40,877 nucleotides of DNA from Mariprofundus sp. Its GTDB lineage: Bacteria; Pseudomonadota; Zetaproteobacteria; Mariprofundales; Mariprofundaceae. Made by a program: the position numbers and the translations under genes. The stretch lies in the NCBI GenBank assembly GCA_030951025.1, contig JAUZQK010000019.1, forward strand, positions 1 to 40,877, read 5' to 3'. Below the pieces are notes generated by a model. The model worked only from the letters and a program-made list of their open reading frames with translations, was not told the DNA's origin and did not search any database. Numbering within the stretch: the first letter of the stretch is position 1; each line of letters opens with the position of its first letter. This document shows positions 1 through 40,877 of the stretch, piece by piece.

Positions 1-459
1 GGCCACTTCATCGGCTTTGCGGCCATCGATAGCGGCAATAGCATTTTTGGCTTTCTGCAAACCGGCAAAAATACGGCGCTGCAATTTATTGGTGCCTAGT
101 TTTACAATGCTCCACGAACGCAGAATAAAATCATGAATCGATGCACGTACCCACCAGGATGCATAGGTCATCAAACGAAAACCGCGTTCCGGATCAAAGC
201 GTTTTACCGCATGCATCAGACCCATTGTACCTTCCTGAATCAAATCCATTTCAGGCAAGCCAAAATGACGGTATTCACGCGCAATGGCAGATACACCACT
301 CAAATTGGCCACAACCAGCTGACGCGCCGCATCACGATCATCATGATCACGCCAAAGTCTGGCCAAACGCAATTCTTCCTCGCGATCAAAACGCGGGGCT
401 TTGCGCACATCGCGCGAAAACAATGCCATACTGTTCAATTCAAATGCTGCTGTAGCCAA
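1..459 (-). CDS. rpoH: RNA polymerase sigma-32 factor RpoH (5' part; runs off the left edge)
   Basis: This is the N-terminal 153 residues of a heat-shock-type sigma factor that directs RNA polymerase to chaperone and protease promoters. The translated region shows sigma region 2 with DLIQEGTMGLMHAVKRFDPE, then MTYASWWVRASIHDFILRSW and VKLGTNKLQRR. The IHDFILRSW...VKLGT stretch is typical of RpoH rather than RpoD or RpoS. I place the start at a TTG (457-459) because a GGAGG lies 8 nt upstream of it and the frame begins MATAAFELNS. An in-frame ATG ten codons later (427-429) is possible but has no ribosome site. The gene continues beyond base 1, so the region-4 DNA-binding domain is not visible. 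A strong sigma-70 promoter lies directly upstream. Confidence 0.93.
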   Translation of the reverse strand, partial: MATAAFELNSMALFSRDVRKAPRFDREEELRLARLWRDHDDRDAARQLVVANLSGVSAIAREYRHFGLPEMDLIQEGTMGLMHAVKRFDPERGFRLMTYASWWVRASIHDFILRSWSIVKLGTNKLQRRIFAGLQKAKNAIAAIDGRKADEVA

Positions 460-501
460 TCTCAATACCTCCACAATCTATCTTGCTTATGGCGCTCTTG
501 T

Positions 502-530
502 ATTATAAGGGGCGCGATTTTATATTTCAA
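502..530 (-). promoter_or_regulatory. sigma-70 promoter of rpoH
   Basis: On the minus strand a TTGAAA (-35, 525-530) is followed after exactly 17 nt by a perfect TATAAT (-10, 502-507). Transcription would start near 495, giving a leader of about 35 nt before the rpoH start. I see no strong inverted repeat in the leader, but RNA thermosensor folding was not computed. Confidence 0.75.
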
Positions 531-576
531 GCCACCTATAGCAAGTATTCTGTGTTTTTAAACCCAACAAACCATC

Positions 577-3189
<2,613 letters not shown>

Positions 3190-3193
<4 letters not shown>

Positions 3194-3441
3194 GTTTGTA
3201 ACTCCACCAATGTTGATTTCAATGTTCCCTCCACCAGACGATGCCGGAACAGCTCCTCGTCACCCATCATCAGCACCGGCACATGCATGCCAAAACGTAC
3301 CAGCAAGGTTTTATCCTGATCCACATTGACCGTCTCCCAGCTGCACAAATCCTGCGCAGCCAGTGCCGCAAGCACCAGCTTGGCATCTTCACACAAACAG
3401 CAATTGCTACGACTTAAGAGTTGCAAATGGGGGGTAGGCAC
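3190..3441 (-). CDS. Glutaredoxin-like protein (DUF836 type)
   Basis: This 83-residue protein looks like the glutaredoxin-like DUF836 family. It has a short beta strand LQLLSRSNCCLCEDAK with a CxxC redox pair (CCLC) near residue 15, then VNVDQDKTLLVRFGMHVPVLMM, where VP provides the cis-proline of the thioredoxin fold. The start is GTG (3439-3441), and no strong Shine-Dalgarno is visible. There is no signal peptide, so it is presumably cytoplasmic. It lies between degP and the TlpA-like gene, overlapping the latter by 4 nt, which suggests one thiol-redox transcript. Its substrate is unknown. Confidence 0.8.
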
Positions 3442-3452
3442 GGTGTGATCCG

Positions 3453-4874
3453 CTAGCGTTCAGTCTTGGGCAATTTCACCAGGGCAAACACCTGATCACC
3501 ATGTCGATCCAGCATCACACGCAACACATCGCCTGCCTTGAATTTTTTCGCCAGCTTGGAAAAGCTACTGACACCAGTCACATTTTTACCATTCACCCGA
3601 TAAACCACATCACCACGCTGAATGCCGGCACGCGCTGCAGGCATGCCACGCTGCAACTGCTTAACCACCGCACCTTTTTTAACCCGTGTCTGCAATCGCG
3701 CCGCCAACTCAGGGCTCAGGTTTTCCACTACCAGGCCAAGGCGAACCTTATTTTTATCGTTGTAAATTCTGCCATTTTTCGCGCTTTCTTCATCAACCAT
3801 GGCTTCCACTTTAACCGTGATCGTCTTCGCCTTGCCATCGCGAATCAAGCCGATTTTAACCTTGTCACCCGGTGCATGTCGAGCCACACGGATCGGTAAA
3901 TCATGGGCTTTATGAATCTCAAAACCATCAATTGATACAATAACATCGCCCGGCAAGATGCCCGCTTTATCGGCTGCAGAGCCCGCCTCAACCTGTGGCA
4001 CCAACGCGCCCTGTCGATCTTTCAAACCCAGCGCCTGCATGGTTTCTTTATCCACATCGGTAATGTGTACACCGAGGCGCGCACGTGTCACATGACCTTT
4101 TTCTCGCAACTCATCCAACACCGAACGCGCCAAATTAATTGGAATCGCAAAACCGATACCATTATTACCACCACTGCGTGAATAAATCGCCGTATTAATA
4201 CCCACCACTTCACCGCGCGTATTAAATAACGGGCCACCGGAATTACCCGGATTAATCGCGGCATCAGTCTGGATAAAATCATCATAAGGGCCAGAACCAA
4301 TCACCCTGCCCTTGGCCGAGACAATGCCTGCGGTCACGGTCTGCTCGAGGCCAAATGGATTACCAATTGCCACCACCCAGTCACCCACACGCAAACGTTC
4401 AGAGTCACCCAGCTTCACAGCTTTAAGGTTTTTCATTTCAATTTTAAGCAGCGCTACATCCAGTTTCGGGTCTGTACCGACTACCGTTGCTTCATGTTCC
4501 GTGCCATCACGCATTTTAACAATGATTTCATCAGCCCCATCAACCACATGGTTGTTGGTCACAATATAACCATCGGATGATAAAACAAACCCCGTACCGA
4601 GTGCATGTTGCTCACGCTGTTGGCGTGGCATATTACGGAAGAAGTCATTAAAAAACTCATCAAACGGTGAGGATGGACCGCCGCCATGTGGAGAACCAAA
4701 GCCAGGAGGCAAGCCTTGTGTGCGCTGTTTTGCACGTTTGGTGGTACTGATATTCACCACGGAATCGGCTTGTGCTGCAGCCAGGTCGGCAAAGCTTTCC
4801 GGCATAGCTTGAACCGGCGTAACCCACAAAAAGGCTAAAAATAAAACAGGCAATAAACGTTTGATATGACTCAA
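3453..4874 (-). CDS. degP: Periplasmic serine protease DegP/MucD (HtrA family)
   Basis: This HtrA-family protease/chaperone degrades misfolded envelope proteins. It has a signal peptide ending at about VTPVQA, a glycine-rich LA loop (about 55-75), and a trypsin-like domain with the complete triad: His in TNNHVVDGAD (about 109), Asp in DPKLDVALLKIE (about 139) and Ser in NPGNSGGPL (about 212). Two PDZ domains follow. I place the start at TTG 4874: an AAGGAG (4881-4886) lies 6 nt upstream of it, whereas the earlier TTG at 4880 abuts the AAGGAG. It sits 86 nt downstream of rseC, an arrangement like mucC-mucD, and is probably cotranscribed with it. Confidence 0.95.
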   Translation of the reverse strand: MSHIKRLLPVLFLAFLWVTPVQAMPESFADLAAAQADSVVNISTTKRAKQRTQGLPPGFGSPHGGGPSSPFDEFFNDFFRNMPRQQREQHALGTGFVLSSDGYIVTNNHVVDGADEIIVKMRDGTEHEATVVGTDPKLDVALLKIEMKNLKAVKLGDSERLRVGDWVVAIGNPFGLEQTVTAGIVSAKGRVIGSGPYDDFIQTDAAINPGNSGGPLFNTRGEVVGINTAIYSRSGGNNGIGFAIPINLARSVLDELREKGHVTRARLGVHITDVDKETMQALGLKDRQGALVPQVEAGSAADKAGILPGDVIVSIDGFEIHKAHDLPIRVARHAPGDKVKIGLIRDGKAKTITVKVEAMVDEESAKNGRIYNDKNKVRLGLVVENLSPELAARLQTRVKKGAVVKQLQRGMPAARAGIQRGDVVYRVNGKNVTGVSSFSKLAKKFKAGDVLRVMLDRHGDQVFALVKLPKTER

Positions 4875-4960
4875 TCTCAACTCCTTGGGATAATTTCAGG
4901 GCACTTTTTAAAGCGAACAGATGAACAACAGATGAATAAAAGATATGAATTCGATAACAC

Positions 4961-5464
4961 TTAATCCGATGAATGCGACAATTGAATAGAGCTATGATGT
5001 GAAACAGCACACTCAGATGCCGTTGCCGGCGCAGTATAAAGTACACGTTTCATCCGCACGTCAAGACCATTTTGGCGATCAGATAAATACAATTTATAAC
5101 AGACATAATAAACCACGACCGCAGCAAAACCTGCCAGCGCTGCCAGCCCTTCAACCGCAGACCAATCCATCCACAGCGCCAACGAGCGCATACCAAGACC
5201 CGCCAGCACAAAGGCCAGCATCGGCAAGGCATATAATCTAAACGCCACCGTCATAACTGCGCTATCCGGCACTTCCAGCAATATTTCATCACCAACCTGT
5301 GCCGCCAGCGTATTTTTGATGCGCAGCTCAACAAAGCGCTCCACCCATGAACCCATGGTGCTGCACGATGTTTTACCGGCACAACCACCACACGCACTCG
5401 CTCTGCGACCACGCACCAGCGCCTGATCACCTTGCAAGCTTATGACTGTAACCTGCTGCTGCAT
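4961..5464 (-). CDS. rseC: RseC/MucC family positive regulator of sigma-E activity
   Basis: This inner-membrane protein of the RseC/MucC family has the characteristic N-terminal cysteine cluster ACGGCAGKTSC. A beta-rich segment with VGDEILLEVPDS follows, then two membrane helices (about residues 76-125) and a cytoplasmic tail. RseC proteins modulate sigma-E signalling or reducing-cluster assembly. The start ATG 5464 is chosen because AGGAG lies 5 nt upstream. The reading frame is open further upstream to 5533 without a ribosome site. The usual rpoE, rseA and rseB neighbours are absent; only degP follows. A good sigma-70 promoter precedes it. Confidence 0.88.
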   Translation of the reverse strand: MQQQVTVISLQGDQALVRGRRASACGGCAGKTSCSTMGSWVERFVELRIKNTLAAQVGDEILLEVPDSAVMTVAFRLYALPMLAFVLAGLGMRSLALWMDWSAVEGLAALAGFAAVVVYYVCYKLYLSDRQNGLDVRMKRVLYTAPATASECAVSHHSSIQLSHSSD

Positions 5465-5544
5465 CAACACTCCTGTGTTTTTCATTCGCGTCAGCATGAG
5501 CCGACAAAGGCGCATCTTACACCGCAATTGCACAACATCGCCAG

Positions 5545-5574
5545 CTTATAAATCAGTGTCCACCCAGATGTCAA
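5545..5574 (-). promoter_or_regulatory. sigma-70 promoter of rseC-degP
   Basis: The minus strand has a perfect TTGACA (-35, 5569-5574) and, 18 nt on, TATAAG (-10, 5545-5550). The predicted transcript starts near 5538, about 75 nt before the rseC ATG. The site looks housekeeping rather than sigma-E-like. Confidence 0.65.
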
Positions 5575-5712
5575 AACAAGCCTTTGATCAGTTTGGCGGC
5601 AAGTCAAATGAACTGCGACAAGAATTATTGCCATTTTCTTTATCTTATGACACAGTCCCGCTTCCTATTTTTACCGGGTGGGATTTTCTGTACACAAAAG
5701 AGGAGAACAGTT

Positions 5713-7128
5713 GTGAGTGACGCAATTAAAAAGGTTTTTGACCTGCTTAAAGAAAATGAGTGCGAATTTGTTGATGTTCGTTTTACGGACACCAAGGGCA
5801 AATGGCAGCACGTAACCTTCCCAGCCCATACGCTGTGTGAAGATAATTTTGAAGATGGCTTCGCCTTCGATGGTTCTTCTGTCGCTGGCTGGTGTGAAAT
5901 TAATAACTCCGATATGGCACTGATCCCGGATCCGGCAAGTGCTAATATCGATCCATTCTTTGAAGCTTCGACATTGGTATTGGTTGCACAGGTGATCGAT
6001 CCAATTACTGGTCAGGATTATAACCGTTGCCCACGTCAGGTAGCACAGCGTGCGTTGAGCTACATCCGCTCTGCTGGTATTGCTGATACAGCATACTTTG
6101 GTCCTGAATTGGAATTCTTCATCTTTGATAGCATGCGCTATAGCAATGAAATGGGTAAATCCGGTTATGAAATCGGTTCTGAAGAAGCTGCATGGAACTC
6201 GAATGAAAAATTTGGTGGCAACAATACCGGTCACCGTCCGCGTGTGAAAGGTGGTTATTTCCCGGTTCCTCCGGTTGATTCTCTACACGAAATTCGTAAC
6301 GACATGTCATTGGTGATGACTGATTTGGGTATGGATATGGAATGCCATCACCATGAAGTTGCAACGGCTGGTCAGTGTGAATTGGCGATGAAGTTCGGTG
6401 AGTTGATTGAGCAGGCGGATAAGTGCCAGTGGTACAAATATGTTGTACATAATGTAGCTGATGCACACGGTAAGACTGCCACATTTATGCCTAAACCTAT
6501 CTTTAACGATAACGGTACGGCGATGCATGTGCATCAATCACTATGGAAAGAAGGCACCAACCTGTTTGCTGGTGATAAATATGCCAACCTGTCTCAGGAA
6601 GCGCTATGGTATATCGGCGGCATCATCAAACATGCGCGCGCATTGAATGCATTCACTAACGCATCTACCAACTCGTACAAGCGTCTGGTTCCAGGCTTTG
6701 AAGCGCCAGTCATGCTGGCTTACTCTAACCGTAACCGTTCTGCTTCTATCCGTATTCCGGTTGTAAGCTCTGATCCGGCGCGTCGTATTGAAGTGCGTTT
6801 CCCCGACTGTTCTGCAAACCCATATTTGGCATTTACTGCTATGATGATGGCTGGCCTTGACGGTATCGCGAACAAGATTGATCCGGGCGAAGCTGCAGAC
6901 AAGAACTTGTACGATCTACCTCCAGAAGAAGGTAAGTTGATTCCTACAGTGTGTGAAAGTTTAGAGCAGGCACTGGAATATTTGGGTAACGATCGCGACT
7001 TCCTGAAAGTCGGCGGAGTCATGGATGACGATATGATTGATGCTTACATCGCGCTGAAGATGGAAGAAGTGAATGAAGTACGCATGCGTCCACATCCAAT
7101 GGAAATGGAATTGTACTACTCCTGCTAA
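5713..7128 (+). CDS. glnA: Glutamine synthetase type I (GlnA)
   Basis: This enzyme makes glutamine from glutamate, ammonia and ATP and is the main entry of nitrogen into metabolism. The translated protein (471 residues) has the GSI signatures [14 protein letters not shown], the ATP-site [18 protein letters not shown] and the RIEVRFPD region. It also has NLYDLPPEE, in which Tyr (about residue 400) is the site adenylylated by GlnE, so this is the regulated GSI-beta type. I place the start at GTG 5713 because AGGAG lies 7 nt upstream and the N-terminus then matches the family; the frame is open to 5584. It stands alone, with no ntrB/ntrC next to it, and is followed by a strong terminator. No convincing sigma-54 site was seen upstream. 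Confidence 0.97.
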
Positions 7129-7151
7129 TGGCACAAAAAGAAACAACAAAC

Positions 7152-7182
7152 AAAAAAGCCACCCTTCGGGGTGGCTTTTTTT
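7152..7182. terminator. Rho-independent terminator after glnA, probably bidirectional
   Basis: A perfect hairpin has GCCACCC paired with GGGTGGC around a TTCG tetraloop. It is flanked by six As on the left and seven Ts on the right, so it can end transcripts from glnA and from the convergent small gene at 7214-7435. Confidence 0.93.
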
Positions 7183-7213
7183 ATGAGCAAAACGTAAAGC
7201 TGCGTGATCGCGC

Positions 7214-7435
7214 TCAAAACCAGCCAGCCCATTTGACGGAAAAGTTCGGGTCTGCACTAAGGTTAACCCAGCGCTGAAAGTGATTGCGTTCAAGTAGCAT
7301 CCAAGGGCCACATTGCTTTGAAAAGAGCACATCATCGGTGATTTTCAAGACATGCCAGCTCTCGCCCATGGCCGCGATCCAATGCTTTCCAAATGACGAA
7401 ATACCGCTTAATTGCACAGAAGATTGTGATGACAT
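7214..7435 (-). CDS. Small protein of unknown function (73 aa)
   Basis: I do not recognise this protein. It has 73 residues, is rich in Trp and Ser (WIAAMGESWHVLKI, WMLLERNHFQRWV), and shows no signal peptide or clear membrane helix. It is supported as a gene by a very good ribosome site (AGGAGG, 8-9 nt before the ATG), by its fit between the glnA terminator and the next gene, and by a 13-bp imperfect inverted repeat just upstream that could be an operator. Its 5-Trp composition is unusual for a shadow reading frame. No function can be proposed. Confidence 0.6.
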   Translation of the reverse strand: MSSQSSVQLSGISSFGKHWIAAMGESWHVLKITDDVLFSKQCGPWMLLERNHFQRWVNLSADPNFSVKWAGWF

Positions 7436-7456
7436 GGCTGGCGACCTCCTTTTGAC

Positions 7457-7487
7457 ATGATAACAGCATTGTTCATGCTGCTATGAT
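7457..7487. repeat. Imperfect inverted repeat, possible operator
   Basis: ATGATAACAGCAT (7457-7469) and ATGCTGCTATGAT (7475-7487) form a dyad with 11 of 13 pairs matching around a 5-nt centre. It lies directly upstream of the ribosome site of the 73-residue gene, a position that suits either a repressor site or an mRNA hairpin. Confidence 0.4.
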
Positions 7488-7519
7488 AAATATCGCCAAA
7501 ATAAAAAAGATCTTAAATC

Positions 7520-7545
7520 TCTGCCATCATCTATTGTATGGCAGA
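7520..7545 (-). terminator. Possible terminator of the hydrolase gene
   Basis: TCTGCCAT/ATGGCAGA (8 bp, loop 10 nt) overlaps the stop codon of the hydrolase gene. On the minus strand it is followed, after about 9 nt, by TTTTTT. The distance between stem and U-run makes it weaker than a canonical terminator. Confidence 0.35.
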
Positions 7546-8553
7546 TGATAACCCTTGCTGCTGTGATGGTAGTGGCGCATGGTGATCATGCATCCACACC
7601 AATATATCTTGCCACACCACCTTGGCCTGCAAATCACGCAACAACATATGGTAACCATGTTTATACACATACAACCGCTGTTGATTCGATTGTTTGCTTA
7701 AGCGGCCAAAGGTTTCCAGCACCGGCTGCTTGGGAATAATTTCATCATGCTCGCCATACACAATCAAAGCTGGCAACTGCAATGCATCCACCGCGTCATA
7801 ACCGGCCTGCATCAGATTCACCAGGCCATACATACTATCTACCCGTGTGGCTTTGATGATGAGCGGATCACGTGAAAGCGCAATCAACATATCCCGGTTA
7901 TCCGAAGCAATCACACCGAGTGATTCGCCGGTAAATTGCTTCGCAGGCATGATGCGTACAGCCAACTTCAATGCCCAGCGCTGCCAAAATGGCATGGCAT
8001 CCCAGCCCCACACCGCCGGTGCCGACAAGATCACGCCGTCAACCGCGACATCACCACGATCCAACGCATGCAGCACCACCGCCGCCCCCATACTTTCACC
8101 CAATAAAAACACCTGTTTGGTAGGAAAACGCTGCCGAATCAGTCCAACAAATGCATGCAAATCAGCCACCAGCACATCTTTCCCCGGCCATAGGCCATGA
8201 TCAGGTGCAGCACCAAAACCACGCTGATCATAGGCATATACGGCAATACCCTGCGCTGCGAAATAGTCCGCTGCGCCATCAATAAAATGGCTATAATCAT
8301 TAAACCCGTGCACGGCAACCATCACCGCTGTCGCCTGTTTTTCTGCTGGCAACCAGCTCCGCAAGGGTAATGATGTGCCATCAAAAGATATAAAACTCGA
8401 TTGTTTTAAAACCGAAGCCATCGGTTCAGTAGACTTCGATGCAGTTTGCTCGTTACTGATCAAACCTGGACTACAGGCGCTGATTAACAGCATCAGCCAC
8501 AGACTCAACCCCCTATCCAATAATCTTCTAGATAAAAACATCTGTGCGCCCAT
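7531..8553 (-). CDS. Alpha/beta-hydrolase lipoprotein (monoacylglycerol-lipase-like)
   Basis: This 340-residue protein belongs to the serine aminopeptidase/monoacylglycerol lipase type of alpha/beta hydrolases. A signal sequence ends in the lipobox LISAC, so it is probably a lipoprotein. The catalytic triad is visible: Ser in LLGESMGAAV, Asp in VYGEHDEIIP and His in KHGYHMLLRD. HGFNDYS near the first strand supplies the oxyanion HG motif. Its substrate is likely a lipid or other ester but cannot be specified. It is monocistronic and divergent from the DUF2782 gene. The start at 8553 is followed by another in-frame ATG at 8541; no ribosome site decides between them. Confidence 0.88.
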   Translation of the reverse strand: MGAQMFLSRRLLDRGLSLWLMLLISACSPGLISNEQTASKSTEPMASVLKQSSFISFDGTSLPLRSWLPAEKQATAVMVAVHGFNDYSHFIDGAADYFAAQGIAVYAYDQRGFGAAPDHGLWPGKDVLVADLHAFVGLIRQRFPTKQVFLLGESMGAAVVLHALDRGDVAVDGVILSAPAVWGWDAMPFWQRWALKLAVRIMPAKQFTGESLGVIASDNRDMLIALSRDPLIIKATRVDSMYGLVNLMQAGYDAVDALQLPALIVYGEHDEIIPKQPVLETFGRLSKQSNQQRLYVYKHGYHMLLRDLQAKVVWQDILVWMHDHHAPLPSQQQGLSSAIQ

Positions 8554-8598
8554 CCATGACCATGCAGCAAACTAACATGTTGCTGTAAACATTTCTCC

Positions 8599-8626
8599 TT
8601 ACCAATACTGTTTTCAACGCTATACT
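8599..8626 (+). promoter_or_regulatory. Promoter of the DUF2782 gene, possibly giving a leaderless mRNA
   Basis: TTACCA (8599-8604), a 16-nt spacer and TATACT (8621-8626) form a fair sigma-70 promoter. The start codon is at 8633, 7 nt after the -10 box, so transcription would begin at or next to the A of ATG. No Shine-Dalgarno precedes that ATG. Confidence 0.5.
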
Positions 8627-8632
8627 GCTTGC

Positions 8633-9058
8633 ATGGCTATTTTCCGACCCCTCTCCCCTCGCTCTCGCTTCCCTATTTTACTCTCGGCGGCTTTATTGAT
8701 GATGCCCGGCATGCTGATGGCTGATGATCAGGTCATGGCACCACCTACAGTCACATCTTCAGGCCAAACCCTGCCGGACAACCCAATAGAAACGCTTGAA
8801 GAAGCGCCGAATTTGCGTGATGAACTGCATGAGCCGGATAAAAACACAGCCGTGGATATCCGTTCTTATAAACGCAAAGATGGCACACAAATCACCGAAT
8901 ACGGTGCCAAAGGACAAGTATTTCAAATTAAAGTACAGCCGCCCGGTGGTATGCCTGCTTATTACCTGTACCGCAATCCCAACGGTCAGTTTGAGCGTCG
9001 CCGCATTAGCGGTGCAAAACCAACTGTTCCACCGAGCTGGATATTAAAAGAATTCTAA
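8633..9058 (+). CDS. DUF2782 family exported protein
   Basis: This 141-residue protein has an N-terminal signal sequence (hydrophobic run at about 13-30, ending MLMADDQ). A conserved C-terminal segment has the DUF2782 pattern: DIRSYKRKDGTQITEYGAKG, then FQIKVQPPGGMPAYYLY. The family is of unknown function, found in proteobacteria, and predicted periplasmic. The acidic, proline-rich middle (about 35-75) looks disordered. Several later Met codons exist, but only the first keeps the signal sequence. The promoter upstream suggests a leaderless message. Confidence 0.82.
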   Translation: MAIFRPLSPRSRFPILLSAALLMMPGMLMADDQVMAPPTVTSSGQTLPDNPIETLEEAPNLRDELHEPDKNTAVDIRSYKRKDGTQITEYGAKGQVFQIKVQPPGGMPAYYLYRNPNGQFERRRISGAKPTVPPSWILKEF

Positions 9059-9088
9059 GCCCCCATCATCTGCGCCGGACAGTGATTC

Positions 9089-9799
9089 ATGCCACAAACC
9101 CATCTACCTCCACCTCGCCTGACCCTGATCACAGATAGTTCCCGATTCAGTGGTGAGGCTTTCTTTCAGAACGTAGAGCAAGCGTTGATCGGCGGTGTGG
9201 ATGCCGTTCTGGTGCGTGAAAAAAATATGACTTCAGCCAAGTTACTGGCCTTGGCATCACGCCTCAGACAAATGACACGCGCCCATCAAGCCCGGCTCAT
9301 TATCCATTCTCAAGCCGATATCTGCGATGCCGTGGATGCCGATGGCGTGCATTTGGCCAGCAATGGGATCAACAGCATCCCATCTGTGCGACAGTGGTTC
9401 AGGCTACAGTCCGGGCAAGGGCAACAACCAGGCCAATCTCCTGATCAGCCCTCAAAACCATTTTCAGAAGAAACCGCAACGCAAGCAACAAAAAGCATTT
9501 CCGTCTCATGCCACAATGCCGATGAACTGGAGGCTGCGCACAGCTTCGGAGCGGACTACGCCATGCTTTCGCCCGTATTCCCAACCCTTTCCCACCCCGG
9601 CGCAGCACATTTGGGGCTCGATGCATTCAATGTGTTGGCTGATGCTGCGCAACTGCCTATCATCGCGCTTGGTGGTATTTCGTTAAAAAATTACGCCGCG
9701 CTGCAGGATAGAAACCTGGCTGTCATCAGTGCATTGCTTCAAAGCAATGATCCCCGACAGACTGCGCAGCAGTTATGCAATCCGGGCACCACCGCGTAA
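9089..9799 (+). CDS. ThiE/TenI superfamily protein (divergent thiamine-phosphate-synthase fold)
   Basis: This 236-residue TIM-barrel protein matches the ThiE/TenI superfamily: LTLITDSSRF, VDAVLVREKNM, DADGVHLAS, GADYAMLSPVFPT and IIALGGIS are the successive core strands. It departs from real thiamine phosphate synthases. The ND pair that binds Mg-pyrophosphate is HS (LIIHSQAD), and the FPT-TK lysine is replaced by SHPGAAHLG, a pattern seen in TenI-like and MutT-fused ThiE-like domains. An insertion of about 25 residues (130-155) rich in Gln, Pro and Ser is unusual. I therefore call the fold, not the reaction. It precedes sixA by 12 nt. Confidence 0.78.
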   Translation: MPQTHLPPPRLTLITDSSRFSGEAFFQNVEQALIGGVDAVLVREKNMTSAKLLALASRLRQMTRAHQARLIIHSQADICDAVDADGVHLASNGINSIPSVRQWFRLQSGQGQQPGQSPDQPSKPFSEETATQATKSISVSCHNADELEAAHSFGADYAMLSPVFPTLSHPGAAHLGLDAFNVLADAAQLPIIALGGISLKNYAALQDRNLAVISALLQSNDPRQTAQQLCNPGTTA

Positions 9800-9811
9800 A
9801 GGAGGCTGATC

Positions 9812-10309
9812 ATGAAAACACTGATTTTAATTCGCCATGCCAAATCGAGCTGGAATGATGCGGTTTTAAACGATTTCGAACGCAGCTTAAATGCACGCGG
9901 ACTATCAGATGCCCCGATTATGGGGGAGCGCTTAAACCAGCGCTTGGCCAATGCAAATCAGCCACTCGATGCCTTATTGTGCAGCTCCGCCCAACGCGCT
10001 GATCAAACAGCTCATTTATTGGCCGCCAGCCTCGGCTTTCCAACCGATCGCATTGACTGGCACCGCGAATTGTATCTGGCCAATCCACAGACTATGTTGA
10101 GTATCATTCAAGCCCTGCCCAACAACATCACCACTGCTGCTCTGGTGGCGCATAACCCCGGCATTAGCGAACTGGCCGAAAAATTAACCGGCGAACGATT
10201 CGGCGATGTGCCCACCTGCGCAGTCATCAGCATTGAATTGCCCATTGATGACTGGCTTGATGCTGGCAACTGGGCAGATCTCATTGATTACGATTATCCC
10301 AAGAGATAA
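9812..10309 (+). CDS. sixA: Phosphohistidine phosphatase SixA-like (histidine phosphatase family)
   Basis: This 165-residue histidine phosphatase has the catalytic LIRHAKSSWND motif at the N-terminus (Arg8-His9, where His9 is phosphorylated). It also has CSSAQRADQTA with its phosphate-binding Arg, and AHNPGI with the second catalytic His. The length and the short RHAKSSW signature are those of SixA, which removes phosphate from phosphohistidine in signalling or PTS proteins. AAAGGAGG lies 6 nt before the ATG. It follows the ThiE-like gene closely and is 17 nt from the TAXI gene, so the three are likely one operon. Confidence 0.88.
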   Translation: MKTLILIRHAKSSWNDAVLNDFERSLNARGLSDAPIMGERLNQRLANANQPLDALLCSSAQRADQTAHLLAASLGFPTDRIDWHRELYLANPQTMLSIIQALPNNITTAALVAHNPGISELAEKLTGERFGDVPTCAVISIELPIDDWLDAGNWADLIDYDYPKR

Positions 10310-10326
10310 AAAGGGCTACAATAAAA

Positions 10327-11634
10327 ATGCGCCACGATAAATTAAAAATCTATATCCCTGCTCTGCTACTCGCATTGCTGGGGTTTGTGATTGCTTTTCA
10401 GTTTGTTGATCCAGCCCCGCCATCGAGCCTGATCTTTTCTGCAGGCCAACCGGGTGGTGCTTATTACGCCAATGCAGAACGTTATCGCGACTACCTTAAG
10501 CAGCGCGGCATTGCAGTGACCATATTAGAATCGGCCGGATCATTGGATAATATCAAACGACTCAAAGCAGGCAGTGCAGACATTGCCTTTGTGCAAAGCG
10601 GTATTGCCACAGGTTCAGACGGGCTGCAATCACTCGGCAGCATGTATTATGAGCCATTATGGATCTTTTTAGGCCAAAATGTGCAGCTTAAATTTCTGTC
10701 TGAATTAAAAGGCAAACGCATCGCTATCGGTTTGCCCGGCAGTGGTACGCGTGCGCTGGCTTTACAACTACTGCAACAAAATGGTGTTGATGAAAGCAAC
10801 AGCACCCTGTTAGCGATGCCTGCCACACAAGCGGCCAAAGCCCTGATTGCTGAAAAAGTTGATAATATGCCAGCTGATCACAGCCAAATCGATGCCATAT
10901 TCATGGTTTCAGCCGCCAGTAGTAAAGCCGTGCAAATGTTACAACATGCTGATGTGCCGCTGATGTCCAATGTGCGCGCCACAGCCTATACACGCACCAT
11001 GCCATCACTATCTTCGGTATTACTGCCGCAAGGCGCATTGAACCTTACGCGCAATACTCCACCTGCCAACACAGCCTTACTGGCCAGCACCGCCACGCTC
11101 ATGATCAATAAAAACCTGCATCCAGCCTTGCAGGCTCTGTTGATGCAGGCAGCAGCAGATATTCATGCCAAAGCCAGTCTGTTTTCTGATGCTGCCACCT
11201 TTCCCTCAAAGCAACATGCAGGCATCGCATTAAGCAAGGTGGCCGAGAATTATTATAAATCAGGCCCGCCCTTTTTACAGCGCTTTCTGCCCTTTTGGGC
11301 TGCCACACTGGTTGATCGTTTAAAGGTGATGCTGCTACCGTTTATTGCGCTGTTGCTGCCGCTGATCAAGGTGATGCCGCCCTTATACCGCTGGCGCATT
11401 CGTTCACGCATTTATCGTTGGTATGATGAGCTGCATCGTATTGATGCGATGCTGGCCGATAGCTTTGATCAGAGCTTGCTCGATGACCTGAATCGCATTG
11501 AATCAGAAATCAGAAAAGTGCATGTGCCCTTGTCTTATGCCAAAGAGTTATATGATTTACGCCTGCATGTCGCTTTGATCCAGGATAATGGACGCGCCAA
11601 GAGCGCCCAGCGCAAAAATGTTTCCGTTGTTTAA
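10327..11634 (+). CDS. TAXI-family TRAP-type solute-binding protein, membrane-tethered at both ends
   Basis: The first 310 residues are a TAXI-type periplasmic binding protein: an N-terminal hydrophobic anchor (about 8-26), then LIFSAGQPGGAYYANAERY, SADIAFVQSGI and KGKRIAIGLPGSGTRALA. Unlike secreted TAXI proteins, it continues through a second membrane helix (about 335-352, LKVMLLPFIALLLPLIKVMP) into a charged cytoplasmic tail of about 80 residues rich in Arg and Asp. No DctM/DctQ-type permease gene is nearby. The role may thus be sensing or scaffolding rather than transport; that is inference. AAGGG lies about 11 nt before the start. Confidence 0.85.
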   Translation: MRHDKLKIYIPALLLALLGFVIAFQFVDPAPPSSLIFSAGQPGGAYYANAERYRDYLKQRGIAVTILESAGSLDNIKRLKAGSADIAFVQSGIATGSDGLQSLGSMYYEPLWIFLGQNVQLKFLSELKGKRIAIGLPGSGTRALALQLLQQNGVDESNSTLLAMPATQAAKALIAEKVDNMPADHSQIDAIFMVSAASSKAVQMLQHADVPLMSNVRATAYTRTMPSLSSVLLPQGALNLTRNTPPANTALLASTATLMINKNLHPALQALLMQAAADIHAKASLFSDAATFPSKQHAGIALSKVAENYYKSGPPFLQRFLPFWAATLVDRLKVMLLPFIALLLPLIKVMPPLYRWRIRSRIYRWYDELHRIDAMLADSFDQSLLDDLNRIESEIRKVHVPLSYAKELYDLRLHVALIQDNGRAKSAQRKNVSVV

Positions 11635-11710
11635 ATAGTCTTAATTTCTGCGATACTGCGCCGCCGCTGGTGAAACTAGCTGACGAATGATAGTAGGAAG
11701 GCATAAACCC

Positions 11711-12772
11711 ATGGCCATGAAATACAATACCGATGATATCCGCATTAGCGGCATGAGCGAAATCGCAGCACCTGAAAAGGTACATGCCGAACATCAAATC
11801 ACTGAAACAGCAGCCCGCACCACGCATGATACCCGCAATGCCATTCACGATATTCTGCAAGGTGATGATGATCGATTGTTGATCATTGTTGGCCCGTGTT
11901 CGGTGCATAATCCGGATGCAGCCCTGGAGTATGCGCAGCATATTTGCCGCATGCGTCAGGAACTCGGTCAGGATCTATTGCTTGTGATGCGTGTCTATTT
12001 CGAAAAGCCCCGCACCACGGTAGGCTGGAAAGGATTAATTAACGACCCCAATCTGGATGAATCCTTTGAAATCAATAAAGGCATTCGCTTGGCTCGCAAA
12101 CTACTGCTCGACATCAATGAAATGGGTGTGCCTGCCGGCACTGAATTCCTCGATCTGATCACACCGCAATATGTTGCTGATCTGGTCAGCTGGGGTGCAA
12201 TCGGAGCGCGCACAACCGAATCACAGGGTCACCGTGAACTGGCCAGTGGCCTGTCTTGTCCGGTCGGTTTCAAGAACGGTACCAATGGTGGTTTCCGTAT
12301 CGCCATTGATGCCATTCATGCCGCCCGCCATCCGCATGTGTTTTTATCATTAACCAAAGCAGGCCATAGTGCCATCTTCTCCACCTCCGGCAATGAAGAT
12401 TGCCATGTCATTCTGCGCGGTGGCAAAGAACCCAATTATGATGCAGAGAATGTAGCGCGCGCCATGGCTGAACTCGAAAGCGCTGGCCTATCCAGTAATC
12501 TGATGGTCGATTGCAGTCATGCCAATTCACGCAAACAGTTCAAACGCCAAATTGAAGTCGGAGAAGATCTGGCAGCTCAGGTTGCAGCTGGTAATCGTTC
12601 GATTACAGGCATCATGATTGAATCGCATTTGCATGAAGGGCGGCAGGATGTTGTCGCTGGAGAGCAACCAGCCTTCGGCATCAGCATCACCGATGCCTGT
12701 TTGGGCTGGGATGATTCCGAAGCACTATTGAACAGGCTGGCCGCAGCTGTGCGCAAACGCCGTCTGGGATAA
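11711..12772 (+). CDS. 3-deoxy-7-phosphoheptulonate synthase (DAHP synthase, class I)
   Basis: This enzyme is the first step of aromatic amino acid synthesis, joining phosphoenolpyruvate and erythrose 4-phosphate. The 353-residue protein has the AroF/AroG/AroH-type core: LLIIVGPCSVHNP, MRVYFEKPRTTVGWKG, GARTTESQGHRELASGLSCPVGFKNGT in its parts, and the metal-binding VDCSHANS. Length matches the E. coli enzymes. The ATG at 11711 is preferred because AGGAAGG lies 9 nt upstream; an ATG two codons later is also possible, and an earlier one (11687) has no ribosome site. Which amino acid inhibits it cannot be told. It converges on the GDSL gene with an 18-nt gap. Confidence 0.95.
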   Translation: MAMKYNTDDIRISGMSEIAAPEKVHAEHQITETAARTTHDTRNAIHDILQGDDDRLLIIVGPCSVHNPDAALEYAQHICRMRQELGQDLLLVMRVYFEKPRTTVGWKGLINDPNLDESFEINKGIRLARKLLLDINEMGVPAGTEFLDLITPQYVADLVSWGAIGARTTESQGHRELASGLSCPVGFKNGTNGGFRIAIDAIHAARHPHVFLSLTKAGHSAIFSTSGNEDCHVILRGGKEPNYDAENVARAMAELESAGLSSNLMVDCSHANSRKQFKRQIEVGEDLAAQVAAGNRSITGIMIESHLHEGRQDVVAGEQPAFGISITDACLGWDDSEALLNRLAAAVRKRRLG

Positions 12773-12789
12773 TCAGAAAACCCTGACCC

Positions 12790-13416
12790 TCACAACGCAC
12801 CGGCCTGCTGCATCAGGTGAAATACGGCTTCTGCCATCAAGCGATAGCCTTGCACGTTCGGATGAATTTGATCTGATTTGAGTGTGCGATCAGCCAATAT
12901 GCTACTTAAAATATCCGCCTCAATGGGGATATGCATATCTCGGGCAATCACGGCATAAAAATCAGCCGCAGATAATATGATGCTGAACTTCGGCACGGCC
13001 ACAATCATCACAGCAATGCCGCGTTGCTCGGCCAAGGCAACCATCTTGCGCAGATTCATTTCGGCCTGTGCAAGCGGCATAGACCTCAATATATCATTGC
13101 CTGCATGACATAGAATCAATAACTCCGGCTGCGTTTCATCCAGCAGCGCCGGCAAACGTGCAAGCCCAGAGCCACTTGTTTCACCCGCAATACCTGCATT
13201 GATCACCCGATGAGCACTCAGCCTTGCCAATACAGCAGGATAAGACTGATCGGCCGTCACACCAGTGCCATAAGTCAGACTATCGCCGAAAGCCAAAATC
13301 ACTGCATGCGGTGATAGCCTGGGCAATTGCGCTGCCGATGTGCAGGACAGCAATGACAGCGCGACAATCAGATAAAAACTGCGCTGAAAAAAAACGCACA
13401 CCCTGTTCACCCGCAT
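12790..13416 (-). CDS. GDSL/SGNH lipase-esterase (TesA-like), probably a lipoprotein
   Basis: This SGNH hydrolase of the TesA/arylesterase type has all four blocks: FGDSLTYG (Ser), the Gly in NAGIAGET, GNDIL (Asn) and SDQIHPN (Asp and His). An N-terminal hydrophobic segment ends in LSLLSC, which fits a lipobox, so the protein is likely anchored at the envelope. I start at ATG 13416; the frame is open to a TTG at 13449 inside a set of 12-bp repeats and no ribosome site decides. Likely activity is on acyl or aryl esters or acyl-CoA. The preceding RRM gene ends 66 nt upstream in the same direction. Confidence 0.88.
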   Translation of the reverse strand: MRVNRVCVFFQRSFYLIVALSLLSCTSAAQLPRLSPHAVILAFGDSLTYGTGVTADQSYPAVLARLSAHRVINAGIAGETSGSGLARLPALLDETQPELLILCHAGNDILRSMPLAQAEMNLRKMVALAEQRGIAVMIVAVPKFSIILSAADFYAVIARDMHIPIEADILSSILADRTLKSDQIHPNVQGYRLMAEAVFHLMQQAGAL

Positions 13417-13426
13417 TTCAACAAAA

Positions 13427-13462
13427 AGGACGCTCAAGAGGGCGTTCAAAAGGGCGTTAGTT
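13427..13462. repeat. Three imperfect 12-bp direct repeats
   Basis: AGGACGCTCAAG, AGGGCGTTCAAA and AGGGCGTTAGTT follow one another with a 12-nt period at the 5' end of the GDSL gene. They are in phase with the open frame upstream of the chosen ATG, encoding a short Leu-rich repeat if translated. Confidence 0.6.
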
Positions 13463-13482
13463 CCTCTGCATCTGTTTAGCGA

Positions 13483-13953
13483 TCAGCCCTCATCTTTTTT
13501 CTTTGCTTCATTGATGCGCAATGTACGGCCGGCGTAATCGGTGCCATCCAGATTTTCAATCGCTGCTTTGGCACCTGCGACCGACATTTCGACAAAACCA
13601 TAACCCTTGAAACGTTTGCTGCGACGATCTTTTACCAAACGAATCGCAATCACTTCGCCATAAGGTGAAAAGATGTTTTTGACATCATCTTCGCCGGCAT
13701 TGAATGGCAGGTTACCAACATAAATATTACTACTTTCACCATCACTCGAGGCCACGGCAGCACTGCCAGAAGTACATTTTGATGCCGCCATCGACACCAA
13801 TAAACCACCAAAGATGCAGCCAATCAACAAGCCTGTCGCCAATACAGACGCGGCAGGCACGCCCTCAAAGCCCAGCGCGCCACCAATATAATAACCCACC
13901 AACGAAAGCACAAAGGCAACGCCCAATAATTTAATAAAACATGAACCACTCAT
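13483..13953 (-). CDS. Membrane-anchored RNA-binding protein with one RRM domain
   Basis: Residues 1-65 contain two membrane helices (about 5-25 and 34-55) with Gly-rich turns. After a Ser-rich linker, residues 75-152 form a canonical RNA recognition motif: RNP2 is IYVGNL, RNP1 is KGYGFVEM, and the end is GRTLRINEAKKKDEG. Bacterial RRM proteins usually consist of the RRM alone with a short tail. Here the domain is tied to the inner membrane, which is odd. ATG 13953 is chosen because GGAGAG lies about 5-6 nt upstream. A terminator-like hairpin sits in the leader. The targets are unknown. Confidence 0.87.
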   Translation of the reverse strand: MSGSCFIKLLGVAFVLSLVGYYIGGALGFEGVPAASVLATGLLIGCIFGGLLVSMAASKCTSGSAAVASSDGESSNIYVGNLPFNAGEDDVKNIFSPYGEVIAIRLVKDRRSKRFKGYGFVEMSVAGAKAAIENLDGTDYAGRTLRINEAKKKDEG

Positions 13954-13972
13954 AACATCTCTCCAAGACTGC

Positions 13973-13997
13973 AAAAAAGCGCAGCAAATTAGCTGCG
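13973..13997 (-). terminator. Terminator-like hairpin in the leader of the RRM gene (possible attenuator)
   Basis: On the minus strand CGCAGC, a 6-nt loop and GCTGCG are followed by C and six Ts (13973-13978), a short canonical intrinsic terminator. It lies 20-44 nt before the RRM start codon, and no gene upstream on this strand needs it, since lipA is divergent. Premature termination control is therefore plausible. Confidence 0.55.
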
Positions 13998-14096
13998 AAG
14001 AATGCCAACAATGGCGCTAAAAAGCACGGCTTTCAGTCAGACCAAGCTAGCCTGATGACTTGTCTGAATCTGTGAAGATGCGCTAGGCTGCAGCGC

Positions 14097-15053
14097 ATGA
14101 GTCGTAAAGTGATCCCTATCCACGTTGATAATGCACAAACTGAATCGCAGAACAGCGCAATAGAGCAAGTCCAAGGTGAGCCGATGATCGGTAAACCTTC
14201 ATGGTTGAAAGTGCGCGCGCCGATGTCGAAAGAATACAATAAGATTGTACGCATGATGCGCGAACTGAATTTGAATACGGTGTGCGAAGAAGCATCTTGC
14301 CCGAATATCGGCGGCTGCTGGAAACAGGGTTCGGCCACCTTCATGATTTTGGGACGAGTATGCACCCGCACCTGTGCCTTTTGTGATGTTGAAACCGGTC
14401 GTCCAGATGCCATTGATCTCAATGAGCCGGTGAATCTGGCCAAAGCGGTAGCGCAGATTGGCTTAAAACATGTGGTCATCACATCGGTTGACCGGGATGA
14501 TTTAAAAGACGGCGGTGCAGGCCATTATGCGGCTGTCATTCGTGAACTCAAAATGCGTCAGCCCGATGTGACGATTGAAATCCTCACACCTGACTTTCAG
14601 CGTAAAGCCAATAGCTGCTTGGATACCATCATGGATTCACAGCCCGATATCTTTAATCACAATCTCGAAACCGTACCGCGTTTGTATCGCTCAGTTCGAC
14701 CCGGCGCACGCTATTTCACCAGCTTGCGTTTGTTGCAACGTGCCAAAGAAATCAATCCTGCCGTGGTCACCAAATCAGGTATTATGCTCGGGCTCGGTGA
14801 ACAGCGTGATGAAGTGCTGCAAGTGCTGGATGATATGCGCGAAGCAGGAATCGACATCCTGACCATCGGCCAGTATCTGCGCCCGAGTGAACGCCATCAT
14901 CCGGTGATGAAATACTGGACACCTGAGGAGTTCGATGATTTTAAGTATCTGGCTGAGAAAAAGGGTTTTGGCATGGTCGCTTCCGGCCCCTTGGTGCGCT
15001 CCTCTTTCCATGCCGATGAAGTGTTTCAAGCGCTAAAAATCAAACGCTCATGA
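14097..15053 (+). CDS. lipA: Lipoyl synthase LipA
   Basis: This radical SAM enzyme inserts two sulfurs into protein-bound octanoyl groups to make lipoyl cofactors. Both iron-sulfur clusters are evident: the auxiliary cluster [12 protein letters not shown] (Cys63, 68, 74) and the radical SAM motif CTRTCAFC (Cys89, 93, 96). RSSFHADE near the C-terminus carries the conserved Ser ligand of the auxiliary cluster. At 318 residues the length is normal. No lipB is adjacent. The ribosome site is weak. It is divergent from the RRM gene, with about 140 nt between the starts. Confidence 0.97.
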
Positions 15054-15133
15054 CTTAATTTCCCTTGATGCAAACCAACAAATAAACGCAGCACGACTGC
15101 AATAACCATCTATTAGCAGGCGGCAGGAGTAAT

Positions 15134-16330
15134 ATGAAATTCATCGAAGCATTCATCAAACAAGAGTCAGCCAGTGGTATTTTATTGATATTCACAACGC
15201 TGCTGGCACTGATGTTAAGCAATACTTTCCTCTCACCCTGGTATCAATCATTTTTGCATATCCCAGTAGAGCTGCGTTTTGGCGCACTGCATCTGGATAA
15301 ATCCTTATACCATTGGGTGAATGATGGTTTGATGGCTATTTTCTTTTTATTAATTGGTCTGGAAGTCAAACGGGAAATCCTCGAAGGCCATTTGTCATCC
15401 ATGCGCCAGATCGCCCTGCCGGGTATCGCGGCGGTGGGCGGCATGCTGGTTCCTGCCGCCATTTATCTGGCTTTCAATGCCGATAACCCGATCGCCATCA
15501 ATGGCTGGGCTATACCAACGGCAACTGATATTGCCTTTGCCTTGGGCATTCTTTCTTTATTGGGTAAACGGGTACCGATATCACTAAAAATATTTTTGAT
15601 GGCCTTGGCCATTATCGATGATTTGGGAGCCATCGTCATTATCGCCATCTTTTATACCACCGATTTATCCGTGCTTTCTATCGTTGTGGCCAGTCTCTCA
15701 TTGCTGAGTTTAATTGCCCTGAATATATTTGGTGTCAGCAAAAAGGCGGCTTATTTTATTATCGGCACCATTCTTTGGGTCAGCGTACTCAAGTCCGGCG
15801 TGCACGCCACTCTGGCCGGCGTAGCACTGGCTTTGACCATCCCTTTAAACGCCAAAGACGCACACAATCAAGCTATATCACCACTCAAAGACATCGAACA
15901 TGGCCTGCATTTCTGGGTGGCATTCTTTATCCTGCCCCTGTTCGCCTTTGTGAATGCCGGTGTCGATATCACTCAAATCTCACTCGCACAAATGACCGGT
16001 TCTGTACCGATGGGCATTATGCTCGGCTTGTTTATCGGTAAACAATTAGGGGTGTTTGGTTTTAGCTGGCTGGCTATCAAATTCAAACTGGCGAGCTTGC
16101 CGGAGGGTAGTAACTGGATGCAGCTTTATGGCGTGTCGATATTAACCGGCATCGGCTTTACCATGAGTTTATTTATTACATCATTGGCCTTTGAAAGTGA
16201 TCAGCTTTTTCAATACACCGATAAACTGGCCATTCTCGTCGCATCGTTCTTATCCGGCATTGCGGGTTATTTGATTCTGAGAACAAACAAACCGAGCCAC
16301 ATCAAGACAAACCGAAGCAAACAGAACTAA
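15134..16330 (+). CDS. nhaA: Na+/H+ antiporter NhaA
   Basis: This inner-membrane sodium/proton antiporter has about 11-12 hydrophobic helices over 398 residues. The paired aspartates of the ion site are present in AIIDDLGAIVIIA (Asp162-Asp163), and the TDIAFALGIL motif of the unwound helix is there as well. AGGAG lies 4 nt before the ATG. The C-terminal tail is short and rich in Lys, Asn and Ser. It stands alone, converging on the DUF255 gene, and no nhaR regulator is nearby. Confidence 0.96.
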   Translation: MKFIEAFIKQESASGILLIFTTLLALMLSNTFLSPWYQSFLHIPVELRFGALHLDKSLYHWVNDGLMAIFFLLIGLEVKREILEGHLSSMRQIALPGIAAVGGMLVPAAIYLAFNADNPIAINGWAIPTATDIAFALGILSLLGKRVPISLKIFLMALAIIDDLGAIVIIAIFYTTDLSVLSIVVASLSLLSLIALNIFGVSKKAAYFIIGTILWVSVLKSGVHATLAGVALALTIPLNAKDAHNQAISPLKDIEHGLHFWVAFFILPLFAFVNAGVDITQISLAQMTGSVPMGIMLGLFIGKQLGVFGFSWLAIKFKLASLPEGSNWMQLYGVSILTGIGFTMSLFITSLAFESDQLFQYTDKLAILVASFLSGIAGYLILRTNKPSHIKTNRSKQN

Positions 16331-16382
16331 ACCAAACAAATCTAAACCAAATTCGCGCCACACAAAGCTCGCGGTTCAGACT

Positions 16383-18533
16383 TTACTGCAAATATTGTTG
16401 CAACTCTTTTAAGCTGGTGGTGGGTTGATTGCATTGAAAGTTTTCACAGACGTAAGCGGTTACTTTGCCATGCATAGCTATTTGCCCCTCAGTGAAGGGA
16501 GCCAGAGCCTCAACCGCTGCATCGTGCCATAACACCACAGTGTTAGGATGATAGTGTTGTGCAATCACAGCCAGCATTTTGGCGGCATCATCAGAATCTT
16601 TATCACCCGCCAGGACAATCTCTTTGCCTGTGTTTGCAGCCATCATCACAGCTGAAAGCATGTGCAACACCCCATCCGGTGCCCGTTTGGCGATATGGGC
16701 AAAATACCCCGCCAGATCCGCCACCTCAGCTTCCAGCTCAGCCTTGCCAGTCAAACGCGATAAACACAGCAGATTATGCATTGCAACCGCATTGCCCGAT
16801 GGCAGCGCAGTATCGAAAATCTCCATCGGACGAGCAATCAAATCATCACTCTGCACCACCTGATAAAGGCCGCCATCAGCACCCTTGAACTGCTTGAGCA
16901 TGCTGGCATTAAGATCGACTGCAGATTTTAACCAACGTGTTTCAAAGCTGGCTTCATAGAGCTCGATCAAACCCCAGACCATCGAAGTGTAATCTTCCAG
17001 TTGTGCAGGGATGGCAGCCTCTCCAGCCCGCCAGCGATGCAACAACCCACCATGTTTATCACGTAATGATCCGAGGATGAAATCAGCCGCCTGTGTGGCG
17101 GCCTGAACATAACGTGGCTCATTCAGTATGCGCCCAGTCATGGCCAGTGCTGCAATCGTTAAACCATTCCAGTCGGTTAATACTTTATCATCCCGAAAGG
17201 GGCGTACGCGCTTGGCACGCACAGCCATGAGTTTTTTAATATCAGCTTGAAAGTAAGCCACATCAACCGCGCCGTTACGATGCAATATATTCTCACCCGT
17301 TTTTTTATGGCTGCTTTCATCCGAGAAATTACCCTGCTCGTTCACCCCATAAGCACGCATGAACGCAGCAGCGGATTTACCCAGAACTGATTTAATCTCC
17401 GCTGCCGTCCAGACATAGAACTTGCCTTCCACACCGGCCGAATCGGCATCTTCAGCGGCATAAAATGCACCACCAGCATCACGCATATCACGCAACACAT
17501 ACTCGGCAATATCACGCGCGCTATGGCTGAAACGCGCATTGCCCGTGGCACGAAAAGCTTCGGCATAAGCCATCATCAACATGGCTTGATCGTAGAGCAT
17601 TTTTTCAAAATGAGGCAACAACCAGTCTGCATCGGTAGAATAACGATGGAATCCACCACCGAGCTGATCATGAATGCCACCGCGTTGCATGGCTGTTAAG
17701 GTTTTCTCAACCATACTCAACGCTTCAGGCTGATCTTTCAGCAGGGCATAACGCAACAGAAACAATAAACGCTGTGCACTGGGGAATTTAGGTGCAGCAC
17801 CAAAACCACCATGACTAACATCAAAAGCTTTGGCTGTGCTCATATAGGCCTGATCGATGATATCTGCCGTAATAGCCTGTGCTGCTGTAGTATCAACAAG
17901 CTTATCTGTACCGGCAGCGGCCACATTGATACTGCGGCGCAATGATGCCGCAATTGAATTGGCTGATGTTTCGATACGCTGGCGATCTTGCTGCCACATC
18001 GCACCAACACGCTCTGCCAGCTCAATCAAACCCATACGACCAAAACGACCGTCTTTGGGCATATACGTGGCAGCAAAAAAAGGTTTTTTGTCCGGTGTTA
18101 ACAATAGATTCAATGGCCAGCCGCCGGAGCCATTGATCATACGCGCGGCATGCATATAAACCGCATCAATATCCGGCCGCTCCTCGCGATCCACTTTAAT
18201 GGCTACAAAATAACGGTTCAGCACAGCTGCCACCTGCGCATCTTCAAACGATTCTTTCTCCATCACATGACACCAATGACAAGTCGAATAACCGATGGAG
18301 AGGAAAATAGGTTTATCCTGCAAACGCGCCAAGGCAAATGCATCTTCACCCCAGGCCATCCAATTGACCGGGTTATGGGCATGCTGTTGCAAATAAGGGC
18401 TGGATTCATGAATCAGGGCATTGCTATAAACATGCTGCTTTTTATCTGTTTCGGCCTGCACATCCACCCCTTGAGCATTGGCGACTGCAATCAATCCTAT
18501 TGATAACAGGCATGAGCCAATACATTTAAACAT
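16383..18533 (-). CDS. DUF255 thioredoxin-fold protein (YyaL/SSP411 family) with signal peptide
   Basis: This 716-residue protein matches the DUF255/YyaL family: an N-terminal thioredoxin-like domain ([19 protein letters not shown], then [16 protein letters not shown] with a CxxC) and a long alpha/alpha-barrel part with [15 protein letters not shown] and [13 protein letters not shown]. The start ATG 18533 gives a signal peptide cleaving after VANA, so this member is probably periplasmic; the family's function is unknown. It overlaps the JmjC-like gene by 8 nt (ATGTTTAA), implying translational coupling. The frame is open upstream to 18611, but that start would destroy the signal peptide. Confidence 0.9.
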
Positions 18534-19668
18534 CTTTTCGAATGGCAAATGAAACAGCTTCTCCCGGCCCATCGCCAAGACAACAGACCGAATGCCAAAC
18601 ACAGTTTTCAAGATCAGCCTGCGGCATCAACAATACATCTCCGGCATGCAAAATATGGGCAAAACCCAGCCCGCACAGGTATTCAACAAAAGCCGGGCTG
18701 CGATCCATGATCGCTTCGATCAGCTCATGATCATTGTCTTCCATATAGGCCGACAATGCACTGCGATCCTGCAGCAAAGTCTGCAACGCTGTTTGCGCCT
18801 TGTGATCGGGTAAAAGCGCAACAATCTCTGTCTGATGGGCTGGATTGGCACAAAATTCGACCAGCTCATCCATCAGCTCCGGTTTACTCAACGCCAGCCA
18901 AAAGGTGCTACCGGAGAGTTGGCCGAAGACCACACCATCATGCCCACGTTCCACATCATGGTGCATTTGTGCGCCGCCACCGGGCGCATTAAAATATACG
19001 ATACGTTCAACAAAAGCAGGATCACCACCGAGCAACTCTTTCAACAATTGCAGCAGTTGATGATTCTGCGTTAAAACCGCCGACTCCGGAAATATGGCAT
19101 CACATAGTTTGCCCGCCCAGAACTGGCGCAGCGGATCAGCTGCCACATCTTCCAGCGCTTCCATGCCAAACGAAAAACGAAAACGCAGCGATGCATCATC
19201 ATCCAGAAAAGATAACCATGATGCCTTGCACCACAGATCTTCAGCCACAGCCTCATCATCAGGCTGTTGATGTTCACCAACCGCATCAAAATATACTTTT
19301 TCAATGCCCTGCTCATCGTGCTCTTCCATCGAGCTTGCCAGCAAGGGGAACTGATCAGTCAGGCGTTCGACATAGGGTGCTTGATCCAGGTGTGGAGAGA
19401 GCTCGACTGATTCAAGCACATCACACATTAGTCGGTGCGATTGTGCAATCTCAGTCTGCCAGTCCTGTGTATTCAGCAGATCAGGCAACATGATGGCCTG
19501 ATGTTTACGCCAGCGGGCAATCGTTTCAGCCGGGCTCGGCATCGCGGGGCGCTGTAGCTGCTTCACTTGCCCCAGCAAAAAGCCACGTCGTTTTAATGTA
19601 TTCCACTGCTTATCACTATCTTTTAACTGTTTATTGTCTTTCACATATTGCATCGTCATCGCTTTCAC
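18526..19668 (-). CDS. JmjC/cupin-like protein with an HxD...H motif, unknown substrate
   Basis: This 380-residue protein of uncertain family resembles JmjC-type or other cupin-fold oxygenases. [18 protein letters not shown] carries a His-x-Asp (about 236-238), followed by [13 protein letters not shown]. Later HAGDVLLMP and [11 protein letters not shown] supply the distal His (about 359), the arrangement that binds Fe(II) in this fold. The N-terminal 200 residues are not recognised. It starts at GTG 19668 (or ATG 19659), overlapping the stop of the PEPCK-like gene by 4 nt, and overlaps the DUF255 gene at its end. No signal peptide is seen. Fe- and 2-oxoglutarate-dependent hydroxylation is inferred, not shown. 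Confidence 0.68.
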
Positions 19669-21296
19669 TGAGGCCCTGCCTTTAATACATCAACCGACAT
19701 CTGCTCTGCAAACGGCGCGAATGCAGTTTTGAATTTTTCCGCCAAAGCTCTGGCTGCACTGACATAATCATTCGGATCATCCTGATTATGCCAGGTATGC
19801 ATCGGATCGAGCTGATCGGGCATTCTCAAGCCCAGCACAGGGTGATTTTGATAGCTCAGTCCATCCAGCTTTCCGTTTAAAGCAGCATTGAGCAGGGTGC
19901 GTGTAAGATCAATACCCATGCGTTCTCCGATGCCTGCAGGACCACCGCTCCAGCCTGTATTGAGCAGCCAGCATTGCACTTTACCCATGCGTATTTTGGC
20001 ACCCAATGCGGTTGCATAAAACGAGGCATCATGCGCCATCAATGCCATGCCACAGCCAGGTTTGAATGTGGCCGTGCATTCGACAAGCCCGGACTCGGGA
20101 TTTTTCACCGCCGCTGAAGCATAACCAAGTAAGAAATAATACATCACCTGATCGGCCGTCAAACGCGAAATAGCAGGCAATACCCCAAAGCCATCACAGG
20201 CCAGTAAAACCAAATGCTTGGCACTACCAAGCATGGCCGAATCCCCTGCCAGGCTGGCAAGAGGAAAAGCTGCACGTGCCCCGGTCCGATCATCAAAACA
20301 CATCTGTCGCGTTTGCATATCCAGCTCAACATGCTCTAAAGCCGTGCCAAAAGACTGGCTGGCAGTATACACTGGGGTGTCATGTTGTTGATCGAAATGA
20401 TTTATCCTGGCATAACAGCCAGCCTCGAAATTAAACACATGCTGTTCGCTCCAGCCGAGAGCATCATCAGCAAGAAAAGGTCGTTCAGGATCAGCCACAA
20501 GTGTTGTTTTACCACTGCCTTCAGGCCCCAACAGCAAAGCAGATGCTCCATCCTCAGCCACAAAAGAAGCCGCATGCAATGGCAACACATCGCTGTCTGC
20601 CAGCACGTATTCCATCATGGCAGCCACGCTGTTTTTAATATCTCCCGCATGAGCAGAACCACCGATCAAAGCCATGCGCCGGTCTGTGTGTATCAATACA
20701 AAAGCCCCACCATGCAGACCATCGCGCTCCGGCACGGCACAAAAATACGGCAGATGGATAATGGTCAAGGCTGAATCATTAAGCTTCGCATCGGCTTCTG
20801 CCCCCTCCACTGAATCAGTGACTAAAGGAGCCATAAACATGTTTTTGGCAAACAAAGCATGCCATGCTGATTGTGTAATCAGCCGTAACGGCTGCTCATA
20901 AGCTGATTGTGCCGCCAGCAGACCATCTTCGACATACACAGAACGCCCGACCAAATAAGCCCGCATCCGATCAAACACAGCCTCAAACTGCGTTTCAGAT
21001 AAGTTGTATTGCTCCCCCCCTGACCGATCGCCACTGTGATGCTCAACCCGGTACCATTGCGCTAGCTGATTACCTGCATGCCCCTTACGCAACAGCAGGG
21101 CACCAGCCTCAGTCAGTTCCGCTTCACGATTATGCAGAGCATGTTCATACAATGTGGCGGTGGGCAAGTTCCACCAGGCGCTTTCAAACTTGTTCAGGCC
21201 AAGTGATTCCAGACCAGAGCTTTGCTGGCCAAGCTTATGCTGACTCATAAGCCCACCTGCATTGGTTTTTTCAAATCTGAGAGAGGCATGATTCAT
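19665..21296 (-). CDS. Divergent ATP-dependent phosphoenolpyruvate carboxykinase homologue
   Basis: The protein (543 residues) aligns with ATP-PEP carboxykinase along its length: WHALFAKNMF, MALIGGSAHAGDIKN, P-loop GPEGSGKTT (257-265), FLADDALGW with the two metal/ATP aspartates, VFNFEAGCYARI, FGVLPAISRLTADQ and LLNTGWSGG. However, the oxaloacetate-binding GRSPKDK motif is replaced (GHAGNQLAQW), so Arg65 of the E. coli enzyme appears lost. The Lys213 metal ligand is Asn, and Tyr207 is His. The Mn-binding His (LPLHAAS) and the Arg333 equivalent (ARAAFP) are kept. It may be a kinase-like enzyme with another substrate. AAGGAG precedes ATG 21296 by only 3 nt; ATG 21248 is an alternative. Confidence 0.85.
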   Translation of the reverse strand: MNHASLRFEKTNAGGLMSQHKLGQQSSGLESLGLNKFESAWWNLPTATLYEHALHNREAELTEAGALLLRKGHAGNQLAQWYRVEHHSGDRSGGEQYNLSETQFEAVFDRMRAYLVGRSVYVEDGLLAAQSAYEQPLRLITQSAWHALFAKNMFMAPLVTDSVEGAEADAKLNDSALTIIHLPYFCAVPERDGLHGGAFVLIHTDRRMALIGGSAHAGDIKNSVAAMMEYVLADSDVLPLHAASFVAEDGASALLLGPEGSGKTTLVADPERPFLADDALGWSEQHVFNFEAGCYARINHFDQQHDTPVYTASQSFGTALEHVELDMQTRQMCFDDRTGARAAFPLASLAGDSAMLGSAKHLVLLACDGFGVLPAISRLTADQVMYYFLLGYASAAVKNPESGLVECTATFKPGCGMALMAHDASFYATALGAKIRMGKVQCWLLNTGWSGGPAGIGERMGIDLTRTLLNAALNGKLDGLSYQNHPVLGLRMPDQLDPMHTWHNQDDPNDYVSAARALAEKFKTAFAPFAEQMSVDVLKAGPQ

Positions 21297-21340
21297 GATC
21301 TCCTTGTTGGCTTTTATTGACTGAAATGCAAAGCATCATC

Positions 21341-21778
21341 TTATTGATGAGGAGCATTAAAACAACGCTGTTCAACCAGAAAGTAACCGTGGCTCGATGG
21401 CCGTTGCTGATAAGTAATCATGATCGCATCCTCGGCATTGAACCTATGACTGGTGCCAAAAATAACCGTTTCCTGATGCGTCAAGGCAGAATCTTGAGGA
21501 TATTCAATCGTCATCGCATGATCAGATTGCCAATGCATGATGGCATCATAACCATATTTGAATGAAAAACTGGCCATGCTATCTTCAAATTCACGATCCG
21601 CCTTGCGAATATTGAACTTCATTTCATGATGGATGGGATTATCATCATACGAGATCCGATACAATGTGGCGATTTTTTCACCTGATGGTGATGGGCATTC
21701 AAACATCACATCGGTTTTTTTATTGCCGCTGCAAGCGCTGAGCAACACGGACAATGTCAAAGCCGCTATCATTTTCAT
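21341..21778 (-). CDS. Small lipoprotein of unknown function
   Basis: This 145-residue protein has a clear lipoprotein signal, KMIAALTLSVLLSACSG, with Cys about 16 as the lipidated residue. The mature part (about 125 residues) is polar, with beta-strand-like stretches (ATLYRISYD, ESYGYFLVEQRC-like ends) and an extra pair of Cys (FECPS, EQRCF) that could form a disulfide. I do not recognise a domain. The start overlaps the stop of the HemY-like gene by 4 nt, and 44 nt separate its stop from the PEPCK-like gene, so it is probably translated with both. Confidence 0.8.
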   Translation of the reverse strand: MKMIAALTLSVLLSACSGNKKTDVMFECPSPSGEKIATLYRISYDDNPIHHEMKFNIRKADREFEDSMASFSFKYGYDAIMHWQSDHAMTIEYPQDSALTHQETVIFGTSHRFNAEDAIMITYQQRPSSHGYFLVEQRCFNAPHQ

Positions 21779-22995
21779 CGGGACAAACGTGCAAATTCTT
21801 TTTCAACACGTTCCAGGCAATCTTCTACCGCCACACCATCAAAATAATTACCAACCAAAGCCAGCGGCTGATCCAATAGCGCCGCATCGAGCCCATGGGT
21901 CAAGGCATGATGCCCCATATCCGGCGCGGGCAACCGATTGGTGTGATGAAACACATGTGCCAATGCAGCCTGCTTCAGCTGCAACACATCACAGATACGT
22001 TGTGTTTTCTCCGCTTCATTCAACACACCCGGTTTAAAATGAAAGGTAAAACCTCGCCAGCGGGGATGCTCTATAAAGTCACGCGATACAGCAGAATAAA
22101 AATCACCATCTATCGCAATCACACCGGCCATGGCAGGCAATGATAAATCTTTTTTATCAATCGCTACAGCCACCGATTCAATCTCGACTTCATGCACCCA
22201 GCCCAACTGCTCGGCAATATCGGCATGGGCATCTTTCAACAGCCGCGATGCAGCCAATGCCGGTGTAGCACAGACCAGTTGATTGCAATGGTAAACGCCT
22301 GCTGCAGTTTCTATTGTATAACACTGCTCAGAGTGATCCGGGCCATTAAACTGAATCGAGCTGATCTGTTGATTGTTTTTCACCGTCAGCTGTTCAGCCA
22401 GTGCGGTAATAATATCACTCAAACCGCCCGCGAAGGTATAACTGCGTGTGATCGATTTATCGCGTGGCCGTTTGCGGAACAACATATCGGCGGGCACATC
22501 CGCCACCGGCTGACAAAGCACCGCAGCCAGAGCATGCTGAAAAACCTCATCATAATTCGCTGGACCTACCACCGCGCCATAATAATCCGCCACCGATATA
22601 TCTTTTTTCTCGAGTGAAAACATGCGCCAGGCATGACGGATCAATTCAAAAAAGTGTAACCGTGAAGGAATCGAACACATTGCCCCATCAACCCATAAAC
22701 GGTAACGCAGCTTTTCACGCGGCTGCATCTGATCAATCAAAGCCAGCCGTTTCAATAGATTCAACAAACGCCCATAGGAATTAAAACAGGTGTGCGTGCC
22801 CATCTCCAGCCAGAAACCCTGCTCATCATCGGGGATCTGCGCATGATCAAGCACCAGAGCCGAATGAAAACAACCACCAAGCTGTGCTTCTTTTTCCAGC
22901 ACCAGTACATTCAAACCGGCCTGTTTGGCTTCAAAGGCCATCGCCAGACCGCTAATGCCCGCGCCAACCACAATCATATCATATCGTGTATTCAT
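21775..22995 (-). CDS. FAD-dependent amine oxidase, HemY-type protoporphyrinogen oxidase-like
   Basis: This 406-residue flavoprotein has the FAD-binding Rossmann motif IVVGAGISGLAMAFEA, followed by LEKEAQLGG. At the C-terminus LALVGNYFDGVAVEDCLE is the second FAD contact typical of HemY-type protoporphyrinogen IX oxidases. At roughly 50 residues shorter than most HemY enzymes and with a diverged middle, it could also be another amine or carotenoid-type oxidase; the heme role is therefore tentative. GGAG lies 7 nt before the ATG. It heads the five-gene minus-strand cluster. Confidence 0.8.
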   Translation of the reverse strand: MNTRYDMIVVGAGISGLAMAFEAKQAGLNVLVLEKEAQLGGCFHSALVLDHAQIPDDEQGFWLEMGTHTCFNSYGRLLNLLKRLALIDQMQPREKLRYRLWVDGAMCSIPSRLHFFELIRHAWRMFSLEKKDISVADYYGAVVGPANYDEVFQHALAAVLCQPVADVPADMLFRKRPRDKSITRSYTFAGGLSDIITALAEQLTVKNNQQISSIQFNGPDHSEQCYTIETAAGVYHCNQLVCATPALAASRLLKDAHADIAEQLGWVHEVEIESVAVAIDKKDLSLPAMAGVIAIDGDFYSAVSRDFIEHPRWRGFTFHFKPGVLNEAEKTQRICDVLQLKQAALAHVFHHTNRLPAPDMGHHALTHGLDAALLDQPLALVGNYFDGVAVEDCLERVEKEFARLSR

Positions 22996-23121
22996 AAGCC
23001 GACTCCAGCATCTCAGGCCAGCGAACGCAATAGCTATCGGCTCTCACGCGCTTTCATTTGCAGATGAACTTCTTATCATTGCCACCATGCGATTCCTATC
23101 ATCCAGTCAATCAGCAAGCCG

Positions 23122-26100
23122 GTGAATCCCTCACCCCTAAAACTGGACGCAGAGCTGGATGCTATCATCTCTCGTCAGATGACCTCTTCTGTGCTCATTG
23201 CTCTGATGATTGCAGCACTCATGACCTCAGCATTATCGCATAGCCTCAACCATCATATCCTGTATTGGTTCATGGCAATATTTACGGTATCTGTTTTGCG
23301 TTTAGGCATCTGCACCCCCTCCCTGGCCAGTTATAAACCAGCTGCACAACTACCGCTGACCTTCGCCGCTGGATTAATTTGGGGTGTAAGTGCGCCATTA
23401 TTTCTGCCCACACTCGATACACATCATCAGCTATTATTGATCTTGGTGTTGATTGGCATCGTTGCAGGCTCTAGCAATTCCTACGCCGGGCGCATGCCAC
23501 TCTTTTATGCTTTCATGTTGCCTATTCTCATATCCCTCAGCGGTTGGTTATTTCTCCAGCACGATAACGTCTATTCAACCATCGGCATCATTATCGTCAT
23601 CTACATTCTAGCTTTATCCATTTACACCAAACGCAATACTCATTTATTAACCAGTAGCATCAGTCAAAACATTCAATTGAGCAATGAAATTAGCCTGCGC
23701 CAAGCACATGAACAACGGCTCGAATTACAGCAGCGCATTCTCGATGCCATTGCCCGTCACCGAGGTGACCTGGTGGATATTCTCACCACCATCGTAGAGC
23801 AAGTCGAAGCCCATAATCCGGCTATAAACGCTTCAATATTGTTACTCTCTGAAGATGGCAAACACCTCGACAAAGGTGCTGCACCAAGCCTGCCTACAGC
23901 ATGGAATAAAGCCATTGATGGAATAGAAATAGGTCCACAGGCTGGCTCTTGCGGCGCTGCGGCATTTCGCAACAAACGTGTTATTGCCAGTGATATTGCC
24001 AGTGATCCACTCTGGCCAGACTACCGCGATGCCGCTTTGGCTTTTAATTTAAAGGCCTGCTGGTCGGAACCAATACGTGATGCCAATGGTGATGTGTTGG
24101 GTATCTTTGCTATATATTACCATGAAATCCACCAACCTGAAGATGCCGACATTAGCCTGATAGAACACATTGCCAGCCTGACCAGCATTGCTATTGATAA
24201 CCATGACAACCGCATCAAGCTCGATCACGCCCGCCAACAACAGGCTGCGCTCGTCGATACAATCAAACACAGCTCCGATATGATTTATGTCTATGATACC
24301 GATGGTGTAATTACCAGCGCCAACGATGCCTGCAACGCTACCTTTGGTAGTGATATTATCGGCAAAAACATCAGTGCAATCGTTGCTCCGGATCATTTGC
24401 AACTGGCGCGCACAATGGTTCAGGAAAAGTTAAACAGCGGCAAAAATACTGTTTATGAACTCGATGTCATCAATAGCCATGGCCAGCGTCATCATCTTGA
24501 AATCAATTCCAGCCTGATTATCCGCGACGGCCAACCTGCCGGCATTAGCGGCATTGCGCGTGACATCACCGTACGCAAAAAAGCCGAAGCTAAATTGGCT
24601 CTGCTCATGCAAGCCATTGATGCCTGTCATGAATCCATTCTTGTGCTCAATGCCGAGGGCGCGATTGAATTTGCCAATCCCGCTGCAGAAGCCCTGTACC
24701 AACAACCATTAAAACAAATCCTCGGCAGTAATGCTGCTTTGTTGCGCGGCGGCAAACTTGGCGATGATACATACAAGGATATTATCGCCACCATCAATCA
24801 AGGTGAAACATGGCATGGTGAATTACAATGTCAAAGTCCGGATAACACACATCGTCTGATTGCCCGCCGCATCTCACCAATCATGGATGAATCCGGACAC
24901 GTACATCATCAAATTTGCATTGATCATGACATCACTGAAGTCACCCAGCGCAATCAGCAACTCGAGCATACCCAGCGACTGGAAAGTCTCGGCGTATTGG
25001 CTGGTGGCATTGCACATGATTTCAATAATCTACTGGCTGTCATCATGGGCAATGCAGCCTTGGCAGAACTTTATTTAACCTCATCAAACAACCCTGATGC
25101 AGCAAACAATCAAGTGTTTCTCTCGCGTATTCGTGAATCCAGCCAGCAGGCTGCCGAGCTGTGCAAACAAATGCTCGATTATGCCGGCAAGGGACGCTTC
25201 GTCATCGAAGCCATCAATGTATCTGATCTCATCCAGGATATGGCACGTTTGATGGAAGTCTCCATCGGCAAACAAGTCAGCACACACTTTGCACTCAGTC
25301 AAGATCTGCCATGGATCGAAGCCGATGCCAGCCAAATCCAGCAAGTGGTGCTCAATCTAATCACCAATGCCAATGATGCGATTGGCGATCACACCGGTAA
25401 CATCACATTCAGCACCGGTCACATGCAAGCCAGCCAGCAGCAACTCGCGGCCACACGCACCAATGAAAACCTGGCGACTGGACAATATGTCTACCTCGAA
25501 GTCTCCGACACCGGCTGTGGCATGGATGCAAACACCATGGAAAAAATATTTGACCCCTTCTTCACCACCAAATTCATTGGTCGCGGGCTGGGCATGAGCT
25601 CCATGATCGGCATTGTGCGGGCTCACCACGGTGCCGTTCTTGTACAAAGCCAAGCGGGCAAAGGCACCACCTTCCGCATCTTATTGCCGGTCAGCAAAAG
25701 TAATAAAACACCAGCCGCAAGCCAAAAACCAAGCAGCGCTGTCACATCAGCTGTCAAACAAACATCCGGCCTCATCTTAATGGTTGATGATGAAGATAAC
25801 ATTCGTGAGATGGCTTGCACCACGCTCGAACACATGGGACTCACTGTCATGCAAGCATGTGATGGTGCGCAGGCCGTTGAAATCTACCGCCAGCAGCACC
25901 AGCAGATCAGTGCTGTCATCTTAGATTTAACCATGCCCAATATGGATGGAAAAAGCTGTTTTGCCGAACTAAAATCAATCAATCCGGATGTGAAAGTGCT
26001 ATTATCGAGTGCTTACAGCGAACAGGAGATCAGTGAAATATTCAGCGCTCATGAACCCGCCGGTTTTATTCAAAAGCCCTATATGCCGGAGATCTTGCAA

Positions 26101-26127
26101 CAGCATATCAAACAGCTCATTACTTAA
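23122..26127 (+). CDS. Hybrid sensor histidine kinase (membrane, GAF, two PAS, kinase, receiver)
   Basis: This 1001-residue signal protein has about five N-terminal membrane helices (22-170) and a GAF domain (about 200-362, with GPQAGSCGAAAF). Two PAS domains follow (about 375-485 and 495-605), then HisKA with LAGGIAHDFNNLL (phospho-acceptor His about 632) and HATPase with NLITNANDA, DTGCGMD and RGLGMSS. A C-terminal receiver (885-1000) has the acceptor Asp935 in ILDLTMP and Lys985. The GAF pattern resembles those of redox or small-ligand sensors, but the signal is unknown. The start is a GTG (23122) without a ribosome site; it overlaps the stop of a 12-codon frame, so the exact start is uncertain. 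Confidence 0.9.
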   Translation: MNPSPLKLDAELDAIISRQMTSSVLIALMIAALMTSALSHSLNHHILYWFMAIFTVSVLRLGICTPSLASYKPAAQLPLTFAAGLIWGVSAPLFLPTLDTHHQLLLILVLIGIVAGSSNSYAGRMPLFYAFMLPILISLSGWLFLQHDNVYSTIGIIIVIYILALSIYTKRNTHLLTSSISQNIQLSNEISLRQAHEQRLELQQRILDAIARHRGDLVDILTTIVEQVEAHNPAINASILLLSEDGKHLDKGAAPSLPTAWNKAIDGIEIGPQAGSCGAAAFRNKRVIASDIASDPLWPDYRDAALAFNLKACWSEPIRDANGDVLGIFAIYYHEIHQPEDADISLIEHIASLTSIAIDNHDNRIKLDHARQQQAALVDTIKHSSDMIYVYDTDGVITSANDACNATFGSDIIGKNISAIVAPDHLQLARTMVQEKLNSGKNTVYELDVINSHGQRHHLEINSSLIIRDGQPAGISGIARDITVRKKAEAKLALLMQAIDACHESILVLNAEGAIEFANPAAEALYQQPLKQILGSNAALLRGGKLGDDTYKDIIATINQGETWHGELQCQSPDNTHRLIARRISPIMDESGHVHHQICIDHDITEVTQRNQQLEHTQRLESLGVLAGGIAHDFNNLLAVIMGNAALAELYLTSSNNPDAANNQVFLSRIRESSQQAAELCKQMLDYAGKGRFVIEAINVSDLIQDMARLMEVSIGKQVSTHFALSQDLPWIEADASQIQQVVLNLITNANDAIGDHTGNITFSTGHMQASQQQLAATRTNENLATGQYVYLEVSDTGCGMDANTMEKIFDPFFTTKFIGRGLGMSSMIGIVRAHHGAVLVQSQAGKGTTFRILLPVSKSNKTPAASQKPSSAVTSAVKQTSGLILMVDDEDNIREMACTTLEHMGLTVMQACDGAQAVEIYRQQHQQISAVILDLTMPNMDGKSCFAELKSINPDVKVLLSSAYSEQEISEIFSAHEPAGFIQKPYMPEILQQHIKQLIT

Positions 26128-26199
26128 ATAACCCTATCACACATTGACCTTGGCGCATCGGGCTTCATACTTACACTCTTAAGATTGGGGAGGCTAATC

Positions 26200-27153
26200 A
26201 TGGGTCAGCGCGTGTGTATTATCGGGGGTAGCGGATTTGTCGGTCGCTCCATTGTAGATCAGGCTATTGCTGCCGGACATCAGGTTCGGGTGGCCTGCAG
26301 GCACCCTGAACGAGCCCGTGATTTGATGGTTAAAGGTGTCGAAATGATAGGCACCGATGTCACCGATGGGCGAGGCATTGAAGCTGCCGTTGCCAATCAG
26401 GATGTGGTGATTTATCTGGTCGGTTTATTGTTTGAAAAAGGTAAACAGAATTTTATTGCTGCACACAGAGACGGCGTGGAACGTGTACTCAACGCCTGCA
26501 AACAGGCTGGTGTCGGGCAATATCTACACATGAGCGCCTTGGGTGCAGGTGATGTGAGCGAGAGTGAATATGCCTGCACAAAGGCTGAGGCTGAAAGCTT
26601 GGTGCGCAATTCCGAACTCAATTGGACTATTTTCCGTCCTTCGATTATTTATGGTGCAGGTGATAATTTCTTCAATCAATTCAAAGCCATGTCGGCCGCG
26701 TTGCCGGTGATGCCGGTGATTTCCGGCAGCTCATTATTTCAGCCGGTGTGGGTTGAAGATGTGGCTCGTGCCTTTGTCAGCTCGATTGGCAACCCGCATG
26801 TACACAGCCAAGTCTATGATTTGGGCGGCCCGAAAACGTACAGCTTTGAAGCCATGTTAAAACTATTGATGGCTGAACTCGGGCGTGAACGCGTGTTTAT
26901 TCCCCTGCCTACGATTGCAGCAAAAGCAATGGCTGTTTTCACTTCCATCATGCCTACGCCACCGATCACACTCGATCAAATCAAACTACTGAAGCATGAT
27001 AATGTGGTTACAGGCGAAGCATTCCCTGCATTGTTCGGCACGGCTGCAGCACTGGAAGATATTCTACCCGGCTTTATCGGAGACTCTCAAGTCGAAGGCG
27101 CGCAAATACGCATGAATGGTTGCCGCACCCACTATCGCAAGGGTGGCATTTGA
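26200..27153 (+). CDS. NAD(P)-binding NDUFA9-like atypical short-chain dehydrogenase
   Basis: This 317-residue protein is an atypical SDR resembling the complex I NDUFA9 subunit. It has the glycine-rich IIGGSGFVGRSIVDQA, then GTDVTDGRGIEAAV, VVIYLVGLLFEKGK, LHMSALGAG and FRPSIIYGAGDNFFNQF. The catalytic Tyr-x3-Lys is present as YACTK. Bacterial members often act in quinone or sterol/carotenoid-like lipid chemistry, but the substrate is not known here. ATG 26200 is chosen because GGGGAGG lies 6 nt upstream. It directly precedes plsY. Confidence 0.85.
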   Translation: MGQRVCIIGGSGFVGRSIVDQAIAAGHQVRVACRHPERARDLMVKGVEMIGTDVTDGRGIEAAVANQDVVIYLVGLLFEKGKQNFIAAHRDGVERVLNACKQAGVGQYLHMSALGAGDVSESEYACTKAEAESLVRNSELNWTIFRPSIIYGAGDNFFNQFKAMSAALPVMPVISGSSLFQPVWVEDVARAFVSSIGNPHVHSQVYDLGGPKTYSFEAMLKLLMAELGRERVFIPLPTIAAKAMAVFTSIMPTPPITLDQIKLLKHDNVVTGEAFPALFGTAAALEDILPGFIGDSQVEGAQIRMNGCRTHYRKGGI

Positions 27154-27161
27154 ATCCTGCA

Positions 27162-27794
27162 ATGTTGGATTTAATCGGAGCTGTATGCGCAGCTTATTTG
27201 CTCGGCGCGATTCCTTTCGGGCTGGTATTATCCCGTTTGATGACCGGACAAGATCCACGCCAGCACGGTAGCGGTAATATTGGTGCGACCAATGCCATGC
27301 GCACCGGTGGCAAGCTGGTTGGCGCACTCACCCTGTTGGCCGACATTAGCAAAGGCGCTGCGCCTATTGCGCTGGCGATTATCTTTCAATTTTCTGAATG
27401 GTGGATTGCAGCCATTGCCATCGCCACCTTTGTCGGCCATATCTTCCCTGTCTATTTGAAGTTTCAGGGCGGCAAAGGTGTCGCCACCATGCTCGGTGTG
27501 ATGCTGCCTTGGCAGCCTTTGGCCGCCTTGTTTGGGCTGCTGATCTGGATCGCCGCATTATTGATCAGCCGTTATGTTTCAGTGGCCTCAATCCTGGCAG
27601 CAATATCTCTGCCTTTATTGCTGTTGATGGGCAATAACTCAATGCCTGCCCTGTGGGTCGGCCTGTTGTTTGCCGCGCTGGTAACCTTCAAACACAGCGG
27701 CAACATCACACGTTTGATGAATGGAACCGAATCATCCATCACTGCCAAAAAAAAGATAACACGAGCTCCTGACGCTCCTGCAGGGGAAAACTAA
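27162..27794 (+). CDS. plsY: Glycerol-3-phosphate acyltransferase PlsY
   Basis: This inner-membrane enzyme acylates glycerol 3-phosphate with acyl-phosphate in the first step of phospholipid synthesis. All three PlsY motifs are visible: HGSGNIGATNAMRTGGK, FVGHIFPVYLKFQGGKGVATM and, near the end, FKHSGNITRLM. Five membrane helices are evident. The start is uncertain: ATG 27162 fits the family N-terminus, while a TTG at 27150 lies closer to an AAGGGTGG but overlaps the previous stop. The stop overlaps the ATG of the LysM gene (TAATG). Confidence 0.93.
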   Translation: MLDLIGAVCAAYLLGAIPFGLVLSRLMTGQDPRQHGSGNIGATNAMRTGGKLVGALTLLADISKGAAPIALAIIFQFSEWWIAAIAIATFVGHIFPVYLKFQGGKGVATMLGVMLPWQPLAALFGLLIWIAALLISRYVSVASILAAISLPLLLLMGNNSMPALWVGLLFAALVTFKHSGNITRLMNGTESSITAKKKITRAPDAPAGEN

Positions 27795-28840
27795 TGCCAT
27801 TCAAAACCTTGATCTTATCGCTGCTTGCAGCCCTGTGTTTGCTTGCCTCACCCATGCTTCAAGCCGCAGACTATAAGCACGATACCAACAGCAGCGCTTT
27901 AAAAGCCGACATCAAACAACCTTATGTGGTCAAAAAAGGCGATACACTGTGGCATATTGCCGATTACTTTTTCCAGAACCCCAGCCAATGGATCAAACTA
28001 TGGGAACGCAATCTATACATCACCAATCCCGACTTAATTTATCCCGGCAACAAGATCTGGTTTGATGGTACACGCCTAAGGCTCGGTGGTCTGAGCCTGG
28101 TTAAGCCGGTACCGAAAGTCATCATCAAGCCGGTCGAACGCCTGGAGGCTCATGCCGACACCTCAGTATTATTAACCGCACTGGCCAGGCAGGATTTTAT
28201 CCAACCCGATCAGGATCACGGTGTGGGTCATGTGCTCGACTCTCTCGATGATCGCCTCAATTACGGGGTGAACGATCATATTTATCTACACATGAACCAG
28301 CCAAGCAAAATCGGTGCATTATTTGATATCTTTCGCAACAGCGATGTCATTCATGATCCGGTGACTGGTAAAGCTGCAGGCATTCTGGTTGAACACATGG
28401 GGCAAGTACGCATTACATCGGTTGAAAATGGCGTTTACCGTGGTGTGATCGTCAAATCCTTTGAAGAGATTTCGCGTGGTGACCGGCTCAAGCCGGCTCG
28501 CAGCATCGATCATCATATCACCCCCATCCAATCCACCCAAACCTTATCGGGCAATGTCATGTACATTCGCAACAACGCCCGTGAAGCCGCCCAAAATCAG
28601 GTGATTGGCATCAGTCTCGGGCTCGGTGATGGCTTAAAAGCAGGCACCATCATGACCATTTACAAGAGTGGACGCATAGTAAGCAATCAAATCAATGATA
28701 AAGCCGTGCTGCTGCCGTCAGAAAAAGTCGGTGAATTGCTGGTACTGGTACCACAACAACATGCATCCATCGCTCTGATCACCCAATCAACAGCGCCGAT
28801 TCATCTCGGCGATAGCATTAAAACCAGCCCAACGCCTTAA
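27794..28840 (+). CDS. Exported LysM-domain protein
   Basis: This 348-residue protein has a signal peptide cleaving after LQAA, then one LysM peptidoglycan-binding domain, PYVVKKGDTLWHIADYFFQN with the continuation PDLIYPGNKIW (about 42-95). The remaining 250 residues have repeated beta-rich segments but no domain I recognise. The gene order LysM-dprA-topA is widespread in proteobacteria. It starts on the last base of the plsY stop codon and ends 56 nt before dprA. Confidence 0.9.
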   Translation: MPFKTLILSLLAALCLLASPMLQAADYKHDTNSSALKADIKQPYVVKKGDTLWHIADYFFQNPSQWIKLWERNLYITNPDLIYPGNKIWFDGTRLRLGGLSLVKPVPKVIIKPVERLEAHADTSVLLTALARQDFIQPDQDHGVGHVLDSLDDRLNYGVNDHIYLHMNQPSKIGALFDIFRNSDVIHDPVTGKAAGILVEHMGQVRITSVENGVYRGVIVKSFEEISRGDRLKPARSIDHHITPIQSTQTLSGNVMYIRNNAREAAQNQVIGISLGLGDGLKAGTIMTIYKSGRIVSNQINDKAVLLPSEKVGELLVLVPQQHASIALITQSTAPIHLGDSIKTSPTP

Positions 28841-28896
28841 TCAGCAGGCGTACTGGCTCATGCCCACCCCTGTGATAGCCGAGTCTGGACACGACT

Positions 28897-30003
28897 ATGA
28901 TTTCTAATCGTGCCATGCAATGGCTCAGGCTGGCCATGGTGCGCGGTGTCGGCCCCTTGTTGGGGCGCAAACTCATTCAAAGCCTCGGCTCTATCGATGC
29001 CGTCTGGCAACAATCGGAATCATCTTTGCGGCAACTGCCTGGCATCGGTCCGCAATTGATTGCAGCACTCACCCAAAGCCGGGCTGAGCACATCGCCGAT
29101 GTCATTGAGCTATGCGAAACACAACAGATCGCGTTGTTATGCCCGGAAGATGATCAATGGCCGGCATTATTATCACCGCTTGATGATGTGCCCTTAGTGC
29201 TCTTTGTGCAGGGCGATGTGAGCAGCTTAAACGGTGAGCAAACGCTGGCTGTCATTGGCGCACGCAAAGCCAGCCGTGAAGGCTGTGTGATTACCCGCCG
29301 CTGGTGCCATTATTTATCCGATCATCATATCAGCATTGTCAGCGGCATGGCCTATGGCATTGATGCCGCCGCACATCGCGGCGCATTGCAAGGCTGCTCA
29401 CCCACCATTGCCGTACTCGGTTGTGGTCTGGCCGCCTTAACCGAACTGCAAACTCAGCAAGTACAAGCTGTTGCCGCCCAAGGCTGTGTGGTCTCCGAAT
29501 TTTTACCGCTCACAACTGCGCGGCCTGAAAACTTCCCGCGCCGTAACCGCATCATTGCAGGCCTTAGCCATGCCACCTTGGTCATGGAAGCTGATGTGCG
29601 CTCAGGCTCGTTGATCACCGCCAAGCAAGCACTCGAATATGGGCGTGAGCTATTGGCTGTGCCAGGCTCGGTATTGGGTGATAATCATGCCGGCTGTCAT
29701 CAGCTCATTCGTGATGGTTCGCTGCTGATTGCACAGCCTGATGATATCCTCAGCGCCATGTCGTGGCAGTCAGGCTCTGCCACTTCAAAACATAGAAAAA
29801 GCTACCATGCCGCCGATGCCGATGAATCGAAAATTTTACAAGCGCTGGCCATCGAAAACATGCATCTCGACCATCTGGCTGAATCTTCTGGCTTGACCGT
29901 GCCTGAGCTTTCCCCCATCTTGCTGCGCCTTGAGCTACAGGGTGTGATTGAACGCCTGCCGGGTAGCCGATATTTGTTATCTGTGGAGTTGGATCAAACA
30001 TGA
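28897..30003 (+). CDS. dprA: DNA processing protein DprA (Smf)
   Basis: DprA loads RecA onto incoming single-stranded DNA during natural transformation. The 368-residue protein has an N-terminal helix-hairpin-helix (LPGIGPQLIAALTQ), then a Rossmann core with LAVIGARKAS, SGMAYGIDAAAHRGAL, AVLGCGL and ENFPRRNRIIAGLS. A C-terminal winged-helix DML1-type domain (about 305-365) completes it. The stop overlaps the topA start by 4 nt. No com genes are in the window, so competence itself is not established. Confidence 0.95.
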   Translation: MISNRAMQWLRLAMVRGVGPLLGRKLIQSLGSIDAVWQQSESSLRQLPGIGPQLIAALTQSRAEHIADVIELCETQQIALLCPEDDQWPALLSPLDDVPLVLFVQGDVSSLNGEQTLAVIGARKASREGCVITRRWCHYLSDHHISIVSGMAYGIDAAAHRGALQGCSPTIAVLGCGLAALTELQTQQVQAVAAQGCVVSEFLPLTTARPENFPRRNRIIAGLSHATLVMEADVRSGSLITAKQALEYGRELLAVPGSVLGDNHAGCHQLIRDGSLLIAQPDDILSAMSWQSGSATSKHRKSYHAADADESKILQALAIENMHLDHLAESSGLTVPELSPILLRLELQGVIERLPGSRYLLSVELDQT

Positions 30004-32252
30004 GCGCAGTCGTTGTAGTGGAATCTCCCGCTAAAGCAAAAACTATCGAAAAATATCTGGGTAAAGGTTATAAAGTATTGGCCTCCTACGGCCATGTGCG
30101 TGCTTTCCCCAAGAAAGACGGATCGGTGGATCCAGATAACGATTTCGCCATCAAGTATCAAATCATCGATGATAAAAAGAAACGCCTTGATGCCATTGAT
30201 AAAGCCATGAAACGCGCTGATACGCTTATTCTCGCAAGCGATTTGGACCGCGAGGGTGAAGCCATTGCCTGGCATGTGGCCGAAGTCTTGCGCGAACGCG
30301 GTAGTTTAAAAGACAAACAAGTGCAACGCATCACCTTCAATGAAATCACCAAAAAAGCCATTACCACAGCGGTTGAGAATCCAACTGAAGTCGACATGAA
30401 AATGGTGGATGCCCAGCAGGCACGCAGTGCGCTCGATTATCTGGTGGGCTTTACTTTATCACCCTTATTATGGCGCAAGATTCGCAGTGGTTTATCCGCT
30501 GGCCGCGTACAATCGGTGGCTTTACGTCTGATTTGTGAACGCGAACAGCTGATCAAAGCCTTCAAACCGAAAGAGTTTTGGACGATCGATAATGAATGCA
30601 GTGTTCGAGGCGAAGCTTTTCAGGCGCAGTTGCAAGCTGTCGATGGCAAAGCCCTGACCAAGTTTTCCATTACCGATGGTGTCAGCGCCAAGGTCATGGC
30701 GCGCCGGGTAGCCAAGGCCAGTTTTGAAGTTAGCGATGTGCAAAAAAAGCAGGCCAAGCAGCAGCCAGCCCCACCATTTATCACCACGACCCTGCAAATG
30801 GATGCATCACGTAAACTGGGTTTCACGGCCAGAAAAACCATGCAAGTCGCCCAGAAATTATACGAAGGCATTGAAGTCGATGGTGAACTGGTCGGTTTGA
30901 TCACCTATATGCGTACCGATTCGGTGAATCTCTCTGAAGATGCGATTGCTGAAATGCGCTCACATATTAGCAGCGAGTACGGCACCCAATACATGCCGGA
31001 AAAAGCCCGCCGCTTCAAAACCAAATCTAAAAATGCCCAGGAAGCGCATGAAGCCATTCGCCCATCGTCGATTTTACGTACCCCCGATGCAATGAAATCA
31101 CAGCTCGATGCCGATGCCTTGAAATTATATAGCCTGATCTGGAAACGTGCGCTTGCCTCTCAAATGGCACCGGCGGTACTCGATCAAGTGCGGGCTGATA
31201 TTTCTTGCGATGATTTAAGCCTGCGCGCCACCGGCTCCACCTTGGCCTTTCCTGGCTTTCGCAAGCTCTACATCATCGGCACCGATGAACCGGGCAGCAA
31301 GGATGACAGCAATCGTTTGTTACCGGCTCTGGCGATCGGTGATGCCATCGACATTAAAGAGGCCAACGCCAAACAACATTTCACCGAACCCAAACCACGC
31401 TTCTCTGAAGCGACGCTGGTCAAAGAACTCGAAGCCAATGGCATTGGTCGCCCCTCCACCTATGCCAATATTCTGAATGTCTTGCGTGTGCGTGAATATG
31501 TGGAAATGGAGAAGAAACGCTTTGTGCCCACCGATACCGGTGATTGGGTCAATAAGTTTCTAGTCTCATCATTTGGCGACATCGTAGATCCAGCCTTCAC
31601 CGCCTCTGTTGAAGATAAACTCGATGCCGTGGCTCGCGGTGATAGTGGTTGGAAACCGATCTTGCGTGAGTTCTGGACACCATTCAAGGCCGCTGTCGAT
31701 ATAGCTGCAAGCGCTGAACGCCCATCTGAAGCAACCGATGAAGTTTGTACGGAATGCGGCAAACCGATGGCCATCAAATTAGGTCGTTATGGTAAATTTC
31801 TGGCCTGTACGGGTTACCCGGAATGCAAGGTCGCCAAACCGTTGCCCGGCAAAGAAGGTGAGCAGGCCGAGCCTGAAAAAACCGATCAGAAGTGTGAACT
31901 TTGCGGTGAACACATGGTCATCAAAGCAGGCCGTTATGGTAAGTTTCTGGGCTGCTCGGCCTATCCTGATTGCAAAAACATCCAGCCGCTGGAAAAACCC
32001 AAAGACACTGAAATTCCATGCCCGCAATGTGGCAAGGGGACATTTCTGGAGAAAAAATCACGCCGTGGAAAAATATTTTATTCCTGTTCCTGTTATCCAA
32101 AATGCAAGAATGCGCTGTGGAATGAGCCGATTGATCAAGCCTGCCCGCAATGCAAAGCACCATTTGTGACCAAAAAAGAAACCAAACGCCACGGTAAACA
32201 GCTTGTCTGTGCGACTGAAGGTTGTGGCTGGAAAGAATCCGTAGCTGAATAA
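30000..32252 (+). CDS. topA: DNA topoisomerase I TopA
   Basis: This type IA topoisomerase relaxes negative supercoils. The 750-residue protein has the TOPRIM domain (VVVESPAKAKTIEKYLGKGY, DLDREGEAIAW), the SAGRVQSVALR region and the active-site Tyr303 in GLITYMRTDS. The C-terminal end carries four zinc-ribbon modules (CTECGKPM, CELCGEHM, CPQCGKGT, CPQCKAPF). The start overlaps the dprA stop by 4 nt. A 13-bp hairpin follows the stop. Confidence 0.97.
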   Translation: MSAVVVVESPAKAKTIEKYLGKGYKVLASYGHVRAFPKKDGSVDPDNDFAIKYQIIDDKKKRLDAIDKAMKRADTLILASDLDREGEAIAWHVAEVLRERGSLKDKQVQRITFNEITKKAITTAVENPTEVDMKMVDAQQARSALDYLVGFTLSPLLWRKIRSGLSAGRVQSVALRLICEREQLIKAFKPKEFWTIDNECSVRGEAFQAQLQAVDGKALTKFSITDGVSAKVMARRVAKASFEVSDVQKKQAKQQPAPPFITTTLQMDASRKLGFTARKTMQVAQKLYEGIEVDGELVGLITYMRTDSVNLSEDAIAEMRSHISSEYGTQYMPEKARRFKTKSKNAQEAHEAIRPSSILRTPDAMKSQLDADALKLYSLIWKRALASQMAPAVLDQVRADISCDDLSLRATGSTLAFPGFRKLYIIGTDEPGSKDDSNRLLPALAIGDAIDIKEANAKQHFTEPKPRFSEATLVKELEANGIGRPSTYANILNVLRVREYVEMEKKRFVPTDTGDWVNKFLVSSFGDIVDPAFTASVEDKLDAVARGDSGWKPILREFWTPFKAAVDIAASAERPSEATDEVCTECGKPMAIKLGRYGKFLACTGYPECKVAKPLPGKEGEQAEPEKTDQKCELCGEHMVIKAGRYGKFLGCSAYPDCKNIQPLEKPKDTEIPCPQCGKGTFLEKKSRRGKIFYSCSCYPKCKNALWNEPIDQACPQCKAPFVTKKETKRHGKQLVCATEGCGWKESVAE

Positions 32253-32259
32253 GAACACA

Positions 32260-32290
32260 TGCCACGCGGCTGCATCACAGCCGCTTGGCA
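32260..32290. terminator. Hairpin between the convergent topA and TIGR04073-type genes
   Basis: TGCCACGCGGCTG (32260-32272) pairs with CAGCCGCTTGGCA (32278-32290) with one mismatch and a 5-nt loop. It sits between two convergent stop codons, a usual place for a terminator, but has no T-run on either side. Confidence 0.45.
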
Positions 32291-32298
32291 TAGCTGTA

Positions 32299-32661
32299 TC
32301 AATAGGCGCCGTAGGTGGTATCCCTGCGGGCATCGTTCCATACATAGGTTGAATGCACATATTCAGCGCTCGGTGCGAAGAATGTAGCCAGATCAAACAC
32401 GCCGACACTGCTACGCCCAATCGCATGAGCTACACCTTTGACAGCGCCCCAGGTAAAGCCGACCAAGACATTGCTGGAGCGTGATTCATTGGCAATGTTT
32501 TTGGGGATTTCACCCCAGCCCGTTACTGTATTGGCCAAGCCACGGGTAAACTTTGAGCCGGCATCATCGGCATATTCACCAGCCATGACAGGCGTTATTG
32601 TAAATACTGCAGCAGCAACTGCTGCCATGAACACATATTTTGATTGCTTGTTAAATTGCAT
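32299..32661 (-). CDS. Exported small protein resembling the exosortase-associated TIGR04073 family
   Basis: This 120-residue protein has a signal peptide cleaving after VMA. The core KFTRGLANTVTGWGEIPKNI, followed by FTWGAVKGVAHAIGRSSVGVFDLATFF, matches the pattern I know from TIGR04073, a family often seen in genomes with exosortase/PEP-CTERM systems. Its function is unknown; no exosortase gene is in the window. ATG 32661 has GGAGG 6 nt upstream, with a GTG one codon earlier. It is convergent with topA. Confidence 0.75.
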   Translation of the reverse strand: MQFNKQSKYVFMAAVAAAVFTITPVMAGEYADDAGSKFTRGLANTVTGWGEIPKNIANESRSSNVLVGFTWGAVKGVAHAIGRSSVGVFDLATFFAPSAEYVHSTYVWNDARRDTTYGAY

Positions 32662-32678
32662 CACACACCTCCAACATC

Positions 32679-32828
32679 TTATGCAGAAACAATAAGTTCA
32701 TTGACCAAGGCATGCCGCAGGGTGGCTTGCTCCCATGCTAATAACTCATAGCCCTGATTCGTCGCCAGGCTGATCACAGGATTACAATAGCGCTCACCCA
32801 AGCTTGCCAATAAAGCAGGCGGCCGCAC
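32679..32828 (-). CDS. Possible small protein (49 aa) upstream of the TIGR04073-like gene
   Basis: I found this frame by reading the minus strand between rimI and the TIGR04073-like gene. From a GTG at 32828 it runs 49 codons (MRPPALLASLGERY... to ALVNELIVSA) and stops 17 nt before the next start. Its composition looks protein-like, but no ribosome site is evident and a TGA precedes it by a few codons. It resembles nothing I know; it may be a remnant of an older gene. Confidence 0.3.
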   Translation of the reverse strand: MRPPALLASLGERYCNPVISLATNQGYELLAWEQATLRHALVNELIVSA

Positions 32829-32838
32829 AATCCATCAC

Positions 32839-33312
32839 ATGGATGCAGATAACAATATAAGCTTTCGGCCGGGCAGCATTGCAGATGTCGAAGCGATATA
32901 CCGGCTTAATCAAGATGTCTTTTCAGAGCACTGGTCCAGGGCATCGTTATATTCATCACTGGAGTCCGGTTACGATGTTCTACTGTGTGAATTGAATGGC
33001 GACATCATTGCCTATCTGCTCAGCCTGAGTGTGCTGGATGAAATTCAAATCATGCAAATTGCTGTATCGGAGCAGCACCGGCGGCAAGGCTTGGCGAGCC
33101 GGATGACGGATGAATTGATTGCATCGGCAACGGATATGCAAAGCATCACACTCGAAGTGCGCGCATCCAACCAAGCTGCCCGCGCATGTTATACGCAGCT
33201 TGGTTTTCAAGAAACAGGCTATCGCAAACACTATTATGCACCCGATGCATCTGGCTGTCGTGAAGATGCGGTACTGATGACAAAACACCTGCAAGGTGTC
33301 AACTCCAGCTGA
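32839..33312 (+). CDS. rimI: Ribosomal-protein-alanine N-acetyltransferase RimI-like (GNAT)
   Basis: This 157-residue GNAT acetyltransferase has the acetyl-CoA motif IAVSEQHRRQGLASRMTDEL. The C-terminal LEVRASNQAARACYTQLGFQETGYRKHYY is characteristic of RimI, which acetylates the N-terminus of ribosomal protein S18. The family's frequent partner tsaB is not upstream. The ribosome site is weak, so the ATG at 32839 is chosen by homology length. It reads toward the second histidine kinase. Confidence 0.85.
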   Translation: MDADNNISFRPGSIADVEAIYRLNQDVFSEHWSRASLYSSLESGYDVLLCELNGDIIAYLLSLSVLDEIQIMQIAVSEQHRRQGLASRMTDELIASATDMQSITLEVRASNQAARACYTQLGFQETGYRKHYYAPDASGCREDAVLMTKHLQGVNSS

Positions 33313-33345
33313 GTTTCAACGGGTTCATTCAACCATTCAGCGGGC

Positions 33346-33367
33346 ATGTCATTGACCTGTCATTTGA
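33346..33367 (+). promoter_or_regulatory. Pho-box-like direct repeat upstream of the second histidine kinase
   Basis: ATGTCAT-TGAC-CTGTCAT-TTGA is two 7+4 units with an 11-nt period, as in the PhoB consensus of CTGTCAT repeats. It ends 33 nt before the kinase ATG, which suits activation of a promoter with a -10 in the following T-rich stretch (about 33371-33382). No experimental support exists. Confidence 0.45.
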
Positions 33368-33400
33368 CCTTGTTTTTTTTATGGCCATGCTGCCTTGCCA

Positions 33401-35572
33401 ATGATGCAATCACCCCTCTCCCTCCCGCCATGCGAACATTCGAGCAAGAAAACCATTAACCTGGCCTTTGCCATTATGATGGCTTGCATTGTGTTGCTTG
33501 GAGGGTATTCCATTTATCAAGCACAGCAACTCAATCAACATACAGAAAGCATATATGCACATCCGTTTATCGTGAGCAATGCTATGAGGGAGATCGCAAC
33601 AGACATCATTAGCATACGCGGCGAATTACAAAACATTAGCTTAACAAATAACGCCACAGCCAGAAAGCAGTCCGTTGAATACATTGAGACACAAAAGCGT
33701 GCTGTGCTGGCATTGTTTGATGTTGCCCTGAAGGCTTTTTTAGGTGATAAAAACGATCTTTTACAAACGCGCCAACAATTTATTATCTGGCTGGAAAACA
33801 GCCATGCCATGATCCGCCTGGCCGAGACTGGTCAGCAAGACAAAGCTTATGTGCTGTTGCACGATACAATTTTGAAGGCGGAGAAAGCGTTAACGCTAAG
33901 CATTCAGCAATATGTTGAGTTTGCCAACAAAAAAGCCATGTATTTTCATCAAAGCGCGCAACAGTTGAGCAGCCATGCCATTCGCATGTCGATGGCTTTA
34001 TCGGTGTTGATATTATGCATTGCTGGCTTGCTGTTTATCTTTATTTCCCGGCGCTATCAAAAACATTCGCAAGATATCGCCCTTTATATTCAAAGCATTC
34101 AACGCAGCGAGGCGAAGTTCCGTGGCCTGCTCGATGCCGCACCGGATGCTGTTCTGTTGGTCGATCAAGCGGGTAAAATAAGTATTGCGAATGCGGCAGT
34201 GCAGCAGGTGTTCGGTTATCAAAAAGATGAATTACTCAATCAGCATATTGATATACTGATTCCAATGCCTGTAAGGCAAGATCATCAATCGAAATTTGAC
34301 AGTTATTTTGCAGCTCCGGAAGTCCGCAGTATGCATGAAGGCCAGCGTTTGAATGCACAGCATAAAGATGGCCATAGCTTCCCTGTAACCATCAGCTTAA
34401 GCCCGGTCACGTTGGATGGCATCACCTACGTCACCTGTGATGTGAGAGATATGACGGCTTATATGGCCATGGAAGAGAAATTTCTGCAAGCCCAAAAAAT
34501 GGAAGCTGTAGGCGCGCTGGTCGGTGGCATTGCCCATGATTTCAATAATATCCTGGCGGCAATCACTGGCTCTGTATTTCTGGCGCACAGAAAACTCGGC
34601 GAAAGCAAACACCTGAGACATATAGAACTGCAAGCTGAACGCGCCTCGGATATGGTCAAGCAGCTGCTTGCCTTTGCCCGCAAAGATATCATCAAGATGG
34701 AAGTATTATCCCTAAACGCTCTGCTGCGCCAATCAACCAAGCTGTTCAAGATGGCCACGTCGGAAGATATTCAAATCAACATTGATATTTGTCCCGATGA
34801 ATTGATTGTTAAAGGCGATGCAACCCAGTTGCAGCAGGTGTTGATGAACTTGGTCAATAATGCCCGCGATGCATTGCATGAATCATCCACGCCGGTGATC
34901 AGTATCAGCGTGACAAAGTCGCAAACAGAACAGGCGTGCATTTCTGTTTCAGATAATGGTCATGGTATCGATGACGATCATCTTAACGATATTTTCGAGC
35001 CTTTTTTCACCCAAAAAGATGTCGGCAAGGGTACTGGCCTTGGCTTAGCGATGGTAAAAGGTACGATTGAATCGCATGGTGGTATCATTGATGTGGAGAG
35101 CATTGTTGGTGAAGGCACGACATTCAGCTTCTGCCTGCCTTTATCTGAGCATCATTCAGGTGATGTTGTCAGTAGCGCCAAGGAGAACGATATTCTGCCC
35201 ATTGGAAGGGGCGAATGCATTCTGCTGGTTGATGATGAACCGGTTGTGCGTGAAGTGAATCGTGCGATTCTGGAAGAACTGGGTTATCGGGTTCTCGAAG
35301 CGACCGATGGCCTGCAAGCAGTAAGCATCTTTGAAGCAGATTGCGCCGATATAAAGCTGATTGTTATGGATGTGGTGATGCCCCGAATGGGTGGCATAAA
35401 AGCGGCTGATGATATTCGAAAAATATCAGCCAAGGTACCCATTATCTTTGCTACAGGCTATGACCGTTCACAGGTTTTAGGAAAATCTGACCAGCTGTTG
35501 AGCCGCAGCAAGGTCATGACAAAACCTTTTTCGGCCAGGGCTTTAAATCAATCTATTATTGATTTGATGTAA
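33401..35572 (+). CDS. Hybrid sensor histidine kinase (periplasmic helical sensor, PAS, kinase, receiver)
   Basis: This protein of about 723 residues has a membrane helix (about 22-42), a periplasmic four-helix-bundle-like domain (about 45-195) as in chemoreceptors, and a second helix (about 200-218). A PAS domain (about 235-355), HisKA with VGGIAHDFNNILAA (acceptor His about 379) and HATPase with NLVNNARDA, DNGHGID and GTGLGLAMV follow. A C-terminal receiver has the Asp in VMDVVMP (about 657) and Lys about 708. The signal is unknown. ATG 33401 is followed by a second ATG and has no ribosome site; a TTG two codons upstream is possible. Confidence 0.92.
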   Translation: MMQSPLSLPPCEHSSKKTINLAFAIMMACIVLLGGYSIYQAQQLNQHTESIYAHPFIVSNAMREIATDIISIRGELQNISLTNNATARKQSVEYIETQKRAVLALFDVALKAFLGDKNDLLQTRQQFIIWLENSHAMIRLAETGQQDKAYVLLHDTILKAEKALTLSIQQYVEFANKKAMYFHQSAQQLSSHAIRMSMALSVLILCIAGLLFIFISRRYQKHSQDIALYIQSIQRSEAKFRGLLDAAPDAVLLVDQAGKISIANAAVQQVFGYQKDELLNQHIDILIPMPVRQDHQSKFDSYFAAPEVRSMHEGQRLNAQHKDGHSFPVTISLSPVTLDGITYVTCDVRDMTAYMAMEEKFLQAQKMEAVGALVGGIAHDFNNILAAITGSVFLAHRKLGESKHLRHIELQAERASDMVKQLLAFARKDIIKMEVLSLNALLRQSTKLFKMATSEDIQINIDICPDELIVKGDATQLQQVLMNLVNNARDALHESSTPVISISVTKSQTEQACISVSDNGHGIDDDHLNDIFEPFFTQKDVGKGTGLGLAMVKGTIESHGGIIDVESIVGEGTTFSFCLPLSEHHSGDVVSSAKENDILPIGRGECILLVDDEPVVREVNRAILEELGYRVLEATDGLQAVSIFEADCADIKLIVMDVVMPRMGGIKAADDIRKISAKVPIIFATGYDRSQVLGKSDQLLSRSKVMTKPFSARALNQSIIDLM

Positions 35573-35591
35573 ACATCAGCTCATGCAAAAA

Positions 35592-35628
35592 AACGCCGAA
35601 TCACTGCATGGCGCACTGATTCGGCGTT
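35592..35628 (-). terminator. Rho-independent terminator of the cupredoxin-FTR1 operon
   Basis: AACGCCGAATCA and TGATTCGGCGTT form a perfect 12-bp stem with a 13-nt loop. On the minus strand the stem runs into seven Ts, so it ends transcripts of the iron permease gene; it may also stop the convergent histidine kinase transcript. Confidence 0.88.
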
Positions 35629-35661
35629 AAAGACAAATTTCAGAAAGTTTTCAGCTAAGTC

Positions 35662-37203
35662 TTAAAACTCATAAGACATCACAAATTTGACTGCTCCCTG
35701 CGGTGAGGCCGTGGTGAGTCCGAACAAATAGCCAAGCTCATAACCCAGCCCATTATGAAACTTGCCCGTCAGTACCGGGCCAAACTGATGTGACTGCTGA
35801 GCCAAAGGCTTGGTGTTGCCAATTTCTCCGAGTGACCCATATATTTCAAAGCCTGGCTCAAGATACCGTTTCCAGCGCCAATGACTCTTCCAACTATATT
35901 CTGCCGATGAATTCTTTTTCGCATTCGTCCCCAGCTCTTTTTTGCTGATTAAGTTGAGCGTATTGATCAATCGCCCAGTCTCTTTTTCGAGCAGTAGTTT
36001 GAATTCAAATGCATCCGGCTTATTCAATGAACCCTGGGGTATAATGTATTCAAGGTATAAAGCGGCATCCAAAAATCGTTCGCCTTGCTCAAATAGCTGA
36101 TAGATATTTTCCCATTTGAGTCCTTGATATGCAAATGCCTTGCCCGGCCTTTTTCTGAAGTCACCATAGATAGCTGTCAGCCAGCGATCAGTTACGCCAT
36201 ATTCCAGTTCAAATTGGTGCCGCGCATTGGTGTTCTTGGTTGGATCGGTATCGATGTCGTAATCGAGGTAATATTCAAATTCGACTTCTCCCTGTTCAAC
36301 GATAGGCGAATAAACTTTTTTCGCTTCTGCATCAACGGGCATCATCACTGCACTTGCTGCCAGCAGCGACACCACTGCAACGGATACGACAGCTTTTTTG
36401 GGCGCCCATTTTTGCAAACGAATTGCCAGCCATGTGAGTGAGAATACCAGTATGAATACCAGAACCTGCATACCACTTGGACGATCATCATAACCCATCA
36501 AGGCATGCAATAACTGCCCGATAATACTTTGCTGCGGAATGATAGCTGATGTATTCCAAAGACTCTGCCCCAAAGCAGGCAATTCATCGATCATCACCAG
36601 ATAAGCAACACCTTGTGATGCCATGCCCGCAGCCAACAATACAATCAAAAAGGTAATCACTGAAAACACATGTCGAATCGGCAAATGAATCAGGCTGCGA
36701 TACAAGATGACTGCAACACCCACGCCAAGAATCAGGCCGACCGCTGCTCCGCTAAGCATATTCACCGCACCACCGTTACTTGATGCAGCCACACCATGCA
36801 AAAACAAGACCACTTCAGAACCTTCTCTGGCTACGGCCAGCCCTACGACTGTGGCCAACATCCAGGCGGTTGATGTGTTGCCCTGCCCCTGCTGACAGAC
36901 TTGTTTAATTCGACCCGATATTTCTCGACCCTGTTTGCCCATCCAAATAGCAGTCCAGCTCATCAATAAGGCGGCTGATAACAGTACCGATGCATTGAAA
37001 AACTCCTGCCCCGTGCCTTGCATAGAAACGGCAATAAATTCGGCAAATACGGCCACAATCAATGCCGCGCACAAACCGCCAAACATGCCGCCATAAATCC
37101 AGCGTGCGCCAATATTCACCTCACGTGCCGCAGCTGTTGCAATGCCTACGACCAGCATCGCCTCCAATACTTCTCGAAATACAATAATTAATGTTGATAA
37201 CAT
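35662..37203 (-). CDS. FTR1-family iron permease fused to a C-terminal outer-membrane-barrel-like domain
   Basis: Residues 1-265 are an FTR1/EfeU-type iron permease with seven membrane helices and two glutamate motifs, REVLE (10-14) and REGSE (126-130), which bind iron in this family. The frame then continues without interruption. Residues 268-294 (KWAPKKAVVSVAVVSLL, ending PVDAEAKK) look like a complete signal peptide with an AxA cleavage site. Residues 295-513 are polar, with alternating beta-strand patterns (VEFEYYLDYD, HQFELEYGVTDRW, GYELGYLFGL) and a terminal Phe (FVMSYEF), as in outer-membrane barrels. EfeU normally ends near residue 270-280. AGAGGG lies 4 nt before the ATG. It follows the cupredoxin gene in a Fur-type operon. 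Confidence 0.9.
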   Translation of the reverse strand: MLSTLIIVFREVLEAMLVVGIATAAAREVNIGARWIYGGMFGGLCAALIVAVFAEFIAVSMQGTGQEFFNASVLLSAALLMSWTAIWMGKQGREISGRIKQVCQQGQGNTSTAWMLATVVGLAVAREGSEVVLFLHGVAASSNGGAVNMLSGAAVGLILGVGVAVILYRSLIHLPIRHVFSVITFLIVLLAAGMASQGVAYLVMIDELPALGQSLWNTSAIIPQQSIIGQLLHALMGYDDRPSGMQVLVFILVFSLTWLAIRLQKWAPKKAVVSVAVVSLLAASAVMMPVDAEAKKVYSPIVEQGEVEFEYYLDYDIDTDPTKNTNARHQFELEYGVTDRWLTAIYGDFRKRPGKAFAYQGLKWENIYQLFEQGERFLDAALYLEYIIPQGSLNKPDAFEFKLLLEKETGRLINTLNLISKKELGTNAKKNSSAEYSWKSHWRWKRYLEPGFEIYGSLGEIGNTKPLAQQSHQFGPVLTGKFHNGLGYELGYLFGLTTASPQGAVKFVMSYEF

Positions 37204-37240
37204 AAGACCCTCTAGTGTTTTTTATGATTTTCTAAGTGCG

Positions 37241-37609
37241 TTATTTAACCAGCAAGCGGCCTTGCGCTGTGGCCTCATTAAATTCGCCGAAAAAGGGGTA
37301 AATGCCGGCATCGAGTGGCGGTAAAAAAATGATGATTTTAGAATTTCCCGCAACGATTTTTTCACGGTTCAGTTCATAACTCTCGAATTCCTCAGGTGTG
37401 GCATCCTTATTGATGATAATTAAGCGATGCTTTTCTCCGGCTGTTACTTCCAGCTGCTGTGGAACAAAACGATGGTTTTCAATGATGATTTCATATTGAG
37501 CCGCACTCACCAAGCCGGGTAAAGCAGCTGTAAAACACAAGACTGCAAGCATCATCGCAGCTTTTTTGGACGATGGTATGATAGCCCTTGATATCGTTTT
37601 TATTGTCAT
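37241..37609 (-). CDS. Periplasmic cupredoxin-fold protein of the EfeO/FTR1-associated type
   Basis: This 122-residue protein has a signal peptide (hydrophobic MMLAVLCFTAALPGLVSA) and one cupredoxin domain: YEIIIENHRFVPQQLEVTAG, then DATPEEFESYELNREKIV and GIYPFFGEFNEATAQG. The PEEFES...REK...FFGEF pattern is that of cupredoxins that accompany FTR1 permeases, where they probably bind ferric or ferrous iron or copper before uptake. The classical Cys of blue-copper sites is absent, and the usual His after FFGEF is Asn. ATG 37609 is chosen because GGAG lies 6 nt upstream; the open frame further upstream runs through the Fur sites. The FTR1 gene follows 37 nt on. Confidence 0.88.
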   Translation of the reverse strand: MTIKTISRAIIPSSKKAAMMLAVLCFTAALPGLVSAAQYEIIIENHRFVPQQLEVTAGEKHRLIIINKDATPEEFESYELNREKIVAGNSKIIIFLPPLDAGIYPFFGEFNEATAQGRLLVK

Positions 37610-37620
37610 AATAGTCTCCA

Positions 37621-37680
37621 TGTTGCGAATGATAATGATTATCAATGCTGTGTCAATGATAATCATTATCATTCGCAACA
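37621..37680. promoter_or_regulatory. Double Fur box within a perfect 24-bp inverted repeat
   Basis: The arms 37621-37644 and 37657-37680 are exact reverse complements separated by 12 nt. Each arm contains a 6-1-6 Fur core, GATAATGATTATC on the left (37631-37643) and GATAATCATTATC on the right (37658-37670). The repeat lies between the divergent cupredoxin-FTR1 operon and the rubrerythrin-like gene and could repress both when iron is plentiful. It overlaps the region where the cupredoxin mRNA leader would lie. Confidence 0.88.
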
Positions 37681-37779
37681 AGACTACAACAGAGGCGGTG
37701 AAAGCCGCAGAGCCCGAACGGCTGAATCATGCCCTGAGCTGTACCATGCAAAAACGCCAAATCGGTGTATGATAAGCTG

Positions 37780-38466
37780 ATGGCGATCCTACATCATCCG
37801 CTCCTGCGAATTTTATACATCGCAGCCTTACTGACGATCAATGCCAGCACTGCCTTGCTCCATGCAAGTGAAAATCAACCGCTGCGCCACTATCCAGAGA
37901 CCATCGCTGTATTGAAAACGCTCTACCATTCGGAAAGCCTTGCGCATCAACGCTACCTGGCCTTTTCCCGTGTAGCCTTAAAAGAACAGCATGAAAATAT
38001 CGCTTATTTGTTTAAAGCGCTGGCTGAATCGGAAGCTATTCACGCCAGCAACTTCAAACGTATTCTCATCAGTCTGGGTGCAAATAATATTCCAACACGC
38101 ATCGCAACAGTTCAAACCGGAAGCACAAAAGCAAACCTGCGCTTTGCTACCGAGGTTGAACTGGCGGAAATCGATACCGAATATCCCCGTTACCTTCAAC
38201 GTATTAAACAGGAAAATCATACCGAAGCATTAAAGTACATCGACTACGGCTGGCATGCAGAAAGGCAACACCGAGAACTGATTAAGCAAATCAACAGCGC
38301 TACCGGATTTTTCTTTTCCATGCTGGTAAAACGCTTTCGCAAGCAATCCAACAGCTATTTTGTCAATCGGAATTGCGGTGCCACCGTTACACAATTACCC
38401 GAACAAAAATGCCCTGTTTGCCACAAGCCGATCAACACTTATTTCAAGGTCACAAAGCCGACATAG
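37780..38466 (+). CDS. Exported rubrerythrin/ferritin-like protein with a degenerate rubredoxin end
   Basis: This protein of about 228 residues has an N-terminal signal sequence (ILYIAALLTINASTALLHA) and a ferritin-like four-helix domain with di-iron-type glutamate motifs: YHSESLAHQRYLAF, LAESEAIHASNF (ExxH), ATEVELAEIDTEYP and WHAERQHREL (ExxH). The C-terminus (SYFVNRNCGATV, KCPVCHKP) is a rubredoxin-like knuckle in which the first Cys of the four is missing (NRNCG for CxxCG). Rubrerythrins act in peroxide reduction and iron handling and are usually cytoplasmic. It reads away from the double Fur box. The start could be this ATG or a GTG at 37765; neither has a ribosome site. Confidence 0.85.
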   Translation: MAILHHPLLRILYIAALLTINASTALLHASENQPLRHYPETIAVLKTLYHSESLAHQRYLAFSRVALKEQHENIAYLFKALAESEAIHASNFKRILISLGANNIPTRIATVQTGSTKANLRFATEVELAEIDTEYPRYLQRIKQENHTEALKYIDYGWHAERQHRELIKQINSATGFFFSMLVKRFRKQSNSYFVNRNCGATVTQLPEQKCPVCHKPINTYFKVTKPT

Positions 38467-38531
38467 CCATCAATCAATCGCAAGTGATCCGCCCGTCCCG
38501 TGCAGCATTCACAGCTGGGGACTTTATACCA

Positions 38532-38618
38532 TCACGCACCTGCCTGAGAAATACCGGACATATAAAGTGAGACACAGAGCATCAAAATGGCAAGTGCTGC
38601 AATCATTATTACCTTCAT
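38532..38618 (-). CDS. Putative 28-residue single-helix membrane peptide
   Basis: On the minus strand an ATG (38618) preceded by AGAGGGG with 5 nt spacing opens a 28-codon frame. Its product is almost one hydrophobic helix (MKVIMIAALAILMLC, then SLYMSG) with a short polar end. It fits a small inner-membrane protein like those attached to transporters or oxidases. It lies in the gap between the rubrerythrin-like and CBS genes. I do not recognise the family; the good ribosome site is the main evidence. Confidence 0.5.
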   Translation of the reverse strand: MKVIMIAALAILMLCVSLYMSGISQAGA

Positions 38619-38714
38619 CATTACCCCTCTTTTACCTTAGAATCACGCGCCCATCATGAGTTTAACGCCACTTCCACGCATATCTCAACTTAAGAAAAGC
38701 TGTTTAAAGCCTGC

Positions 38715-39356
38715 TCATGACCACAGATTCAGATCAAAATTCACCATCACAGCCCGGAGAATATCACTGCGGGTAATCATGCCAACAAGCTGATCCTTTT
38801 CTGTAACCGGCATGGCACCAATATGCTGTTCGACAAACACTCTGGCAATATAGCGGGCATCTGTATCGATGCTGGCACTAAGCACATCCGTTTTCATGAT
38901 GCTCTCAAGCGATATTTCCTGTTTATCCTTGGCACAATGCACACACACACCGGCTGATCCACACAAACAGCTGACAATATCCCGATCCGAAATCATACCG
39001 ACAATCTGCTGCTCGGATGACAACACAGGGATATGTCGAAACTTACCATCAGCCAAAGCATCCAACGCCACCGCCACGGTTGCAGTCGATAACACATATA
39101 CCACCGGAGCTGTCATAATTTGCCCGGCTTTGAGTGATCTACTTTTTTCGCGAATCGCTTCTGCTTTTTGATACTGCTGTGTTGCTGCCGAAGAATGATA
39201 ATCTCTGGCCGCAGGCGCATGACCCGGCTGACTTTCAATGGTTGTTTTGATGGCTTGTTTGGCAGCAACTGCAGCCGGTTTCGCTACCGCATGGCGTACA
39301 AACAATTGTTCCAGAGAAACCGGATTGGTGATGCCCGGACCATACACAGTAAACAT
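38715..39356 (-). CDS. CBS-domain protein with a four-cysteine insert
   Basis: This 213-residue protein has a variable N-terminus beginning MFTVYGPGITNPVSLEQLF (about 1-75), then two CBS domains (IMTAPVVYVLSTATVAVALD...IVGMISDRDI and IMKTDVLSASIDTDARYIA...LVGMITRSDIL). CBS pairs bind adenosine nucleotides or SAM and act as regulatory switches. Between them lies CLCGSAGVCVHC (Cys 130, 132, 138, 141), an insert I do not associate with ordinary CBS proteins and which may bind metal or an Fe-S cluster. ATG 39356 has GGAGAGG 7 nt upstream. There is no membrane segment. Confidence 0.88.
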   Translation of the reverse strand: MFTVYGPGITNPVSLEQLFVRHAVAKPAAVAAKQAIKTTIESQPGHAPAARDYHSSAATQQYQKAEAIREKSRSLKAGQIMTAPVVYVLSTATVAVALDALADGKFRHIPVLSSEQQIVGMISDRDIVSCLCGSAGVCVHCAKDKQEISLESIMKTDVLSASIDTDARYIARVFVEQHIGAMPVTEKDQLVGMITRSDILRAVMVNFDLNLWS

Positions 39357-39452
39357 CGTCACACCTCTCCAAAGCCATGCTAAAGTCAATCCGACAAAAG
39401 CTGAATCAATAGCCCAATAATAAAGCCCTAAACCACAAAAGCTTCAATCAAT

Positions 39453-40217
39453 CTATTGTGCAGCTCCTGAAAAAGCACCTTCGATATCAGCCAGCGCCGG
39501 AAACCAGTTAATGATCCAGCCTGAGATCATGCTAAAGCTGCCAAAGAAAATAAGCAGGCCAACAATAATTAATAACACACCTGATATTTTCTCAATCAAG
39601 GCCAGATGACGCTTAAAGCCCTGTGACCAGCGTAAAAACGAATCCGTCGCCAATGCCGCCAGCAAAAATGGAATGGCCAGGCCAAGCGAATAGGCAAACA
39701 ACAGGAAAATACCATTCGACATGTCACCCTGACTACCGGCCACCGCAAGAATGGCTCCGAGAATAGGGCCTATGCACGGTGTCCAGCCAAAGGCAAAAGC
39801 CGCACCCAGCACCAGAGCGCCAAAGCCTTTATTTGAATTTACCCCATTGGCATCAAAACGCGCATCCATCATCAACAGCGGGATACGAATCAAGCCGGTA
39901 TAATGCAGGCCAAACACGACAATAATACCACCGGCGATTTTACCCAGCATATCCATATGGCTCAGCATCCATTGACCCAGCAATGTCGCCGAAGCACCCA
40001 AAGCAATAAACACCAGACTAAAGCCGGACACGAACCACAGCGATTGAATCAATGCCCGCCGGCGCACGCCTGACGATGCCTCATCCTGCTGACGCAATTC
40101 ATCCACCGATACACCGGAAATATACGACAAATAAGCCGGCACCAGCGGCAATACGCAGGGTGATAAAAACGATAACAACCCGGCAATCAGGGCTCCTGCC
40201 CATGTAACTTCAATCAT
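39453..40217 (-). CDS. ccdA: CcdA-type cytochrome c biogenesis / thiol-electron transfer membrane protein
   Basis: This 254-residue inner-membrane protein with six helices passes electrons from cytoplasmic thioredoxin to periplasmic thiol proteins. The family signatures are LLSFLSPCVLPLVPAYLSYISG with its active-site Cys, and AFGWTPCIGPILGAILA with the second. Length fits CcdA, the short form of DsbD. GGGAG lies 6 nt before the ATG. A thioredoxin-like gene is encoded upstream on the same strand, a likely partner. Confidence 0.94.
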   Translation of the reverse strand: MIEVTWAGALIAGLLSFLSPCVLPLVPAYLSYISGVSVDELRQQDEASSGVRRRALIQSLWFVSGFSLVFIALGASATLLGQWMLSHMDMLGKIAGGIIVVFGLHYTGLIRIPLLMMDARFDANGVNSNKGFGALVLGAAFAFGWTPCIGPILGAILAVAGSQGDMSNGIFLLFAYSLGLAIPFLLAALATDSFLRWSQGFKRHLALIEKISGVLLIIVGLLIFFGSFSMISGWIINWFPALADIEGAFSGAAQ

Positions 40218-40643
40218 TCTCTTACTCCCAAACGTGTAATATTTTTGCTAACTGTTCAGATCATCACTGATTTGCCCGGTGCCAGCGTTAGCGTGCTCAC
40301 AACAACAAGCGGCATCGTTCTGCATTGCCTTCAACCACATCAGCAGGCGAAACAGTCGCATTAGACTTATAAACGGCTGAATACTTACAACGTTTCTCAT
40401 TGGCACACACGATATTCAAGAGATGGGTTTTCGCAATGCGACATACGTCGCTATCCAATCAGCACTCCAGATTTTGCCACGCCAAACTGGCACGCCTGCC
40501 TTAACGCTGCATGAAGTTAAAAACGTTGCTGCCATACGAACCGCAGAGCAAGTTTTAATGGCTCGCCAACCTCGAATACATAGATTTAATCGTAACATAA
40601 GTCCTTACAGCTGTTCGAGATGGGCTTGCTTCGCGCACTTCCT
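40218..40643. other. 426-bp gap without a confident gene
   Basis: Several short frames exist on both strands (plus 40423-40668, minus 40416-40598, and Cys-containing minus frames of about 50 codons from 40256 to 40460), but none has a good ribosome site or recognisable motif. No tRNA, terminator with T-run or inverted repeat was found. The part next to ccdA should contain its promoter, if ccdA is not read from the upstream gene. Confidence 0.5.
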
Positions 40644-40877
40644 TCATTCGTTTGCGACGAGCAACTGAACCATCTCATGCATCGCCGGCGATGACCAGTC
40701 CCGCTCGCCGATCATACGCCCGATAATGTGCCCATTCGATCTGATCAGATAGGTGGTTGGCAATCCGCGCACGGCATAGCGATTGCGCACACCGCCATCC
40801 GGATCGAGCAGAGTATGAAATTGTGGTGCCACCCTCTGCATGAATCGCCTCACTACCTCTTTATTGCCGCGATCCAC
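40644..40877 (-). CDS. Thioredoxin-like (TlpA-type) protein, C-terminal part, runs off the right edge
   Basis: The last 78 residues of a thioredoxin-fold protein are present: FHTLLDPDGGVRNRYAVRGLPTTYLIRSNGHIIGRMIGERDW. The cis-proline in GLPTTYLI and the DPDGGVRNRY strand are typical of TlpA/ResA-type AhpC-TSA domains. The active-site CxxC and the N-terminus lie beyond the window, so export and redox activity cannot be seen. With ccdA downstream on the same strand it probably forms a periplasmic disulfide-reduction pair. Confidence 0.85.
   Translation of the reverse strand: MDRGNKEVVRRFMQRVAPQFHTLLDPDGGVRNRYAVRGLPTTYLIRSNGHIIGRMIGERDWSSPAMHEMVQLLVANE

Follow-up and report, generated by a model that had tools for sequence, protein, structure and literature searches.

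A single open reading frame in the window (the whole 40,877-nucleotide stretch of Mariprofundus DNA analysed here) encodes an FTR1-type iron permease joined, through a segment resembling a signal peptide, to a predicted beta-barrel of the outer-membrane type. We consider it probable that this protein is a Fur-regulated ferrous-iron uptake polyprotein spanning two membranes, its cleavage, the location of its products and iron conduction being inferred. The more specific proposal, that the one frame yields the FTR1 permease of the inner membrane together with a dedicated Fe2+ pore for the outer membrane, always at a ratio of 1:1, is held with less assurance, and we lean towards it only slightly. 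The features of the locus and the gene orders of its split counterparts are presented in Table 1.

Table 1. Features of the fused locus in the window and gene orders of split counterparts in other genomes
Feature	Position or locus	Strand	Basis
Fused gene encoding FTR1 permease, internal signal peptide and 12-stranded barrel (513 aa)	35662..37203	-	ORF, Pfam, conserved fusion
FTR1/EfeU-type permease (predicted), residues 1-265	36409..37203	-	Pfam PF03239 1.6e-28; NCBIfam EfeU 1.1e-37, below equivalog cut-off
First REXXE motif, REVLE, residues 10-14	37162..37176	-	sequence; R, E, E invariant in fusions
Second REXXE motif, REGSE, residues 126-130	36814..36828	-	sequence; invariant in fusions
Putative internal signal peptide, residues 268-294; predicted cut AEA/KK after Ala294	36322..36402	-	Ala294 conservation; linker comparison
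Predicted outer-membrane-type 12-stranded beta-barrel, residues 295-513 (mature)	35665..36321	-	AlphaFold2; Foldseek; inside/outside composition
FtrB-like periplasmic cupredoxin gene (putative), first of operon	37241..37609	-	Pfam Cupredoxin_1 1.7e-24; PDB 8vuk FtrB 7.6e-13
Fur-box cluster in an inverted repeat of 27 bp; overlaps a minus-strand promoter-like site (TTGACA/TATCAT)	37621..37680	.	three matches
Hairpin with U-run just 3' of the fused gene, probable terminator	35592..35628	-	fold -26.6 kcal/mol, z -4.7
Split order cupredoxin-FTR1-barrel	L109, L112, L116, L117		
Split order cupredoxin-barrel-FTR1	L108		
Split order barrel-cupredoxin-FTR1	L053		
Split order FTR1-cupredoxin-barrel	L167, L168		

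Identification and conservation of the fused gene

The fused gene is a single unbroken ORF that begins with ATG, and the plus strand across the same interval is rich in stop codons. The sequence-only reading of this DNA had described an uninterrupted 513-codon frame at 35662-37203 without giving its strand, and had assigned to it an FTR1 permease with the motifs REVLE and REGSE and a terminal Phe. The frame was recovered exactly as described, on the minus strand; the permease assignment is supported by the Pfam FTR1 match (residues 1-270, 1.6e-28, 100.3 bits against a cut-off of 25.3) together with both motifs, and Phe513 is the final residue. The REXXE residues R10, E11, E14, R126, E127, G128 and E130 were invariant across 16 fused proteins. 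The permease half scored below the cut-off of the NCBIfam EfeU equivalog NF041756 (130 bits versus 255; E 1.1e-37). Judged by its sequence, it is a complete FTR1 iron permease, iron transport being inferred. A second FTR1 of the same genome (C65, L001) falls in a separate solo clade of the FTR1 tree.

The fusion was observed in at least 24 distinct genomes from several bacterial classes, about 21 of them with complete ORFs of 511-528 aa. This count derives from named genomes together with phylum and class samples, which were searched with custom FTR1, cupredoxin and barrel profiles. Its hosts include the pure culture Mariprofundus sp. EBB-1 and several Mariprofundaceae MAGs, and further MAGs named as Beta-, Gamma- and Alphaproteobacteria, Chromatiales and Omnitrophota; the names given to MAGs are not necessarily reliable. 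When the C-terminal half was searched in relatives, eight other genomes yielded fused frames, 515-534 codons long between stops, and others yielded unfused barrel frames of about 240-290 codons, so that both the fusion and the separate homologues for which the sequence-only reading had proposed a search were found across genomes. In every case with available upstream sequence, a cupredoxin gene precedes the fusion. Across 17 fusions, the distances between permease halves closely track those between barrel halves (r = 0.90, a value reached in none of 2000 permutations), which indicates that the two were inherited together.

A stop or frameshift masked by an error of assembly or sequencing, which had been named as a result that would overturn the first interpretation, remains conceivable only in that the window belongs to a 163-contig assembly. 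The identical in-frame fusion occurs in independent assemblies, including that of the EBB-1 pure culture, and its conservation leaves this explanation with a negligible chance of being correct. Assembly error and chance were both rejected, as the in-frame fusion recurs in many independent assemblies.

Structure of the C-terminal domain

AlphaFold2 modelling of residues 295-513 (219 aa), with 47 relatives in the alignment, returned a 12-stranded up-and-down barrel with a mean pLDDT of 96.6 and a pTM of 0.89. A structure prediction of this region had been suggested from the letters alone, with a non-barrel fold counting against a released barrel; the predicted fold, the Foldseek matches and the residue composition instead indicate the outer-membrane type. 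Among solved structures, the best Foldseek matches were FapF chains, with TM scores up to 0.80 (query-normalised), followed by OmpG and porins. When the strand residues were assigned to the inside or outside of the barrel by their hydrophobicity, the interior of each sequence held on average 17.2 acidic residues and 8.0 basic ones, while the exterior was hydrophobic, with a mean of 19.1 aromatics and few charges. Four glutamates (E16, E91, E106 and E159, barrel numbering) are acidic in 94-98% of relatives, and the final residue of the barrel is Phe in 39 and Tyr in 2 of the 47 relatives. We infer that an acidic lumen of this kind suits a cation pore.

Searches of Pfam, NCBIfam and PDB sequences placed the barrel of the window in no family above cut-off. 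Pfam outer-membrane families were matched only below threshold, with Phenol_MetA_deg reaching 13.7 bits against a cut-off of 22. The assignment of the C-terminal domain as an outer-membrane-type barrel is inferred from the model, and its location in the outer membrane is likewise an inference.

The junction and its predicted cleavage

In the fused protein, FTR1 is followed by a lysine-rich linker, a short hydrophobic stretch ending in MMPVDAEA, and the beta-rich region. Residues 269-294, KKAVVSVAVVSLLAASAVMMPVDAEA, comprise a positive n-region, a hydrophobic core and then AEA; the signal-peptide-shaped segment with an AxA site noticed earlier at 268-294 therefore stands as a description of the sequence. 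Across positions 247-297 of 16 aligned fusions, Ala294, which occupies position -1 of the predicted cut, is the sole invariant column, and a YSP motif comes after it. The linkers of the fusions all carry a net positive charge ahead of a hydrophobic 12-mer with a mean hydropathy of 2.1-3.0. Of 22 junctions, 21 satisfy a simple signal-peptide rule; the rule fires inside FTR1 helices in all 22 proteins as well, and it was rejected as proof of a cut because of this lack of specificity. The case for cleavage therefore rests on conservation, on homology to the signal peptides of standalone barrels and on geometry.

The homology concerns L036 and, from M. ferrooxydans PV-1, L038, two standalone barrels that nest within the Mariprofundus fused clade with support of 100/100. 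Their N-termini are ordinary signal peptides that end SDAEA/KKIYSP and PADALA/RKVYSP (the slash marks the predicted cut), at the KIYSP/KVYSP motif shared with the fusions. With regard to geometry, the full-length model shows permease helices, a short helix at residues 271-286, low confidence at 282-300 and then the barrel, and is itself only moderate in quality (pLDDT 68.9, pTM 0.44). The tether that follows the h-region spans about 8 residues (about 3 nm), and the mature N-terminus already lies in the confident barrel model (pLDDT at least 96). On these models, a tether of this size falls short of crossing the periplasm to the outer membrane. Seven-helix FTR1/EfeU proteins are usually drawn with a cytoplasmic C-terminus, which is the orientation that a following signal peptide requires.

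These observations bear directly on the possibility that the chain remains uncut, in which case the permease would keep the segment as its eighth transmembrane helix, with the barrel-shaped domain attached in the periplasm or inner membrane. Cleavage has not been demonstrated and the simple signal-peptide pattern is non-specific, so an attached domain cannot be dismissed outright. Nevertheless, a tether of this length could not reach the outer membrane, the lipid-facing surface of the barrel requires a membrane, and the invariant alanine at -1 along with the standalone signal peptides favours cutting; we consider an uncut chain very improbable. Release of the barrel by signal peptidase is strongly implied, because Ala294 is invariant, close relatives bear the corresponding segment as a true N-terminal signal peptide and the predicted tether is too short; the cut itself is inferred.

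A different route to a separate barrel would be translation, wholly or partly, from an internal start in the linker, giving a product with its own signal peptide. Three fusions outside Mariprofundus offer candidates: in-frame ATG codons lie directly ahead of the signal peptide at codon 258 of L044 and codon 261 of L047 and L079, each with a GGAGG-like sequence a few bases upstream, and internal initiation may add to the barrel supply there. In the window, however, the lone candidate ahead of the signal peptide is TTG263, which has no Shine-Dalgarno sequence; no start codon is conserved at the linker among Mariprofundus relatives, and the complete fused-type FTR1 genes of the Mariprofundus clade all keep the barrel in frame. 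As a general route, internal initiation was rejected, given the absence of a Shine-Dalgarno-supported start in the window linker, and we regard it as an improbable source of the barrel here. Cleavage of one continuous chain remains the preferred reading.

Split and standalone counterparts

In other lineages, cupredoxin, FTR1 and barrel are encoded by separate adjoining genes, some with 4-bp overlaps, in the four orders given in Table 1; L172 is also a locus with the three as separate neighbours. Among 30 barrel loci sampled from one other class, 5 were fused, 5 lay beside FTR1 and cupredoxin, and 2 had cupredoxin only, while 18 of the 30 barrels had neither FTR1 nor cupredoxin within 1.5 kb flanks. 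Many barrels of the family thus have no FTR1 nearby, so that a role alongside FTR1 need not hold in every case. M. ferrooxydans PV-1 has the barrel alone (L038:4815-5660), its FTR1 being elsewhere in the genome.

The barrel tree contains about 10 changes of fused state, or at least 5 when only well-supported branches are counted. No genuinely unfused gene falls within the Mariprofundus fused-type clade of the FTR1 tree, since L136 and L144 are fusions that read KQVYSP and L129 stops at a contig edge.

Several other arrangements were observed in these searches. In one family of another class, an FTR1-like gene whose first REXXE motif is degenerate (RELLP, RDTLP) sits between intact cupredoxin and barrel genes (L116:2992-3768, minus; L117:1740-2510, plus; L024:2196-2960, minus), perhaps encoding a changed transporter. 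The standalone barrels L018, L019 and L020 of other Mariprofundaceae adjoin a response-regulator-like gene and another that encodes a conserved, cytochrome c-like protein with CNSCHTMFP. A split module lies on NZ_CP044976.1, a Hydrogenophaga plasmid; its barrel gene (L149:4908-5657) is interrupted in each of the two plasmid copies by a TAG in frame, and the neighbours include dmeF and a TMEM165/GDT1 gene. The plasmid search returned nothing but this Hydrogenophaga split copy with its TAG-broken barrel.

The cupredoxin gene and regulation of the operon

The probable start of the cupredoxin gene is the ATG at 37609, as the predicted ORF start at 37681 would fall in the Fur boxes. The best solved relative of its product is FtrB of Brucella. 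The FtrB iron-site residues E84, E86 and E93 are kept in the window cupredoxin (EFES...REK), while the FtrB copper ligands are replaced (D118 by G, H121 by N); most fused-type cupredoxins read GEFN or GEFH in the copper-ligand region. Only Cupredoxin_1, without an M75 domain, was detected by Pfam. An iron-binding shuttle is better supported by these residues than a copper ferroxidase, and the oxidase step is left open because the FtrB copper ligands are missing.

Upstream of the cupredoxin gene, three Fur-box-like matches were observed where 0.04 were expected by chance. Most Mariprofundus relatives have similar Fur boxes ahead of their cupredoxin gene; matches were weak or absent in several non-Mariprofundus loci. 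The hairpin downstream of the fused gene was not among the results of a consensus scan. Given the Fur-box/promoter site upstream and the hairpin with its U-run downstream, the operon probably consists of two genes, the cupredoxin and the fusion. In the assembly, which is 92% complete, P19/FtrA (PF10634) was absent and no FeoB was found above cut-off.

Divergent from the Fur-box region, a gene at 37765-38466 (plus) encodes a rubrerythrin-like protein whose hydrophobic N-terminus looks exported. An extracytoplasmic rubrerythrin would be unusual.

Proposed mechanism

Under low iron, Fur would release the two-gene operon encoding the FtrB-like cupredoxin and the fusion. The FTR1 half would insert in the inner membrane and, by the topology inferred here, helix 7 would leave its end on the cytoplasmic side. 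From about residue 265 to 294, the linker rich in lysine and the short hydrophobic core would then act as an internal Sec signal peptide exporting the remaining chain, which signal peptidase I is predicted to cut after Ala294. Once freed, the chain of 219 residues would fold into a 12-stranded, internally acidic barrel in the outer membrane. This barrel would admit ferrous iron, the cupredoxin would bind it in the periplasm and FTR1 would move it into the cytoplasm, with both outer-membrane insertion and conduction being inferred. A single frame feeding both Gram-negative membranes would be an unusual way of setting the proportion between two proteins of the envelope. As iron oxidisers, the Mariprofundus hosts live amid Fe2+, and yet the operon is apparently under Fur-box control.

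The cut barrel could also reach the outer membrane with another job, whether as a metal exporter, as a structural element or as a pore through which other substrates pass. Many of its relatives stand alone, some copies in Mariprofundaceae lie near a response regulator and a cytochrome-like gene, the Hydrogenophaga copy lies near dmeF and the TMEM165/GDT1 gene, and FapF, the nearest fold, secretes an amyloid protein. On the other hand, many lineages fuse the barrel with, or place it next to, FTR1 and an iron-binding-type cupredoxin, and Fur boxes link this branch of barrels to iron uptake. We therefore regard another function as unlikely, though less so than the alternatives at the junction, and retain ferrous-iron entry as the preferred role.

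The passage of unchelated ferrous iron across the outer membrane is usually ascribed to general porins. If the proposal is correct, FTR1-type ferrous uptake in these bacteria has a dedicated outer-membrane entry channel and does not rely on them. In the accessible portions of the source papers, no outer-membrane component is named for FtrABCD (PMC11966278) and no outer-membrane partner for EfeUOB (PMC9174327). A barrel gene that repeatedly adjoins the permease gene, and is fused to it in many lineages, points directly, on genetic grounds, to such a partner and makes the question testable.

Comparison with known systems

The component parts are of known kinds. In our literature search, in which subscription papers were poorly covered, we could not find a description of an FTR1-barrel fusion, of an outer-membrane partner of FTR1 or of a two-membrane polyprotein of this type. 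A bacterial precedent for the processing is reportedly provided by FbcH, the cytochrome b/c1 precursor of Bradyrhizobium, a polyprotein that signal peptidase is said to split at a signal peptide within the chain. The FbcH products both remain in the inner membrane, whereas one product of the FTR1-barrel fusion would go to the outer membrane. The barrel shares its 12-stranded fold with FapF, but the identity is only 10-13% and no amyloid genes were seen in the neighbourhood, so that the likeness is one of fold only.

FtrABCD of Brucella and Bordetella is a ferrous transporter of unchelated Fe2+ that includes the FtrB cupredoxin and the FtrC permease (PMC11966278). The present system resembles it in combining an FTR1-family permease with a single-domain FtrB-type cupredoxin that has three iron-binding Glu residues. 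It differs in having no P19/FtrA in the assembly and no FtrD in the two-gene operon, in the replacement of the cupredoxin copper ligands, and in the fusion of the permease to an outer-membrane-type barrel. Its permease is of the EfeU type, as in EfeUOB, having seven helices and both REXXE motifs, and EfeO also carries a cupredoxin domain (PMC9174327). Unlike in EfeUOB, the cupredoxin here has no M75 domain and no EfeB-like gene adjoins; E. coli EfeU is only 276 aa long and has no barrel (PMC9174327). Finally, as far as the accessible part of the source describes it, Cyc2 is likewise a fusion with an outer-membrane barrel in iron-oxidising bacteria; it is a single outer-membrane protein of energy metabolism (PMC8406198), whereas the FTR1-barrel fusion would serve two membranes and probably functions in uptake.
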